Part shown: positions 1 to 64,000 of the stretch, in pieces
Layout of the letters: each line of letters begins with the position of its first letter
Numbering within the stretch: position 1 is the stretch's first letter
Source of the DNA: Acidisarcina sp.
GTDB taxonomy: Bacteria > Acidobacteriota > Terriglobia > Terriglobales > Acidobacteriaceae
Assembly (NCBI GenBank): GCA_035539175.1
Contig: DATLIY010000011.1
Coordinates: 124,001-188,000, forward strand
Length of the DNA stretch: 64,000 nt
Direction: 5' to 3'
The notes under the pieces: generated by a model
The model's input: the letters and a program-made list of their open reading frames with translations, nothing else
What the model was told of the DNA's origin: nothing
Database searches by the model: none
Position numbers and translations under genes: made by a program

Positions 1-1362
1 GCCGAAGTAGTCGCGCTGTGCCTGCAGCAGGTTGGCGGGTAGCCGCTCGGTTCTAAAGCCGTCGAAGAACGCCAGCGCGGTAGAGAACGCCGGGGTGGGC
101 ACGCCCAACTCGATGGCATGAACCAGCGCCTTGCGCCACGATGCCTGGTACTGGTTCAGAGCTCCGGAGAAGAAGCTGTCGAGCAGCAGATTCTCGAGCG
201 CGGGGTTCTTGTCGAAAGCCTCCTTGATCTTGCCCAGGAAGCGGCTGCGAATGATGCATCCGCCGCGCCACATGAGCGCAATGCCGCCCATGTTCAGATT
301 CCAGCCATTTTGTTTGGCTGCCGCACGCAGCAGCATGTAGCCCTGAGCGTAGGAGATCATCTTGGAGCAATAGAGCGCCCGCCGGACGTCTTCGATGAAT
401 GCGGTCCGATCGCTGCTGGACACGGCCTTCGCTTCCGGTCCCTGAAGAATCTTCGAGGCCGTGACTCGCTCCTCTTTGAGCGCCGACAGATAGCGCGCAA
501 AGACCGACTCACCGATCAAAGTTAGCGGCTGCCCCATATCCAGCGCGCTGATTGCCGTCCACTTGCCGGTGCCTTTCTGGCCGGCGGTGTCCAGAATCTT
601 ATCGACGAGCGGCTTTCCGTCTGCATCCTTGTTGGTAAAGATCTGGCTGGAGATTTCGATGAGGTAGCTGTCCAGCTCGCCCTTGTTCCATTCGTCAAAG
701 ACCTCATGCAGTTCGTCGGCGGTCAGTCCCAGGCCACGGTGGAGCAGATCGTAGGCTTCGCAGATCAACTGCATATCGCCATATTCGATTCCGTTGTGCA
801 CCATCTTGACGTAGTGGCCGGCGCCATCCTCGCCTACCCAGTCGCAGCAGGGCGATCCATCCTCGACCTTAGCGGCGATCGACTGGAAGATCTCCTTCAC
901 ATGCGGCCACGCGGCCGGATTGCCGCCGGGCATGATGGAGGGGCCGCGGCGTGCGCCTTCCTCACCGCCGGAGACGCCGGTGCCGATGAACAGGATGCCT
1001 TTAGCGGCAAGATCCCTGGTGCGGCGGCTGGAATCGGCATAGAGCGAGTTGCCGCCGTCGATGATGATGTCGCCCGCTTCCAGGTGTGGCAGCAACTGGT
1101 CGATCATCTGATCGACGGTGTCGCCTGCCTTAACCATCAGCATGACGCGGCGCGGCCGCTTGAGCAGGCCGGCCAGCTCCTCGATAGAGTGCGCGCCGAC
1201 GACGTTGGTCCCCTTTGCCTCGTTGGCCAGGAAGTCGTCGACCTTAGACACGGTGCGGTTAAATACAGCAACCTTAAAGCCATGATCGTTCATGTTCAGG
1301 ACAAGGTTCTGTCCCATAACTGCGAGCCCGATCAACCCGATATCGCATGATGCTGGCGTCAT
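1..1362 (-). CDS. gnd: 6-phosphogluconate dehydrogenase, decarboxylating (C-terminus cut by window edge)
   Basis: Oxidises and decarboxylates 6-phosphogluconate to ribulose 5-phosphate with NADP in the cytoplasmic pentose phosphate pathway. My translation of the minus strand gives 454 codons with no stop before the window edge. It shows an N-terminal Rossmann motif (GLIGLAVMGQN), the substrate loop GTGVSGGEEGARRGPS and the catalytic segment HYVKMVHNGIEYGDMQ. It ends at LLQAQRDYFG, which in this family lies roughly 20 residues before the C-terminus, so only the tail is missing. The ATG at 1362 has a GGAG ribosome site 6 nt upstream. It is last in a minus-strand group with a GH79 enzyme, a gluconokinase fusion and a hexuronate transporter, which fits oxidation of 6-phosphogluconate made by that kinase. 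Confidence 0.95.
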   Translation of the reverse strand, partial: MTPASCDIGLIGLAVMGQNLVLNMNDHGFKVAVFNRTVSKVDDFLANEAKGTNVVGAHSIEELAGLLKRPRRVMLMVKAGDTVDQMIDQLLPHLEAGDIIIDGGNSLYADSSRRTRDLAAKGILFIGTGVSGGEEGARRGPSIMPGGNPAAWPHVKEIFQSIAAKVEDGSPCCDWVGEDGAGHYVKMVHNGIEYGDMQLICEAYDLLHRGLGLTADELHEVFDEWNKGELDSYLIEISSQIFTNKDADGKPLVDKILDTAGQKGTGKWTAISALDMGQPLTLIGESVFARYLSALKEERVTASKILQGPEAKAVSSSDRTAFIEDVRRALYCSKMISYAQGYMLLRAAAKQNGWNLNMGGIALMWRGGCIIRSRFLGKIKEAFDKNPALENLLLDSFFSGALNQYQASWRKALVHAIELGVPTPAFSTALAFFDGFRTERLPANLLQAQRDYFG

Positions 1363-1524
1363 AAAATCTCCAGAATTTCCTAAGGAATGATGACTGCAAA
1401 TAAAGGCTGTGCAGGTGGGGATTCTTGCACGGCGAGGTGATTGGAAGGTGGCGGAACGTCTTGGCGTTCCGCCACATGTTTTTAAAAGCCTGCTTGCGAC
1501 AGCCGCTTCAAACTGCGTCTCCCG

Positions 1525-3108
1525 TTACTGCTGGCAGCTCGCATTGTGCGCCTGCGGCAAGGTGAGAAATGTAATGCTTGCAGGTGCAAACGTAACTTTA
1601 CCAGAGCGCGTAGCAACACTCTTCAGTTCAGGCAAAGCATCGTCTGCGCCCAGCTTCAGCTCACTTCCGTTCAATTCTACCTGCCGGGTTCTCAACTCCT
1701 TGGCGGTGAGGGTGTAACGCTCGGATGCCGCAGGAACGTTGATCGAGTGTGCTTCCTTCGCGTCGGCATTGATGGCGAGAAGGGTCACGCCGCCAGGGTG
1801 ATTCGGCAGGCATTGTGCGTAGAGATGCAGGCTGGACGCAGGAGAGGCTCCGGGATCGAGCACCGTGGCTCCCATGAACTTGCTCCACAGCAGAGCAGCC
1901 CAGTAGTTAGGGCGCGGCTCGTAGGTCTTCTCATCTAGCAGACCGTAGTCGCTGGCGGCCAGCGTGTTGTGCATGTGCACCTGGACGCCGCGCTTGGCCA
2001 AGTCACCCAGTTGGTTGAGATAGCGGAAGCTATCCAGGAAGGTTGAAGCCCAGCGGTCGCCACCGCAGGCAGCTTGTGCAGTTTCCGTGAGCCACATGGG
2101 CTTTCCCGGCTCAAAGCGGTCGCGGAGAGCTCCGTAAAACTGTTCGCTCTGATCCCCGCGCGAGAGCCACTCCTCGGAGAGCGCCGCCTCGGCGGTGGTT
2201 GTTGCCGACAGGCCGGCGCTTGCGCAGCGGCTGGAAACTGCGCCATAGGTGTGGTAAGAAAAGCCATCGAAGGCCGGGCCGGTCACCGAGAGAATATCTT
2301 CGGTCTTCATGATGTTCTTGAAGGTCGACTGGATCGGCGATCCCTCGCCGACTCCGCCAGGGCCAAGAACCAGCATGCCGGGAGCGTCCTGCTTTGCGAA
2401 GGCGCGAAATGCGACGATATCGCGGCCAAACGCTGCGGCATCATAACCCTTCGGTGCTCCGCCCATCTCCGGCATGGTCGGCTCGTTCATGAATTCGGCT
2501 GCGGCAATGCTGCCGCCAACGGATTTGGTATAGGCAAAGACCTGTTGCGCCTGGTCCGGAGTCCACACTCCTTCAGCGTTGCGGGTGCCTGGGCTGATCG
2601 CAACCGAGGTGACGATCTTCGCATTCACAGCATTGGCAAAATCGACTACGCCCTTCCACTCCTGCCGGGTGAGCACGGCTTTGAAGCCCGCGGGCGGGGT
2701 TGCTGGCGCCGGATCATCCGAGTTCTGAAAGAAGGTAGTGTTTGCCCAGGTGCCGCTGACGCGCACATAGACGGGTCCCAGTGCTGCGGCCAGTTTGCGC
2801 AGGCGGGCATTGTAGAGATTGATCGGCTGACGGTATTCATAGAGCGAGGGATCCATGCCGGTGGGCTGGTTCGCGCCCTGCTTCACTTCTGCTTTGCTGG
2901 CATACGGCCGCCAGAAGCGCCCGCCGGTAACTTCGACCATCTCGATGTTGTATGACTGGAAGCGCGGATCGATTGTGCCGACGCGCGGCATCGTTTTGGG
3001 CGCTATCGATGAAGATTGCGCGTCTGCGGGCACTGCCAAACACAGCGCAGTTCCGAGAGCTGCCATGGCTCCACTCGCCAGGAACCCGACATTCAGCTTT
3101 CTATTCAT
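1525..3108 (-). CDS. Secreted glycoside hydrolase, GH79 (beta-glucuronidase/heparanase-like)
   Basis: Predicted exported retaining glycosidase of 527 aa. Residues 1-30 form a signal peptide ending ADA. A TIM-barrel core follows, with the clan GH-A signature Asn-Glu-Pro (EFMNEP, acid/base Glu209) and a second Glu in WLTETAQ (candidate nucleophile Glu342). A beta-sandwich-like C-terminal region follows from about residue 420. The Asn-Glu-Pro/Thr-Glu-Thr pair and overall layout fit GH79, whose members release glucuronic acid or 4-O-methylglucuronic acid. The start has an AAGGAAG site just upstream. Hexuronate uptake and metabolism genes lie immediately upstream on the same strand, which supports glucuronic acid as product. 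Family GH30 or another clan-A family is the main alternative. Confidence 0.75.
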   Translation of the reverse strand: MNRKLNVGFLASGAMAALGTALCLAVPADAQSSSIAPKTMPRVGTIDPRFQSYNIEMVEVTGGRFWRPYASKAEVKQGANQPTGMDPSLYEYRQPINLYNARLRKLAAALGPVYVRVSGTWANTTFFQNSDDPAPATPPAGFKAVLTRQEWKGVVDFANAVNAKIVTSVAISPGTRNAEGVWTPDQAQQVFAYTKSVGGSIAAAEFMNEPTMPEMGGAPKGYDAAAFGRDIVAFRAFAKQDAPGMLVLGPGGVGEGSPIQSTFKNIMKTEDILSVTGPAFDGFSYHTYGAVSSRCASAGLSATTTAEAALSEEWLSRGDQSEQFYGALRDRFEPGKPMWLTETAQAACGGDRWASTFLDSFRYLNQLGDLAKRGVQVHMHNTLAASDYGLLDEKTYEPRPNYWAALLWSKFMGATVLDPGASPASSLHLYAQCLPNHPGGVTLLAINADAKEAHSINVPAASERYTLTAKELRTRQVELNGSELKLGADDALPELKSVATRSGKVTFAPASITFLTLPQAHNASCQQ

Positions 3109-3175
3109 GTTCTTCTTCCTTTCTTAAGTCTGTTGTGTGTCCTGATGTGTTGGAGCCAAATAGTTAGAGGGGAGT

Positions 3176-4474
3176 TTACTGGTTGACGCCACTGGCCAGA
3201 AAGCCGCCATCGACAACCAGAACCTGACCGGTGACGAAGGATGAGGCCTCAGAGGCAAGATAGACGGCGGCGCCGATCAGCTCTACGGTTTTGCCGAAGC
3301 GGCCCATGGGTGTCCGCATCAGCAGTTCCTGGCCGCGGGGCGTGCTGTCGAGGAGTTCTGCGTTCAGATCGGTACGGAAGACGCCGGGAGCGATGGCATT
3401 CACCGTCACGCCCTTCTTCGACCACTCGACGGCCAGAGATCGGGTGAGCGAGGCCACACCTGCTTTACTGGCTGCATAGGCGGCCACTTCGGTGAGAGCA
3501 ACAAAGCTGTTCAGCGAGGCGATGTTGATGATGCGTCCGTAGCCGCGATCGAGCATAGGCTTGCCGAAGACCTGGCAGGCGTGCAGCGTGCCGGTAAGGT
3601 TGGTATTGAGAATATTGCTCCACTCTTCTTCCGAAACGGTCAGCGTGGGCGTGCGCTTGATGACTCCTGCGCAGTTGATGAGGATGTCGACCTTGCCGAA
3701 TTTTTCAAGCGTGGCCGCCTGTAATTTTTCGAGCGAGGCGCGGTCGCAAACATCCGAAGTAAGGCGCAGAGTTTTGCGTCCGCGTGCTTCGATCTCCTTT
3801 GCGGTATCGTCGACCTGTTGCTGACGGCGCGCCGTGGCGACAACATCGGCGCCCGCTTCGGCGAGGCCAAGACTCAGGGCGCGTCCGATTCCGGAGGTGC
3901 CTCCAGTTACAACTGCAATTTTGCCTGTCAGGTCAAAGAGCTGGTTCATGATTTCTTTCTCCGTTCTGTTTGTGAGCAGGCCAGAAGCCTGCAGCTTTGC
4001 AAGGATCTCGTCGACGGCCTGTTCCGGACTTCCGGCAACAGAGATCGACCAGGCTGAGGAAGGCTTTTCGAGCGTCTCCATCTGGCTGTCGAGCAGCTTG
4101 GGGTTCATGTAAGCATGATGGCGTGACTGGATCCGCTCTCTTACCACGTCGGCGGGTGCATAAAGATCGATCAGGCGGTACTCGTTTGCTCCGAAGCCAT
4201 CGACGAGCCGTTCGCGGTACGCCTTCTTGAGAGCCGAGCAGGCGAAGATGGCGCTCCTGTCCTCTTCAAAATATTTCGCCATGCGATCGTGCAGAGTGGC
4301 GAGCCAGGGCAGGCGGTCGGCATCCGTAAGAGGGATACCGGCGGCCATTTTCTCGCGGTTCGCCTTCGAGTGATAATCGTCGGCGTCTTCGAATGCCCAG
4401 CCGGTACTTGCGGAGAGCAGCTTGCCGATGGTCGTCTTGCCAATGCCGCTCACACCCATCAAAATCAGAATCAT
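3176..4474 (-). CDS. Gluconokinase / SDR dehydrogenase (gluconate 5-dehydrogenase-like) fusion
   Basis: A 432-aa open frame joining two enzymes. Residues 1-170 are a GntK-type gluconokinase with P-loop GVSGIGKTT (7-15), which phosphorylates gluconate to 6-phosphogluconate. Residues 176-432 are a complete classical short-chain dehydrogenase: TGGTSGIG (190-197), NCAG (267-270), catalytic Ser320, Tyr333 and Lys337. It most resembles gluconate 5-dehydrogenase (IdnO) or KduD. There is no stop between the parts. The second half begins with an internal ATG (start of codon at 3949) preceded by GGAGAAAG, a good ribosome site, so a free 257-aa dehydrogenase may also be made. In enterobacteria these functions are separate genes (idnK, idnO). 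It lies between the hexuronate transporter and the GH79 gene. Confidence 0.85.
   Translation of the reverse strand: MILILMGVSGIGKTTIGKLLSASTGWAFEDADDYHSKANREKMAAGIPLTDADRLPWLATLHDRMAKYFEEDRSAIFACSALKKAYRERLVDGFGANEYRLIDLYAPADVVRERIQSRHHAYMNPKLLDSQMETLEKPSSAWSISVAGSPEQAVDEILAKLQASGLLTNRTEKEIMNQLFDLTGKIAVVTGGTSGIGRALSLGLAEAGADVVATARRQQQVDDTAKEIEARGRKTLRLTSDVCDRASLEKLQAATLEKFGKVDILINCAGVIKRTPTLTVSEEEWSNILNTNLTGTLHACQVFGKPMLDRGYGRIINIASLNSFVALTEVAAYAASKAGVASLTRSLAVEWSKKGVTVNAIAPGVFRTDLNAELLDSTPRGQELLMRTPMGRFGKTVELIGAAVYLASEASSFVTGQVLVVDGGFLASGVNQ
3947..3965 (-). promoter_or_regulatory. Internal ribosome binding site inside the gluconokinase-SDR fusion
   Basis: On the minus strand the sequence reads CGGAGAAAGAAATC directly before ATG (codon starting at 3949). 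This is a normal Shine-Dalgarno arrangement exactly at the boundary between the kinase and dehydrogenase domains. It suggests either recent loss of a stop codon between two genes or deliberate production of both a fusion and a free dehydrogenase. Confidence 0.55.
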
Positions 4475-4580
4475 TCTTTCTATCCCTTTAATGTTTGTGG
4501 AATGTGGCTACAGCCCCAGTTCCGGGTTGGCGAGGATGCAGGCGTGCCCGGAGTGCCGCGCGAACCGTACCTGCATAGGC

Positions 4581-5885
4581 TCATTGAGCGAACACCACTT
4601 TCTTCAATCCGGGGGCGAGCAGGACCATGATGAGCAGGGCCAGCAGGTATGCCCCTGCCGCCATGGCAAAGAGGCTGGAATAGCTGTGTGTGAGCTGCAG
4701 GATGTGGCCTGCATAGGTAGCAAAGAGAGCGCCGCCAGCCGATCCTGCCATGCTGCCGATACCCGTGACCGAACCCACCGCACTGCGCGGAAACATATCC
4801 GATGTTGTGGTGAGAAGATTGGCCGACCAACCCTGGTGCGCGGCGGCAGCCACACTGAGCAGCGCGATAGCAGACCACTCCGATTTGACATAGGTGGCCG
4901 CAAAGATGGGGACGACCACCGCGGCGCAAATGAACATAGCCGACAGCCGCGCGTTCGAGACCGAGAGTCCAAGACGGCGGAAGGGCGCAGGCAGCCAGCC
5001 TCCACCGATACTGCCAATAGCCGAGGCGTTGTAGATGATGATGAGCGGCAGCCCGATATGCGAAAGGTCCAGGTGAAACTTGGCGCTGAAATACGAGGGC
5101 ATCCAGAAGAGGTAGAACCACCAGATGGGATCTGTTAGAAACTTGGCGGCGGAAAATGCCCAGGTCTGGCGGTAGCCGAGCAATTTACCCCACGGCACGG
5201 ATGGGCCCATGTCGGATGCTGCTTCTTTATAGATGTAGCGCAACTCATGGCCGCTCAGCGTGGGATGATCGGCGGGCTTGTGATAGGTCTTAAACCACCA
5301 CAGAATCCAGAGTGCGCTGAAGCAGCCGGTGATCAGGAAGGCCGCATGCCAGCCATAGCGTATGGTCACCCAGGGCACAATGACCGGAGCCAGAATCGCT
5401 CCAAGATTCGCACCGGAGTTGAAGATGCCCGTCGCCAGGGAACGTTCACTGCGCGGGAACCACTCGGCAACAGTCTTGATGGCTGCGGGAAAGTTGCCGG
5501 CTTCGCCTATTCCAAGAAAGAACCGCGCGATACCGAACTCGAGCACAGAGTTGGCCAGCGCATGACCCATGGCCGAGAGACTCCAGATGGCCATGATGAT
5601 CATGTAGCCGATGCGCGTGCCGACCTTATCGACGAACCGTCCTGCAGCCAGGAGGCCGAGCGCATACGCAATCTGAAAGGCATCTACAACGTAGCCATAG
5701 TCCACCTCGGTCATGCCGATGGTGTGTTCCAGGGTGGGCTTGAGGATCGAGATGACCTGGCGATCCATGTAGTTGATCGACGTGGCGGCAAACAGCATGG
5801 CGCAGACGGTCCAGCGCACGCGACCTTGGGGTATGCCGGGAGTTAAATCCTCGTCGGTCTGCTGGTTGAGTGCCGTGTCATCCAT
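4581..5885 (-). CDS. Hexuronate/sugar-acid MFS transporter (ACS family, ExuT-like)
   Basis: Inner-membrane proton symporter of 434 aa with about 12 hydrophobic helices. It contains the anion:cation symporter signatures INYMDRQVIS after helix 1, FLGIGEAGNFPAAIK in helix 4 and GIFNSGANLGAILAP in helix 5, typical of hexuronate, glucarate and galactonate carriers. The ATG at 5885 follows AAGGAGAG by 7 nt. It is the first gene of the minus-strand group that continues with gluconokinase-SDR, GH79 and 6-phosphogluconate dehydrogenase. It would bring in glucuronate or gluconate released outside the inner membrane. The exact substrate cannot be read from the sequence. Confidence 0.85.
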   Translation of the reverse strand: MDDTALNQQTDEDLTPGIPQGRVRWTVCAMLFAATSINYMDRQVISILKPTLEHTIGMTEVDYGYVVDAFQIAYALGLLAAGRFVDKVGTRIGYMIIMAIWSLSAMGHALANSVLEFGIARFFLGIGEAGNFPAAIKTVAEWFPRSERSLATGIFNSGANLGAILAPVIVPWVTIRYGWHAAFLITGCFSALWILWWFKTYHKPADHPTLSGHELRYIYKEAASDMGPSVPWGKLLGYRQTWAFSAAKFLTDPIWWFYLFWMPSYFSAKFHLDLSHIGLPLIIIYNASAIGSIGGGWLPAPFRRLGLSVSNARLSAMFICAAVVVPIFAATYVKSEWSAIALLSVAAAAHQGWSANLLTTTSDMFPRSAVGSVTGIGSMAGSAGGALFATYAGHILQLTHSYSSLFAMAAGAYLLALLIMVLLAPGLKKVVFAQ

Positions 5886-6073
5886 CGTTTTGCTCTCCTT
5901 GGAGCCGGTGTACCGGGGCGCTCTATGCCTCGAGGCTACGTGCCATGGTCTGGCCTTGCCAGGGGGTGCTCCCGATACACCTGTTTAACCGTCGCTGGGG
6001 CGGGTTGTGTCTAAATCGCCAATAAAACGCAACGGCACTTCTATCGTTACGGATGGACGCGCCGGGTTCCCCC

Positions 6074-7570
6074 CTAAAAGAACAGCATCAGCATCGTGTT
6101 GTACTCCAGAGCGTTCCGTGTACGCGGAGTGATTGAAGGGCCCTGGGTGTAGCCGAGAGCATTGACCCAGTACGCTCCACGATACAGCTTGGTCGTGTAT
6201 GTCCCTGTTGCCGACCAGGCACTATTCCAGACTCTCTTCCCCTGTGCCACCTGAGTGCGCGTATAGAACTCGCTATTGTCTGTGTGCGAGAAGACAAGAG
6301 AGGCAAAATCGCTCGGCCTCTTGCTGATAGGCCCGTTGTCGTACAGGCGAAATTCATAGTACTGCGTGTACTTGTTGACCGACGGCGGGACATACATCGC
6401 GGAGAAGCCAGCATAGAGTCCCCGGCGCTCGTTGGTGGCGCTCGTATGGGTGAACTGGCGGTCAGCGATCAGATACGTTCCATAATTCGTAGTGTCCGTC
6501 CGGCCCGTCTTAAAGTTGGTGTATTTCGTTGTGTTGTACATGAAGCCGGCACGAACCCAGGTCTTCATCGGATTCTTATAGGTCGATTGCTGATAATCGC
6601 CCTCAAAGATGGAGAGCAGCCCGTCGCCTTTTGGCGCAAAACGGAGCTGAAGCTTGTCCCTTGCCTGCTCGCCGACTCCGCCCTTGTTGGAGAAGCTCCT
6701 CTGGAAGCCGACCTTCGCGTAAAAATGGTGGGGCAGGTTGGCCCGGACATTAAACGCCGGCGCTTGCTGGGGCAGGTTTGCCAGACCGACTTCATAAGGC
6801 AGCACGGCATAGACGCCGAGCGCGCCGTTGTTGGCAAGTCCCCCGACCTTCAATTGGATAAACTCATCGGCTTCGTCGAGATAGCCGCCTTTGAACTCCA
6901 GACGGTTCTTCCAGACCGACTGATAATAGGAGATTCCGCCAAAGCCCACTGCCTCAGGTCCGGCAGGGTTCCAACTCATCTTCTGAATGGCGGCGATCAT
7001 CGCGAACTGCGCGTTCTTAAGCCCAAACGCGCGCATGTCATACGTCAGGCCGGGATAGCTCGAAGATTGGATAAAAGGGCGCTGGCCGGGGTAGTGGATC
7101 TGGTTATACGGCACCGGCGCGCTGAGCGTGTTGTAGATGAATACCGTCTGGCTAATCGCGTAAATGCCAAAACCATGGCGCTGCATCGCGTTGCGCACAT
7201 TATTCCAAGGTCCGAACAATCGTTGGGAATCCGGCGGCTGCATCAGGATCTGTCCCCGGTATATCGCGCCCATCTCCGCCGGAGTGGGCTCCTTCGCGGG
7301 CTGCGGGGCGGCTGCGGCTTGAGTGGAATTGGCGGCGACAGGCTCATCCGGCAGGGAGGAGGACGAGGAGGAACTCTGGGATGACGAATCCTGGGACGAG
7401 GAGGAGTCCTGCGTCGTCGTTTGTGCGTTCAGGCAAACCGTCAACAGGAGGCTTGCCAGGAGCAGGGAAGAGTACGTTTTGAGGTGAAACTGGCGGGCGG
7501 TCCTATAAATAGGTGTCCCTGAAGATTGCATATCAGGCACGCCCCCAGCGGGGGTGAATCTGGCATTCAT
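6074..7570 (-). CDS. Carbohydrate-selective porin, OprB family
   Basis: Outer-membrane beta-barrel of 498 aa from the ATG at 7570, chosen because AAGGAG lies 9 nt upstream; a longer frame to 7615 lacks a site. A basic leader with the hydrophobic stretch YSSLLLASLLLTVCLNA is followed by a serine/glutamine-rich linker (about residues 53-72) and then a barrel domain with alternating aromatic strands, ending in Phe-Phe. Features such as the PYNQIHYPGQRPF segment and the barrel length fit OprB-type porins that pass sugars through the outer membrane. It is divergent from the regulator-like gene at 7821. Substrate unknown. Confidence 0.75.
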   Translation of the reverse strand: MNARFTPAGGVPDMQSSGTPIYRTARQFHLKTYSSLLLASLLLTVCLNAQTTTQDSSSSQDSSSQSSSSSSSLPDEPVAANSTQAAAAPQPAKEPTPAEMGAIYRGQILMQPPDSQRLFGPWNNVRNAMQRHGFGIYAISQTVFIYNTLSAPVPYNQIHYPGQRPFIQSSSYPGLTYDMRAFGLKNAQFAMIAAIQKMSWNPAGPEAVGFGGISYYQSVWKNRLEFKGGYLDEADEFIQLKVGGLANNGALGVYAVLPYEVGLANLPQQAPAFNVRANLPHHFYAKVGFQRSFSNKGGVGEQARDKLQLRFAPKGDGLLSIFEGDYQQSTYKNPMKTWVRAGFMYNTTKYTNFKTGRTDTTNYGTYLIADRQFTHTSATNERRGLYAGFSAMYVPPSVNKYTQYYEFRLYDNGPISKRPSDFASLVFSHTDNSEFYTRTQVAQGKRVWNSAWSATGTYTTKLYRGAYWVNALGYTQGPSITPRTRNALEYNTMLMLFF

Positions 7571-7820
7571 TTCTTGGTTCTCCTTCAATTGTGGTTCCGG
7601 GGGTCGCATGCCCAAGCATTCGGTTCTTTTAATCCGGCGCCAACAATAGGCCCATGAAAAAACAACTCACAAGATTGCTACGGTAGTCCGGGAGCAGTAC
7701 CCGGAGACGTATTGGGGCCTCGCGGCGTAAAATCGCTGAAGGGAAATGTGTTCTTGATGCACGTATCAAGTGCCTTGTTACGCCCATTGATACCATCTTG
7801 CATAGAGGAAGATAAGCACC
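7571..7820. promoter_or_regulatory. Divergent intergenic region between porin and regulator-like gene
   Basis: These 250 bases hold no convincing gene. They must contain the promoters of the leftward porin gene and the rightward regulator-like gene. I could not assign hexamers confidently. Confidence 0.4.
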
Positions 7821-9053
7821 ATGTCATCTGAGGATTATGAAAATGATGCATGGCGGCCCACGACTGACGTCGAACGGCAGCAGGTTCGCGACCAGTTAAA
7901 GAAGTTGCTCAGTAGTTCGCATTTCCTGATCAGCAAACGCTACCCGAACCTGCTTCGTTTTGTGGTGGAGCAGACACTGGCGGGGCAGGAAGACGCACTG
8001 AAAGAACGGCTTCTCGGTATCGAGGTCTTTCATCGTGCTGCCGATTATGACACAAATCAGGATCCGGTAGTTCGCCTGAGCGCGGCGGAGGTCCGGAAGC
8101 GAATTGCCCTGTATTATCAACAACCTCAGCACAAGAATGAGTTGATGATCGGGTTGAATCCCGGTTCCTATGTGCCCTACTTCCGTCCGGCCCAGGCTCC
8201 GCCTGCTCCAACTGAATCCGCGTCTGCTCCGTCCGCGATCCTCATGCCGGAGGCAGCGGACACGAAGCGAGGGATGGCTGTATCTCGAACCCGCTTCTGG
8301 CCTTATGCTGTCGCGGCTCTCGTGGTGGCAGCCGTGGGGCTTGGCCTGGGATGGCATTTCTGGTTTCGACCGTCGGTGGCGGACCAGTTCTGGTCCCCTA
8401 TCTCCCGTTCTCCCTCCCTTGTGACGCTCTGCGTTGGCTCGCCGGATTCGGTGGATCAGGCGCTCCAGAATTCGCCTTCCCCCGCAACCGTATATGACTC
8501 TATTCGCCGGTCAGGTCGTTTGGGGACAGCGAACGTGGCCACGCTGATCCGCGTGGGAGGCGTTCTGGAAGGCCGGCATAAGCCTTTTCGGCTGCTTTTA
8601 GCGTCAAAAGCAAGCTTTCCAGAGCTGCGCGAGGGGCCGGTAGTGCTGGTGGGGGCCCTGGATAACGATTGGGCACTGCGGCTGACGCAGTCTCTGCGGT
8701 ATGGATTCGGGATGGACAATAATGCGATGTATATCGTGGATCACAAGAATCCTGCGGCCAGGAACTGGTCGGTATTGCTGAAGCAGCCCCCCTCCTCGCA
8801 GTCATCCGATTTCGCCATAATTGCCAGATATCACGACACCACACTGGATCAACCGGTGGTGCTGGCCGCTGGGCTCTCCAGCGAAGGGACCGAGGCAGCG
8901 GGCGAGGTTCTGTCCGATCCGGGCTTCCTCAAGGCGCTTTTTCAGAATGCGCCCCGCGACTGGAAGACGGTGAATATGGAGGCCGTTGTGCAGACCCAGG
9001 TGATTGAAGGGCATCCGGGGCCATCTCGCATTCTTGCGATCGAATACTGGTAG
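7821..9053 (+). CDS. Membrane-anchored regulator-like protein, paralogue 1 (conserved N-terminal domain, TM helix, periplasmic domain)
   Basis: 410 aa with three parts. Residues 20-122 form a domain shared with the proteins at 18360 and 23207, with the pattern GIEVFHR..DYD...DPVVRLSA..VRKRI..YY and ending GSYVPYF. Residues 123-158 are a Pro/Ala-rich linker. Residues 159-182 are one transmembrane helix. The rest is a periplasmic domain beginning DQFW, with the core GLSSEGTEAAGEVLSDP (residues about 353-369) also found in the 23207 protein. This plan resembles ToxR/CadC one-component regulators. The N-terminal domain being DNA-binding is inference; I know similar segments only at the N-termini of some signalling proteins. 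It lies directly upstream of a TonB-dependent transporter on the same strand. Confidence 0.6.
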   Translation: MSSEDYENDAWRPTTDVERQQVRDQLKKLLSSSHFLISKRYPNLLRFVVEQTLAGQEDALKERLLGIEVFHRAADYDTNQDPVVRLSAAEVRKRIALYYQQPQHKNELMIGLNPGSYVPYFRPAQAPPAPTESASAPSAILMPEAADTKRGMAVSRTRFWPYAVAALVVAAVGLGLGWHFWFRPSVADQFWSPISRSPSLVTLCVGSPDSVDQALQNSPSPATVYDSIRRSGRLGTANVATLIRVGGVLEGRHKPFRLLLASKASFPELREGPVVLVGALDNDWALRLTQSLRYGFGMDNNAMYIVDHKNPAARNWSVLLKQPPSSQSSDFAIIARYHDTTLDQPVVLAAGLSSEGTEAAGEVLSDPGFLKALFQNAPRDWKTVNMEAVVQTQVIEGHPGPSRILAIEYW

Positions 9054-9373
9054 CAGTTGGCTCAGAATTCACCGAAATCTCATATCATTTTAGTTATCCG
9101 GCGCATAGAAGAAGTTTATTGGGAGACTTCTTTTTCACTCAAGCGACCATATCGCCTAAAATTGAATATCTACGGCTGAATCATAGCCTTGCGGTGCGGC
9201 CACTCATTTCCGTGGACATTCAGAGCTCTTGTAACGCATTCTTTGCGGGTGTAGTCGAGTTCAGGCAGCTACAGGCTCATATTTCCAAAAATGAGTTAGA
9301 AAAGACCGCCCAGCCAGGGAGCAGAAGCAGCGCTGCTTCGACCAACAATTTCGAGAGACCAGTTGAGGAAGAT
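9054..9373 (+). promoter_or_regulatory. Gene-free stretch before transporter 1
   Basis: 320 bases between the regulator stop and the supported transporter start. The reading frame stays open from 9119, but the translated part before 9374 has no signal peptide and no family resemblance, so I read it as untranslated leader. Apart from the hairpin at 9109-9135, I see no clear element. Confidence 0.4.
9109..9135 (+). terminator. Weak intrinsic terminator-like hairpin
   Basis: AAGAAGT (9109-9115) pairs with ACTTCTT (9126-9132) across a 10-nt loop and is followed by further T residues. It lies 55 nt after the regulator stop codon and suggests that regulator and transporter are separate transcripts. 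The stem is AT-rich and short. Confidence 0.35.
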
Positions 9374-12300
9374 ATGACGAAGGTATGGAGTGCAATCCTC
9401 TTTAGCTTGCTGTGTGTGGCGAGCCTTTCTGCGCAAACATTTCGAGGCACGATTCTAGGGACGGTGACCGATACCACAGGTGCGCCCGTCCCAGGCGCGA
9501 AGGTCACGGTACATAGCTCCGAGAACGGGATCGATCGACAGGTCCTCTCCAGTTCCGATGGAACCTACTCCGTTCCTGAGCTACCCAACGGCACTTACAA
9601 CGTAACTGTTGAACAACAAGGCTTTGCTACCTTTGTCGCGAAGTCCGTCAGCGTGAATGTTGCTGCTCAGTCGCGGGTGGATGCCGCACTTCACCCGGGC
9701 GCAGTGAGCGAGACGGTCGAGATCTCCGCGGATGCATTGCCGCAGGTGGAAGCGGTTTCGGATACATTGGGAGCCACGCTGACGACGAAGGAAATCAAGA
9801 ACCTTCCCATCAATGGCCGTGACTATGGCAAGCTCATCTACCTCACGCCAGGCGTCTCCGGATCGCCCGACGAGATCAGCGATTCGCCCGGCTCCTATGG
9901 CAGCTTTTCGATGAATGGCGCCCGTGGCCGCGCGAACAACTTCCTGCTCGACGGCACGGACATGAACGACGGCTTCCGCAACGAATCCGCGCTGAACCAG
10001 CCGGGCGTTTTTGGTACACCCGCCACCATCCTGCCGGTTGACGCGGTGCAGGAGCTGAATGTCATGTCGAACTTTCAGCCGGAATATGGACGCAGCGCTG
10101 GCGCGGTCATCAATATTGTTACCAAGAGCGGCATCAACCAGTTCCACGGAACGGCGCTGGAGTACTTCCGCAACAACGTGCTGGATGCGCGCAACTACTT
10201 CAATGAGAAGGGCAATACGCAGGCGCCCTTCCGCAACAACCAGTTCGGCGGCTCGCTCGGCGGTCCTATTGTTCCAAACAAAACATTCTTCTTTGTCGAC
10301 TATGAGGGACAACGCGAAGGGGTCGGTACCGTCAGCGTTGCTTCCGTGCCGGATCCTGCCCGGCTTGCAACTGCCACGAACCCGGTGATCCAAGCGCTGC
10401 TGAAGCGCACGCCCTGGCCCCAGCCGAATGCGAACGGAGCCATTGTGGCGCCGTCGAGCAACAATATTCACAGCGTCATCGCCAAAATTGATCAGAACCT
10501 GCCGCATTCCAATCTGCTGAGCGGCCGCTACTATTTTGGCGATAGCACGCAGAGCTTTCCGCTGGCGCTCTCCGGCGGAGGTGTTCTGCCTGGTTTCAAC
10601 ACATTTACCCCCACGCGCGTGCAGCTTGTTTCGATCTCCGATGTCACCGTGCTTACCCCCAATAAGGTGAACGAGGTTCGCATGGGGTGGAATCGCTTTG
10701 CCGAGGGATTTTTCCCGCAGGATAAATCGTTTGCACCCAGTTCCATTGGATTGAATACTGGCACCGGGGCGGCGAACGCCGGGCTGCCGGTGATGGTGGT
10801 TGCAGGCTTCTCCTCATTGGGAGCCAGCAAAGCCGATCCGCGTTCCCGCGTGGACTCGAACTGGCAGGCATTCGATAACTTCTCGTGGAATCGCAGCAAG
10901 CACGATCTGAAGTTCGGCTATGAGTTTCGTCGTACGACGATCCAGCAGGTTTTGGATACCGACTTCCGCGGAAAGCTCACCTTCGCTTCGCTGGATGATT
11001 TCCTGGCAGGCAATGTGAGCGGCGGCAACCAGGCGTCGGGCTACTCCAAGCGCCACGGTCTTCAGAATAGTCACGGCTTCTATGCGCAGGATGCCTATCG
11101 AGCAACTCCCCATGTAACGGTTAACTTTGGGGTGCGCTGGGACTACTACGGTGTCATCGGCGAGAAGAACAACCTGATGAGTAACATCACCAGCTTCGAT
11201 CCGGTGGGGGGCACGCTAACTCTCAGCATGCTGGGGTCGCCCAGCCTCAAGAATCTTTACGAGCCGAGCTACAAGAACTTCAGCCCGCGAGTCAGCATTG
11301 CGTGGGACGTCACCGGTGGCGGCAAGACGGTTCTACGCACCGGCTACGGCGTATTCTTTGACTCGTTTTCGCAGGACATCTTCCTGGCTCACCTGCCATT
11401 CAACAGCAGCTTCGATCCCGGTCCTGCTTACAATCCGATTGGCCCGGCACCCATTTACTCGGTCAGCGCAGTGGGCGGCACGATTGTCGCGGGACAGCCG
11501 GTGTTCAATACCCCCGGAGGCGCCCCTGCCGGAGACATCTTCGGCGTGGACCGCCATTTGAGCACGCCTTACATGCAGAACTACAACCTGAACATCGAGC
11601 AGCAGATTACTCCTAAAGCCATGTTCCAGGTGGGCTACGTCGGCTCGCTTGGACGCCATCTGCTGCACTTCCGCGACATCAATCAGCCGGGCCAGGCAGT
11701 TATCACGCAGACAGATCTGGCATATGCGCAGACCGCGAGCTATTCCTACCAGGACGCCATGGGAAATACCATTTCGGGGTCTTGTGCCACGGGCGGCGCG
11801 GTCACCGGTGGTCCGGGGTGCATTCCGGCCTATAACTCGGCAAGCCGTGTCTACGCGAACAATCCCTATGGCGCTTTCTATGTGAATCAGGAAGAGACGA
11901 AGGCCACGTCGAATTACAACGCCCTGCAGGCGAGCCTGCGCGTTAGCAACTGGCATGGCATTACTTCGATCCTGAACTATGTGTGGTCGCACTCCATCGA
12001 TACCGCCAGCGACGGTGAGGACTTCATCCCCAACGCTGCACAGCCCAATGACAGCACAAGGACACGCGCCGAATATGGCAACTCCAACTTCGACGTCCGC
12101 AACCGCACGACCTGGATTCTGAGCTATACATTGCCCGATTCAGGAGGGGAGTTCGCGTCTTTGAAGAATGGCTGGGGCCTGGACAGCACGTTGACAAGGC
12201 AGACGGGGCAGCCCTTCAACCTGAACTACAACTTTGAAGGCGACTTCAGCGGCAGTGGCGAGGGCTTCGACCGGCCCGATGTCGTTGGGCGGGTTCGCTA

Positions 12301-12754
12301 TTCCCACAATCCAGCAAAATTTCTCGATCTCAGTTCGTTCGCCATTCCCTGTGCTGCCACCAGCGTCGCTCTAGCTGGGAATTCGCAGGGCACGGAACAG
12401 GACTGCGTGCCGGGTACTCGCCACTTCGGAAACCTGGGCCGCAATTCGCTGCGTGGCCTGCCTTACACGAACTGGGATCTGGCTCTTTATAAATCTACCC
12501 ACCTGGCAAAGAGCTTGGTCCTGCAGTTGCGCGCAGAAATATTCAACGTGGTGAACCATCCCAACTTTACCGCTCCGCAGTTGCCGAACTTTATAGCGGA
12601 TGCTGCACCCAACGGCTTTACCGCGAATGGCAACCGGCAGGTCAGCTCCGGTTCCTATGCAATTACTGCGACCGGCGATGTGGGTATCGGCAATCCCTTT
12701 CTCGGAGGGGGAGGCCCGCGCGGAATTCAACTCGCGGCCAAGTTCACGTTTTAG
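9374..12754 (+). CDS. TonB-dependent outer-membrane transporter with N-terminal Cna-B-like domain (transporter 1)
   Basis: Outer-membrane receptor of 1126 aa, Oar-like. The ATG at 9374 is chosen because GAGGAAG precedes it and it starts a typical signal peptide ending SLSAQT; the open frame runs further upstream without a start site. Residues about 25-105 are a carboxypeptidase-regulatory/Cna-B-like domain (TVTDTTGAPVPGAKVTV...). The plug follows (NLPINGRDYGKLIYLTPG, VQELNVMSNFQPEYGRSAGAVINIVTKSG) and then a 22-strand-type barrel ending KFTF. No TonB box or SusD partner is visible. The substrate is probably an oligosaccharide, judging from the regulator-like gene upstream and the DUF1080 protein downstream. 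Confidence 0.85.
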   Translation: MTKVWSAILFSLLCVASLSAQTFRGTILGTVTDTTGAPVPGAKVTVHSSENGIDRQVLSSSDGTYSVPELPNGTYNVTVEQQGFATFVAKSVSVNVAAQSRVDAALHPGAVSETVEISADALPQVEAVSDTLGATLTTKEIKNLPINGRDYGKLIYLTPGVSGSPDEISDSPGSYGSFSMNGARGRANNFLLDGTDMNDGFRNESALNQPGVFGTPATILPVDAVQELNVMSNFQPEYGRSAGAVINIVTKSGINQFHGTALEYFRNNVLDARNYFNEKGNTQAPFRNNQFGGSLGGPIVPNKTFFFVDYEGQREGVGTVSVASVPDPARLATATNPVIQALLKRTPWPQPNANGAIVAPSSNNIHSVIAKIDQNLPHSNLLSGRYYFGDSTQSFPLALSGGGVLPGFNTFTPTRVQLVSISDVTVLTPNKVNEVRMGWNRFAEGFFPQDKSFAPSSIGLNTGTGAANAGLPVMVVAGFSSLGASKADPRSRVDSNWQAFDNFSWNRSKHDLKFGYEFRRTTIQQVLDTDFRGKLTFASLDDFLAGNVSGGNQASGYSKRHGLQNSHGFYAQDAYRATPHVTVNFGVRWDYYGVIGEKNNLMSNITSFDPVGGTLTLSMLGSPSLKNLYEPSYKNFSPRVSIAWDVTGGGKTVLRTGYGVFFDSFSQDIFLAHLPFNSSFDPGPAYNPIGPAPIYSVSAVGGTIVAGQPVFNTPGGAPAGDIFGVDRHLSTPYMQNYNLNIEQQITPKAMFQVGYVGSLGRHLLHFRDINQPGQAVITQTDLAYAQTASYSYQDAMGNTISGSCATGGAVTGGPGCIPAYNSASRVYANNPYGAFYVNQEETKATSNYNALQASLRVSNWHGITSILNYVWSHSIDTASDGEDFIPNAAQPNDSTRTRAEYGNSNFDVRNRTTWILSYTLPDSGGEFASLKNGWGLDSTLTRQTGQPFNLNYNFEGDFSGSGEGFDRPDVVGRVRYSHNPAKFLDLSSFAIPCAATSVALAGNSQGTEQDCVPGTRHFGNLGRNSLRGLPYTNWDLALYKSTHLAKSLVLQLRAEIFNVVNHPNFTAPQLPNFIADAAPNGFTANGNRQVSSGSYAITATGDVGIGNPFLGGGGPRGIQLAAKFTF

Positions 12755-12781
12755 GGCCTGCTAACGTTTTAGGGCCTGCTA
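12746..12781 (+). repeat. Perfect 18-bp tandem duplication across a stop codon
   Basis: ACGTTTTAGGGCCTGCTA occurs twice in a row (12746-12763 and 12764-12781). The first copy contains the last two codons and TAG stop of transporter 1, so the duplication leaves the protein unchanged and adds a second TTT-TAG. Confidence 0.9.
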
Positions 12782-12806
12782 ATAAAGAGGGCTGCTAGAT
12801 CAACAG

Positions 12807-12860
12807 GGGAGCCTGCCACTTCGACGGCTTCGTCGATTGGGGCAGGCTCCCTTCTTTTTT
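12807..12860 (+). terminator. Intrinsic terminator after transporter 1
   Basis: GGGAGCCTGCC (12807-12817) pairs perfectly with GGCAGGCTCCC (12841-12851), followed by TTCTTTTTT. The inner loop contains a smaller hairpin (TCGACG...CGTCGA). It ends the transporter transcript and shows that the next gene must start after 12860. Confidence 0.85.
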
Positions 12861-12953
12861 ACGCGGCGTTGCACACAGCGCAGGAAGGCTGAACTAAAAG
12901 AGCGCGCTGACCTATACTGGCTGGTCCGATTCCAACTCTACCTGGGGGCTTCC

Positions 12954-14441
12954 TTGTCAATCCTTACGCGCCGCGATTTGATGGCTATTCTGTTGGCTGC
13001 ACCAGTAGCTGCTTCTGCGTTCCTGGATGAGTCCGAAGGGTGGATTCCGCTGTTTGATGGCAAATCGCTTGCGGGGTGGAAAGCCAACGAACACGCGGAC
13101 ACCTTCACCGTCGCAGATGGGCGGATTGTCGCTCGCGGCGGCCGGTCTCACCTGTTCTATGTGGGACCCGTGAGCCATGCCGACTTCAAAAACTTTGAGC
13201 TAAGCGTAGAGGCGATGTCAGGGCCCGGCGCGAACTCCGGCGTTTACTTTCACACTGCGTATCAGCCATCGGGCTGGCCTGCGGCTGGTTTTGAAGTGCA
13301 GTTGTGCAACACGGATCGAGAGGGCAGCGGGCACAGCGAGCGAAAGAAGACAGGCTCTCTCTACGGCGTGCGCAACGTCTACAAGCAGTTCGTCAACGAC
13401 AATGAATGGTTTCGTCTGCACGTACTGGTGCGCGGCAAGCAAGTGCAGATTCGCCTGAACGACATGCTTGTGGTGGACTACGTTGAGCCAGAGTCACCGT
13501 TTCGCGCCGATCTGAACTTTCAGCGCGTCCTGCATCACGGCACGTTTGCGCTGCAGGGCCACGACCCAGGCAGCACGACCTACTTTAAGAGCATCCGGGT
13601 TCGTCCGCTGCCTGACAACATCGCGCAGATCTCCATGGAACAGCCTGAAGTAGACGAACTCTATCGCCAGGTGATCCGTCTCGGCACGGAGAATTATCCG
13701 GTGGTGGATTATCACGTGCATTTGAAGGGAGGGTTGACGATCGAGCAGGCGCTCGCCAACTCTCGTCGCCTGGGCATCAACTATGGCATCGCGGTGAACT
13801 GCGGTTTAGGTTTCCCTGTGCATAGCGACGACAGCGTGCGCGATTATCTCGCGAGCATGAAGGGGCAGCCATGCTATGTGGCTCTGCAGGGTGAAGGGCG
13901 GGAATGGATGACGCTCGTCTCGCCGGAGTCTGCTGCCCGCTTCGACTATGTCTTCACGGATGCGATGACCTTCACCGATGATAACGGGAAGCGCAGGCGT
14001 ATCTGGATTAAGGAAGAAGCCGGTGACCTCACCGACAAGCAGGCGTTCATGGAGATGTATGTGAAGCGCATTGAGGGAGTGATGCATGAGCCAATCGACA
14101 TCTACGCGAATGCCACCTTTCTGCCGCACCAGATCTCCGCAGAGTACGATGCGCTCTGGACGCCCGAGCGGATGAACCGGGTGATTACGGCGGCGGTGAA
14201 GAACGATGTGGCAATTGAGATCAACAATCGTTACAAAATTCCGAGTGCGGCGTTTATCTCCGCAGCCAAAGCTGCCGGAGCGAAGTTCTCCTTCGGAACG
14301 AACAATGCCGACGCGAACCTGGGACGCCTCGAATACCCGATCCAGATGGTGAGGCAATGCGGCCTGGTGTGGCAGGATATTTTTGTACCAAGACCGGCAG
14401 GTCAAAAGGCGATCGAAGTCAAGGCACGGCGCATGATGTAA
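12954..14441 (+). CDS. Tat-exported DUF1080 (3-keto-glycoside hydrolase-like) / PHP metal-hydrolase fusion
   Basis: 495 aa from the TTG at 12954, chosen because it gives a twin-arginine signal (ILTRRDLMAILLAAP) and lies after the terminator; upstream starts fall inside the terminator. Residues about 28-220 are a DUF1080/3-keto-disaccharide hydrolase domain (WIPLFDGKSLAGWK, NSGVYF, GFEVQLCN). Residues about 250-480 look like a PHP or amidohydrolase-type metal enzyme starting DYHVHLKGG, with the His-x-His metal motif, and ending with the conserved FGTNNADANLGRLEY segment. DUF1080 proteins are known to cleave 3-keto-glycosides. The role of the second domain is unknown, but joining the two suggests consecutive steps in the periplasm. 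Confidence 0.75.
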   Translation: MSILTRRDLMAILLAAPVAASAFLDESEGWIPLFDGKSLAGWKANEHADTFTVADGRIVARGGRSHLFYVGPVSHADFKNFELSVEAMSGPGANSGVYFHTAYQPSGWPAAGFEVQLCNTDREGSGHSERKKTGSLYGVRNVYKQFVNDNEWFRLHVLVRGKQVQIRLNDMLVVDYVEPESPFRADLNFQRVLHHGTFALQGHDPGSTTYFKSIRVRPLPDNIAQISMEQPEVDELYRQVIRLGTENYPVVDYHVHLKGGLTIEQALANSRRLGINYGIAVNCGLGFPVHSDDSVRDYLASMKGQPCYVALQGEGREWMTLVSPESAARFDYVFTDAMTFTDDNGKRRRIWIKEEAGDLTDKQAFMEMYVKRIEGVMHEPIDIYANATFLPHQISAEYDALWTPERMNRVITAAVKNDVAIEINNRYKIPSAAFISAAKAAGAKFSFGTNNADANLGRLEYPIQMVRQCGLVWQDIFVPRPAGQKAIEVKARRMM

Positions 14442-14454
14442 GGACTAAAGCGGA

Positions 14455-14483
14455 AAGGCGATGGGTACGAGGCCCATCGCCTT
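14455..14483. terminator. Bidirectional hairpin between convergent genes
   Basis: AAGGCGATGGG (14455-14465) pairs perfectly with CCCATCGCCTT (14473-14483) with a 7-nt loop, between the DUF1080 fusion and the convergent transporter 2. It lacks a long T run, so termination in either direction is likely but not certain. Confidence 0.6.
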
Positions 14484-14497
14484 CCAGGAGAGCCGCG

Positions 14498-17400
14498 TCA
14501 GAAGTTGAACTTGGCTCCGAACTGCAGTTGCCTCGGCGGATTGGAACTCGTGATCAGTCCGAGTCCGCTGTTGACCGAGGTTCCGGGATTTCCCCAGTTT
14601 GTTCGATTGAATACGTTGAAGGCATCGGCCTGGATCAGCAAACCCATCTCCCGCGGCATGCCGAATGTCTTGCGTAGCGAGAGATCTGTTCCGAAGTAGG
14701 CTGGGCCGATGACGTTGCCGATCGGGGCGTTCCCGGGGGCGCTATTGGAGGGGAGTACGAAAGCCGCTGTCGAGCCGGAGTTTGCCGGATTGAACCAGCA
14801 GATCTTGCCGGTAGGACATTGGTAGCCGGAGCGAATGTGTGCGCCGGGATTGAAGTTGGCGCGCCTGCTGTAGGCGGCGCTCCCCGGAGTGGAGCTCGGA
14901 CCGATGGACTGCGTTGCCGAGATGGTGAGTGGTTGGCCGCTTTGGGCGCGGGTGATGCCGCTGATGGACCATCCCCCTAATGCCTGCCCCAGCACATCGT
15001 GACGGCTCTTGAATACCGGAAGTGTGTAGGTGTAGGTTGCCGTGAAGATGTTTCTGCGGTCGAAGGTGGGTGTGCCGTATAGGAACTGTCTCCAGGATAG
15101 AGTTTTTCCATCGGCGGTTACACAGCTGAACGGACACTCTGGCTCCGCGTTGTCTGTATAGACTGAGTTTGTAGCCAGGGCCTTCGACCAGGTGTAATTG
15201 AGCGTCAGCATCAAATTGCCCCGGCGCTTGACTGCGGAAAGTTGCAGCGCGTTGTAATTCGAAGTGCCGTCACTCCGGTACTGGGTGATGTCGGTGTATC
15301 CGAAGTATTGGCGGATCTGATTGGCTGCCAATCCCGGGTGCGCGGCTACCTCAGCAAAAGACGGCGCGTTGATATTCGGCTGGCGTACCATGTGGCGCGA
15401 CGCGTTGCCGACGTAGGCGAGCTGGAACAGAAGTCCATAGGCCGCCTGGTTCTGAACGCTAAGGCTGTATTGCCCGTTCCGCGCTACGCGTAGTTTCGGA
15501 TCGACGGCACTCATCCCGAAGATTGTTGGGACGGTTGAGCCGCCTCCAGTGGGGTTGGCGAGGTTGCCGTTCTGGTATGTGACAGACTGCAGAAACGGAA
15601 CGACACCCGGTTGACCGAAGATGATGTTGCCCTCCGGCTTGTCAAAGAACAACCCAAAGCCAGCGCGAAGCACAGTTTTGGAATCCACTGTGTAGGCAAC
15701 GCCGATGCGCGGTCCGAAGAGGGCCTCAGTATCGAAGAAGCCGCGGGGTGCAGTAGCGGGCACTGCATTCACGAAGCTGCTCGTTGCACCAGGAACGCGG
15801 CGATACTGATCGGACGGAACATTGCCTGGGCGCACTAGGCCATCGACTACATAGCCGTTGTTCAGATTTGGTCCGCTGGGAACATTTTTGCTGCTGATGG
15901 ATGTAGGTGCCGTTGAGGCGGAGTACGCGGCGGGATCGAAGTTCGCCATGTTGTTTCCCTGCGTGTAGGTGGGCGTTGTGTATTCAAAGCGCAGGCCGAG
16001 TTCGAGACTGAGCTTTGTTGTCACCTTCCAGTTGTCCATTGCGAAGAGCGAGAGGTTGTTGAAGCGGAAATGGCCAACAGGATCGGCTGATTGCTGCGAG
16101 AAGGTTTGGAAGTTCCCCATCAAGGCATCGGCGACAGGATTGCCGGTTGAGTTCGGGTTGCCGCCGGCCTGGAAGTTGATTGCTCCGTTATAAGAGTTTG
16201 GCCGCGAGTTCTGATCCTTGCGATTGCGCGCGAAGAGCACACCGAATTTGAGAGTGTGCTGGCCAACAAGTGCAGTGAGCGTGTCGGATGGCGAGATGTC
16301 GGTTGTCGGCGCCAGGAGCGAGAAGTAAGGGCCCGAGAACTGCGCCAGTCCAGTGATCGGAGCTCCGGAGACTCCGGTGAACGTTACGTGGGGAATGCCC
16401 TGCGGATAGCTGCCTGCGTTCGGGAATGGCAACGGAAAGGCAAACGCGTAGGTCGAGCGCTTCCACGTGTCACCCTCCGGAGGAATGCGTTGCTTATTCC
16501 ACGAGACATTGAACTTTGCCTCGTTAATGAGCTTGGGCGAGGTCATCCAGATGTGGCCAAGCTGAAAGCTGTATCCAGGCCGGATACGAGTGGTTGGTGT
16601 GGTGGGAAGACCGCCCGGCGTAAAGGTGCCGAATGCGTCGATCAGCTTCAGGTCGTCATGAAGATAGCGGAAGTATATGCTGTGCTTCGGTGCGGGGTGA
16701 TAGTCGATGCGGATGATGTCCTCGCGCCAATTCTGTGGGTTGTTCGGCTGGAAGGTGGCGTTGTTGGCGCTCGGCGTGTCGTTGAAGGCTGCCGCCTGCT
16801 TCTCCATAAGGGTATAGACATTCGCGATGGCCTTGCCATCTGCCGTGATGCAGGCGGGACTAAGGACATTGGCGACGATGGTGCAACCCAAAGGTGCATT
16901 CGGAGGCTTGACCAGAGTGATTGCGGGGGTATCGCTGAAATCGCCGGAGAGCTCCCTGCTCGTTGGCACGGTCAGGTTCTGCGCCGTGGCTGCGAGGCGA
17001 AGCCGTTTCCACTCCTCTCCGACGAAGAAGAAGACCTTATCATGCCAGATTGGCCCGCCTAAATCCCATCCAAAGTCGTTGTACCGCAATGGCGGCTTAA
17101 TAGTATTAAGCTTCGTGGTCGGCGTGATGTTGAGCTTGGACCCAGGATTGGCGGCATCGAAGATCTGGTTGCGCACGAACTCGAATACTCCGCCGTGAAA
17201 TTGGTTGGTACCGCTCTTGGTAACCACGTTCACAGAGGAGGCTGCGTTACGGCCATATTCAGCAGAGAAGTTCGATGTCTGCACCGTCACTTCCTGGACG
17301 AAGTCGATGCCCACATTGTTCAACTGTGAGGAGTTCGAACCTGAGTCCATGTTGTAACCGCCGTCCACCGTGAAGAGGTTCTGATCGGTGCGCATGCCAT

Positions 17401-17965
17401 TGATGGCTGCAGCGGTGGTGGACATGCCTGTGGTCATAGCGGTCTGGTCAAAGGATACGGTTGCCGCTCCGGGAACGATCGTTGTCAGTTGCACAAAATT
17501 ACGCTCGTTCAACGCCAGCGTTTGCACCTGCTGCGAGTCGACCGTCCTTGCGATCTCTGCGCTGGCTGTGTTGATCGTTTCGCCGGTTGTCGAGACGATC
17601 ACGGATTCGCTGGTTGACCCTACTGGAAGAGAAAGGTCCACGGTTGCATGCGCGCCAGCGTTCAGGTCCGTGCCGGCGACGGTGTAGGTCTTGAATCCCT
17701 GCTTCTCCGCCGTCACACTGTAGCGCCCTACCGCAAGTTGCGGCGCCGTGTAAAAGCCGATGCTATTACTTAGGACGACTCTACCCTGTTTGGTCTCCTC
17801 GTTTCTGATCGTCACCTTGGCCCCTACAACCAGAGCACCTGTGGAATCGGTTACGCTACCCGAAATCACACCAAAGATGTCCTGGGCGTTTGCTGTGGCT
17901 GCAACGATCAGCAAAATTACCAAGAGCATCAAGCTTGCCAGCTTGCTAACTTTACCGCTATTCAT
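14498..17965 (-). CDS. TonB-dependent outer-membrane transporter with N-terminal Cna-B-like domain (transporter 2)
   Basis: 1155 aa from the ATG at 17965, preceded by GGGAGGAAA at good spacing; a longer frame reaches 18094 without a ribosome site. The signal peptide (LMLLVILLIVAATANA) is followed by a carboxypeptidase-regulatory-like domain (GVISGSVTDSTGALVVGAKV). The plug contains the motif AEYGRNAASSVNVVTKSGTNQFHGG, typical of this class, and the long barrel ends FGAKFNF. Divergently transcribed from the malectin-domain regulator-like gene at 18360, which is the likely local controller. The malectin domains suggest a glycan ligand, but the substrate cannot be read from the transporter itself. 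Confidence 0.85.
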   Translation of the reverse strand: MNSGKVSKLASLMLLVILLIVAATANAQDIFGVISGSVTDSTGALVVGAKVTIRNEETKQGRVVLSNSIGFYTAPQLAVGRYSVTAEKQGFKTYTVAGTDLNAGAHATVDLSLPVGSTSESVIVSTTGETINTASAEIARTVDSQQVQTLALNERNFVQLTTIVPGAATVSFDQTAMTTGMSTTAAAINGMRTDQNLFTVDGGYNMDSGSNSSQLNNVGIDFVQEVTVQTSNFSAEYGRNAASSVNVVTKSGTNQFHGGVFEFVRNQIFDAANPGSKLNITPTTKLNTIKPPLRYNDFGWDLGGPIWHDKVFFFVGEEWKRLRLAATAQNLTVPTSRELSGDFSDTPAITLVKPPNAPLGCTIVANVLSPACITADGKAIANVYTLMEKQAAAFNDTPSANNATFQPNNPQNWREDIIRIDYHPAPKHSIYFRYLHDDLKLIDAFGTFTPGGLPTTPTTRIRPGYSFQLGHIWMTSPKLINEAKFNVSWNKQRIPPEGDTWKRSTYAFAFPLPFPNAGSYPQGIPHVTFTGVSGAPITGLAQFSGPYFSLLAPTTDISPSDTLTALVGQHTLKFGVLFARNRKDQNSRPNSYNGAINFQAGGNPNSTGNPVADALMGNFQTFSQQSADPVGHFRFNNLSLFAMDNWKVTTKLSLELGLRFEYTTPTYTQGNNMANFDPAAYSASTAPTSISSKNVPSGPNLNNGYVVDGLVRPGNVPSDQYRRVPGATSSFVNAVPATAPRGFFDTEALFGPRIGVAYTVDSKTVLRAGFGLFFDKPEGNIIFGQPGVVPFLQSVTYQNGNLANPTGGGSTVPTIFGMSAVDPKLRVARNGQYSLSVQNQAAYGLLFQLAYVGNASRHMVRQPNINAPSFAEVAAHPGLAANQIRQYFGYTDITQYRSDGTSNYNALQLSAVKRRGNLMLTLNYTWSKALATNSVYTDNAEPECPFSCVTADGKTLSWRQFLYGTPTFDRRNIFTATYTYTLPVFKSRHDVLGQALGGWSISGITRAQSGQPLTISATQSIGPSSTPGSAAYSRRANFNPGAHIRSGYQCPTGKICWFNPANSGSTAAFVLPSNSAPGNAPIGNVIGPAYFGTDLSLRKTFGMPREMGLLIQADAFNVFNRTNWGNPGTSVNSGLGLITSSNPPRQLQFGAKFNF

Positions 17966-18359
17966 GCGTATTTCCTCCCAAAGTACTTCCAGATTTCCAT
18001 CGTGGGAAACCACTGTCTGACACCTGGAGTCACCAGATGCAGAGTGGCAGTTAGACTCGTGGTGGAACGCGAGGAACCTAGCAATGCCTTTCAAGAATTG
18101 TCATGTGAATTTGCACGTAAAAATGCGAGCCGGACTGTGAATGGGGCAAGGCGCACGTAAGTCCGGAAGAATCAAAGGTTCTCCGCGGATTCGCGGGCGA
18201 CGTGTGGTGACGTTAATCTTCGTTAATCTTTGTTCTTTAACGTGCAGCCGGTCATGAGTGCAGGGAAGGGACTCATTTCGGGGTTCGCAGAAAGATAAGG
18301 ATCATCGTTAGCCTAGTCGTGTAGAATCGCTCATCCATCGATTTGGAGTTTGATGAGCG
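17966..18359. promoter_or_regulatory. Divergent control region with CGTTAA repeats
   Basis: 394 bases without a gene between transporter 2 (leftward) and the malectin regulator (rightward). They contain a perfect tandem repeat CGTTAATCTT x2 (18211-18230) and an inverted copy of the core: ACGTTAA (18210-18216) against TTAACGT (18237-18243). Three like half-sites in 34 bp between divergent genes make a good operator candidate; which protein binds is unknown. Confidence 0.45.
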
Positions 18360-19862
18360 ATGTCGACGGTTCTCAATGGAATCGATCTCGAACGCGAGGA
18401 AGTCAACTGGCTCCTGACCTCAGGCGTCCTGGGGCGGTCCCACAACCTGGCGCACATGCTCGCCTTCCTCTGCCAGAAGCATTTCGACGGTAAGGCTGAT
18501 CAGATTACCGAACATACTGTCGCTATCGAGGCGCTCGGCAGGCGCAGTGACTTCGATCCGCAAGTGGATACGATCGTCCGCGTGACGGCTCACCTGTTGC
18601 GAAAGCGCCTTCAGGAGATCTATCAGGGGCCCGGAGCGGAACGCCCAGTTTGTGTCCTGATCCCTCCCGGACAATATGCCCCATCTTTTCTCCATCAGAA
18701 CAGTAACGCTCTTGAGATCACCCAGCCAACAGATAGCGTGGAGGCTGTACCTCTTGCCGATGCGGACTACCAAGCCGTTCCGCAGGAGTTAGCGCGCCGC
18801 AGCAGATGGCTGATTCCTGGACTGGTGGGACTCGCTGCCATCGTCCTCGCGGGCGTTGTGTTGTTGGTGGCAGGTCATCGGCGGGCGCAGTGGGCGAGCA
18901 TCGCAAGTTCAAAGGGGGCAGCGAAAAGCGTTTCTGGAAGGACAGTCCGCGCCTTGCTGGGAAATGGCCGTGAGCCCTACGTCGATCACTCCGGCAACAC
19001 GTGGGCACCCGGAAACTACTGCATCGGGGGCGACAGCATTGCCGAATCTGCTCAAAATATTATGGGCACGGAAGACCCATATATTTTTCTGGGCGGGGTG
19101 CGCGGCACGGTTCACTGCGTCTTTCCCGTCGATCCCGGGACGTATGAGGTGCACCTGCTCTTCGCGGAAAATTCGACTTTACCGGAGGCAACGAATCGCG
19201 CTGTCTTCTTCCTCAATGGGAGCGACGGTATCACTCTCGATGTTGTGGACGATGCTGAAGGAAATGGAACCGCGACAACAAAGGTCTTCCGAGGTGTGCA
19301 TCCGGAGAACGATGACAGCATCCACCTCGACTACATCAGCGAAATTTCTCTGCTAAAGGCCGTAGAAATAATACCCACGCCAACCGAGGCTATGCTGCCT
19401 ATCCGCATCGTTGCCAGCTCGAAACCCTATACAGACCCCGAAGGCCATATCTGGTACTCGGACCGTTATTTCATCGGTGGCCGGCGCGGCAGAGTTTCAA
19501 AGTTCGGCAAGAGCGATGGAACCGGTATCTATGCTTACCAGCGTATCGGCCATTTTCGTTATATCCTGCCTGTCGTTCCTCTTGAGAAGTATCGAGTACG
19601 GCTCTACTTTCAAGAGCACTGGTTTGGCAAGCAGAGCAGTTCACCAATGGGTCCTCGTAGCAGGGTCTTTGACGTCTGGTGCAATGGCGTTTCTTTGCTT
19701 AAGAATTTCGACCTTGTGGGCGAGGCTGGATTAGCCCCCATAGTGAAAACCTTTGACAATCTCCAGGCGACCGCACAGGGGAAGATCGAACTCTCCTTTA
19801 CACCTGTCATAAACTACGCACTCATCGATGCAATTGAAGTGTCGCCGGAGCCATCGCAGTAG
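18360..19862 (+). CDS. Membrane-anchored regulator-like protein with two malectin-like sensor domains (paralogue 2)
   Basis: 500 aa. Residues 12-110 match the N-terminal domain of the 7821 and 23207 proteins (IEALGRRSDFDP..DTIVRVTAHLLRKRL, ending PPGQYAPSF). Residues 150-171 are a single transmembrane helix. The outer part differs completely from the paralogues: two malectin-like domains, about 196-338 and 347-496. Each begins with a Y-T/V-D-x-x-G-x-x-W segment (YVDHSGNTW; YTDPEGHIW) and contains TYEVHLLFAE or KYRVRLYFQEH strands. Malectins bind di-glucose or other glycans. The layout suggests that a glycan is sensed outside and the signal passed to a cytoplasmic, possibly DNA-binding, domain. 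The adjacent divergent transporter is the probable target. Function is inference. Confidence 0.65.
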   Translation: MSTVLNGIDLEREEVNWLLTSGVLGRSHNLAHMLAFLCQKHFDGKADQITEHTVAIEALGRRSDFDPQVDTIVRVTAHLLRKRLQEIYQGPGAERPVCVLIPPGQYAPSFLHQNSNALEITQPTDSVEAVPLADADYQAVPQELARRSRWLIPGLVGLAAIVLAGVVLLVAGHRRAQWASIASSKGAAKSVSGRTVRALLGNGREPYVDHSGNTWAPGNYCIGGDSIAESAQNIMGTEDPYIFLGGVRGTVHCVFPVDPGTYEVHLLFAENSTLPEATNRAVFFLNGSDGITLDVVDDAEGNGTATTKVFRGVHPENDDSIHLDYISEISLLKAVEIIPTPTEAMLPIRIVASSKPYTDPEGHIWYSDRYFIGGRRGRVSKFGKSDGTGIYAYQRIGHFRYILPVVPLEKYRVRLYFQEHWFGKQSSSPMGPRSRVFDVWCNGVSLLKNFDLVGEAGLAPIVKTFDNLQATAQGKIELSFTPVINYALIDAIEVSPEPSQ

Positions 19863-19935
19863 GGACTCCAGGCAGAGAAGCGGAAGCAACAGCGGCTCTC
19901 TTTGTTGACAGGCTTTGCATGGTGCCTCAACGTCA

Positions 19936-20790
19936 ATGGAAGCTGCAGAAGGGATGCGGGTGCGTACTCCAGCGAGAAGTGTCGAACTGACGCAGGTAAT
20001 CGAGTGGCAAGAGGGAGTTGCCCACTCGCTTCAGGACTACCTTGCAGCGGAGGAACCGCTTGAGATTCGTATCGGGGGCACTCCGTTTACTGTCACCATG
20101 CGGACTCCTGGCCACGATCTCGAACTTGCAGCAGGCTTCCTATGGACCGAAGGACTTATCCAATCGAGAGAGCAGATCGCCGGTCTGCGCGCGATTGCAT
20201 CAGAGACGGGCAGCAAGAGCAACGTAGTCAAGGTTGAGGTGAAGGATGGCTCCCATCTCGCAAGCGACATGCAGCGACGTTTCTTTGCAGCTTCGGGCTG
20301 TGGCATTTGCGGCAAGGCATCCATCAACGCCATACGGGTACGCGGATTGCAGCCTCCGGATCCTGCCTTTCGCGTCGATGCTGAAATCCTCTATCAGCTT
20401 CCGGAGCGGCTGCGATCAGAGCAGGCTGTTTTTGGCAGAACGGGAGGATTGCACGCCGCTGCGCTCTTCGATGCCAACGGAGAACTCCTAGCCCTGCGGG
20501 AAGATATTGGCCGCCACAACGCTGTCGACAAGATTATCGGCTGGGCTCTTCTGGAAGGACGTTTGCCACTTTCGCGATATGTCATGCTGGTCAGCGGACG
20601 AGGAGGCTTTGAAATTATTCAGAAGGTTCTGACTGCGGGAATTCCGGTACTCGCCTCGGTATCGGCTCCCTCCAGCCTGGCCGTTAAGCTCGCCCGTGAA
20701 CTCGGGCTTACATTGATTGGCTTTCTTCGAGGTCGCCGATTTGTTGTTTATTCAGGCGACTTTCGCTGCTTCTCCTCCGCAGTGAAGTGA
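19936..20790 (+). CDS. fdhD: Formate dehydrogenase accessory sulfurtransferase FdhD
   Basis: Cytoplasmic protein that passes sulfur from a cysteine desulfurase to the molybdenum cofactor of formate dehydrogenase. The conserved two-cysteine motif SGCGICGK carries Cys122 and Cys125 in this numbering. Other family segments are GHDLELAAGFLWTEG, FGRTGGLHAAALFD and REDIGRHNAVDK. Length of about 284 aa is normal. The start is uncertain: the frame opens with TTG at 19915, ATG at 19936 and ATG at 19954, none with a strong ribosome site. No formate dehydrogenase gene lies in the window, so its partner must be elsewhere. Weak spacing to both neighbours suggests a single-gene unit. Confidence 0.9.
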   Translation: MEAAEGMRVRTPARSVELTQVIEWQEGVAHSLQDYLAAEEPLEIRIGGTPFTVTMRTPGHDLELAAGFLWTEGLIQSREQIAGLRAIASETGSKSNVVKVEVKDGSHLASDMQRRFFAASGCGICGKASINAIRVRGLQPPDPAFRVDAEILYQLPERLRSEQAVFGRTGGLHAAALFDANGELLALREDIGRHNAVDKIIGWALLEGRLPLSRYVMLVSGRGGFEIIQKVLTAGIPVLASVSAPSSLAVKLARELGLTLIGFLRGRRFVVYSGDFRCFSSAVK

Positions 20791-20907
20791 CTCATTGCTT
20801 GCCAGCAAATGATCGATTCTCGCATGCGATCCTGAATGAATCCTTGGTTGCGCTACACTGGTCAGTCTCGCTGGTAGAAGACTATGCCAGCGTGGAGGCC
20901 GAACCCA

Positions 20908-23160
20908 ATGGTCCGCGATGAAGATGCACTGGAGTACCACTCGACTCGCCCACCCGGAAAAATATCAGTCATTGCGACAAAACCCTGCCTGACGCAGCGG
21001 GATCTGAGTCTGGCATATACTCCGGGGGTGGCGGCTCCTTGCCTGGCAATTCATCGCGAGCCGGATCTCGTATATAAGTACACGGCGAAGTCGAATCTGG
21101 TTGCTGTTGTGACGAACGGAACTGCTGTCCTGGGGCTGGGAAACATCGGGCCATCCGCAGGGAAGCCGGTAATGGAGGGGAAGGCGATCCTCTTCAAGCG
21201 TTTCGCGGATATCGATGTCTTTGATCTTGAGTTGGCTGCCAATGATCCTCAGGATGTCATTCGCGCCTGCCAGATGCTGGAGCCGACATTCGGTGGGATC
21301 AACCTGGAGGACATCAAAGCTCCGGAGTGCTTCATTATTGAGAAGGAGCTACGCCAGACCCTGAAGATTCCTGTATTTCACGATGATCAGCATGGAACAG
21401 CGATCATCTCCGGTGCAGCCCTGGTGAATGGCCTCGAAGTCGCGGGCAAGGAAATAAGCCACGCACGAATCGTTGTCAACGGCGCGGGCGCAGGAGCGAT
21501 TGCGTGTGCGGAGCACTTCATCCGCCTCGGTGCGCTCCGCGAGAATATCTTGATGTGCGACTCCAAGGGCGTGCTCTATGAGGGGCGTCAGGAGGGGCTC
21601 AATCCATACAAGGCGCGCTTTGTGCGGCAGACAAATCTCCGCACGCTTTCTGAAGCCCTGGTAGATGCCGATGTATTCGTCGGCCTTTCGACTGCGGATT
21701 GTGTAACTGCGGAGATGCTGCGGCCAATGGCATCGAGACCACTGGTCTTTGCCTTGGCAAACCCCGATCCGGAGATCTCTTATACCGCGGCGATTGCGGC
21801 AAGGCCTGACGCCATTGTTGCTACGGGGAGATCGGACTTTCCTAATCAAGTAAACAATGTGCTTGGCTTCCCGGGAATCTTCCGCGGAGCCCTCGATGCC
21901 CGGGCAACCGGAATCAACGAAGAGATGATGCTTGCGGCAACTCGCACGCTGGCAAGCCTGGCGAAGCAGGATGTTCCCGAATCCGTATGCAGAATTTATG
22001 GGTTGAAGGATGTCAAGTTTGGCCCGCACTACATCATTCCAAAGCCCTTCGATCCCCGGGTAGTGGTTCGCGTTGCGGGCGCCGTAGTTGCCGCCGCAAT
22101 GCAGTCGGGAGTTGCGCAGGTCACGCTCGACCTCGAGGAGTATCGCCAAGACCTGGAAGAGCGTCTAGGTGGCTATCCGGGCGTCACCAGAGTTCTGATT
22201 CAAAAAGCGCGGGTGAGGCCCTGTCGCATCGTGTTTCCAGAGGGCGAGAGCCCGACCGTGCTGCGTGCTTGCCGCGCGCTCATCGACGCGGAGATTGCAA
22301 GGCCCGTTCTTCTCGGAAACGCGCAAAAGATTCGCGAGTATGCAACTGGGCTTCACCTTGACCTCGCGGCGGTAGAGATTGTCGACGCTGAATCTCATCC
22401 GCGGCTTCCGCTTTACATGGACGAGCTGTATCGATTGCGAGAGCGTAAAGGGGTCACCCGAACGGAAGCGGAAGGGCTGGTCAAGAATCGCAATATTCTA
22501 GGCGCGCTCATGGTGCAACTCGGAGACGCGGACGCTCTGATTACAGGTCTAACCACGCATTATCCAGATACGATACGGCCATTGTTACAGATTGTTCCTC
22601 TGCGGCAAGATGTGCGAAGAGCAGCCGGACTGTACCTGGTCATCACGCCTCGCGGCAAGCTTTACTTTTTTGCGGATTGCACCGTGAACATCGAACCTTC
22701 TGCTGAGGATCTGGCCGAAATCGCAATTTCTGCAGCGGAAACGGCACGGCACTTCGATGTTGAGCCTCGGGTTGCCCTGCTGTCGTTCTCCAACTTTGGA
22801 AGCAGCCGCCATGAGTCTTCCGAACGAGTGCGCCGAGCGGTTGAGATTATCCGCAGCAGGTCGCCGCAACTTATGGTCGATGGGGAAATGCAGGCAGACA
22901 CTGCGGTGCGGCCGGAGCGGATTGAAGAGACATATCCCTTCAGTACGCTGCACGGCGGTGCGAATGTCCTTATCTTTCCGAGCCTGGATGCTGCGAACAT
23001 CGCTTACAAACTGCTTGCTTCTATGGGCGGAGCACAGCTCCTAGGGCCTATCTTGATGGGGCTTGCGCGGCCAGTTCATGTCCTTCAAAGAGATTCTTCC
23101 GTATCGGACATTGTGAACCTGGCGGCGCTGGCCGTAGTCGAAGCACAAGAGAAGTTGTGA
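20908..23160 (+). CDS. maeB: NADP-dependent malic enzyme with C-terminal phosphotransacetylase domain
   Basis: Decarboxylates malate to pyruvate in the cytoplasm, linking the citric acid cycle to NADPH and acetyl-CoA supply. About 750 aa, the normal size of the MaeB hybrid type. The ATG at 20908 is preferred over 20884 because GGAGG lies 9 nt upstream. Residues about 1-420 are the malic enzyme: [25 protein letters not shown], the Asp/Glu metal site in [14 protein letters not shown], and NAD(P) loop GAGAGAIAC. Residues about 430-745 are a phosphotransacetylase-like domain ([50 protein letters not shown]), normally regulatory rather than catalytic in MaeB. Confidence 0.92.
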
Positions 23161-23206
23161 TCCAGCAACGCCGCTCCAGTGGCTGCGGATCGCATGCGGC
23201 TGCGAT

Positions 23207-24583
23207 CTACCGGGTACCACACGACGCACTGGTTCCCACCCGGTAGGCGATTACCTGAGAGTTAGCGTAGCCTCCGGGCATGGATGTCAACTTAATGAGT
23301 GCTTCAAATGGCGCGACAGCCTTTCCGGGCTGGTGGCCGATGCTGCGAAGCATCGTGCCGAGACGCTGCGGATTTGTGACAACTTCGCCGGCGGCCTCGG
23401 TTGCCTCCATATTTAGCCCCTCCAAAAGAACGACCAGATCATGGCCATTGCATCCCTTGAGCAGCGACACCACTCCGTAACTTTCAATCTCCTTCTGCTC
23501 CGCTCCATTGGCGTCCAGCATTGCAGGAATCATGTAAGTAGGCGCCTCCGTAGGGAGAGGCGATTTGTTGCGGAAGAAAGGAGCGCCGGTGGTGGCATCC
23601 CGTTCGACTACAAAATTGAGGTGCGGCTCGAAGATCTCGATCCACGGATTGGAGCGGTGGCTCCCGATAACCACGATGTTGCCCTTTTGGAAGGTTCGGG
23701 CGACAAGGTCTCTTGCGTACTGCTCGTTGATGCGGCCACCGAAATCCCGTGCCAAGCCTGCCAGCTGCAGACTAATGGCCAGGTCCGCCGGACTTGTGGC
23801 ACGACGAACCGCCACTTCACGTATCTTGTCATCCGGCAGCTCCAGATACTTGCGGCTTAAGTAATCTCCAAGGTTCAAATCCTTCCCGCTAAGGTCCTGC
23901 CATAGGGCAAAACCTGTGTCAGCGGTTACGACACGCAGATCTTCCTCCGGATGTGCGAAGAATTGTCCCCAGAAGTCTTGAATTGCGGCGTTCTGCACCG
24001 GGCCATCTATCACCCTCTTAGCTTGGGATGCCGACCTGCTGAGTAGGGCAATGGCAGCTATAGCGACAATGGCGAGCACGGGCGCGGTTACCCAGAGCCA
24101 CCTGGGGAGCCGTCTTTCAGGCTTCGGCTCAGCAGCCTTGACCTCTACGGCCGGAGTTGCGGGTTCTGCGATCGGAGCTGGAGCCACCAATGAATCTGCC
24201 GCTGCGCGCGCGTGAAACTCAGGGATGTAGCTCCCCTTGGGTACTGTAATGATAAAGGGCTCATCGATTCCGTCGGTGGCAAAGTACTTTTCGAGGCGCT
24301 GCCTGAGTTCATGGGCACGCACGCGTACGATATTGTCTTCAGCTGGATCGTAATTTGGCCTGCGGCCCAGCACTTCTGACCCGATGCTCTGCTCCTTGAT
24401 CCGCTCCGATCTTTCTGCAATGGCATGTTTGGTGATGTATAGAAGGAAGGCCCGCATCGCTGGAGATCTGGAAAAAATTGGGCTGTTGACGACCCGATCC
24501 ACCAACTCAAGCTTCTCCTTTGCGGTCAAAGGAGTATCAACTCCGCCGATTTCTGTATTCGAATGTGGGGGAGACATAAGCAT
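23207..24583 (-). CDS. Membrane-anchored regulator-like protein, paralogue 3
   Basis: 458 aa, same plan as the 7821 protein. Residues 22-123 are the shared N-terminal domain (IGSEVLGRRPNYDP..DNIVRVRAHELRQRL, ending PKGSYIPEF). A Pro/Ala-rich linker follows, then one transmembrane helix (162-182). The periplasmic domain begins QDFWGQFF and carries the core GLNMEATEAAGEVVTNP, closely like the 7821 protein. A short conserved stretch before it (VVIGSHRSNPW) recalls a ligand-binding fold, but I do not recognise the family. It is transcribed away from transporter 3, with 618 bases between them, again pairing a regulator-like protein with a transporter. No strong ribosome site was found; the start may be the second Met, two codons later. 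Confidence 0.6.
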   Translation of the reverse strand: MLMSPPHSNTEIGGVDTPLTAKEKLELVDRVVNSPIFSRSPAMRAFLLYITKHAIAERSERIKEQSIGSEVLGRRPNYDPAEDNIVRVRAHELRQRLEKYFATDGIDEPFIITVPKGSYIPEFHARAAADSLVAPAPIAEPATPAVEVKAAEPKPERRLPRWLWVTAPVLAIVAIAAIALLSRSASQAKRVIDGPVQNAAIQDFWGQFFAHPEEDLRVVTADTGFALWQDLSGKDLNLGDYLSRKYLELPDDKIREVAVRRATSPADLAISLQLAGLARDFGGRINEQYARDLVARTFQKGNIVVIGSHRSNPWIEIFEPHLNFVVERDATTGAPFFRNKSPLPTEAPTYMIPAMLDANGAEQKEIESYGVVSLLKGCNGHDLVVLLEGLNMEATEAAGEVVTNPQRLGTMLRSIGHQPGKAVAPFEALIKLTSMPGGYANSQVIAYRVGTSASCGTR

Positions 24584-25201
24584 AGCTATCTGTAACCGCG
24601 CGATGACTGAGGGCGCCGCTGGAATGGATATCTTAAGCCTTTAGTGCTTTTCTGGGCGCGAAGGACATACTATCAGCTACATCCAACTAATATTAAGTGC
24701 ACGGAGTAGCGGCAAATTTCAGGAATCGCCAGTCCCTATTGTGAGCGAGATTAGCAAATCCATCCAGACAGATTCTCCCTCGCCACTAGCAACTAGGCTG
24801 AGCTTCTCTCTTTCCACCGGCATTTTCCCACATGCTGTCAGGATTACGCGCTGCCAGAGTACCGTCATTCTGAGTTCAACGGATTTTACTGTAAAAAGGT
24901 TAAGGTTTACGCAAAAAAATGCAGAGAAGGTTGAGCTTGAGCATATTGGCCTGCTTGAGTTTTGACTTCAAAGTAGCCTACCCCTGTGCGGTTTACCGTT
25001 ACTTCACTATACAAACCGCATTTTTCCGAAGACAGTACTCGCTAATCACCAAGTGGACGACGGAGAAATCGTGTGTCCCGTGCGTGCTTTGAAGGTTAGC
25101 AAAGCAGCGCAAAAGAGGATCCATCCGCAGGGGTGAGAATCTTCATCGGGTAACGTGTCGCCGGTCTGCTTCTGAGGGCTCTAAACTGGAGGCGTAAAAT
25201 C
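24584..25201. promoter_or_regulatory. Long divergent gene-free region
   Basis: 618 bases between regulator 3 and transporter 3. A 74-codon open frame (24741-24965) has no ribosome site and no recognisable features, so it is not called. The only clear structure is the inverted repeat at 24987-25020. The length leaves room for several binding sites or a long leader. Confidence 0.4.
24987..25025. promoter_or_regulatory. Inverted repeat with T run upstream of transporter 3
   Basis: TGCGGTTT (24987-24994) pairs perfectly with AAACCGCA (25013-25020) over an 18-nt gap and is followed by TTTTT. It could be an operator for the paired regulator or a weak terminator/attenuator in a leader RNA 180 nt before the transporter start. 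Confidence 0.35.
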
Positions 25202-28200
25202 GTGCCAAAAAGAGTAATAGAAGGAATTTATAAAGTTCTGTGTATATTGCTCCTGTTTACAGGAGTCATGGCCTACGCTCAAGGCGATCGTGGCGGCATC
25301 ACTGGGACGGTGACGGATTCTTCCGGCCTGGCGATTGCAAATGCAAGCATCACGCTGAAAGACAACGGCACTGGCCGCATACAGACTACCCAGTCAGGAG
25401 CGGGAGGCGACTATAGCCTATCCTTCCTACCTGTTGGTTCCTACTCGGTAACCGTGGAGAGCCCTGGGTTTCGCACGTGGAAATCCACGGATGTGGTGGT
25501 CAGTATCAACACAGTAGTGCAGCTGAATGTCGGTATGACAGTTGGCTCGGCTGCGGAGACCGTTATTGTCAACGATGCGCCGCCGCTTCTCTCTGGCGAG
25601 GGCATGGACCTCGGCAAGGTGATGAACAACAAGCTGATCATGGACCTTCCACTCAGCATCGGTGGCGGTTCGCGCAGCACCTACTCGTTCATCGCACTCA
25701 CCCCAGGTGTCGCTACGCCGGGCGGAAGTACGCGCATCGCTGGCGGCTTGATCCAGGGAACCAGCATTCTCCTCGATGGCGCTGAATCCATGAGCCAGCG
25801 TCGTAACGATGAAGGCATGAATGGTGTCAGCGTAGAGGCCATTCAGGAGTTCAAAGTCCAGAGTTCTTCTTATTCTGCTGAGTTCGGCCGCCTGTCCAAC
25901 GGCATTGTCAACTTTGGGCTGAAGTCGGGTACCAACCAATTTCATGGAACTGTCTTCGACTTCTTCCGTAACGAGTACTTCGACGCAAATACCAGCTCCT
26001 GGGTTCCCCGGAAGAAGGGCGCAAAACGTCAGAATAATCCTGGCTACAGCCTGGGCGGCCCAATTATCAAGGACAAGCTGTTCTTCTTCAGCGCATACGA
26101 ATACGCCTACTGGGTGAACCCTCAACCAACAAACCTGGTGACGGTTCCCACGGCGGCCATTCGCTCGGGTGACTTTCGAAACTACAAAGATCGCAACGGC
26201 AACATGATCCCTCTTTTCGATCCGTTCAATGCACAGGGGAACCTCATCACTGATGACACAAAACGTCAGCCGATGCAGTGTAATGGCGTCTACAACGTAA
26301 TCTGTCCTAACAGGATCTCAAGCCAGATTGTGAATAAGTTACAGAGCCTGCTTCCGGCTCCGGAACTAGCTACCAGCAATGACAGAGATAACAACTATCG
26401 AGCCGTTGCTCAAACCCGTAACAAATCAAATGTCTTCTCGATCAAAGGCGACTACAATATCGATCTGAAGGACCGGGTCGGATTCTCTTTCGGCCGATCT
26501 TTCAATCCGCCCTATCCCGTGATCGGGCCGGTCGCGGGTGTCCCCAGCAGCGGCTTTGGTTCGGATAGCCTGATTCGCTATTACCGAATCAATGAAGACC
26601 ATATCTTTACCGAACATCTGATCAATCACTTCACCTTCGGGCTCGACCAGCGCCACATTTTTGAGGGTGGTCCGGGGCTATCCAGTGTAACGGACAGCTT
26701 GCGGGACTCCGTCCAGTTCCCGGGAACCGCGTCACGTCAGGGCATCCAGCATGGCCAAATGAGTCAATATGGAACCGAGTTCGTGCAGTGGGGGAACGAG
26801 GTGCTAACCGATTCGCGCCAGAGATCCGAGAGCTTGTACGACACCCTGATCTGGAGCCATGGCAACCACTCGGTAAAAATGGGATTCAACTATTATCACT
26901 GGCTATATCGAAGGATAGACTGCATCTCCTGCAATGGAACGATCGGCTTTAGTGGATCTGCCACTTCGAATACTTCCTATAACTACTCCGGATCTCTGCC
27001 TGGATCTACCGGTGCGTTCTCTACTACCAACCAGGGATCGAACTATGCCGCATTCCTGCTAGGTCTCTCCAGCAGTTCCGGATTTAACTGGGGTGCCGAC
27101 CAGGCTTTCTCTGCACCATATTATGCATGGTTCGCGCAGGACGATTGGAAAGTAACTCGTAGGCTTACCCTTAACATCGGTCTCCGATACGATCTCCCCA
27201 TACCTAAGGGGGAGCGCCACCGGAACAACAGTAACTTCGATCCAACCGTTCCCAATCCCGCTGCTGGAGGCAGGTTGGGCGCGATCGTCTTCGCAGGTCA
27301 TGGTGCGGGGAGGAGCGGCATCGACCACTTTGGGGAGACCAGGCTGAATGCGTGGGGGCCGAGGGTTGGCTTCGCCTATCAAGCAACACCTTCAACTGTT
27401 GTCCGCGGCGGAGGCGGCATCTTCTATCAGCCCGTTCGCGAAGATGGAAATGCGGACAACGGCAACATGGGCTTTGCCGGTCGTTATTGGGCGCCTGGCA
27501 ACGAGCTCGCTACAGGTGTGAGCACCATTGTGGACACTACCTCGTCGGGCGGATTCCTGACGCCCTTCTACCAGTCCCAATTGGCTACGCAAAGGCCACC
27601 GCACATCGATCCAGGCATCTTGATTGGCCAGGGAGTGTTCTGGTATCAGCATAAGGCTGGCCGTACTCCATACTTCGGCACATGGGACCTCACCATAGAG
27701 CAGGGCGTTGGAAAGAACTCCGTATTCCGCACCAGCTACCATGGCAATGCCGGAATCAAGCTGCTCTACAAGAAGCCAAATGTGAATCAGCTTGATCCTA
27801 AGTATCTATATCAGTATGGAAACGACCTCTTATCCAAGTCAGTTACCGATCCAGCAGTTCAAGCGCTGGGAATCGTACCGTCCTGGATTCCGAGTAACTA
27901 TCGGTTCAATCAGGCGCTGCGCCCTTATCCGCAGTACACAGACGTAAACATCAATGCTGGTGGCGCAGCAGGCGGACATTCGCGATGGAGTGCTCTGGAA
28001 ACCAGCTTTGAGCATCGATACAACAATGGATTTCAGACACTCTTTGCATACACGTTCTCCAAGTTGATTGGAAACACGGACGGCGAGGACGCAAACCGTG
28101 GCGACGGCGCTGCACAGAATAACTACAACCTGGCAGCGGAGAAGTCCATTGACAGGGACGACCAGACTCACGTTCTCAGTTGGAGCTACGTCTACGATCT

Positions 28201-28765
28201 TCCCTTCGGAAGAGGAGCTAGATTCTTAGGAAGCATTCCCCGCCCCTTGAACTTAGTTGTAGGAGGCTGGAAGGTATCCGGTATCGAGCGGTTTAACTCC
28301 GGCACCCCGATGCAGATAGGTGGTGGACTTGACTGGATGGCCGGTGCAAGCAGCAATTCGCGTGCTAGCTGGGCGCCAGGGTACGGTCCGCACAGCAACC
28401 TTAAGAACCCTCTATACAACAGATTTAGCCAGCACTCTAAATATCTCAACACAGCAGCCTTCCGTCGTGCCCCTAAGATTCAGCTTCCGAACGGCATACG
28501 GTATGGAACTTATGGCGATACACCACGGTATATCTCACAACTCCGCGGACACTGGGGCATGCAGGATGATATTAGCCTGATGAAGAACATCAACGTTACG
28601 GAGAGTAAGCTGTTCGAGTTCCGTGCGTCGGCGTTCAGCTTCCCCAATAGGCGCTATCACGGCGGACCGGATACCAACGTCGATGATTCCAACTTCGGCG
28701 AGATCGGCAATCCGCAGGGTAACTCGCCTCGTTCAGTGCAATTCGCATTGAAGTTCATTTTTTAA
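25202..28765 (+). CDS. TonB-dependent outer-membrane transporter with N-terminal Cna-B-like domain (transporter 3)
   Basis: 1187 aa. The start is GTG at 25202, supported by TGGAGG 10 nt upstream and by a signal peptide (VLCILLLFTGVMAYAQ). A carboxypeptidase-regulatory-like domain (GGITGTVTDSSGLAIANASI) is followed by the plug (VQSSSYSAEFGRLSNGIVNFGLKSG) and a large barrel ending FALKFIF. It heads a rightward run with a GH92 alpha-mannosidase and a secreted unknown protein, so mannose-containing oligosaccharides are a reasonable substrate guess. Divergent from regulator-like paralogue 3. Confidence 0.85.
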   Translation: MPKRVIEGIYKVLCILLLFTGVMAYAQGDRGGITGTVTDSSGLAIANASITLKDNGTGRIQTTQSGAGGDYSLSFLPVGSYSVTVESPGFRTWKSTDVVVSINTVVQLNVGMTVGSAAETVIVNDAPPLLSGEGMDLGKVMNNKLIMDLPLSIGGGSRSTYSFIALTPGVATPGGSTRIAGGLIQGTSILLDGAESMSQRRNDEGMNGVSVEAIQEFKVQSSSYSAEFGRLSNGIVNFGLKSGTNQFHGTVFDFFRNEYFDANTSSWVPRKKGAKRQNNPGYSLGGPIIKDKLFFFSAYEYAYWVNPQPTNLVTVPTAAIRSGDFRNYKDRNGNMIPLFDPFNAQGNLITDDTKRQPMQCNGVYNVICPNRISSQIVNKLQSLLPAPELATSNDRDNNYRAVAQTRNKSNVFSIKGDYNIDLKDRVGFSFGRSFNPPYPVIGPVAGVPSSGFGSDSLIRYYRINEDHIFTEHLINHFTFGLDQRHIFEGGPGLSSVTDSLRDSVQFPGTASRQGIQHGQMSQYGTEFVQWGNEVLTDSRQRSESLYDTLIWSHGNHSVKMGFNYYHWLYRRIDCISCNGTIGFSGSATSNTSYNYSGSLPGSTGAFSTTNQGSNYAAFLLGLSSSSGFNWGADQAFSAPYYAWFAQDDWKVTRRLTLNIGLRYDLPIPKGERHRNNSNFDPTVPNPAAGGRLGAIVFAGHGAGRSGIDHFGETRLNAWGPRVGFAYQATPSTVVRGGGGIFYQPVREDGNADNGNMGFAGRYWAPGNELATGVSTIVDTTSSGGFLTPFYQSQLATQRPPHIDPGILIGQGVFWYQHKAGRTPYFGTWDLTIEQGVGKNSVFRTSYHGNAGIKLLYKKPNVNQLDPKYLYQYGNDLLSKSVTDPAVQALGIVPSWIPSNYRFNQALRPYPQYTDVNINAGGAAGGHSRWSALETSFEHRYNNGFQTLFAYTFSKLIGNTDGEDANRGDGAAQNNYNLAAEKSIDRDDQTHVLSWSYVYDLPFGRGARFLGSIPRPLNLVVGGWKVSGIERFNSGTPMQIGGGLDWMAGASSNSRASWAPGYGPHSNLKNPLYNRFSQHSKYLNTAAFRRAPKIQLPNGIRYGTYGDTPRYISQLRGHWGMQDDISLMKNINVTESKLFEFRASAFSFPNRRYHGGPDTNVDDSNFGEIGNPQGNSPRSVQFALKFIF

Positions 28766-28804
28766 AATGCCGTGCACAACGGCTGTGGTTTGGTAATTGG
28801 CCTC

Positions 28805-28842
28805 CTGTGCTGCTGCCTTTATATCTGAGGTGAGCAGCACAG
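28805..28842 (+). terminator. Hairpin between transporter 3 and the GH92 gene
   Basis: CTGTGCTGCT (28805-28814) pairs perfectly with AGCAGCACAG (28833-28842) with an 18-nt loop. No T run follows, so it more likely stabilises or partly attenuates the transcript than ends it. Confidence 0.35.
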
Positions 28843-28981
28843 CGGCCATTTGCAAAGCACTGTCGCTGTGGTCTCTCGCGGTGTTTTGTATTGCTCTCGA
28901 GGACGTCGGGGATTAACTCTTCACTGAACATGAATGTGGTGTCGTATCTGCCAAACGAGCAGAGAAAGAAGGAAATATTTC

Positions 28982-31282
28982 GTGGAAGCCCACTCGAAGA
29001 CAACCAGCAGGCGTGACTTTCTTAAGGTTGCAGGCAAAGGAGCGGCTACGGTTGCGATAGCCGGAGATATTCTTTCGGCAAGCGCAGAACCGGCAAGAGT
29101 AAGGTTAGACGGCGGGAATACCAGCGAAGAAAAGTACGCTAAGGGCAATCCAACCTCAACCGGAAAACTCGTAGACCTGGTGAATGTCCTTCAGGGAACA
29201 AACTCGAGCAGGTTGTTCTCCAGGGGAAATACTTTGCCCATTGTGGCGATGCCGTTCGGGATGGCGCATTGGACGCTGCAGTCGAAGTCGGTCGGCGAGC
29301 CGTGGTTCTTTCAAACCTCGGACAACAGGGTAGAGGGCATTCGATGCACACATCAACTTAGTCCATGGCTCAGCGATTATGGTTATGCCACCTTTCTACC
29401 TTTCAGCGGTGACCCATCTGCAATACCTGCGGCACGCGCGTCTTCCTATAGGGTAGATAATCGCGTCATCAAGCCCAATGTTCTACACCTCGACTTACTA
29501 AGATATGGGTGCCGAATAGAGTTTGTCCCTACAGAACGCGGTGCAATCCTGCGTGCGACATTTAGAGAATCGGGCCCCGCCGGTCTGATGATGGACCTGC
29601 CTGGAGATGATGCTGAAATTCGAGTGGAGCGAGCAAGCGGTATTGTTGCAGGCTTAACGCGGGCCAACAGCGGAGGCGTGCCCGAGGGATTCGCGACTCA
29701 CTACCTCTTGAAGATCGACCGACCCATCACAGAATTTGACGTGAAAGCTCTGCCCAAGCGGCGAGTCGGTATTATTCGCTTTCAGGCAGAGGCTGGGCGC
29801 CCTGTGCATTTTAAGATCGCAAGCTCCTTCATATCCGCAGAGCAGGCTCTTCGGAACTATACAGTCGAGCTGGGCGACAGAACCTTTGAGGATCTGCGCG
29901 ACTCGGCAGCCGATACATGGGAGAAGGAGTTAGGCTGCGTTCGAGTGGAAGGTGGAACCGAGTCGCAACGGCGTGTGTTCTACTCGGGCCTTTATCGAGC
30001 TTTTCTGTTTCCCCGTATCTTCCATGAGCCGGATGCTTCCGGAAACCCCATACATTACAGCCCGTATACCGGCAAAGTTGTGCCTGGCGTTATGTATGCA
30101 GATCATGGCTACTGGGATGTCTATCGCGCATGGTATCCCATGATGTCGATCCTGAATCCCGGACGCTTAGGAGATATCCTCCAGGCATGGGTTAATGCTG
30201 CAAAGGAGGGCGGCTGGTTGCCGCAATTTCCCTGCCCCGGCTATCGTGCGTGCATGACGGGAAGCCTTATCGACGCGGCGTTTGGAGACGCAGCCGCCAA
30301 GGGCATAGCTGGATATGACATTGAGGCTGCTTATCTCGCATTAAAAAAACACGCCTTGCAGCCTGGGAACCCGGATATGGGCTATGGGCGGCGCGGCGTC
30401 GAATACTATTTGAAGTCAGGTTACATCCCTGCGGATCATATATCGCAAGCAACAGTTGAAACATTGGATTCGGCTTATGGAGACTTCTGCATTGCGCAGG
30501 TTGCACGGGCAGCGGGGCATGAGGCAGATGCAGCGACGTTCGAGAATCGCTCGCGAAACTGGCGCAATGTATTCGACCCCAAGACCCGGTTCATGCGTGG
30601 GAAAGACTCTGATGGAGCATGGCTGGAGCCATTCAATCCGATTGCATGGGGAAGTCCATACGTGGAGGGCAGCGCATGGCAGCATCGGTTTTCCGTACCA
30701 CACGATACCAACGGGTTGATTGAGGTCATGGGGGGAAAGGAAGCATTCGTCGGATACCTGGAAGAGATGCTGCGACTTCCTCCACGCTTTGATGTGGGCG
30801 CTTACGGGGCGGAAATTCACGAAATGTCTGAAATGGCAGCGGTCGATTTCGGACAGTATGCACATAGCAATCAGCCTGTACATCACGTGCTCTACCTGTT
30901 TGCCGTCGCTGGGCGAAAAGATCGCACGCAGTATTGGGTGCGGCGAGTTCTCGACACGCTATACACTCCAGATAACTTTCCGGGAGACGAAGATACCGGA
31001 TCCATGGGAGCCTGGTACGTTCTGAGTGCTCTCGGTTTCTACCCTGTTTGTCCAGGGAAGCCGCAGTACATTCTAGGGGCACCTCTGTTCGATCGTGCAA
31101 CAATCCATCTGCGCAATGGAAAGCAGACAATTATCGAAGCTATCAACAGCAGGCCCGGCAATGTCTACAGCAATCGTCTTAGCGTGAACGGCAAGGCTCA
31201 TGTCGAAAGCAGCATTTCGCATCGAGCAATCGTGGAAGGAGCAAGGCTGGTCTTTTCCATGACGGCGACCCCTCGCGGCTAA
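28982..31282 (+). CDS. Tat-exported glycoside hydrolase family 92 (alpha-1,2-mannosidase-like)
   Basis: 766 aa from the GTG at 28982, chosen because AAGGA precedes it and it starts a twin-arginine signal (TTSRRDFLKVAGKGAATVA). GH92 enzymes are calcium-dependent exo-alpha-mannosidases that invert the anomer. Family marks seen: LSPWLSDYGYATFLPF near the N-terminus, VEGSAWQHRFSVPHDTNGLI (general-acid Glu near residue 562), HSNQPVHHVLYLF, and the C-terminal GDEDTGSMGAWYVLSALGFYP (near 667-687). It should act in the periplasm on oligosaccharides brought in by transporter 3. The neighbouring secreted protein at 31370 follows by 87 bases and is probably co-transcribed. Confidence 0.9.
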   Translation: MEAHSKTTSRRDFLKVAGKGAATVAIAGDILSASAEPARVRLDGGNTSEEKYAKGNPTSTGKLVDLVNVLQGTNSSRLFSRGNTLPIVAMPFGMAHWTLQSKSVGEPWFFQTSDNRVEGIRCTHQLSPWLSDYGYATFLPFSGDPSAIPAARASSYRVDNRVIKPNVLHLDLLRYGCRIEFVPTERGAILRATFRESGPAGLMMDLPGDDAEIRVERASGIVAGLTRANSGGVPEGFATHYLLKIDRPITEFDVKALPKRRVGIIRFQAEAGRPVHFKIASSFISAEQALRNYTVELGDRTFEDLRDSAADTWEKELGCVRVEGGTESQRRVFYSGLYRAFLFPRIFHEPDASGNPIHYSPYTGKVVPGVMYADHGYWDVYRAWYPMMSILNPGRLGDILQAWVNAAKEGGWLPQFPCPGYRACMTGSLIDAAFGDAAAKGIAGYDIEAAYLALKKHALQPGNPDMGYGRRGVEYYLKSGYIPADHISQATVETLDSAYGDFCIAQVARAAGHEADAATFENRSRNWRNVFDPKTRFMRGKDSDGAWLEPFNPIAWGSPYVEGSAWQHRFSVPHDTNGLIEVMGGKEAFVGYLEEMLRLPPRFDVGAYGAEIHEMSEMAAVDFGQYAHSNQPVHHVLYLFAVAGRKDRTQYWVRRVLDTLYTPDNFPGDEDTGSMGAWYVLSALGFYPVCPGKPQYILGAPLFDRATIHLRNGKQTIIEAINSRPGNVYSNRLSVNGKAHVESSISHRAIVEGARLVFSMTATPRG

Positions 31283-31369
31283 AGGCGTCCGCTGTGTTCC
31301 TAACTGTGCCTGTCGGACGGCAGGTGGCCAATAATGCCGGGATATCGGCTAGCGAAAGGAAGGGTTGGT

Positions 31370-33565
31370 TTGAAGACGACGAAACTTGTACTCGGCTTGG
31401 CGGTGTTGTCCCTGGCACTTGCAAACATATCGACTGCTCAGAATGTGGCTGCGACAAAGGAGAGAATCGACGATGAGCGGTTGAGCTTTCAGACGCATGC
31501 TCCCTGGTCACCTCGCACCAATCTGAACAGCGACGTCGTAATGGTCTATGGAATCGGCCCCTCATTGGAAATCAATCTGAATACCTGGCGAGAGCACGGT
31601 TATAAGCTTCAGGTAATGACGGGTGTTGCATGGGGAGAGTATCAGGACTACTTGAACGGTAAGTTCGACGGGATGGATCACTGGGATCAGGCACAGAAGC
31701 AAAGCAACGGAAAGCTGATTCAGCATGGCGTCACGGTTCCTTACATTTCGCCGGGTGAGAGCTATGGCCGGTACTTGACCGTAGGGGTCAAGCGGGCGCT
31801 AGATGCCGGTGCCAACGCCGTATATCTGGAGGAGCCTGAGTTCTGGGCGCGAGGCGGCTGGGAAGAGAACTTCAAGCGTGAGTGGAAGGATTATTACAAG
31901 GAAGAGTGGCGCTCCCCCGACTCTTCTCCGGACGCGCAATATCGTGCCTCCAAGCTGAAGTACTTTCTTTATCGCAGGGCTTTGGAGCAGGTCTTTACGT
32001 TCGCCAAAAATTATGGGAAAGAACATGACCGCACCATCCGCTGTTATGTGCCGACTCACTCTCTAATCAACTACGCCAGTTGGTCCATTGTTAGTCCTGA
32101 ATCTTCTTTGATTAATGTTGGCGCCGATGGCTACATTGCGCAGGTGTGGACGGGGACGGCTCGTGAGCCGAATTACTATCAAGGAAAGTTGAAAGAGCGC
32201 ACCTTTGAAACAGCTTTTCTTGAATATGGCGCGATGCAGAATCTTGTCCGTGCTTCCGGACGCCGTGTGTGGTATCTCAATGATCCGATCGAGGACAACC
32301 CCAATCATGACTGGGAGGATTATCGAATCAACTGGGAGAGCACGCTCACTGCATCCCTGATGCAGCCCGAAGTGTGGCACTACGAAATCATGCCGTGGCC
32401 TGAACGCATCTTTAACGGGAAGCATCAGGCAAAGAGTGCCGCTGGAGTTGCAAACGGACAAGCAGCCGAAAAGGTGGGCATCCCGAAATCCTACGAGACA
32501 GAGCTTCAGAGTGTCATCAGCGCACTCGGAGACATGAAGCAGTCCAATGTGCACTGGGAGAGTGCAGGTACTGAGAAGATGGGAGTGCTGGTCTCCGACA
32601 CCATGATGTTTGAGCGGGCAGCGCCGACTCCATCCGACAAGCAGCTAGGCTCCTTCTATGGGCTGGCAATGCCATTGGTCAAATATGGAGTACCAGTTGA
32701 GCCGGTGCAGATTGAGAGTGCGAATGCACCAGGATTTCTTTCCCGCTATAAGTTGCTGTTTCTTACTTACGAGGGCCAGAAGCCTCCATCGTCAGAATTT
32801 CATGCAGCATTGGCAACATGGGTGCGCGAAGGCGGCGCACTCGTCGTAGTCGACGAGGATGACGATCCTTACAATGCAGTTCGTGAATGGTGGAATTCAT
32901 CGCCTAACTCGTATAAATCACCGCGGCAGCATCTTTTTGTGACTCTGGGGCTTGACCCGGATGCGTCGGGGCTTCATCGGGTCGGCCGCGGTGTAGTTGT
33001 GTCGGAGCGTCATTCGCCAGCGGCCTTCACTCGAGCGCAGGATGGTGGCGACTCACTGCGGCAACTGGCGCGCCAGGCGGCAGCCGCAGTAAATCTTCCG
33101 TGGAAGGAATCGAGCGCCCTGATACTTCGTCGCGGCCCCTATGTTATCGCTGCAGGGCTTGATGAATCCGTACCGAATGCCAAGCCTTACATCATGCGCG
33201 GGCACTTCATCAATCTCTTCGATGCCGAGCAGCCAGTGTTGACAAGCGTGACGGTAGGTCCCAATGTCCGCAGCCTGCTCATCGATCTGGATGCCAGCAA
33301 GCATGACTCCAAGCCACGAGTAATTGCCGCTGCTTGCAGAGTCCGCGATGAGCAGCGAAGTGCAGGGAAGCTAACATTCACAGCAGATGGAATCGCAGAC
33401 ACGAATGCTGTCGTAAGTATCTCTACACCCAGAGCGCCAAAACGTGTACAGATTGGCGGCAAGTTGCAAGCTCACGATCAATACAGCTATGCAAACGGAA
33501 TACTCAAGCTGCGGTTTGCGAACTCGGTAGAAGGCATTCCTGTGGAGATTATGTTTGCGCGGTAA
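31370..33565 (+). CDS. Secreted protein of unrecognised family, glycosidase-like
   Basis: 731 aa from the TTG at 31370, preferred to the ATG at 31334 because AGGAAGG lies 8 nt upstream and it gives a compact signal peptide (LVLGLAVLSLALANISTA). The first 350 residues alternate short strands and helices like a TIM barrel. Acidic clusters sit where glycosidases keep catalytic groups (YLEEPEFWARGGW; NDPIEDNPNHDWEDY). A flavodoxin-like middle domain (YKLLFLTYEGQKPP, GGALVVVDEDDDP) resembles the trimerisation domain of GH42-type beta-galactosidases. A beta-rich C-terminal region follows. I do not recognise the family. It lies after a GH92 mannosidase, so a glycan role is likely, but no activity is claimed. 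Confidence 0.6.
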   Translation: MKTTKLVLGLAVLSLALANISTAQNVAATKERIDDERLSFQTHAPWSPRTNLNSDVVMVYGIGPSLEINLNTWREHGYKLQVMTGVAWGEYQDYLNGKFDGMDHWDQAQKQSNGKLIQHGVTVPYISPGESYGRYLTVGVKRALDAGANAVYLEEPEFWARGGWEENFKREWKDYYKEEWRSPDSSPDAQYRASKLKYFLYRRALEQVFTFAKNYGKEHDRTIRCYVPTHSLINYASWSIVSPESSLINVGADGYIAQVWTGTAREPNYYQGKLKERTFETAFLEYGAMQNLVRASGRRVWYLNDPIEDNPNHDWEDYRINWESTLTASLMQPEVWHYEIMPWPERIFNGKHQAKSAAGVANGQAAEKVGIPKSYETELQSVISALGDMKQSNVHWESAGTEKMGVLVSDTMMFERAAPTPSDKQLGSFYGLAMPLVKYGVPVEPVQIESANAPGFLSRYKLLFLTYEGQKPPSSEFHAALATWVREGGALVVVDEDDDPYNAVREWWNSSPNSYKSPRQHLFVTLGLDPDASGLHRVGRGVVVSERHSPAAFTRAQDGGDSLRQLARQAAAAVNLPWKESSALILRRGPYVIAAGLDESVPNAKPYIMRGHFINLFDAEQPVLTSVTVGPNVRSLLIDLDASKHDSKPRVIAAACRVRDEQRSAGKLTFTADGIADTNAVVSISTPRAPKRVQIGGKLQAHDQYSYANGILKLRFANSVEGIPVEIMFAR

Positions 33566-33664
33566 GCTCGTCGGTTCGCAGCACAAGCAGATTCTCTGAC
33601 TGCATGGCGGTATTGGTCCCGCCTGCTTCGCGGAAGTGTGCTGTGTCTCTGCACCGGTACGTCT

Positions 33665-33973
33665 TCAGGGGCGGGAGAGCGGTTTTCCAAGGATCTCTTC
33701 CACCTCTTTGACTTTTCCGCGGAGGCGTCCGATCGCGTGTTTTCTGTCGTCCATCGTAATATTGGTGAGCACGCGTGGAGCAAGCTCGAGCACGCGTCGA
33801 TGGCAACGCAGGATCACGTCAAGCACCTGTTCGGGTTCGCCTTCAATGACAGTGTGCATGGGGCCCAGTTCGTAGGACAGGCCGGAGCTGTCAACAATAG
33901 CCAGGACTTCGGCGATGATTTCTTTGACCCCTTCTCCTACACCCATGGGAACTACAGAAAAGCTGGCGAGCAT
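33665..33973 (-). CDS. Thiamine-binding protein, MTH1187/YkoF-like (UPF0045)
   Basis: Small ferredoxin-fold protein of 102 aa. The ATG at 33973 is chosen because GAGGAGG lies just upstream. Features are the N-terminal MLASFSVVPMGVGEGV and the segment YELGPMHTVIEG, both typical of the UPF0045 family, whose members bind thiamine or related molecules in the cytoplasm. Divergent from the aldo/keto reductase at 34151. No thiamine genes are nearby. Confidence 0.8.
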   Translation of the reverse strand: MLASFSVVPMGVGEGVKEIIAEVLAIVDSSGLSYELGPMHTVIEGEPEQVLDVILRCHRRVLELAPRVLTNITMDDRKHAIGRLRGKVKEVEEILGKPLSRP

Positions 33974-34150
33974 AATAGCCTCCTCAGAACATTCTAGAAG
34001 GCGGCGCACAATTGTCGAATCTGCCCGGCTGTTGGCTGGAGAGGCGCTTCTGCCTCATCTATACGCAGGCACGTTGCAAGAAGATTTGCCCTCCTTCATG
34101 CTCTTCCGCCATCCTATTCATAAGGAAATTTACGACGAGGAGATTTACGC

Positions 34151-35035
34151 ATGAGCAAAATCGCACAACACATCTCAGCTGCAGCCGCAGGGACGATCCA
34201 ACTTGGAGATCTTACCGTGAACCGCTTGGGATACGGCGCCATGCGGATCACGGGCAAAGGTGTTTGGGGGCCTCCGGCAGATCGCAATGCAGCATTGGCC
34301 ACGCTGCGGCGCGTGGTAGAGCTCGGCGTCAATTTCATAGACACAGCGGATTCCTATGGGCCCTACGTTTCAGAAGAACTGATTGCCGAGGCACTGGCCC
34401 CGTATCCGGCAGGCCTGGTGATTGCTACGAAGGGCGGATGGGAGCGTGTCGGGCCAGGACAGTGGGTTCACAATGCCAGCCCGGAGCATCTGAAAGCTGC
34501 TGTGGCAGGAAGCCTCAAGAGGCTGCACCTCGAGCGAATCGAGGTCTACCAACTCCATGTACCCGATCCAGCGGTATCTTTTGAGGCGTCAATTGAGACA
34601 CTGGCTAAACTGCGTGAGGAGGGAAAGATTCGCCATGTGGCGCTGTCGAATGTGACGGTGGAGCATCTGGAGCGCGCGCGGAAGATTGTGCCCATAGTCT
34701 CGGTGCAGAATCGCTACAGCTTTGCTGACCGGGAGTGGGACTACCTGTTGAACCACTGTGAGCAGAATGGAATTGCATTCATTCCCTGGGCTCCTCTGGG
34801 GCAAAATCGGCAGGCAAACGAAACATTGGAGCAGGCGGCAGTGATGCTGGATGCAAGTCCGATGCAGGTGGCGTTGGTGTGGCTGCTGCGCCGCTCCAAG
34901 GTGATGCTGCCAATTCCGGGGACATCCTCCGTGGCGCACCTTGAAGAAAACGTTGCTGCGGCGGGATTGAAGCTGCCGGATGAAGTGTTCGCTGCATTAT
35001 CGAAAGTGAATCCTCCGCCTGCCAGTCTGCGGTGA
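34151..35035 (+). CDS. Aldo/keto reductase
   Basis: NADPH-dependent oxidoreductase of 294 aa with a TIM-barrel fold. The catalytic tetrad is visible: Asp64 and Tyr69 in FIDTADSYG, Lys94 in IATKGGW and His136 in YQLHVPD. The C-terminal coenzyme loop reads IPGTSSVAHLEENVAA. The start has GAGGAG 9 nt upstream. It probably acts in the cytoplasm on aldehydes or keto sugars; no substrate can be inferred. It stands between the thiamine-binding protein and the LacI gene. Confidence 0.9.
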   Translation: MSKIAQHISAAAAGTIQLGDLTVNRLGYGAMRITGKGVWGPPADRNAALATLRRVVELGVNFIDTADSYGPYVSEELIAEALAPYPAGLVIATKGGWERVGPGQWVHNASPEHLKAAVAGSLKRLHLERIEVYQLHVPDPAVSFEASIETLAKLREEGKIRHVALSNVTVEHLERARKIVPIVSVQNRYSFADREWDYLLNHCEQNGIAFIPWAPLGQNRQANETLEQAAVMLDASPMQVALVWLLRRSKVMLPIPGTSSVAHLEENVAAAGLKLPDEVFAALSKVNPPPASLR

Positions 35036-35055
35036 GCGTGGCGCCACGTGAAAAC

Positions 35056-35080
35056 AAACCAGCCTGGGTTAGGCTGGTTT
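35056..35080. terminator. Bidirectional terminator between aldo/keto reductase and LacI gene
   Basis: AAACCAGCCT (35056-35065) pairs perfectly with AGGCTGGTTT (35071-35080), loop GGGTT. On the minus strand the stem runs into TTTGTTTTC, a fair terminator for the LacI gene; on the plus strand there is no T run. Confidence 0.7.
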
Positions 35081-35094
35081 GCGCCCACGCCTGC

Positions 35095-36189
35095 TTAAAG
35101 TGACGAGTGAGAATTCATCATTTTCCGTATTGTCAGGTCCCTTGGAGGGACGAGCGGACGAGTGGATTCACGAATGATGAGCTCAGGCTCGACCATCATG
35201 TCTGGCGCATCCGTATCCTCACCAGAGATCATCTTCAACAGGCGCGAGCCCGCTAATTCTCCCATGTGGCTCAGCGGCTGCCGCAGGGTTGTGAGTCCCG
35301 GAATCTGATAGGCAGCTCCCTGGATATCGTCAAAGCCAACGACGGAAACATCCTGGGGTACTCGGACGCCGGCTTCGTGAAAGGCGCGAATAGCGCCTAT
35401 CGCCGAAAAGTCGTTGAACGCAATAAGAGCCGTGAAGTGCACCTTCTTATTGAGTAGCTCTCGCGTGCAGAAATAACCCTCCTCCGCGGTCGATGGTTCG
35501 TGAGCTTTTCCTTTGGACGGCAATTGCTTGACGAGGCGTGGATCGATCGTGATACCTCGCGATTTTGCGGCGGATGAAATCCCTCGCCATCGCTCGCTGC
35601 TTGCTGGTCGCCAGGCATGCCCCTTGATGACGGCAATTTGTCTGTGCCCTGACTCGATCAGATGCTCCGCGGCAAGCCATCCTCCGCGACGATTGTCCAG
35701 CATGATCCTCGCCATGCCATCGACGAGTGGCTGATTTCCAATGGAGACGGTTGGGCGGCCAAGCGGGTGATGGATCGGCGTGTTGATCACGATGAATCCT
35801 TCTACGCCGCGCTGCGTTAGCTGACGGGGATACTCGCGAATCAACTCTTCGTCAGAGTGATGGTTGGCCACGAAGTAGAAGAATTTCTCGCGGACGAGAG
35901 CGTCATCGATTCCGCCAAGGATAGCGGCAGAAAATCCCTGCCCGACTTCGGGAAGCAGTACGGCCACCGTATAGCTCCGCTTGGAGTAGAGATACTTCGC
36001 ATAGAGATCAGGCCGGTAGTCAAAGCGCTTTGCCGCTTCAAGTACTCGGAGTCTTGTCTGTTCCGGTATAGCAGCGGCCAGCGGGGCATTGTTCAGAACA
36101 AGAGAGACCGTGCTGGGCGAGAGTTGCAAATAGGCAGCGAGGGCCTTTTGACTAATGGGTGCCTTTGGCGTACTGGGGGCCTTCTTCAA
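35095..36189 (-). CDS. LacI-family transcriptional regulator
   Basis: 364 aa. The N-terminal helix-turn-helix (QKALAAYLQLSPSTVSLVLN) and hinge are typical of LacI/PurR repressors and are followed by a periplasmic-binding-protein-like sugar domain (TALIAFNDFSAIGAIRAFHEAGV, SVVGFDDIQGAAYQIPGLTT). The start codon is TTG with AGGAA 6 nt upstream. It is transcribed away from transporter 4. The genes beyond (sugar isomerase-like, Gfo/Idh/MocA, glucuronate isomerase) are its probable targets, with a uronate or related sugar as inducer; this is inferred from context. Confidence 0.93.
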   Translation of the reverse strand: MKKAPSTPKAPISQKALAAYLQLSPSTVSLVLNNAPLAAAIPEQTRLRVLEAAKRFDYRPDLYAKYLYSKRSYTVAVLLPEVGQGFSAAILGGIDDALVREKFFYFVANHHSDEELIREYPRQLTQRGVEGFIVINTPIHHPLGRPTVSIGNQPLVDGMARIMLDNRRGGWLAAEHLIESGHRQIAVIKGHAWRPASSERWRGISSAAKSRGITIDPRLVKQLPSKGKAHEPSTAEEGYFCTRELLNKKVHFTALIAFNDFSAIGAIRAFHEAGVRVPQDVSVVGFDDIQGAAYQIPGLTTLRQPLSHMGELAGSRLLKMISGEDTDAPDMMVEPELIIRESTRPLVPPRDLTIRKMMNSHSSL

Positions 36190-36399
36190 TATGGTTCCTC
36201 AATCCGATGGCTGTTCCATTCAAGACGCATGGGGCTGCTGGATAGACGCATGCGCTCGACCGGAATCATCCGGTTCTAGCAAGGTACTTTGGATTGTGCA
36301 ACGGATACATGCTTTGCGTCGAGCTAAACCTCTTGTCCTTAAGATAAGCAAATATCAGTTGACAATTCTGTATGGCAGCGATAAGAATGGGCGCCACGA

Positions 36400-36413
36400 T
36401 TAAAGCGGTTGAA
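36400..36413. promoter_or_regulatory. Possible LacI-type operator
   Basis: TTAAAGCGGTTGAA lies 31 bases before the start of transporter 4, between the divergent LacI and transporter genes. It has the imperfect dyad around a central CG typical of LacI-family operators. Only 5 of 7 half-site positions are symmetric, so this is tentative. Confidence 0.3.
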
Positions 36414-36443
36414 TAAAGCAATGCTTAACATTTTGGAGGAAGT

Positions 36444-39400
36444 ATGGCGCAAGTTGTGAAGGGCATTCTCCGTCTATTGACGGCTGCCTTGCTACTTCCT
36501 GCCGGACTCGCGTTTGGGCAGGCCGTAAATGCAAATCTTCTGGGCACCGTTACCGACCAGACAAACGCTGCGATCGCCGGCGCAACAGTGACGATCACCG
36601 AAACGAGCACTGGGATCAGTAAGACCTCCCAGACAAACGCCAGCGGTAACTACGACTTTGAGGCGATCCAGCCAGGGACATATCAGGTCTCCGCGACGCA
36701 GAAAGGCTTTAAGCGTGCGGTGAACGAGGGTGTAAGTGTCGTGGTGAACAGTACAGTTCGCATTGACCTTACCCTGATGCCTGGCTCGGTGACGGAGAGC
36801 GTCACCGTGACGGAACAACCACCCGCGCTCAAGACCGACCGCGCGGATGTTAGTGTCGATATCGATTCCCAGCAGACAGAGAGCCTGCCGTTAGGGACCA
36901 ATCGTAACTTTCAAGGGATGATTGCCCTGGTACCTGGCGCCACTCGCCCTCACTTTACGCATTCCTCCTTCTTCAATGCGGCATCTTCGCTTTCGACGGA
37001 AGTGAACGGCCAATCGCGTCTGGCCAACAATACAGAAATTGAAGGTATCGACGATAACGAGCGGTCTGGTTTGTTGCAGGTCATCATTCCGCCGAGCGAA
37101 GCGATTCAGACGGCCAACGTTTCCACTAGTAACTACCAGGCTGAATTCGGTCGTGCCGGTGGAGCGGTGACCGATGTCATTCTTAAATCCGGCACAAATA
37201 CCTTCCATGGCGCAGCCTATGAATTTAACCGTATTAGCGCTTTGGCAGCAGAAAGCTATTTCCAGAAGGGGAAAAATCCGGCAACTACATATAACTACTT
37301 TGGCGGAAATATCGGGGGTCCGATCATCCGCAACAAGCTGTTTATCTTTGGCGACTTCCTGCGCGTCACCGATCACCAGGGGCAGTTCAATACGCTGACT
37401 GTTCCAACTGCCGACTTCCGAAATGGAAACTTCACGGCTGGTACCCCAGTCTATGATCCGGCAAGCGGGAATGGCGATCCAACGAAACGTACGCAGTTTA
37501 GTTACCAGGGGCAGTCGAATGTCATGGACCCCTCCAGGATCAGCCCGATTGCCAAAAATATTCTGGCGTTGATTCCGCTCCCAAACGTACCTGGAGCCGG
37601 ACTTACCAGTAACTACACCGGGGTCACGCACTACACCCGTGAGGCAAACTCCTTCGACGTGAAGGCGGATGATAACCTTCGCGGCAATGACCACCTTTCT
37701 TATCGCTACAGCTATCAGAGGGTGAATCAGGTTCAGGGCTCGATCTTTGGCATGGCTGGCGGTCCTGCCAACGGAGGTTCCAATGCGCACGGAGTGCAGA
37801 GCGCATACAACACTGCGATTAACTACACTCACCTCTTCTCGCCGAAGCTACTCACGGAAATTCGTCTGGGAGCGAACCACTATAAAAACGTTGCCAATCC
37901 TGTCGACTATGGGACGAAAGCGTCCGCAGCGGTAGGTATCCCCGGGGTGAACGTAGATAACTTTACGAGTGGGCTTGCCAACATCACCATCAACGGCTAC
38001 TCCAACCCCATCGTTGGAACAGGTAGCTCGTATCCCTGGGTGCGTGGCGAAACCAACATGGACGTCGTCAATAACTGGACAATCGTTGCGGCAAACCACA
38101 GCGTGAAGCTTGGAGTCGATATACGCCGTATCCGCGATGACTTATTCCAGGGGCAGGTATTCGGACCGAGAGGCGTCTTTACCTTTAGCGATGGTCAAAC
38201 AGCGTTGAAGGGTGGTCCAAAAACAGGTATAGCGAATGACTTTGCCAGCTTCTTGTTAGATATTCCCAATCAGGTAGGTCGCGACGTGGGCGTGAAGGAT
38301 GCGTCCTGGAGAGAGTCCCAATTCTTCACTTACGCGCAGGACACTTGGCAGGCTAGCCCAAAGTTGACGCTGACTTATGGGATTCGGTGGGAACTTTATG
38401 TGCCTCCCACGGCGCGCCACTCGGGTGACTACTCAAACTACGATCCAACAACAAACTCTCTGATCATTGCAGGTATCGGGAAGAATCCGGCGAACCTGGG
38501 GCTCGATACTCGCTACACCAACTTTGCGCCGCGCTTCGGTATCGCCTATCGCGTGGACGATCAGACCGTGCTGCGGGCAGGGTATGGCATCAGCTACGAA
38601 CCCTTCCCTGACAATCTCAACAACTACGCGGTCAACTTCCCGCTCAAGCAGAACAATGCGTTCCAGTCGTTGAGCAGTTATACACAAGCGCTGAAGCCGG
38701 ATGGCACCCCGGCCTCGATGTCTGTGGGTTTTCCTGCTCCGTTAATTGCTACGATTCCAGCGAATGGCATCATCACCAACCCGCCGTCGCAGGTGTACAA
38801 CGTCGTGGAACGTCACTGGAAAGAGCCATATATCCAATCGTGGAATGCTGCTGTGCAGCGGAGCTTGCCTTATAAGTTCGTGCTCGACGTCGCGTATGTT
38901 GCCAACGTTGGGGTAGGACAGGCGCAAGGCTACAACATGAACGCTGGATTTGTGGCTGGTGCTGGCGTAGCAGGAGAGCCGCTATATAAGTTATTTGGAA
39001 GGACTGCGGCAACCAACTACATATATAAAAGGGCTAGCTCAAACTACAACTCTCTCCAGGTAAAACTAGATCATCATTATGACAACGGGCTTTCGTCGAC
39101 CACCTCTTATACCTACCAGAAGGCGCTTGGTTATGTTACGTCCTCTGGAAGTGGAGTCGGCGGCACTGCGTTCTATATTGACTTCTCCCGCAACTATTCA
39201 CGCCTCGGCAATGACCGGACGCAGACCTTCGTACAGAGCTTCATCTATGACTTTCCATTTGGAAAGAATAAGCGTTGGTTGAATCACGGAGTCGCTGGCT
39301 TTATAGCTGGAGGATGGCAGATGAGTGGTGTTCTCTCTCTCGAGACGGGAACTCCCTTCACGATCACAGCCAGCAGCGCCAGCCTGAATGCGCCAAGCAA

Positions 39401-39761
39401 TACGCAGGTAGCCAACATTAACGGACCTTTCCGCAAACTGAAGGGCATCGGTAAGACGAGTGCGTGGTTTGATCCCTCTGTATTCAGCCAGCCGACGACT
39501 GCGGCCTATGGAAACACCGGGAATAATGCATTTGTAGGCCCAGGGATGTTCAATCTTGATGCTTCGGCTGCCCGGCGTTTTGCTCTGACGGAGCGGGCCA
39601 ATCTGGAGCTACGCGCGGAGACATTCAGCCTGACGAATACTCCGCAGTTTGGCAATCCGAGCAGCAACGTCACAAACTCAGACTTCGGTCATATCACAGG
39701 GTCGAGTGGCGGAGCCAGCGGAAACCGTGGGGTTCAACTGGCTGGTAAGCTGAGCTTCTAA
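36444..39761 (+). CDS. TonB-dependent outer-membrane transporter with N-terminal Cna-B-like domain (transporter 4)
   Basis: 1105 aa. The ATG follows TTGGAGGAAGT, a very strong ribosome site. Signal peptide (LTAALLLPAGLAFGQ), carboxypeptidase-regulatory-like domain (NLLGTVTDQTNAAIAGATVTI), plug (NYQAEFGRAGGAVTDVILKSG) and barrel ending LAGKLSF. It is the first gene of a rightward group leading to glucuronate isomerase and is divergent from the LacI gene. It differs from the other three transporters in being paired with a soluble LacI regulator rather than a membrane-anchored one. Confidence 0.87.
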   Translation: MAQVVKGILRLLTAALLLPAGLAFGQAVNANLLGTVTDQTNAAIAGATVTITETSTGISKTSQTNASGNYDFEAIQPGTYQVSATQKGFKRAVNEGVSVVVNSTVRIDLTLMPGSVTESVTVTEQPPALKTDRADVSVDIDSQQTESLPLGTNRNFQGMIALVPGATRPHFTHSSFFNAASSLSTEVNGQSRLANNTEIEGIDDNERSGLLQVIIPPSEAIQTANVSTSNYQAEFGRAGGAVTDVILKSGTNTFHGAAYEFNRISALAAESYFQKGKNPATTYNYFGGNIGGPIIRNKLFIFGDFLRVTDHQGQFNTLTVPTADFRNGNFTAGTPVYDPASGNGDPTKRTQFSYQGQSNVMDPSRISPIAKNILALIPLPNVPGAGLTSNYTGVTHYTREANSFDVKADDNLRGNDHLSYRYSYQRVNQVQGSIFGMAGGPANGGSNAHGVQSAYNTAINYTHLFSPKLLTEIRLGANHYKNVANPVDYGTKASAAVGIPGVNVDNFTSGLANITINGYSNPIVGTGSSYPWVRGETNMDVVNNWTIVAANHSVKLGVDIRRIRDDLFQGQVFGPRGVFTFSDGQTALKGGPKTGIANDFASFLLDIPNQVGRDVGVKDASWRESQFFTYAQDTWQASPKLTLTYGIRWELYVPPTARHSGDYSNYDPTTNSLIIAGIGKNPANLGLDTRYTNFAPRFGIAYRVDDQTVLRAGYGISYEPFPDNLNNYAVNFPLKQNNAFQSLSSYTQALKPDGTPASMSVGFPAPLIATIPANGIITNPPSQVYNVVERHWKEPYIQSWNAAVQRSLPYKFVLDVAYVANVGVGQAQGYNMNAGFVAGAGVAGEPLYKLFGRTAATNYIYKRASSNYNSLQVKLDHHYDNGLSSTTSYTYQKALGYVTSSGSGVGGTAFYIDFSRNYSRLGNDRTQTFVQSFIYDFPFGKNKRWLNHGVAGFIAGGWQMSGVLSLETGTPFTITASSASLNAPSNTQVANINGPFRKLKGIGKTSAWFDPSVFSQPTTAAYGNTGNNAFVGPGMFNLDASAARRFALTERANLELRAETFSLTNTPQFGNPSSNVTNSDFGHITGSSGGASGNRGVQLAGKLSF

Positions 39762-39777
39762 CAGGTTGCGGCGATTT

Positions 39778-39823
39778 GCTTATAGCCAGTGTTTCTCAAA
39801 ACATCGGAGACCTGGCTATAAGC
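39778..39823 (+). terminator. 12-bp inverted repeat after transporter 4
   Basis: GCTTATAGCCAG (39778-39789) pairs perfectly with CTGGCTATAAGC (39812-39823), loop 22 nt, 16 bases after the transporter stop. Without a T run it may act as a processing or partial-attenuation hairpin that lowers expression of the downstream enzymes relative to the transporter. Confidence 0.5.
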
Positions 39824-39906
39824 GTTGCTACGCGGCCGTGTATATGGGGAGCGGGTATCCCGATTCATAAACAGTGCAGCGGACAGGGCTGCAGAGGAGA
39901 GTTAAG

Positions 39907-40905
39907 ATGTCAGATTTTACGCGCCGTAATTTTCTCATCGGTGCCGGCGTTGCGGCTGCTGCCGCGGGGATACCCGCTTCTTTGCGGGCTATGGATTCTG
40001 CCTCTGGTGCATCTCAGGCTCAACGCCTGAAGTCGCAGTTTCGTTTAGCAGTCATCACGGACGAAATCTCCCAGGATTTTGATCATGCGTGCTCTATAGC
40101 TGCTCGGGAGTTCGGTATGAGCTGGGTTGAACTGCGGGGGCTGTGGAAGAAGAATGTCCTTGCGTTGGACGCCAACGAAATTGCAGAAGCGCGTCGCATC
40201 CTGGCAAAGTACGAATTGCGAGTGACCGATATTGGAAGCCCTCTCTTTAAGACGGACTGGCCGGATGCACCGCAATCGAAGTTCAGTCCCAAGCACGATA
40301 AGTTCAGCCCGGACGTCACCTTTAAGGGGCAGGATGAGGTGTTGGAGCAGAGTATTGCAGCGGCCAAGGCCTTTCAGACTGACAGGATCAGGGGATTCGA
40401 CTTCTGGAGACTGGAAGATCCAGCCCCTCATCGCAAGGCGATCAACGCCAAGCTGCAGGAGGCGGCGGAGAAGTGCGGTAAGCAGGGGCTCATCTTTGTT
40501 CTGGAAAACGAGATGGCCTGCAATACAGCGACAGGCGCGGAAGCCGCGAAGGTCTTGGCCGCCGTTCCTTCGCCGCATCTGATGTTGAACTGGGATCCAG
40601 GGAACGCGGCGGCACTTGGGGAAACTCCATTTCCGAATGGCTGGAATCTGCTGCCGAAGAATCGCATCGGTCACTGTCACTGCAAGGATACGGTGATGAA
40701 GCCCGGTGGTGGGTATGAATGGGCGCCGGTCGGCAAGGGCGTAATTGATTGGAAGGGGCAGTTTCGCGCGCTCAAGCAGATGGGCTATAACCATGCGATT
40801 AGTCTCGAGACCCATTGGCATGGCGGCGGTACAGGCGAGGAATCCACACGGCAGAGTTGGGCTGGTATGAAGATAGCCCTGCAGTCTGCAGGAATGCTCG
40901 CATAG
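39907..40905 (+). CDS. Tat-exported sugar isomerase/epimerase-like TIM-barrel protein
   Basis: 332 aa from the ATG at 39907 with AGGAG 8 nt upstream. A twin-arginine signal (FTRRNFLIGAGVAAAAAG) is followed by a xylose-isomerase-like TIM barrel. Metal-binding acidic and His residues are visible in VLENEMACNT, LNWDPGNA, GHCHCKD and SLETHWHGG. Exported members of this family, next to Gfo/Idh/MocA oxidoreductases, are known to act as lyases or epimerases on keto-sugars. That is a better guess here than a cytoplasmic isomerase. It is followed by the Gfo/Idh/MocA gene after 33 bases, so the two are probably one transcript. Confidence 0.8.
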   Translation: MSDFTRRNFLIGAGVAAAAAGIPASLRAMDSASGASQAQRLKSQFRLAVITDEISQDFDHACSIAAREFGMSWVELRGLWKKNVLALDANEIAEARRILAKYELRVTDIGSPLFKTDWPDAPQSKFSPKHDKFSPDVTFKGQDEVLEQSIAAAKAFQTDRIRGFDFWRLEDPAPHRKAINAKLQEAAEKCGKQGLIFVLENEMACNTATGAEAAKVLAAVPSPHLMLNWDPGNAAALGETPFPNGWNLLPKNRIGHCHCKDTVMKPGGGYEWAPVGKGVIDWKGQFRALKQMGYNHAISLETHWHGGGTGEESTRQSWAGMKIALQSAGMLA

Positions 40906-40938
40906 CGCAGTGAGCCATATCAGATAGGGGAGAGTGGA

Positions 40939-42174
40939 ATGAACAGACGAGAATTTGTTGGGCATATGGCCGCGGGTGCGGCTGTGTTTGCTGCTTATCC
41001 TTCAGCTCGCGCGTTGGGCGCGAATAACCGAATTCGAATTGGCCTGATCGGTGCTGGGGATCGGGGCATGCACGACCTGAAAGAGGCTGTCCGTCAACCG
41101 GATGTGGAATGTGTCGCAGTAGCTGATCTTTATTCCGGGCGCAGAGACGAGGCAAAAAAACTTTACCCCGGCGTCGAGGTCTATGACGATCACCGCCGCC
41201 TGCTGGAACGCAAGGATATCGATGCTGTGATTGTCGCAACATCGTTGAACCAGCATGCGCTGTGCATGCTGGACGCGCTCTCCGCAGGGAAAGACGTCTA
41301 TTGCGAAAAGACGATGACCTATGACATCCCCGAAGCAGTAGCGTGCCGGAAGGCGGCGCAAAGCTCGAAGCAGGTCGTGCAAATCGGCTTGCAGCACGAG
41401 AGCGATGGCGACCTGGCGGATGCCAGAAAGTGGGTACAGGACGGGATCGTGGGCAAGGTCACGATGGTGGAATCGTGGATGAGCCGCAATACCCGGCATG
41501 GCCATGGGCAATGGGTGAGGCCGATCCCCAGCGACTGCAATCCGCAGCATGTGAACTGGGATCTTTTCCTGTATGGCAGGCCAAAGTCCACGTTCGATGC
41601 GAATAAGTTCATCAACTGGCGTTTGTTCTGGGAGTTTTCCGGCGGTAACGTGACGGAGAACATGGTCCACCAGATTGCATGGATCATGACGGCGCTGGAT
41701 CTGAAGGAGCCACTGGCGGCAACCATGGCCGGTGGGGTTTTCTCCGAGAAGGATGGGCGAGAAGTCCCGGACACCATCGCAGTAACCCTGGAGTATCCCG
41801 AGACCGTGATTCTGTGGCAATCCAGCTTTAATAACAGCCACTTTGGGCTGGGAGAACGCATCCTTGGCACCGACGGCACGATCGAACATATAAGCGGTGC
41901 GACGGATATGGTTACCGGTAAATACGCCTCCGGGATCAACTATTTTCCGGAAAAGATGAATCGCCCGGATGGAACCAACATAACAGGGCAGACGCCAGGG
42001 CGTGATCATATGGCGAACTGGATGGAGTGCATTCGTTCAAGGAACCAGAAGACCAATGCGCCCATGGAAATCGGTTACAACTCTGCTGTTGCTGCGCATA
42101 TGGCGAATATGGCCTATCGCCAAAAGCGCCGGATCACACTCGATGAAGCACTCTCTGCCAAGCCGGTGTTTTAA
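40939..42174 (+). CDS. Gfo/Idh/MocA-family oxidoreductase, Tat-type leader
   Basis: 411 aa. The ATG follows GGGGAGAGTGGA. The leader MNRREFVGHMAAGAAVFAA resembles a twin-arginine signal with a weak RR motif. The Rossmann motif GLIGAGDRG and the family EK motif (YCEKTMTY) show an NAD(P)-dependent sugar oxidoreductase. The C-terminal domain carries NMVHQIAWIMTALDL and GRDHMANWMECIRS. Related exported enzymes keep a tightly bound cofactor and oxidise or reduce sugar C3. Together with the preceding TIM-barrel protein it may handle keto-sugars; this is inference. Confidence 0.88.
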   Translation: MNRREFVGHMAAGAAVFAAYPSARALGANNRIRIGLIGAGDRGMHDLKEAVRQPDVECVAVADLYSGRRDEAKKLYPGVEVYDDHRRLLERKDIDAVIVATSLNQHALCMLDALSAGKDVYCEKTMTYDIPEAVACRKAAQSSKQVVQIGLQHESDGDLADARKWVQDGIVGKVTMVESWMSRNTRHGHGQWVRPIPSDCNPQHVNWDLFLYGRPKSTFDANKFINWRLFWEFSGGNVTENMVHQIAWIMTALDLKEPLAATMAGGVFSEKDGREVPDTIAVTLEYPETVILWQSSFNNSHFGLGERILGTDGTIEHISGATDMVTGKYASGINYFPEKMNRPDGTNITGQTPGRDHMANWMECIRSRNQKTNAPMEIGYNSAVAAHMANMAYRQKRRITLDEALSAKPVF

Positions 42175-42401
42175 TAACTGATAGGGGCGCATGGAATGCG
42201 GCTTATGCTGCGTGCATCCGCCGGGTTTCCACGTAACGTAATTGGAACCAAAATCAGGAGTGTGAAGTTGGAAGCGACAAAGAATACCGGCATAGGCATC
42301 GGAATGGGCCATACAGTTGCTCAAAACGCTGGCTTGCTCGAAACAGTGCAGACGCAGCATTTGAGCGCCCTCTTATGGAACCAGCAGCAGGAGATGGCGG
42401 G

Positions 42402-43796
42402 ATGACAATTCTCAATAATGACAGGCTCTTTCCGTCAGATCCGGACACGCGGAGTATTGCGCGCCGACTCTACGCCGAAATTCGCAATCTACCGATCGTC
42501 AGCCCTCACGGTCATACCAATCCTCGCTGGTTTGCAGAGGATGAGCCATTTCCGGACCCGGCGCGGCTCTTTATTGTGCCAGATCATTATGTGTTCCGCA
42601 TGCTTTACAGCCAGGGTATCTCGCTCGATGACCTCGGTGTGGGAGCACACTCCACTGCCAATCCCAGAGATGTGTGGAGGATTTTCGCAAAACATTATTA
42701 TTTGTTTCGGGGCACACCGACGCGTCTGTGGATGGACTATGCCTTCCAGGAATTGTTCGGCATGAAGGAGCGTCTCTCCTCTGAGAATGCCGATGCCTAT
42801 TACGATGCACTCGCGGAGAAGTTGAATACCCCGGAATTCCGCCCCCGCGCCCTGCTCGAGCGGTTTCACCTCGAGGTTATTACCACCACGGATTCTGCTC
42901 TTGACTTGTTGGAGTATCATAAGAAGATTCGCACTCTGAATCTCAAGACCAGAATCCTGCCCACTCTTCGTCCTGACTCTGTTATTGATCCGGACATGGA
43001 AGGGTTCCGCGAGAACGTTGCCAAACTGGGGAAACAGACGGGCGAAGATACCGCCACCTGGCCAGGCTATTTGAAAGCATTGCAGCAGGTTCGCGCGAAC
43101 TTCAAGGCGTTGGGATGCACGGCGACGGACCACGGACACCCGACGGCTGCAACCGCGGATCTGGATTCCGCGTCTGCAGCGGCGCTGTTCCATACAGTGC
43201 TCGCCGGGGCGCCGTCCGCTGAAGAAAAGGAGCTGTTCCGTGCGCAGATGCTCACGGAAATGGCGCGCATGAGCCTCGAAGACGGATTGGTGATGCAGAT
43301 CCATCCGGGAAGCTTCCGCAATCACAACACAAAGTTGTACGAGCGGTATGGGCGTGACGTAGGAGCAGACATACCCGTAGCGATGGACTATGTTCATGCT
43401 CTCCGGCCGTTGCTGAACCGCTTCGGCAACGAGGCTGGACTCACGATCATTCTCTTCACCCTGGATGAATCCACCTACAGCCGCGAACTCGCGCCGCTGG
43501 CGGGGCACTATCCATGCCTGCGTCTCGGGCCGCCGTGGTGGTTCAATGACAGTCCTGAAGGCATGATGCGCTTCCGTGAGTACACCACGGAGACGGCGGG
43601 CTTTTATAACACGGTGGGCTTCAACGATGACACCCGGGCGTTTCTCTCTATTCCCGGGCGGCACGATGTGGCGCGGCGTATCGATTGTGCCTATCTTGCA
43701 CGTCTGGTTGCAGAACACCGCCTGGACGAAGACGAAGCTCATCAGGTTGCGCATCAGCTGACCTACGATCTGGTTCGCTCCGCCTACAAGCTGTGA
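42402..43796 (+). CDS. uxaC: Glucuronate isomerase
   Basis: Interconverts D-glucuronate and D-fructuronate (or galacturonate and tagaturonate), the first cytoplasmic step of hexuronate breakdown. 464 aa from the ATG at 42402, preferred over 42375 because GGAG lies about 9 nt upstream. The amidohydrolase-type metal motif SPHGHTNPRWF (His36, His38) and segments ARLFIVPDHYVFRMLYSQG, LVMQIHPGSFRNHN and GPPWWFNDSPEGM are those of UxaC. The rest of the uronate pathway (uxuB/uxaB, uxuA) is not in the window, but gluconokinase and hexuronate transport genes are present at 1-5.9 kb. Confidence 0.95.
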   Translation: MTILNNDRLFPSDPDTRSIARRLYAEIRNLPIVSPHGHTNPRWFAEDEPFPDPARLFIVPDHYVFRMLYSQGISLDDLGVGAHSTANPRDVWRIFAKHYYLFRGTPTRLWMDYAFQELFGMKERLSSENADAYYDALAEKLNTPEFRPRALLERFHLEVITTTDSALDLLEYHKKIRTLNLKTRILPTLRPDSVIDPDMEGFRENVAKLGKQTGEDTATWPGYLKALQQVRANFKALGCTATDHGHPTAATADLDSASAAALFHTVLAGAPSAEEKELFRAQMLTEMARMSLEDGLVMQIHPGSFRNHNTKLYERYGRDVGADIPVAMDYVHALRPLLNRFGNEAGLTIILFTLDESTYSRELAPLAGHYPCLRLGPPWWFNDSPEGMMRFREYTTETAGFYNTVGFNDDTRAFLSIPGRHDVARRIDCAYLARLVAEHRLDEDEAHQVAHQLTYDLVRSAYKL

Positions 43797-43821
43797 AGGA
43801 AGAATAATTCGTAAACCGGTT

Positions 43822-43856
43822 GCGGCGGGAAGCAGATTCACTCTGCTTCCCGCCGC
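43822..43856 (+). terminator. Strong hairpin after uxaC
   Basis: GCGGCGGGAAGCAGA (43822-43836) pairs over 15 bp with TCTGCTTCCCGCCGC (43842-43856), loop TTCAC. No T run follows. It lies between uxaC and the cupin gene, 26 bases after the stop, and likely ends or trims the uxaC transcript. Confidence 0.65.
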
Positions 43857-43896
43857 TCAGAATGGGCCGGTCACTGTTTCGATTGGGAGGTAGCTC

Positions 43897-44319
43897 TTGC
43901 TTCTATCACGTCGTAACATCTGCCAACTGGTGCCTTTGCTGGCTGGCTCTTCGGCTCTTGCATTCGCACAACAGCAATTGGGTACAACGATTGCTCCTTT
44001 TGATACATTGCCCGTTCGGAAGAGCGGCTCTAATAGCTTCCGCAAGATTCTTGAGGGAGAAACCTATTCCGGAGCGCATATTGAGGTGCACGAGACTACG
44101 CTGGGCCCCGGAAGCTCTCCGCATCCGCACCATCACCATGTCCACGAAGAGATGTTTCTTCTTTCAAAGGGAACACTGGAGTTGACCATTCAAGGCAAGA
44201 CCACCGTCATCGGTCCCGGATCGGCGGCCTATGTCCACTCCAATGAAGAACACTCTGTTCGGAATCCCGGCACAGAGGACACACAATACTTTGTGTTGGA
44301 GCTTGGCAAGGAAGCCTGA
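43897..44319 (+). CDS. Exported cupin-domain protein
   Basis: 140 aa. TTG start at 43897 supported by GGGAGG 7 nt upstream. An N-terminal leader (NICQLVPLLAGSSALAFAQ) is followed by one cupin barrel. Metal-binding residues are visible in the His-rich first motif (PHPHHHHVHEEMFLLSKG) and His in the second motif (SNEEHSVRNPG). Small periplasmic cupins of this type often accompany uronate or pectin genes and may bind or degrade uronic-acid products, but no specific activity can be assigned. Confidence 0.8.
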   Translation: MLLSRRNICQLVPLLAGSSALAFAQQQLGTTIAPFDTLPVRKSGSNSFRKILEGETYSGAHIEVHETTLGPGSSPHPHHHHVHEEMFLLSKGTLELTIQGKTTVIGPGSAAYVHSNEEHSVRNPGTEDTQYFVLELGKEA

Positions 44320-44353
44320 GCCTCTATCTGGGCAGTAGGGACTGGCGCTGCAT

Positions 44354-44383
44354 GCGGAGCCCGGCGAGTGGCCGTGGCTCCGC
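44354..44383. terminator. Hairpin between convergent cupin and SYLF genes
   Basis: GCGGAGCC (44354-44361) pairs with GGCTCCGC (44376-44383), loop 14 nt, in the short gap between converging genes. No T run in either direction. Confidence 0.4.
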
Positions 44384-44402
44384 GGAGTAGCTGAGCGGTT
44401 AT

Positions 44403-45140
44403 CTACTTGCTTTCGGAGGTATTGCGGGGAGCCTTTGCGGTCAGGGTTGCAAGCAGCAACCGGGCAGAGGCTGGAGTCGGCACTGCATGTCTCGCGACGA
44501 TATCGGTGGCGCTTACCTTCTTTCCATAGAGAGCCTCGTTGGCTTCATCGTCCGGACCGAGCGATGAACCCGAGAGCGAGACACCGGCGAAGACACCCTG
44601 TGCGCGCGAGTAGGAGAGCATCTCGGCATTCATGACGAGATTGGTGGACGCTTCGGCAGTACGGCCGACCGGGCCGGCAGCAATGCTGGCATCTCCGCCC
44701 AGCTTCACCTTGCCAGTCTGAAGCGCCTTCGCTCCTTTATCGTTCATGACGAGGATGACAAAGTCTGTGGCCTGACCGCCGATCTGGAATCCCAAGCTTC
44801 CGCCCATAGATTGCATCATGCTGGGAGCGCTCCATCTTCCTGTAAAGTTCGCTCCACTACGACAGGTCATTACCCCTCGACCATAGGAACCACCGACGAT
44901 GAATGCCGCTTTCTTGACGGACGGCAGGATGATGACACACTCTGCTTTGCGCAGGATATCCAGCGGAATACTGTTGTCGGCGTTGACCAGTTCTTTCATC
45001 ACCACGCCCGATTCCTTGACCCGCTCCACTTCTTTTGAGTTATTCGCCGCTTTTGCGGCTACGGGCATAAGCAGTGACAACGAGGCGATGGCGAGACATA
45101 GCGATGTAGCTTTCTTATGGTTCCTATCTTGTTTCTGCAT
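44403..45140 (-). CDS. SYLF-domain (Ysc84-like) lipid-binding exported protein
   Basis: 245 aa from the ATG at 45140, with AGAGGA just upstream; the frame stays open to 45266. Signal peptide (SLCLAIASLSLLMPVAAKA) and then a SYLF domain with the marks CVIILPSVKKAAFIVGGSYGRG, GGSLGFQIGGQATDFVILVMN and GRTAEASTNLVMNAEMLSYSRAQGVFAGVSL. SYLF domains bind phosphoinositides in eukaryotes; bacterial exported members are of unknown role, possibly envelope-associated. Convergent with the cupin gene. Confidence 0.88.
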   Translation of the reverse strand: MQKQDRNHKKATSLCLAIASLSLLMPVAAKAANNSKEVERVKESGVVMKELVNADNSIPLDILRKAECVIILPSVKKAAFIVGGSYGRGVMTCRSGANFTGRWSAPSMMQSMGGSLGFQIGGQATDFVILVMNDKGAKALQTGKVKLGGDASIAAGPVGRTAEASTNLVMNAEMLSYSRAQGVFAGVSLSGSSLGPDDEANEALYGKKVSATDIVARHAVPTPASARLLLATLTAKAPRNTSESK

Positions 45141-45302
45141 GAGCATCCTCTTTCTGGTAGTTGCGGTTGTGCAGGTAAGATCGCGCAGCCTAAGTTCACA
45201 TAGAAATGCGAGCGAAGATAGGCCGCCAACGACAGGGACCAACCAGTATCTCTGGCACTTGCCCATCCGTATGATGCAGGCTTTTCGTTCCGGGTTCTCC
45301 TT

Positions 45303-46079
45303 ATGGGTGCCTTAATCACTCCTCGCTGTCGTAGAATCTTGTCTGTCTTGGATGAATTCGATCAACTTCTAGTGGTTCTGGTGGCGACGCGCAATCCATT
45401 GAACATGGGTGCGGCTGCACGTGCCATGAGTAATTTCGGATTTCTGCGCCTGCGAGTCGTGAACCCTTATGATCCGTCCTTTCGCGAGGCGCGCTCGGCG
45501 GTGGGCGCATCCGCGGTAATGGCGGAGGCGGAGCAGTTCAAGAGTGTAGCCGAGGCAGTTGCCGATTGCACTCTGGTAGTGGGCACCACCGCAGCAGGGA
45601 AGCGCGAACTCCAGCATCCGCTGCGTGACCTGGAGGAAGGGGCTCCCCTCATTCGTGAGCGGATGCGCTCGGGCCGGGTTGCGCTGCTGTTTGGATCGGA
45701 GAAGACAGGACTCTCCAGCAAAGACCTCAGCCACTGCCATTGGTTGATGCATATTCCAACTCGCCAGGAGCATCTCTCCATGAACCTGGGGCAGGCGGTT
45801 GCGGTGTGTCTGTATGAGATCGCGCGCGGGTGCAGGATCGCGGCAGAACAAACTGAGGCACTGGAGAAGTACGCCTCGGTGGATGAAGTGGAACGGGTGA
45901 CGGGCGTGCTGCTGGAGGCGCTCGACAGCAGCGGGTATATAGGCGGCTCGGTCCCCGTCGATGTTGAAGAAAGAGTGCGGCGGCTGGTTCGGCGCATGGA
46001 TATGCGATCGCAGGATCCGGAGGTGTGGCTGGGGATGCTGCGCCAGATCGTGTGGAAGCTGCGTTCCGGCGCACAGTGA
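45303..46079 (+). CDS. trmJ: tRNA 2'-O-methyltransferase, TrmJ-like (SPOUT family)
   Basis: 258 aa. Cytoplasmic SPOUT-class enzyme that methylates the ribose of a tRNA nucleotide (position 32 for TrmJ) with S-adenosylmethionine. Family marks: VVLVATRNPLNMGAAARAMSNFG at the N-terminus and the trefoil-knot cofactor site ALLFGSEKTGLSSKDL...MHIPT...SMNLGQAVAVCLYEI. The C-terminal region has the helical extension typical of TrmJ. The ATG at 45303 lacks a clear ribosome site; a start nearer 45342 is possible. Confidence 0.85.
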   Translation: MGALITPRCRRILSVLDEFDQLLVVLVATRNPLNMGAAARAMSNFGFLRLRVVNPYDPSFREARSAVGASAVMAEAEQFKSVAEAVADCTLVVGTTAAGKRELQHPLRDLEEGAPLIRERMRSGRVALLFGSEKTGLSSKDLSHCHWLMHIPTRQEHLSMNLGQAVAVCLYEIARGCRIAAEQTEALEKYASVDEVERVTGVLLEALDSSGYIGGSVPVDVEERVRRLVRRMDMRSQDPEVWLGMLRQIVWKLRSGAQ

Positions 46080-46092
46080 GTTTAGGGCGCTT

Positions 46093-47441
46093 TTACGCCG
46101 GGATGCCTTTCAGCGCCTCGGCCTTGGAGATGGGCTTGCCATGGAAGTAAGAGAGGTTAGCCATGTGGCAGGCTGCTGCCGCATGGTGTCCAAAAAGCGC
46201 ATCCTCAACTACGGGCTTCCGGCTTCTTACTGAGGAGAAGAAATTCCGGAGATGGGGCGTAACGTCGTCGTGCGCCGCTCCGTGATACGTTGTGGCCAGG
46301 TTGAGTGGCGCTTCGGCCAGGATAGTGTCATTTTCGGCATGCCACTGCTGCTCATACGCCTTGCGCATGGCAAGCGGATAGCTGCTGGTGTAGTAGCTGG
46401 GCGAGGTGTCGATGCCGCGCTGGGGCGTGCAGGTGAGAACACCATTGACGATCTCGATGATCCCGCGCGATCCCAGGATGCGCGTTGTCTCCGGCGTATC
46501 GGTGCCGAGCGTGAGCCGTACCGACACCAGTACCGTTCCATAGCGGAAGAGTGACATGTGCAGGTCCGGCATATTGCGGCCATCCTTCCAGCGCGCGGTG
46601 GCTCCCATGGCAGAGGCTTCATCGGGAATCTGATTGATGCCGGTGATGTACTGCATGCCGCTGAGCAGATGCACCATGAGATCTCCGGCGACACCTGTGC
46701 CATACTCCCGCCAGCAACGCCAGCGTGCAAAGATGTCGGGATCAAAGGGCCTTTTCGGCGCGCTCCCCAGCCATGTATCCCAATCGAGGTTTGCGGAAGA
46801 GAGCCCGGGAGGAGGCGGATACTCCCACGCGCCGCTGGGGCTGTTGCGCCCAGAGAGAGATCGACGGAGATGAGATCGCCGATCGCTCCGCTGCTGAAGA
46901 GTTCCCGAGCCTTGCCAAAAAGAGCCGAGCTGACGCGCTGCGAACCAACCTGAACGATGCGCCCGGAGCTATGCGCGGCAGCAACCATGGATGCTCCATC
47001 GGCAATGCTATGCGACATAGGCTTTTCGCAGTAGACATCCTTGCCGGCCTTGACTGCGTCCACCACGAGTGTCTTATGCCAGTGATCTGGAACCGCAACG
47101 ATCAGGCATTCGATGTTCTTGTCGTCCAGCAATTCGTGATATTGGCGTGTGGTTCGGATCTCGGGGCCGGCAATCTCGCGGGCAAGGGTATGGCGCTCAT
47201 CATAAAGGTCGCAGGCGGCAATGCATCGCGTACCCGGCAATGCAACCGAGTGTGTGAGGAGCCCGGACCCCTGCATGCCGACGCCGATGATCGCAAAGCG
47301 AACCGGATCTTTGCCGCTTTCACCCTGGTCGACTGGCGTTTGTGCCGCGAGCGGGACTGCATGTGTGCCGATGGTGGTTGCGGCTGCGGCGGCAACGGCG
47401 GAGGACCGGAGAAACTGGCGGCGGGTGAATTCTGGCTTCAT
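46093..47441 (-). pseudogene. Gfo/Idh/MocA-family oxidoreductase split by a one-base frameshift
   Basis: The start at 47441 (GGAG 6 nt upstream) opens a Tat leader (FTRRQFLRSSAVAAAAA), the Rossmann segment FAIIGVGMQGSG and the EK motif YCEKPMSH. The frame is correct until LISVDLSLG near 46850, then turns to nonsense. Adding one base there restores LGRNSPSGAWEYPPPPGL and a continuous protein to 46093 (MVHLLSGMQYITGINQI..., NFFSSVRSRKPVVED). The break lies in the run gcgccc at about 46846-46851. This is either a true inactivating deletion or a sequencing error in a GC-rich run. Intact length would be about 449 aa. It is the second enzyme of this family in the window. Confidence 0.8.
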
Positions 47442-47636
47442 CGAAGGCTCCATGCTACGGGTGGTACGACTCGACTGCTCCCGCGCGCAATGGCAATTGG
47501 AAGCACACGAGAATTGCAGTCTCTGTGGATCCTGTGTAGATCCCTGTATTGTTAACTGGCAATTGTACGCAACCCATCGAATTTTGGCGCACTTACGAAG
47601 CAGCTCATCTGATTTGGCGAGTCCTGCACGAAAATC

Positions 47637-48002
47637 TCAGTGGATATGGTGCGCGATAAGACGGTCCTTCACCGCGTCATACACCTGTGGAGGAAGGATG
47701 GCCTTCGTCTTCAATTGGCCCTTGTTGGCATAGGGGCGGCCGTTGATGATTCTTTGTGCGTAGCTCGGCGTGATGCCATGGACACGGGTCAACTGAGCAA
47801 TTGTGGCGCGGTTAATGTCTACTTGCGGCGCGGGTGGACGGACAATGCGCGCAGGGGGCTGATCGTTGATGCTTTGCGCAGCGAGTTCTTGTTCCCCAGC
47901 AGGCGATAAAAAAGCAAGCGCCAGAAAAGCAAATGCCAGAGCGGTGGCGTACACGGTTCGCGAAAATACGAATCTCGGAAGGTGGCGGGGAGGCTCATGC
48001 AT
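47637..48002 (-). CDS. Exported helix-hairpin-helix (ComEA-like) protein
   Basis: 121 aa. Hydrophobic export signal (ATALAFAFLALAFLSPAG), a Pro-rich linker and one helix-hairpin-helix domain of ComEA type from about residue 61 (VDINRATIAQLTRVHGITPSYAQRIINGRP). ComEA binds double-stranded DNA in the periplasm or on the cell surface during uptake. Single-domain versions are common in Gram-negative genomes and may have other roles. No other competence gene is near. It is divergent from the his leader region. Confidence 0.75.
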   Translation of the reverse strand: MHEPPRHLPRFVFSRTVYATALAFAFLALAFLSPAGEQELAAQSINDQPPARIVRPPAPQVDINRATIAQLTRVHGITPSYAQRIINGRPYANKGQLKTKAILPPQVYDAVKDRLIAHHIH

Positions 48003-48075
48003 TTCGGGATGCGGCTCCTGTAGGGGATGGGAATTTCCTCCAGTTTAGTTCCTCCAGGTGGCGCGAGAGAAAAAG

Positions 48076-48110
48076 TTGACAGCGAACCGTGGGAGAGTTA
48101 GGTTTTATAT
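48076..48110 (+). promoter_or_regulatory. Probable his operon promoter
   Basis: A perfect -35 box TTGACA (48076-48081) is followed at 17 bp by TAGGTT (48099-48104) and an AT-rich stretch. If this -10 is right, transcription would start about 4 bases before the leader peptide ATG at 48115. The exact -10 is uncertain. Confidence 0.4.
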
Positions 48111-48114
48111 AGAT

Positions 48115-48192
48115 ATGCAGATCCGCACACACCATCGTCATGCCCACCATCATCACGTGACGAACGTGTCGGCGGACTCCTCTGGCTTGTAA
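48115..48192 (+). CDS. hisL: Histidine operon leader peptide
   Basis: A 25-codon reading frame whose residues 6-14 read HHRHAHHHH: seven histidines in nine codons. It is translated to measure charged tRNA-His. When histidine is scarce the ribosome stalls on this run and the downstream terminator does not form. It lies 123 bases upstream of hisI, between a TTGACA promoter box and an intrinsic terminator, the classical arrangement of the enterobacterial his leader. No Shine-Dalgarno site is close to the ATG (nearest GGGAGAG is about 17 bases away), so initiation may be leaderless or weak. Confidence 0.85.
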   Translation: MQIRTHHRHAHHHHVTNVSADSSGL

Positions 48193-48230
48193 AAACCAGC
48201 CAGACCAAGGGATCAAAGAAAGCCCGCCGA
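48122..48230 (+). promoter_or_regulatory. his attenuator: alternative RNA pairings
   Basis: Segment 1 (TCCGCACAC, 48122-48130) can pair with segment 2 (GTGT 48166-48169 plus GCGGA 48172-48176), closing over the His codons. Segment 2 (TCGGCGG, 48169-48175) can instead pair perfectly with CCGCCGA (48224-48230), the 5' arm of the terminator. A ribosome stalled on the His codons would block 1:2, free segment 2 and prevent the terminator. Confidence 0.7.
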
Positions 48231-48258
48231 CGCGAACCACGCCGGCGGGCTTTTTGTT
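48219..48258 (+). terminator. his operon attenuator terminator
   Basis: AAAGCCCGCCG (48219-48229) pairs perfectly over 11 bp with CGGCGGGCTTT (48243-48253), followed by TTGTTT. It lies between the leader peptide and hisI and ends transcription when histidine is plentiful. Confidence 0.9.
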
Positions 48259-48315
48259 TCTCCGGCGATGCGCGGCGCAGACCATGTGAGCTAACTAACC
48301 AGAATAGGATGTGCG

Positions 48316-48681
48316 ATGAGCAATATCGAAGAGAAGATCGATTTCGGCAAGATGGATGGCCTCGTCCCCGGAATCGTGCAGGATGCGAAAACGAAGGAAG
48401 TACTGATGGTTGGCTTCCTGAACGAGACCAGCTACAACAAAACGCTGGAGACCGGCTATGTAACTTTCTGGAGCCGAACGCGCCAGAAACTGTGGATGAA
48501 GGGCGAAACCAGCGGCAACCGTCTGCGTGTGGTCCAGGCCTCGACGGATTGCGATCAGGACACCTTGCTCTTTCTGGTAGAGGTTGAGGGCGATGGGTTG
48601 GTTTGCCACGAAGGTACCGTGAGTTGCTTCACACGTCCGCTTGCAGTATCCACGGCAGCATCGGCAAAGGAGAATTCGTAA
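48316..48681 (+). CDS. hisI: Phosphoribosyl-AMP cyclohydrolase
   Basis: Opens the purine ring of phosphoribosyl-AMP, the third step of histidine synthesis, in the cytoplasm. 121 aa with only the cyclohydrolase domain. Metal-binding residues are seen in [14 protein letters not shown] and [12 protein letters not shown], together with [18 protein letters not shown]. The C-terminal phosphoribosyl-ATP pyrophosphatase (HisE) half found in enterobacterial HisIE is missing. ATG at 48316 with AGGAT upstream. First gene of hisIGDCBHFA, and its stop overlaps the hisG start by one base. Confidence 0.95.
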
Positions 48682-49556
48682 TGGCAAACAAACTTCGCCT
48701 GGGAATCCCCAAAGGCAGCCTGCAGGATGCGACGATTGCACTCTTCCAGCAAGCGGGCTGGAATATCTACTCTAACGGCCGTTCCTACTTTCCCTCCATC
48801 GACGATTCTGAGATCGAATGCATGTTGATCCGCGCGCAGGAGATGGCGCGCTACGTCGATCACGGTGCGCTTGACGCGGGCCTTACGGGCATTGACTGGG
48901 TGGTGGAGAGTGGTCTCGACGTGCAGAGCGTAACCAGCCTCACCTATGCCAAGCAGAGCCGCCGCAAGGTGCGCTGGGTGCTTGCGGTGCCGGAAGACTC
49001 GCCGTATCAGAAAGCAGAGGATCTTGCCGACAAGATCATCGCCACGGAACTTGTAGAGGTAACCAAGCGATACTTTGCGGCAAAGGGCGTGCCCGTTCGA
49101 GTCGAGTTCAGCTGGGGAGCGACGGAAGTAAAGCCGCCAACCCTTGCAGACGCGATCGTAGAGGTGACGGAGACTGGCAGTTCGCTCAAGGCCAATCGAC
49201 TGCGCATTATTGATACGGTTCTGGAAAGCGAAACGCGCCTGATCGCGAATCGCAGCGCGTACAAGGATCCGTGGAAGAAGGAGAAGATCGATAGCCTCGC
49301 ACTGATGCTCAACGGAGCTATTGCCGCGCAGGGTCAGGTTGGGCTGATGCTGAATGTTGAGACAAAGAACCTTCCCCAGATACTGTCGATTCTTCCTGCG
49401 TTGAATTCGCCAACCATTTCCACTCTAAGCAATCCCGACTGGGTGGCAGTGAACACCATCCTCGAAGAGGGAAGCGTGCGCGATGTCATTCCCCGGCTGA
49501 AGGCTGCCAACGCGACCGGGATTGTAGAGTTCCCACTGAACAAAGTTGTGCTGTAA
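48681..49556 (+). CDS. hisG: ATP phosphoribosyltransferase, long form
   Basis: First committed enzyme of histidine synthesis; joins ATP and phosphoribosyl pyrophosphate. 291 aa from the ATG at 48681 (AAGGAG 8 nt upstream, overlapping the hisI stop as TAATG). N-terminal catalytic domains ([51 protein letters not shown]) are followed by a C-terminal ACT-like domain of about 75 residues. The long form is a hexamer inhibited by histidine and needs no HisZ, so the pathway has both feedback inhibition and the upstream attenuator. Confidence 0.95.
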
Positions 49557-49567
49557 CGGAAGGAACT

Positions 49568-50824
49568 ATGAAGCTGGTCAAGGTGGGCAGCCGCGGAGCT
49601 GAGCGGCTGCTGAAGGAACTTGAAGGTCGGCGGGTGGCAGCGAGCGAATCGGTGCTGCCCGCCGTTCGCAAGATTGTCGCCGATGTTCGCAGCGGTGGAG
49701 ATGCCGCACTGCGGCGTTATGCGGTGAAGTTCGATGGAGCCTCGAAACAGTTACAGTTACGAATCTCCCGGGAAGAGATGCAAAAGGGGTGGGAGGAAAC
49801 CCCGGATGCACTAAAACAGGCGCTTGAGGTTGCAGCGGCTAACATCCGCGCCTTTGCAAAGCGGCAGATGCCGGTTGACTGGAGCTTTTCGCCCGCTTCC
49901 GGACTGATGACAGGGCAGACGGTTCGCGCGGTGGAGGCGGCTGGCTGCTACGTGCCGAGCGGCCGCTATCCGCTTCCATCCACGCTTTTGATGACGGTGA
50001 TTCCGGCACAGGTAGCGGGCGTGTCGCGGATCGTCGTAGTCTCTCCGCGTCCTGCGCGGGAAACGCTGGCAGCAGCATGGATGCTGGGCGTGGAGCACTT
50101 CTATCGGATTGGGGGAGCACAGGCAGTTGCTGCTCTTGCCTACGGAACCGAGAGCCTTCCTCGCGTCGACAAGATTGTAGGTCCGGGAAATCTTTATGTG
50201 ACGGCCGCGAAGAAGCTGGTGGCCTTCGATTGCAGCATCGATATGTTGGCCGGCCCGACAGAAATTGTTGTAACCAGCGAAAAGGGGAATGCCGCCGCGA
50301 TTGCCTCCGATATGGTTGCCCAGGCCGAGCATGACCCGGAGGCGCTCGCCCTATTTGTAACAACTGCGGACCCACTTGCCAAAAATGTAATTGACGAAGT
50401 GAGCAAGCGGGCGAAAGCGAATTCGATTGCGCGTCAGTCTTTGCGCAAGAATGGATTTGTGCTGCTTGCGCCAACGGTTGAAGTGGCCCGCGAGATCACG
50501 AACCGTTTGGCTCCTGAACATCTCACTATCGATTCGGACTCTGATTTGAAATGGGTGCGGAATGCAGGCTCCGTATTTGTCGGACGGTATTCTCCGCAGC
50601 CGATGGGAGATTACGTTTCGGGTCCAAATCACACTTTGCCAACGGGTACGATGGCGCGAGTTCGAGGAGGATTGAGTGTGCTGGATTTCCTCAAGGTGAT
50701 AACCGTTCAGCGGTATACGCGCGACGGATTGCGCGAGTTGGGACCTGCTGCCATTGCCTTGGCAGAGGCGGAGGGTCTGAAAGGGCATGCGGAAGCTATC
50801 CGCGCGCGAGGCGTTCGTGGTTGA
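49568..50824 (+). CDS. hisD: Histidinol dehydrogenase
   Basis: Catalyses the last two steps, histidinol to histidine, with zinc and NAD. 418 aa. Marks: GCYVPSGRYPLPSTLLMTVIPA, KIVGPGNLYVTAAKK, zinc-ligand segment VAQAEHDPEA, NRLAPEHLTI and YVSGPNHTLPTG. The start follows GGAAGGAAC. It lies 11 bases after hisG in the operon. Confidence 0.97.
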   Translation: MKLVKVGSRGAERLLKELEGRRVAASESVLPAVRKIVADVRSGGDAALRRYAVKFDGASKQLQLRISREEMQKGWEETPDALKQALEVAAANIRAFAKRQMPVDWSFSPASGLMTGQTVRAVEAAGCYVPSGRYPLPSTLLMTVIPAQVAGVSRIVVVSPRPARETLAAAWMLGVEHFYRIGGAQAVAALAYGTESLPRVDKIVGPGNLYVTAAKKLVAFDCSIDMLAGPTEIVVTSEKGNAAAIASDMVAQAEHDPEALALFVTTADPLAKNVIDEVSKRAKANSIARQSLRKNGFVLLAPTVEVAREITNRLAPEHLTIDSDSDLKWVRNAGSVFVGRYSPQPMGDYVSGPNHTLPTGTMARVRGGLSVLDFLKVITVQRYTRDGLRELGPAAIALAEAEGLKGHAEAIRARGVRG

Positions 50825-50834
50825 TAGGGAAACG

Positions 50835-51905
50835 ATGACCGGGCCGTCACCTCGGCGAGCGGTACGGCTTATGAAGGAGTATCATCCGCCGCTTGGTGGG
50901 CGTGACTCCTTGCGGCTGGACTTCAACGAAAACACGGTTGCGTGCTCGCCTGCGGTTCTAAAGCTGCTGGAACGGATTGCCGCCAGCGACCTGACGAAGT
51001 ACCCCGAACGCGAGACGGTAGAGGCCGCGGCCGCTACTCATCTTGGTCTGAAGCAGGAGCAGGTAGTGTTGACCAACGGCGTGGACGAGGCAATTCACGT
51101 TCTCTGCGGGACATACATGGACGCTGGAGACGAGATGTTGCTGCCTGTTCCCACGTACACCATGTATGAGGTGTATGCCTCTGGCACGGATGGACGGGCG
51201 GTAACTGTGCAGGCAGGGGAGGATTTTGCATTCCCCGCAGAGCGGCTGCTTGCGGCGATTACTCCATCAACCAAAATAATTGCTATCGCCAACCCGAACA
51301 GTCCTACAGGAACAACGGTGTCGCGGGAAGAGATTCTTGCCATTGCTGCAAGAGCGCCGCACGCCATTGTTTTGGTGGATGAAGCCTACTTCCACTTTTT
51401 TGGTGAGACGGTTGCCGATTTAATCGGTACAGTGCCAAATCTGATGCTGGCGAGAACGTTCTCAAAAGCGTATGGCCTCGCGGGTCTGCGGTTGGGACTG
51501 CTGGCGGGAACGCGGGAGAACATGCAGTGGATCCGAAGGGTGATTTCACCCTATAGCGTGAACTCGGTGGCTCTAGCGTGTTTACCTCCTGCCTTGGAGG
51601 ACACGGCCTATCTTGAGTGGTATGTGGAAGAGGTCTGTGGAGCACGGGAAGAGTTCAAGCGCGGGCTGAATGAACTGGGAGTGCATTGGTGGCCGAGCCA
51701 GGCCAACTTCGTGCTGACTCGCATCGGAGTGAAGCATAAGGACTTTGTGGCCGCAATGCATAGGCGAGGCGTGCTCGTGCGCGACAGGTCCGCGGATCCT
51801 GGCTGCGATGGCTGTGTGCGTGTGACGGTGGGAACGCGAGAACAGATGCGGCAGGCCATCGGCGCTTTTCGTGCAAGCCTGGAAGAGATCCAGTGGTCGA
51901 AGTAG
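50835..51905 (+). CDS. hisC: Histidinol-phosphate aminotransferase
   Basis: PLP-dependent transaminase converting imidazole acetol phosphate to histidinol phosphate. 356 aa from the ATG at 50835 (AGGGA upstream, 10 bases after the hisD stop); an in-frame GTG at 50817 would overlap hisD. Marks: [39 protein letters not shown] and PLP lysine in [16 protein letters not shown]. Fold type I, HisC branch. Confidence 0.95.
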
Positions 51906-51937
51906 CAAAGAGATTGCGGCAAGAGAGAGGATCAGGA

Positions 51938-52564
51938 ATGGCACCGCGAGCATCAGCAAAGTCCGCGAAGCAGGCGAAGAGAACTGCGTCGATTGAACGC
52001 AAGACGAACGAGACGAAGATTTCCCTGCAACTGACGGTAGAGGGTTCGGGAAAGTACAACGTAGCGACCGGCATCCGTTTTTTTGATCACATGCTGGAAT
52101 TAATGACGCGGCATGGCGCGTTTGACCTTGATCTGAAATGTGATGGCGACCTTGACGTGGATCAGCACCATACCGTGGAAGACGTGGGGATCGCGCTCGG
52201 TGAGGCCTTTGACAAGGCCATCGGTGACAAGAAGGGAATCCTGCGCGCAGGATATTTTCTGATGCCTATGGATGAGACGCTGGGCATTGCTGCCGTTGAT
52301 TTGAGCGGGCGGGTCGCCTGCTCGGTGAAGACAAAGGTCAAGGCCCGGCTTGTCGGGGATCTGCAGAGCGAGCTTGTCGAGGATTTCTTCGAGGGTTTTG
52401 CTCGTGGCGCACGCGCCAATGTCCACGTGAAGGTGATGTATGGCCGCTCCAGCCATCACAAGATTGAAGCCTTGTTCAAAGCCTTTGCTCGCGCCCTACG
52501 GGCTGCATGTTCGCGAGATAAGCAATTGGGCGAAATGCTTCCCAGCACGAAGGGGCTGCTTTAG
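51938..52564 (+). CDS. hisB: Imidazoleglycerol-phosphate dehydratase
   Basis: Dehydrates imidazoleglycerol phosphate with manganese. 208 aa from the ATG at 51938 (GAGAGGATCAGGA before it); an earlier GTG at 51893 overlaps hisC. Metal motifs [10 protein letters not shown] and [12 protein letters not shown] are present, plus [17 protein letters not shown] basic N-terminal extension of about 17 residues is unusual but harmless. There is no histidinol-phosphatase half, so that step must be coded elsewhere. Confidence 0.96.
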
Positions 52565-52598
52565 TGCCTGGTGGATTCAGGAGTTGGGAGATTTTGCA

Positions 52599-53189
52599 AT
52601 GATCGCAGTGATCGATTACAGAGCCGGGAATCTAACCTCCGTGATGAAGGCGCTGAGCGCGCTCCATGCTGGGGCAACCGTGACGGCGGATCCCGACGAG
52701 GTGCGCAAGGCAAGTAAGGTCATCCTGCCGGGGGTAGGGCATTTTGCAGCGACCAGGCTGCTGCAGGAGCAGGGACTGAGTGAGGCCGTGCGAGACAGCA
52801 TCGCGCGCGGAGTTCCGTTCCTCGGAATCTGCGTCGGGTTGCAGTGGCTCTTTGAAGGCAGCACCGAAGCTCCTGATGACAAGGGCCTGGGCATCTTCAG
52901 CGGAATGTGCGAACGCTTTCCCGCCGGTGCGAAGGTTCCGCATGTGGGATGGAACTCGATCAGCGTTCGTCCGGGATCGCGGTTGATGGCGCAGATAAAT
53001 GAGGGAGAGTTCGTCTACTACACGCATTCGTACCGGGCGCCTGTCATAAAAGATACCGTGGCCGTTACAGAGTACGGAGAGCCCTTCACCGGGGCAGTAG
53101 AGCGGGACAATGTGATGGGCGTGCAATTCCATCCTGAGAAGTCCGGCACCGCAGGAATGCGGATCTTAAAGAACTTTGTGGAGCTGTGA
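52599..53189 (+). CDS. hisH: Imidazole glycerol phosphate synthase, glutaminase subunit
   Basis: Releases ammonia from glutamine for HisF. 196 aa from the ATG at 52599 (GGGAG 9 nt upstream). Class I amidotransferase triad: Cys78 in FLGICVGLQ, His178 and Glu180 in VQFHPEKS. Starts [15 protein letters not shown], the normal N-terminus of the family. Followed 4 bases later by hisF, its partner. Confidence 0.96.
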
Positions 53190-53193
53190 AGAG

Positions 53194-53973
53194 ATGCTGA
53201 CGAAGAGAGTGATTGCATGCCTTGACGTCCGCGACGGACGCGTCGTCAAGGGCGTGCAGTTTGTGGATCTGGTCGACGCGGGTGATCCTGCTGCGTTGGC
53301 CGCCCGTCATGCACGCGAAGGTGCGGACGAAATTGTGTTGCTCGACATAACCGCGACGCATGAAGGACGCGGCACCTTGCTGGAGACGGTACGGCGAACG
53401 GCAAAAGAGCTTTTCATTCCGTTTTCCGTTGGCGGAGGCATTCGCAGTGCGGACGACGCCGCGGCGGTGTTTGACGCAGGTGCGGACAAGGTAAGCATTA
53501 ACTCGGCGGCTTTGGCCCGGCCCGAGCTTATCGACGAAATCGGACGAAGTTTTGGAGCGCAGGCTGTGATCGTGGCAATTGATGCGCGTCGAGATCCCGC
53601 GGCCGCGGACCCGGTCACCGAGGCGCAGGTATTTGTGCATGGTGGCCGCAAATCGACTGGTCGCAAGCTGCTCGATTGGGCACGTGAGGCCGAACAGCGC
53701 GGTGCAGGTGAAATACTGCTGACTTCGATGGATGCCGATGGCACGCGGGCCGGCTTTGACTGCGAGCTTACGGCGTGTGTCAGCGAGGCGCTTCAGATTC
53801 CCGTGATTGCATCCGGCGGGGCGGGGACGGCGCAACACTTCGCGGACGTATTCCGCAGAGGCAAGGCACATGCTGCGTTGGCCGCAAGCATCTTCCACTT
53901 TGGAGTTTCGGATGCGAGAGCGCTGAAGCAGGAGCTTGCGATGGAAGGGATTCCTGTGAGGCTCCCATGCTGA
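53194..53973 (+). CDS. hisF: Imidazole glycerol phosphate synthase, cyclase subunit
   Basis: Uses ammonia from HisH to make imidazole glycerol phosphate and AICAR. 259 aa TIM barrel from the ATG at 53194. Catalytic Asp11 (ACLDVRDG) and Asp130 (IVAIDARRD) are in place, with phosphate loops GGGIRS and the segment [12 protein letters not shown]. The stop overlaps the hisA start by 7 bases, indicating translational coupling. Confidence 0.96.
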
Positions 53974-54662
53974 TTCCTTCAATCGATTTGATGGGTGGCA
54001 GGATTGTCCAACTGGTTCATGGCGAAAAGCTGAAGCTTGCGTTCGACGATTTCGGTTATTGGATTGAGCGGTTCCGCGCGTATCCGCTGGTGCAGCTCAT
54101 CGATCTCGATGCGGCCATGCGAAAGGGTGAGAACCGGGCATTGATTGAACGCATCGCTCACGAGTTGCCGTGCCAGGTGGGTGGCGGCATCTCGAGCATC
54201 GATAAAGCGCGCAACGTGCTGGCAGCAGGGGCTAAACGGGTGATTGTCGGGTCGGCGCTCTTTCGATCCGCGGGTTCGGCAGAGGACGCTCCACTGGTGA
54301 ATGTGGACTTTGCGGAATCCCTGGCAAACGCAGTCGGCGGGGAGCATGTGGTTGCCGGAGTGGACACCAAGCAAGGCCGCGTGGCAGTGAAAGGATGGAC
54401 AGAGAGCGTAGAACTGACGGCTGCCGATGCGATCTCCGCATTGGAGCCGTATTGCGGCGCTTTCCTGTATACACACATCGATAAGGAAGGCACGATGCAG
54501 GGCTTTCCTTACGACATCGCGGTGGAGTTGCGCGCGAAGACGAAGCGTCAGTTGATTGCGGCGGGCGGCATTCGCGAACAGTCTGAGATCGATGCACTGG
54601 ATGCGATCGGCGTAGACGCCGTGGCCGGCATGGCGATCTATACCGGAGTTCTGAAGACCTGA
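53967..54662 (+). CDS. hisA: ProFAR isomerase (HisA)
   Basis: Isomerises ProFAR to PRFAR in histidine synthesis. 231 aa TIM barrel from the ATG at 53967, chosen by the normal N-terminus [16 protein letters not shown] and the overlap with hisF. Catalytic Asp7 and Asp132 (VAGVDTKQG) are visible; GGGISS and GGIREQSE form phosphate loops. Last gene of the operon. The order hisF-hisA is inverted compared with the usual hisA-hisF. Confidence 0.93.
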
Positions 54663-54664
54663 TA

Positions 54665-54853
54665 TTACCTGCAGAAGCGCGCCCTCCGTCGCAACGCAAA
54701 GCCGACCATGAAGAAGCAGCAGGCAAAGATGAAGGCGAGGACAGCCGGACGTTGATGGTGATGGCGCCAGGCGAGAGCGGAGTCCACCCACCAGGCAACG
54801 GCAATCAGATACCACAGGACTTCACGGCGCATCCGGGCAAGGATACCACCCAT
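54665..54853 (-). CDS. Small membrane protein of unknown function
   Basis: 62 aa on the strand opposite the his operon, from the ATG at 54853 with AAGG 6 nt upstream. Two hydrophobic segments (VLWYLIAVAWWVDSALAW and AVLAFIFACCFFMVGFAL) are separated by a short basic loop and followed by a basic tail (RRRARFCR). Overlaps nothing else except the extreme upstream region of the aminotransferase. I do not recognise a family. The clean two-helix pattern favours a real protein over chance. Confidence 0.5.
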   Translation of the reverse strand: MGGILARMRREVLWYLIAVAWWVDSALAWRHHHQRPAVLAFIFACCFFMVGFALRRRARFCR

Positions 54854-54939
54854 GAGCAGCCTTGCCGCAATCGACAGAGTTGCGTTTAGGAGTTGTATTT
54901 CCCGGCAGGGAGTCTCTATCGTTGGGGCCGGAGATCGAA

Positions 54940-56106
54940 ATGCCCAAGGAACCGATTCGACTGGCAAAGCGGCTGGATGAAGTAGGCTTCTCTGAAATTG
55001 TCGTTGTGCGCAACAAGGTGATGGAACTGCGGGAGCAGGGTAAGACCGTCCATGCGTTCCACGGCGGTGAGCCGTTCTTTGAGACTCCCGAGCTGGTGAA
55101 ATATGGAATGGTCCGAGCGCTGGTTGAGAACCGGACGAGGTATGCGCCATCCTCTGGCGTAGCCCCGCTGCGTGAGGCGCTCGCGCTCAAGTTGCGGAGC
55201 AGGAATGGCATGGATGTGCAGGCGGAGAATGTCATCCTGACCACCGGCGGCGCGCATGCGCTGTATATCGCGTTTCAGGCGGTGCTGGATCCTGGAGATG
55301 ATGTTTTGGTCTTCTCGCCGTTCTGGACGCCGATACGCGACATGGTGACGCTGGCGCAGGCGCGGGCGCTTCTGGTTCCGACGGCAACAGCGCGGCGCAA
55401 TGGGCTGAGAGCAACACTGGAGCAGTTCTCCACTCCACACACGCGAGCCATTTACTACAACACACCGCAGAATCCATCGGGTGTGGTCTTCACTCGCGCC
55501 GAGGCAGAGGAGGTAGCGGCCTTTGCCCGCAGCCGCAACCTGGTCGTGATTGCCGATGAGGCATATGAAGATCTGGTGTATGACGGGGAGCACTTTTCAA
55601 TAGGATCGCTGCCTGGGATGGCGCAGAGGACGATTTCGACCTTTACATTTTCCAAGACCTACGCCATGACGGGCTGGAGGGTGGGATACGCAGTGGCCAC
55701 TGAACCCCTGATGACCGGCCTGCGCAAGTTGGTGCTTTATTCGACGAATGGAGTTTCCACTCCATCTCAGTGGGCTGCGCTGGAGGCGTTGCAAATTCCG
55801 GAAAGCCAGCTAGCCGCAAGGCGCGAAGAGTATCGCAGCAGGCGCGATTTGCTGGTGAGCGGCCTGAATCAACTTGGTTTGGAGTGCCCCATTCCGGCGG
55901 GTGCGTTCTATGCTTTTCCGTCTGTCGCCAGGATCAACAAGGACAGCCACAAAGCCGCGAGCATCCTGCTGGAGAAGGCGCATGTCTCGACCATTCCGGG
56001 CGTCGTCTTCGGAGGTCAGGGCGAAGGACATGTGCGCTTCGGCTTTTCGGTTCCGCTGGAAACTATCGAATCAGGGTTAGAGGCATTGCGGGAATTCGTC
56101 AAGTAG
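54940..56106 (+). CDS. Class I/II pyridoxal-phosphate aminotransferase
   Basis: 388 aa from the ATG at 54940 (GGAG about 6 nt upstream); the open frame reaches 54862. Fold type I aminotransferase: TTGGAHALYIAFQAVLDPG, YYNTPQNPSG, VIADEAYEDLVYDG and PLP lysine in STFTFSKTYAMTGWRVGY. Most like aspartate/aromatic or alanine-type aminotransferases; the substrate is not clear. It follows the his operon but after a 277-base gap with an opposing small gene, so it is probably transcribed separately. Confidence 0.9.
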   Translation: MPKEPIRLAKRLDEVGFSEIVVVRNKVMELREQGKTVHAFHGGEPFFETPELVKYGMVRALVENRTRYAPSSGVAPLREALALKLRSRNGMDVQAENVILTTGGAHALYIAFQAVLDPGDDVLVFSPFWTPIRDMVTLAQARALLVPTATARRNGLRATLEQFSTPHTRAIYYNTPQNPSGVVFTRAEAEEVAAFARSRNLVVIADEAYEDLVYDGEHFSIGSLPGMAQRTISTFTFSKTYAMTGWRVGYAVATEPLMTGLRKLVLYSTNGVSTPSQWAALEALQIPESQLAARREEYRSRRDLLVSGLNQLGLECPIPAGAFYAFPSVARINKDSHKAASILLEKAHVSTIPGVVFGGQGEGHVRFGFSVPLETIESGLEALREFVK

Positions 56107-56137
56107 TGCCTTCGTACACCTCCCGCATGCGGAGAAT

Positions 56138-57247
56138 CTAGCGGTCCTGACCGCCGGTTGCATCCTGCGCATCATGCCGCGCTGCTCGCAGCAGCTGGGC
56201 GATGTGCTTCAAGTTCAGTTGTACCGCGTACGCACGCAATACCTCATCCAATGGAAAAGTGATGCTGGTGTGGCGTATTTCAAGAACCTTTGCCTGCAGA
56301 GCTAAGACATCTCGTTCCAGATCCAGGCCAGTGCGGCGCAGATCGAAACGCCACAATCCAACACATTCCGCGAGCAGCTTGAAGCTTTGATTGATGCCAA
56401 GGATCAGATGGTGCAGTTCCGGCTCCAGCCGCGCTCCATATTGATCGTGGCAGCTCTCTCGTACAGCGACCTCGAGCGCGAGCAGCGCGTCAAAGATGGA
56501 TCGTCCGAACTCGGAGAGGAGTGAGAGTCCTTCGATAGAGGCCGGCCCGCTGGCAGGCTCATTGCGCGCGGCGCGTAGCAGTTGCTCGTTCGAGAGCCGT
56601 AGCGATGAGACCGTCTCTCTCTTGAGTTGCAGATCTTCGGGCAGCGTGCCGCCGAACCCGCGAAGGGTGGCTTCAAACAATATGGCCTGCGCCTCGAATT
56701 CCCGTTTCAGCCCCGTTTGCAGGTGCTGTCGCGCTCGCCGGGGAAGCACAAATACCGATACGGCGAGGGCTACAAAAATTCCAATAATGACCTCGATCAC
56801 GCGATTGAGAGCGATCGTCCAATGCGACCCGTTGCGCTCTACCAGCATGACGATGGTGATGGTGACGGCGGCGAGCCGGGAGCTGTTCTTCAGGTTCAGA
56901 AGGCCGCATGCGAGCAGTGCGATCAGGATCGTAACAGCGTAAGCTGCAGGGTGCCGTTGCCATGGGGAGGCGAGAAAGCCAAGCACCGCTCCTATGGCTG
57001 TCCCGATAAAGCGATCCCGCGATGCGGTGACCGTGGAGCCGACATTGGACTGCAGAACGATGATGGCGCTGATGGCGGACCAATAGCCTTCATGCAGCCC
57101 GAATCGAAGCGAGAGCCAGTAGCAGAGCCCGGCAGCGAGTCCTGTCTTGGCTCCCTGGACGAGAAGCGTTCGCCTTCCGGACGTCAAGAGTCTGTCGAAC
57201 CAGGACTGAGAAGTGCGAAGTATCTCACCCGCGGTCAACGATGTCAT
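56138..57247 (-). CDS. FUSC-family membrane protein (aromatic-acid exporter-like)
   Basis: 369 aa. The N-terminal half has about six membrane helices: WSAISAIIVLQSNVGSTVTASRDRFIGTAIGAVLGF is the signature of FUSC/AaeB-like proteins. The C-terminal half is a soluble helical domain with heptad-like repeats. Half-size members of this family are of uncertain function; full-size ones export aromatic acids. Convergent with the aminotransferase. Confidence 0.82.
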   Translation of the reverse strand: MTSLTAGEILRTSQSWFDRLLTSGRRTLLVQGAKTGLAAGLCYWLSLRFGLHEGYWSAISAIIVLQSNVGSTVTASRDRFIGTAIGAVLGFLASPWQRHPAAYAVTILIALLACGLLNLKNSSRLAAVTITIVMLVERNGSHWTIALNRVIEVIIGIFVALAVSVFVLPRRARQHLQTGLKREFEAQAILFEATLRGFGGTLPEDLQLKRETVSSLRLSNEQLLRAARNEPASGPASIEGLSLLSEFGRSIFDALLALEVAVRESCHDQYGARLEPELHHLILGINQSFKLLAECVGLWRFDLRRTGLDLERDVLALQAKVLEIRHTSITFPLDEVLRAYAVQLNLKHIAQLLRAARHDAQDATGGQDR

Positions 57248-57321
57248 AGGTTGAAATCAGGAATGAAATAAGGGTTAAGTTCCATTATCGCTGTTCCAGC
57301 CGGGAGATCAAAGTGGAGGCC

Positions 57322-58164
57322 TCAGGGTTGTGTCGTTGATTCTTGCGCAGTCGATCTGGCTTTGTGCCTGCGCCAGCGATTTTGGATGTCTGGCATGAAC
57401 TCCACGAAGAGAGAGCCCAGGCTGCCCTCTGCCGTTACAACGAGTGCGCGCTCGACGGTGAGCCCGAAACCGCGGTCCGCAGAGGGATAGTAGAGATTCG
57501 AGATGCCTCCCGCGACAAGGTTTCCCAGCACATTCGAGTAGTTCGCCTGCCATTTGCCGCTGTCGCTCTTGCATCTCACGGTAGTTTCAATCGAGTACAG
57601 TACCCTCTTCATCGCGCTGCCCTTGCCGAGGCGGAAGTAGCGCGGGTCCTGATGGAGGAGCGCAGGAAAGACCGCGTTTCCGATGATGGTGCCGTCGAAG
57701 CTGTCCGCGTAAGCAGCACCGTAGCGTTTGGCGTAACCTTCGGTTCCCTGGCCATATCCATCAAAATCATCGGTGGCCTGGGCGAAGCCGGCTGACAGAC
57801 CAGCGACCACGAATTGAAACGGGTTTACCGAACTCTTGAATGCCAGCCGATACTTTTGTCCTGCGCTCAGTGGAGCGGCGTTCTCTCCGTTATAGGTGTT
57901 GTAGTTTGGGATCACACCAAGAAGTCTCTGGTGCACCGCTGCCTTCACGTCCTTTTCCGACTGTTCGCGCTCCCGCTGCCGCTTCTCGGCTTCGCTTTGC
58001 GGCGTTTGGGAGGAAGATGCTTGCGGCGTGGGTTCGTCGGGTAGGGTCAATGCGACCACTTCAGTCTCGGATTGAGCCCAGGCATTTGCCGGCGATACCG
58101 AGGCAAGAACAAGAAGTGCAAAGGGGAGCAGCGGGAAGGGAAAAAAGATTCTCACTATCTTCAT
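57322..58164 (-). CDS. Conserved exported protein of unknown function
   Basis: About 280 aa. Start at ATG 58164, giving signal peptide FPLLPFALLVLASVSPANAWA; the longer frame to 58185 adds seven unlikely residues. After a charged coiled stretch (EAEKRQREREQSEKDVKAAV) the rest is a glycine/aromatic-rich domain with GQKYRLAFKSSVNPFQF, DGTIIGNAVFPALLHQDPRYFRLGKG and NLVAGGISNLYYPSADRGFG. I believe such proteins recur in acidobacterial genomes, but no function is known to me. An envelope role is likely. Confidence 0.7.
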   Translation of the reverse strand: MKIVRIFFPFPLLPFALLVLASVSPANAWAQSETEVVALTLPDEPTPQASSSQTPQSEAEKRQREREQSEKDVKAAVHQRLLGVIPNYNTYNGENAAPLSAGQKYRLAFKSSVNPFQFVVAGLSAGFAQATDDFDGYGQGTEGYAKRYGAAYADSFDGTIIGNAVFPALLHQDPRYFRLGKGSAMKRVLYSIETTVRCKSDSGKWQANYSNVLGNLVAGGISNLYYPSADRGFGLTVERALVVTAEGSLGSLFVEFMPDIQNRWRRHKARSTAQESTTQP

Positions 58165-58319
58165 TGTACAGTTCGGGCCTTGCAAATCCTGCTTGGGGCT
58201 CTTCTATCAGGAGCGCCTACGAGATGCGCCAACAGAAGTCCGCCGGAATTGCTGCAGTGTAGTTCCAGCAGGAATTAGTATCGTCAGAAGAAAGCATTCT
58301 TTATTTTGGGGAGAGAACC

Positions 58320-59285
58320 ATGGTTCGCGTTGGTGTGCCTGAGGTATTCGATTCTCAGTGGTTGAAGTTTTTCCCGAGTGAGGCGGAGATTGTGCGCCTT
58401 CCGCCAGTACCCGAAGCTGGAACGCACGTGGACTTCTGGATTCCTCCTCTCTTTCCTAAAGAAGTAAAGGCCATGTATCCGCAGCTCGTCGGAGTCAAGG
58501 TCGTGCAGGCGATGTGGGCTGGTGTGGACGTGCTTTTGAAGATGCTGCCTCCAGGCATTACGCTCTGCGACGCGCAGGGCGCTCACAATGTGCCAACGTC
58601 GGAGTGGGCAGTGACGGCAATCCTGGCGATGCTGAAGTATCTTCCGTTTTATGACGACATCCAGCGCTCCGGAGACTGGAGACGTCGAAGCGAGGCAGAT
58701 CAGCATTTTCATCAGATCCACCAGCTCCAGCAGGCCTTCTATCCGCCGGTGCAGGAGGAGGAGCTTGCCGGCATGAGAGTGATGATTGTGGGCTACGGCT
58801 CCATTGGGCGGTCGATTGAAGCGCGTCTCCAGCCCTTCGAGGTGGAGATCGTGCGGGTAGCGCGTCATGGCCGCGAAGGGGTGGAACCTGTCTCCCGCCT
58901 GCGCGAGCTTTTGCCCTCCGCCGACGTGGTGGTGCTGATTGTGCCGCTGACCCAGGAGACGACTGGTCTGATTGGCAGCGAAGAGCTTGCGCTGATGAAG
59001 CAGGGTGCATTGCTGGTAAACGCGGCCCGCGGCCCGGTGGTGGTGACCGATGCGCTGGTTGCGGCGCTGAATGCCGGGAAGATTCGCGCTGCCGTGGATG
59101 TGACCGATCCCGAGCCGCTTCCGCTGGGGCATCCGTTATGGAAGGCTCCCAACCTGTTGCTCACTCCCCATATTGGCGGAGCCAGTCCTCGATTTCTCGA
59201 GCGGCCGATGCGGCTTGCTGGCGAGCAGGTGGCGCGATATATCAAGGGAGAACCGCTTCATAACGTTGCGGTGGATGGGTATTGA
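58320..59285 (+). CDS. D-isomer-specific 2-hydroxyacid dehydrogenase
   Basis: 321 aa NAD-dependent dehydrogenase. Nucleotide-binding VGYGSIGRSIEARL, then NAARGPVVVTDAL (catalytic Arg), DVTDPEPLPLGHPLW (Glu) and LLLTPHIGGASPRF (His). The N-terminal substrate domain is short. Substrate not identifiable; glyoxylate/hydroxypyruvate-type reduction is possible. The ATG follows GGGGAGAGAACC. Two hairpins follow the gene. Confidence 0.9.
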   Translation: MVRVGVPEVFDSQWLKFFPSEAEIVRLPPVPEAGTHVDFWIPPLFPKEVKAMYPQLVGVKVVQAMWAGVDVLLKMLPPGITLCDAQGAHNVPTSEWAVTAILAMLKYLPFYDDIQRSGDWRRRSEADQHFHQIHQLQQAFYPPVQEEELAGMRVMIVGYGSIGRSIEARLQPFEVEIVRVARHGREGVEPVSRLRELLPSADVVVLIVPLTQETTGLIGSEELALMKQGALLVNAARGPVVVTDALVAALNAGKIRAAVDVTDPEPLPLGHPLWKAPNLLLTPHIGGASPRFLERPMRLAGEQVARYIKGEPLHNVAVDGY

Positions 59286-59291
59286 GAGCGC

Positions 59292-59350
59292 ATTGCGAGG
59301 GCCCGCCAGTGGCCCTCGCAATCAGGCCGGTTGAGGCAAGCGGCCTGATT
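59292..59350. terminator. Two overlapping perfect hairpins
   Basis: ATTGCGAGGGCC (59292-59303) pairs with GGCCCTCGCAAT (59311-59322). AATCAGGCCG (59320-59329) pairs with CGGCCTGATT (59341-59350). The stems share three bases, so they compete at the boundary. They lie between converging genes and probably serve both. No clear T runs. Confidence 0.6.
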
Positions 59351-59359
59351 CGAGGCGTT

Positions 59360-59977
59360 TTACCGCAGAAATCCGCCGCCGGGTCCGGACCACTCATCGA
59401 CCACGATTCCGAGATCATTGAGCACCTGGATGGTCGCTTCCATCTTGCGTCGAATCTCCGGGCGCACGGCCTTGTCCGTTGTGGGGGCTTCCGCGACCGC
59501 GATCACGCGTCCATAGGGCCACGCCTCGGGAGGCAGGGCTGTGAGAGCCTTGGGCAACTCTGTAAGGCGAATCTGTACCGTCTGTTTGCGGGCGCTGGAG
59601 GGGCGTAACAGCCCGCCCTGGCCCATGGGGCTGGGGTTGGCATCGGGCAGGATGATCCGTAGCGTCAGGATGTCCTTATCCACCGTCAAAAACGGATTGG
59701 TCCAGCCTTCCTGGCTGCGCACCGCGAGGTAAAGGCTCTTGGAAGGCGGGGGAATCTGATCCAGTTCCTGGCGGGCCGTGTCCCGTGCGGCACGCGCCTG
59801 CACCGCTTCCGGCGATTCCGGTTGGGTCAGAGACGGGACGGAGACATGCCCTCCGGTTTTCGAGCATCCGGCTATCGTCAGCGACAGCAGACACGCCAGA
59901 ATCGTTGCACGGGCAGGGGAAACGCGGCAGGGCCAAGGAGACAGGGTAAATCGTATCGGGAACACGAGAGCAAGCAT
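59360..59977 (-). CDS. Lipoprotein of unknown function
   Basis: 205 aa from the ATG at 59977. The lipobox LTIAGC places the modified Cys at residue 38. A charged helical segment follows (EAVQARAARDTARQELDQI) and then a domain with SKSLYLAVRSQEG, FLTVDKDILTLRIILPD and AWPYGRVIAVAEAPT. I do not recognise the domain. It lies 44 bases after the enoyl-CoA hydratase stop on the same strand. The start is uncertain because no clear ribosome site is present. Confidence 0.65.
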   Translation of the reverse strand: MLALVFPIRFTLSPWPCRVSPARATILACLLSLTIAGCSKTGGHVSVPSLTQPESPEAVQARAARDTARQELDQIPPPSKSLYLAVRSQEGWTNPFLTVDKDILTLRIILPDANPSPMGQGGLLRPSSARKQTVQIRLTELPKALTALPPEAWPYGRVIAVAEAPTTDKAVRPEIRRKMEATIQVLNDLGIVVDEWSGPGGGFLR

Positions 59978-60021
59978 ATCAAGGGAAGAGCCTGCTTGCA
60001 CGATGCGCTGCGCAGGAGGCG

Positions 60022-60804
60022 TTATAGCCCCTTCCATACTGGTGCGCGTTTTTCCAGAAATGCCCTGGTTCCTTCCGCTTTGTCTTCGGTTCCGCAGCAG
60101 TAGCCGAACCCCGAGGCTTCAATCGCGAGCGCCTCGTCGAGCGGTAGATCGTATCCACGATGCACGACGTCGAGGCATGCGCGGACTGCCAGAGGAGCCA
60201 TCTGGGCCATGGTATTGGCGAGTGCCCTGCCGCGCGGCAGCAGCTCCGCCGCAGGAACAACTTCGTCGATCAGACCGATGCGGAGAGCCTCGTTTGCGGA
60301 AACGGTTGCGCCAGTGAGCAGTATCTTAAGCGCCGCTCCCTTGCCCACCAGGCGAGGAAGCCTTTGCGTACCGCCGTAGCCCGGGATGAGGCCAAGCTTC
60401 AGTTCCGGCTGTCCCAGGTGCGCCGTATCGGCGGCCAGCCGCAGGCTGCAGGCCATCGCGAGTTCGCATCCACCGCCCAGCGCAAACCCGTTGACGCAGG
60501 CTATGACGGGTTTCCCGCAATGCTCTATTTGATTGAGTATCGCGTGGCCGCGGGCCGCAAGCCACTGACCTTCTTCCGCCAAGAGATTGGCCAGCTCTGA
60601 AATATCCGCACCGGCGGCAAAGGCCTTCTCTCCCGCACCCGTGAGCAGGATGACGCGAATTGTGTCATCGCTGGTGAGCTCCCGAAACGCGGCTTCGAGT
60701 TCATCGAGGGTCTGCCGGTTGAGAGCGTTGAGCACGCGCGGACGGTTGAGGGTGACGATTGCCAGAGGTGGTTGCAGCTCAAGTTGGAGGTTCTCAAAGG
60801 ACAT
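60022..60804 (-). CDS. Enoyl-CoA hydratase/isomerase
   Basis: 260 aa crotonase-fold enzyme, likely hydrating crotonyl- or other enoyl-CoA in fatty-acid or butanoate metabolism. Marks: RPRVLNALNRQTLDELEAAF, oxyanion segment AFAAGADISEL, and both catalytic Glu regions, GFALGGGCELAMAC and GQPELKLGLIPGYGGTQRLPR. Next to nusB on the same strand with an 80-base gap. Confidence 0.92.
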   Translation of the reverse strand: MSFENLQLELQPPLAIVTLNRPRVLNALNRQTLDELEAAFRELTSDDTIRVILLTGAGEKAFAAGADISELANLLAEEGQWLAARGHAILNQIEHCGKPVIACVNGFALGGGCELAMACSLRLAADTAHLGQPELKLGLIPGYGGTQRLPRLVGKGAALKILLTGATVSANEALRIGLIDEVVPAAELLPRGRALANTMAQMAPLAVRACLDVVHRGYDLPLDEALAIEASGFGYCCGTEDKAEGTRAFLEKRAPVWKGL

Positions 60805-60883
60805 AGATCCCCGCGGCTCCGGTAATTTTGAGCGTAATCCCGCTGTGGAGCGAAATTGCCCGCCGGAAGCGATTCGGCTGAGT

Positions 60884-61306
60884 CTACGACTTCAGCCGGT
60901 CACGGGCAATGGCATCGAGCACTCCGTTGAGGAACTGGATGGATTCGGGTGCAGAATAGCGGCGCGCGATCTCCAGTGCCTCGTTGATGATGATGGGGGC
61001 GGGTGTTCCTGGGAATCCGAGCATCTCCGCCACGGCGCTACGCAGCACGTTGCGATCGACCGCAGGCATGCGAGCCAGGCGCCAGTTTGCGGAGTGGCTT
61101 TCGATGAGCTGGTCGATCTCCTCCTCTCGCGAGGAGGCCACGCGGAAGATGTCTTCCGCAAAGCCGCGAGTATCGCTCTCAATCTCTTCGCGCGCCTGCC
61201 AGAAGGTCTCGCGGACCTCATCGGGCGTCTGTTTGCCGATGTCCGCCTGGAAGAGCATCTGCATGGCGAGTTCGCGGGATTTGCGTCGGGAGCCAGTAGT
61301 GGTCAT
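60884..61306 (-). CDS. nusB: Transcription antitermination factor NusB
   Basis: 140 aa all-helical RNA-binding protein that joins NusE on rRNA boxA for antitermination. Family segments RRKSRELAMQMLFQAD, MPAVDRNVLRSAVAEML and PIIINEALEIARRYS are present. Its ATG overlaps the stop of the lumazine synthase fusion by 4 bases. The ribH-nusB pairing is widespread. Confidence 0.95.
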   Translation of the reverse strand: MTTTGSRRKSRELAMQMLFQADIGKQTPDEVRETFWQAREEIESDTRGFAEDIFRVASSREEEIDQLIESHSANWRLARMPAVDRNVLRSAVAEMLGFPGTPAPIIINEALEIARRYSAPESIQFLNGVLDAIARDRLKS

Positions 61307-62169
61307 TGGCCTGCCTTTGCTGCCAGTTTGCGATGCAGCGAGACCATCTCGATGGCGGCCATGGCGGCTTCAAAGCCCTTGTTGCCGGCCTTGATTCCGG
61401 CCCGGTTCAGGGCCTGCTCCAGCGTTTCGCAAGTGAGCACACCAAAGGCGTGGGGGATACCGGTTTCCTGCTGCGATTGGCCGATTCCGCGAGAAACTTC
61501 ATTGTAGATGGCCTCATAGTGCGCAGTTTCTCCGCGAATCAGGCAGCCAAGGGTGATGACGGCATCGGTCTGCTTCGCCTCTGCAAGCGCACGGGCGGCC
61601 GAGGGAATCTCCCAGGCGCCGGGTACGCGAACGATCTCTATGTCGGTTTTCTGCGCTCCGCTGCGGAGGAGGCCATCGAGTGCGCCCTGAAGCAGGCGAT
61701 CCGTGATAACCGCGTTCCAGCGAGCCACGACGATCGCGAAACGCATGCCTGCTGCCGATAGATCGCCTTCGACTGCCACCGGCTTGCCGTGCAGCACGTC
61801 CTCCCATTCCCAGAAGGCAAAAGGCACGCCGGGAACCGGTTCCACGGTAAACATGCGCGATTTCCAGTGTGTTGCCGTAACTGGCGTGATGCGGGAGCCT
61901 TCGTCATCCCCGGCCTGCGCGAGCCATTTGGCTGCAAGGGCGTGGACCGAATCGATGCTGGTAACTTCGATGAGGATCTCCGCAGTCGCGGGAAGCGTCC
62001 CATCTACAAACTCCAGATTGCCGATCGGGGCAAGAAACGGAGCGCTTCGGCTCGAGTCATTTTCCCAGCCCTTGCCGGGCTCAAAGCCCAGCAACGAAAA
62101 GAAGCTGGCCAGCCGGTCAAAGCTGGCATGTGTGCTGGCGGGGCGCACGATGGTAATTCCCTTGATCAT
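61303..62169 (-). CDS. ribH: VOC (glyoxalase-fold) domain / lumazine synthase fusion
   Basis: 288 aa. Residues about 142-285 are a complete 6,7-dimethyl-8-ribityllumazine synthase, the penultimate enzyme of riboflavin synthesis: VARWNAVITDRLLQGAL, VPGAWEIPSAARALAE, GCLIRGETAHYEAIYNE with catalytic His217, and NKGFEAAMAAIEM. Residues 1-130 form a VOC-type domain (ITIVRPASTHASFDRLASFFSLLGFEPGKGW, FTVEPVPGVPFAFWEWEDVL). Lumazine synthase is normally about 155 aa. An in-frame ATG at 61746 could start a free lumazine synthase, but its ribosome site is weak. Role of the VOC half is unknown. Confidence 0.85.
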   Translation of the reverse strand: MIKGITIVRPASTHASFDRLASFFSLLGFEPGKGWENDSSRSAPFLAPIGNLEFVDGTLPATAEILIEVTSIDSVHALAAKWLAQAGDDEGSRITPVTATHWKSRMFTVEPVPGVPFAFWEWEDVLHGKPVAVEGDLSAAGMRFAIVVARWNAVITDRLLQGALDGLLRSGAQKTDIEIVRVPGAWEIPSAARALAEAKQTDAVITLGCLIRGETAHYEAIYNEVSRGIGQSQQETGIPHAFGVLTCETLEQALNRAGIKAGNKGFEAAMAAIEMVSLHRKLAAKAGQ

Positions 62170-62453
62170 CCCTTGACTTTACCATTTTGCCGGGCACTGC
62201 TGATTGCAGGACGGGCCTCTCCGGTGGATTACAGGGATGTGAATCTGTGGAGAGAATTCGCGGCAGGATTGTGCGTGGCCCAACTGCTGGGCTGTTCCAT
62301 CGCACGGCGACCGAGCCAAGGCACCGAAAAGATGCCGAAAGCAACTCTCCCCGCGGATCGAGGATAGGGAGAATCGTGGATAGGAGCACAAGAAAAAGCC
62401 CGCCATTTCGGCGGGCTTTTTCTGTAACTGTAGCGGTTTCGAAACTCTCGATC
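62170..62453. other. Intergenic region upstream of the ribH fusion
   Basis: 284 bases, no convincing gene. Contains the leftward promoter for the ribH-nusB pair and, at 62393-62421, the terminator of the beta-propeller gene. No FMN riboswitch-like conserved elements were recognised. Confidence 0.4.
62393..62421. terminator. Strong bidirectional terminator
   Basis: AAAAAGCCCGCC (62393-62404) pairs perfectly over 12 bp with GGCGGGCTTTTT (62410-62421), loop ATTTC. A-run and T-run flank the GC core, so it works in both directions; on the minus strand it ends the beta-propeller gene. Confidence 0.92.
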
Positions 62454-64000
62454 TTACGTTGTGGCTCGAGGTCTCACGGCGAGGAACTCCGCGGGTACCG
62501 GCTTGCCGTTCCCGTCGAGCAGCTTGGGATCGATCTGCTTGATATCGGTTAACGTCTTCGTGTCGATGTAGTGGACCAGGTTGTCGCCCGATGTGCCGGT
62601 AAAGAACAGGCTGTTATCTGGACTGAAGATACCGACAAGCGGGGCGGTCGCATTGCCCACGAGAGGAATGCTCCCCAGCGGCCCCAATGTTCCAGGCGAG
62701 GGAACCTGATAGTAGGGCAGCAGGCCGCCGGGTGTTTGGGATGCGGTGCTGTAGGTGATGAAGGCCATCGACGAGTTGGGATCGGTCACTACCTGGTGGA
62801 TGGCGGTGGGAGAGATGCCCGGGATCGCCGCCTGGTTCAGCGTCGTGGGAATTGTGAGCCCGTTGTTTGCGGGGCATGCACCCGTAGGAATGGTCACGCT
62901 GATATCCGAGAGCTGCGGTGGATTGGCGGTTGCGCCAATGATGTGCTGGCCGTCATTGGTGGAGCCAACCTTATCCGTGGCGGCTGCGACGCTTGCTGCG
63001 GTGGGGTAGTACGGATTGCTGGAGTTGTCCGGGCAGAATGCGTGAGCTGTCGTCTGCGATCCGCTGATGAAGGCTCCAACGCTGGGTATGGTGACAGCCA
63101 GGCCGGGGCCGCAGAATGGATTGTAGGGCGAGGATGGCATGCTGGGCGGCGTATAGACGCTGTTGAGATTATTTCCCGACATGCATGCGCTGCTGAGGGA
63201 CTCATTGCCCGAGATGTCATACGTGCTCCAGCCGGTAAACGCGCTATGCACGTAAAGATTCTGAGAACCGGCAATGTAGACGGTCTTGCTGTCCGGAGTG
63301 TAGGCGGCTGAGATTGCGACTCCTCCAAAGCTGGTGTAGCTGCCGGTGGAGGGATTGTAGAGGTAGATTACCTGGCGCAACTGGTCGTTGATGACCACCT
63401 CGGAGTTGTCCGGAGCTACGGCCAGGACGACTCCCGGCACGCTGATGTCTTCCTTGGTAAGCACATTCAGAGGCGTGGAGTAGATCATCAGCTCGCGGTA
63501 GCTGCCGAAGTAAAGGCTGCTGCCCGATTGGTTCAGCACCATGGAGTTCGGGAAATACGGGAGCTTGATCGGTGCGCCAACCGTTCCAGTGGTGAGATCG
63601 ACGGGAACGAAACTCTGCGTAGCCGTGCTGCTGATCCAAAGGTAATTGCTGCTCAATCCCGGAGCCGTTACCTGGACCGAGTTGCTGACAATGGGCTTGC
63701 CGTTGCCCAGCACGCCGATCTCATTAATCGGGGAGGGGTTGCAGGCTCCGGGTTGGCATATCGCAGTTACCGCCGCGCTGCCCGGGAAGATGGAGTTCAC
63801 CACACCATTGCTGTCGACCGCTACCTGTGTCGGAAGTGTCGAGGTATATTGCAGCGCGACGCCAGTCAGGGTGACGTTATTCACGTCCTTGACGACGGCC
63901 GTAAGAGGCTGCGGAGAACCCTGCTGCACAGTCTTGCTGGTGGAGCCATCGGCATAGGTCAGCGTGATGCTAGCCGGAGGGCAGGTAAAGAAATATCCCG
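62454..64000 (-). CDS. Secreted Ig-like/beta-propeller protein (N-terminus cut by window edge)
   Basis: At least 515 residues; the frame stays open to the window edge. The visible N-terminal part has bacterial Ig-like strands (LTYADGSTSKTV, LTAVVKDVNNVTLTGVALQYTS, VDSNGVVNSIFPGSAAVTAIC), typical of Big_2-type domains. From about residue 120 there are repeated YVTN-like propeller blades (VPVDLTTGTVGAPIKLPYFPN, YIAGSQNLYVHS, HYIDTKTLTDIKQI). Such proteins are surface or periplasmic and often adhesive or structural. No catalytic residues are seen. Confidence 0.75.
   Translation of the reverse strand, partial: GYFFTCPPASITLTYADGSTSKTVQQGSPQPLTAVVKDVNNVTLTGVALQYTSTLPTQVAVDSNGVVNSIFPGSAAVTAICQPGACNPSPINEIGVLGNGKPIVSNSVQVTAPGLSSNYLWISSTATQSFVPVDLTTGTVGAPIKLPYFPNSMVLNQSGSSLYFGSYRELMIYSTPLNVLTKEDISVPGVVLAVAPDNSEVVINDQLRQVIYLYNPSTGSYTSFGGVAISAAYTPDSKTVYIAGSQNLYVHSAFTGWSTYDISGNESLSSACMSGNNLNSVYTPPSMPSSPYNPFCGPGLAVTIPSVGAFISGSQTTAHAFCPDNSSNPYYPTAASVAAATDKVGSTNDGQHIIGATANPPQLSDISVTIPTGACPANNGLTIPTTLNQAAIPGISPTAIHQVVTDPNSSMAFITYSTASQTPGGLLPYYQVPSPGTLGPLGSIPLVGNATAPLVGIFSPDNSLFFTGTSGDNLVHYIDTKTLTDIKQIDPKLLDGNGKPVPAEFLAVRPRATT

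Follow-up and report, generated by a model that had tools for sequence, protein, structure and literature searches.

The window analyzed here, the whole of a 64,000-nucleotide stretch of DNA from Acidisarcina sp., carries a histidine biosynthesis operon on its + strand, in the order leader open reading frame (ORF), terminator, hisI-hisG-hisD-hisC-hisB-hisH-hisF-hisA-like. The first gene, hisI (48316-48681), encodes phosphoribosyl-AMP cyclohydrolase (NF000768, 137.7 bits, cut-off 126), and its stop codon is overlapped by the ATG of hisG (48681-49556, TIGR00070), followed by hisD (49568-50824, TIGR00069). The starts of the remaining genes are approximate: hisC (50826-51905, TIGR01141, 287.5 bits, cut-off 276.55), hisB (51944-52564, NF002111, 260.4 bits, cut-off 231), hisH (52590-53189, TIGR01855), hisF (53194-53973, TIGR00735), and a hisA-like gene (53964-54662) that matches TIGR00007 at 156.7 bits, below the cut-off of 228.95. 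An aminotransferase-like gene (54943-56103, + strand) comes after the hisA-like gene and may share the operon. Upstream lies a divergent gene (47637-48002, - strand) whose ComEA-type match is weak (19.5 bits, cut-off 152). Because that gene is on the opposite strand, the terminator and short ORF (sORF) are not part of it, and the his promoter region sits between two divergent genes. Farther out, a TAT-signal oxidoreductase-like frame at 46093-47453 (- strand) seems to be split over ORFs 46227-47453 and 46093-46677, and its continuation in another frame suggests a frameshift or sequence error.

All elements of the leader are on the + strand. The sequence and its relatives place a -35 hexamer, TTGACA, at 48076-48081; 17 nt farther on, alignment with relatives identifies TAGGTT (48099-48104) as a -10 hexamer of the TANNNT type, with an ATG 10 nt downstream. 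This ATG opens a leader peptide ORF that is kept in relatives (48115-48192, MQIRTHHRHAHHHHVTNVSADSSGL). As originally described, the ORF has 25 codons, with seven His codons in nine (codons 6, 7, 9, and 11-14; run at 48130-48156), a run that occurs nowhere else in the six frames of the whole window. The next best density, six in nine, belongs to a 140-aa ORF at 43897-44319 (+ strand) with the motif HPHHHHVHE, which resembles an ordinary cupin metal site.

The predicted transcript of the leader is strongly structured, with a folding energy of -62.0 kcal/mol where shuffled sequences average -38.55 (z -6.61; reached by 0 of 200 shuffles). In the minimum-energy fold, segment 1, which overlaps the His codons (48122-48142), pairs with 48156-48176 of segment 2 (48156-48177). 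Segment 3 (48222-48234) is both the 5' arm of the terminator and an alternative partner of segment 2, for which the core of the 2:3 helix lies at about 48165-48175. Segment 4 and its U-tract (48240-48258) complete an intrinsic terminator, seen in the fold and in relatives, with the whole hairpin spanning 48217-48255. When 48157-48235 was folded alone, mimicking a leader whose first part is masked and whose last part is not yet made, the 2:3 helix formed at -33.5 kcal/mol around a predicted hairpin at 48178-48212 that holds the stop codon (48190-48192), an element absent from the original prediction. That prediction had also given the terminator 11 bp and placed it directly before hisI; it is in fact longer, with 16 pairs and a 2-nt bulge, and ends about 60 nt upstream of the hisI ATG (48316). 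At the leader, a simple consensus scan reported neither a promoter nor a + strand terminator, its one entry there being a terminator-like site on the minus strand (48238-48221), and so both elements were measured by alignment and purpose-written scripts.

To place the leader in an evolutionary context, we compared it among relatives. Of 100 genomes, 78 have a HisI match, the leader's own genome included, and 77 of these hisI loci were used, with G051 and the second piece of G052 left out. A script requiring at least four His in nine codons found the leader in 64 relative loci; two more with three His in nine (L058 and L062) were counted by eye, and two were not counted as their contigs end 54 nt (L016) and 272 nt (L056) upstream, the 272 nt of L056 looking like another gene with no leader within them. 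The leader is thus present in 66 of 75 testable loci of the class. It also occurs at all 80 named Acidobacteriaceae loci, the best 80 of 489 found, each labelled Acidobacteria or one of its genera; among these 80 is Acidipila rosea, of the class Terriglobia, phylum Acidobacteriota. The nine class loci with hisI and no leader (L065, L068, L069, and L071-L076; families f4, f9, and f10) have hisI about 5-7 kb from hisG or on a different contig, and a search of up to 1500 nt before hisG in those genomes gave no such sORF either.

A terminator follows the leader in 143 of 144 loci (the 64 relatives and the best 80 of 489 named loci) versus 30 of 139 control stretches, a loose test, since these unrelated stretches pass too; L023 had no proper terminator score. 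Of the 144 leader regions, 138 are distinct, five identical records occurring in both the named set of 80 and the relative set of 64, and closely related loci do not count as independent. Relatives with hisI and neither the run nor the terminator would have spoken against the original prediction, which these frequencies leave standing. As a separate matter, the 22 genomes without a hisI match (G002, G005, G008, G011, G012, G015, G022, G023, G025, G037, G041, G042, G045, G048, G049, G053, G057, G060, G065, G071, G073, and G086) also have no hisG match, and 12 of them are at least 97% complete, so that loss of the whole pathway, and likely histidine auxotrophy, seem common in the group.

Evidence of selection on pairing, for which covariance analysis in relatives had been suggested at the outset, comes from two alignments. 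The 119 family-f1 leaders were reduced to 98 nonredundant ones by shared 8-mers, and alignment A1 holds 50 sequences of 73 prepared references; L023, L044, L046, L057, and L167, for which the automatic terminator call was off, were excluded from alignments. Across the 98 leaders, the sole consensus helix found by RNAalifold is the antiterminator 2:3, with eight pairs. It is paired in 96.8% of cells (500 row shuffles: mean 92.7%, best 94.0%), with changes on both sides in four pairs (51 cells), the excess over the shuffles being small because much of the helix hardly varies. The terminator, folded alone, is 98.3% paired against 96.9% in the best shuffle, with double changes in three of six pairs.

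In A1, cells with double changes number 28 for 3:4 and 24 for 2:3, against shuffled means of 10.9 and 7.2, and none of 500 shuffles reached either value. Two weaker measures discriminate less: the number of pairs changed on both sides was reached by 7 of 500 shuffles for each helix, and that of further pair types by 96 of 500 (3:4) and 66 of 500 (2:3). Sliding the partner by a single column reduced pairing from 94.0% to at most 53.8% for 3:4 and from 90.4% to at most 39.2% for 2:3. Compensatory changes are therefore present in both helices, which share segment 3 and are mutually exclusive. One segment-3 column, 145, covaries with segment 4 (UA 27, CG 17) and with segment 2 (GC 21, GU 18, AU 8). 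In these alignments, segment 3 changes jointly with segments 2 and 4, a pattern required of helices that exclude one another.

The other pairings are less certain. Neither 1:2 nor the stop-codon helix was recovered as a consensus helix by RNAalifold, and support for 1:2 among relatives is modest, the pairing being better than shuffles (z<-1) in 48 of the 98 leaders. Pairing of 2:3 is weak in the divergent loci L064 and L066, and segments swapped in from other species still pair well. (These pairing and swap tests excluded L044, L046, L057, L060, and L063, the last two as near copies.) The three segments of the original prediction are real; its 1:2 pairing is less secure than its 2:3 pairing. 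At the codon level, the CA of the His codons hardly changes and the third position varies between C and T, with 439 CAT and 272 CAC in the 98 leaders.

The 5' end of the leader has a layout that goes beyond what had been predicted: TTGACA, 17-18 nt, TANNNT, ATG. The 60 nt upstream hold TTGACA (at least five of six positions) in 55 of 64 relatives and in all 80 named loci (the best 80 of 489), and the hexamer ends 28-37 nt before the ATG in 126 of 144 loci versus 37 of 1400 random points. Where the -35 is well placed, a -10 with T1, A2, and T6 follows at a spacer of 15-19 nt in 128 of 130 loci (chance, ~0.10), with a spacer of 17 or 18 in 123 loci. In 118 of the 128 loci with both hexamers, 6-11 nt separate the -10 from the ATG; with a start assumed 7 nt downstream of the -10, the predicted 5' untranslated region (UTR) is 0-5 nt in those 118. 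In one locus from another class (L244), the stretch from the -10 to the ATG is all pyrimidine, making the A of the ATG the first purine. Shine-Dalgarno (SD)-like 4-mers precede 11 of 144 leaders versus 97 of 133 hisI starts. From this promoter geometry and the lack of an SD, the leader peptide is predicted to be leaderless or nearly so. A published survey puts leaderless genes at 13.3% on average in three Acidobacteria genomes (PMC3160421), and by that figure this way of initiating translation is predicted to be in use in the phylum.

Could the attenuator instead be of the ordinary type, with its true promoter farther upstream, a normal 5' UTR, and a ribosome binding site? Promoter-like sequence alone is no proof of a start, the window has an AGG 12 nt ahead of the leader ATG, its TAGGTT is poor in the middle positions, and the consensus scan gave no promoter. 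Set against this are the rarity of SD-like motifs at the leader and the fixed position of TTGACA/17-18/TANNNT before the ATG in most of the 144 loci, together with a TANNNT 8-10 nt before the ATG (sought at 5-12 nt) in 19 of 20 leaders of other classes outside family f30. We therefore regard an ordinary 5' UTR as unlikely and favor the near-leaderless start.

A different possibility is that the sORF encodes a small His-rich, perhaps metal-binding, protein whose transcript ends at the terminator, with hisI promoted separately. Such a peptide would be expressible, but the compensatory changes tie the 3' half of the ORF to the terminator arm, and the sORF precedes his genes in the loci read, for most of which hisI or hisG had been the basis of selection. 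In its own genome, the only other match to the leader model of at least 20 bits is the leader's opposite strand, and no matching leader peptide was seen before trpE, leuA, ilvB, or hisS (L309, L311, L313, and L316), so that leader-peptide attenuation is found only at his among these loci. These results make a free-standing small protein very improbable, and the leader is better read as part of the regulation of the operon.

A histidine-sensing T-box or other riboswitch, with the sORF incidental, would likewise account for a terminator with an alternative pairing, both common features. Yet no Rfam family, the T-box included, matches the window or 10 relatives at the gathering score, no T-box is among the 11 matches to 48050-48320 at E≤10, and the His codons are among the best-kept parts of the leader; we consider this reading next to negligible. 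The best of those 11 sub-threshold matches is Thr_leader (26.1 bits, E 0.0046, gathering score 55), and Trp_leader scores 15.1 bits. The Rfam His operon leader (RF00514) is not among them. A T-box or known riboswitch was accordingly rejected as a description of the region, the 11 matches being taken as chance or terminator-like likeness.

The spacing of the elements also bears on how the leader may work. In 98 leaders, the distance between the final His codon of the run and the 2:3 helix is 10 nt (interquartile range 10-10; extremes, 4 and 16). By the toeprint distance, a ribosome reaches about 10 nt past the codon in its A site. Segment 2 would thus be just free, the spacing expected of a stalled ribosome. 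Segment 2 ends a median of 18 nt before the stop codon, so a ribosome waiting there would cover at most its 3' edge, and 1:2 re-forming after release would have to do part of the work. The parts themselves, their conservation, the compensatory changes in 2:3 and 3:4, the spacing, and the promoter geometry bear out attenuation as originally proposed, and we hold it highly probable that this is a ribosome-mediated transcription attenuator with a near-leaderless leader that controls the his operon.

For the point where transcription begins, translation of the leader, stalling, readthrough, and the part played by 1:2, we propose the following model. The transcript would begin with the leader AUG or only a few nucleotides away from it, so that a ribosome could load without a Shine-Dalgarno sequence and then trail RNA polymerase. 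With ample charged His-tRNA, the ribosome would clear the seven His codons and terminate just past segment 2, and the free segment 3 would pair with segment 4, stopping transcription before hisI. With scarce charged His-tRNA, it would stall on the run and mask segment 1, segment 2, some 10 nt beyond the final His codon, would emerge just clear of the ribosome and pair with segment 3, and the resulting antiterminator, enclosing the stop-codon hairpin, would let polymerase enter hisIGDCBHFA. If the leader were not translated at all, 1:2 and 3:4 would form and transcription would stop.

To explore the spread of the leader across the phylum, an aspect new relative to the original prediction, we searched outside the class with a leader covariance model. 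Many genomes matched, weak matches included, and those below about 30 bits were counted as leaders only when inspection of the sequence was combined with a position ahead of his genes. The model is not a presence test, as it missed G077, which has a leader (L053). The sORF was present in 17 of 20 loci read, picked mostly from covariance matches outside the class, and in 3 of 20 further hisI loci, partly picked from leader-bearing families. A His-rich sORF also occurs in 9 of the 30 best hisG loci, all nine in family f30; eight of these (L282, L287, L288, L290, L292, L296, L297, and L302), from a class other than the window's, have it about 300 nt before the hisG match. In the phylum-wide search, the top 30 hisI loci by score had no leader in the 450 nt before hisI. 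In all, nine families outside the class bear leaders (f24, f30, f33, f34, f42, f53, f55, f76, and f84).

These leaders of other classes precede hisI, hisG (L255 and the eight f30 loci), or a hisZ-like gene (L256), the names at L255 and L256 being a reading of the protein sequences; the neighbors change and the his pathway stays. By the loose test, a terminator is present in 26 of 29, the exceptions being L252, L253, and L296. That the f30 leaders are without a terminator was considered and rejected, as a hairpin and U-rich tail lie before hisG in seven of the eight f30 loci near hisG. TTGACA (at least five of six) precedes 14 of the 29 and an SD-like motif 1 of 29; f30 promoters fit the layout poorly (1 of 9) and are less canonical. 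The chances seem evenly balanced that the leaderless His attenuator is old in Acidobacteriota, inherited phylum-wide with its ORF at the transcript start, and kept while the first gene changed among hisI, hisG, and hisZ. If the sensor ORF does begin at the first nucleotides of the transcript, stalling would be timed from the first codon. As is reported for trpL of Sinorhizobium meliloti, the short terminated RNA could also be a small mRNA with a second role.

In E. coli, the his operon begins with hisG. In the acidobacterial operon the first gene is hisI, the leader is predicted to be leaderless and has no match to the Rfam His leader even at E≤10, and one direct 2:3 antiterminator encloses the stop-codon hairpin, all in contrast to the his attenuator of E. 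coli and Salmonella. The two are alike in the His run within a short leader ORF, the competing pairings, and the terminator before the first his gene (PMC3896937). The original prediction had called such control best known from proteobacteria, which is correct as far as it goes and incomplete, as His attenuators are also described for Firmicutes (PMC9413887). There, his operons of the Bacillus cereus group, Peptostreptococcaceae, and Erysipelotrichales are preceded, as here, by a predicted leader peptide for His, along with a terminator and an antiterminator; these leaders differ in belonging to another phylum and in having 3-5 consecutive His codons. Acidobacteria are not named in the main text of that paper.

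Leaderless attenuators, too, are known already, for other amino acids. Published examples are leuL, trpL, and ilvL of Streptomyces lividans (PMC8079986) and trpL of S. meliloti (PMC7298713), which resemble the present leader in an AUG at or near the 5' end and do not respond to histidine; the ilvBNC leader of Corynebacterium (C. glutamicum), likewise leaderless and not for histidine, is described as lacking a ribosome binding site in a title cited in PMC4046766. In several of these cases a terminator follows, as it does here. For Actinobacteria, Seliverstov et al. saw no conserved RNA structure before his operons (PMC1262725), and a 2015 proceedings title, listed among the references of PMC4833913, announces a search for His leader peptides. 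As to Acidobacteria generally, PMC4833913 itself counts short leader genes by distance to the next gene. Within the literature searched, to which most subscription papers do not belong, no His or leaderless attenuator described for Acidobacteriota was found, an absence that is thus unproven, and His attenuation and leaderless initiation were not found together.

By comparative data, the his leader is a well-supported attenuator, and it could be proposed as a new Rfam family. As a conserved, natural, putatively leaderless ORF with a built-in readout in the form of readthrough, it would be a good system for studying ribosome loading on leaderless transcripts and is suited to asking how early ribosomes couple to polymerase. 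For soil Acidobacteria, the finding adds a defined amino-acid-responsive RNA switch, predicted to turn his genes on at low histidine.
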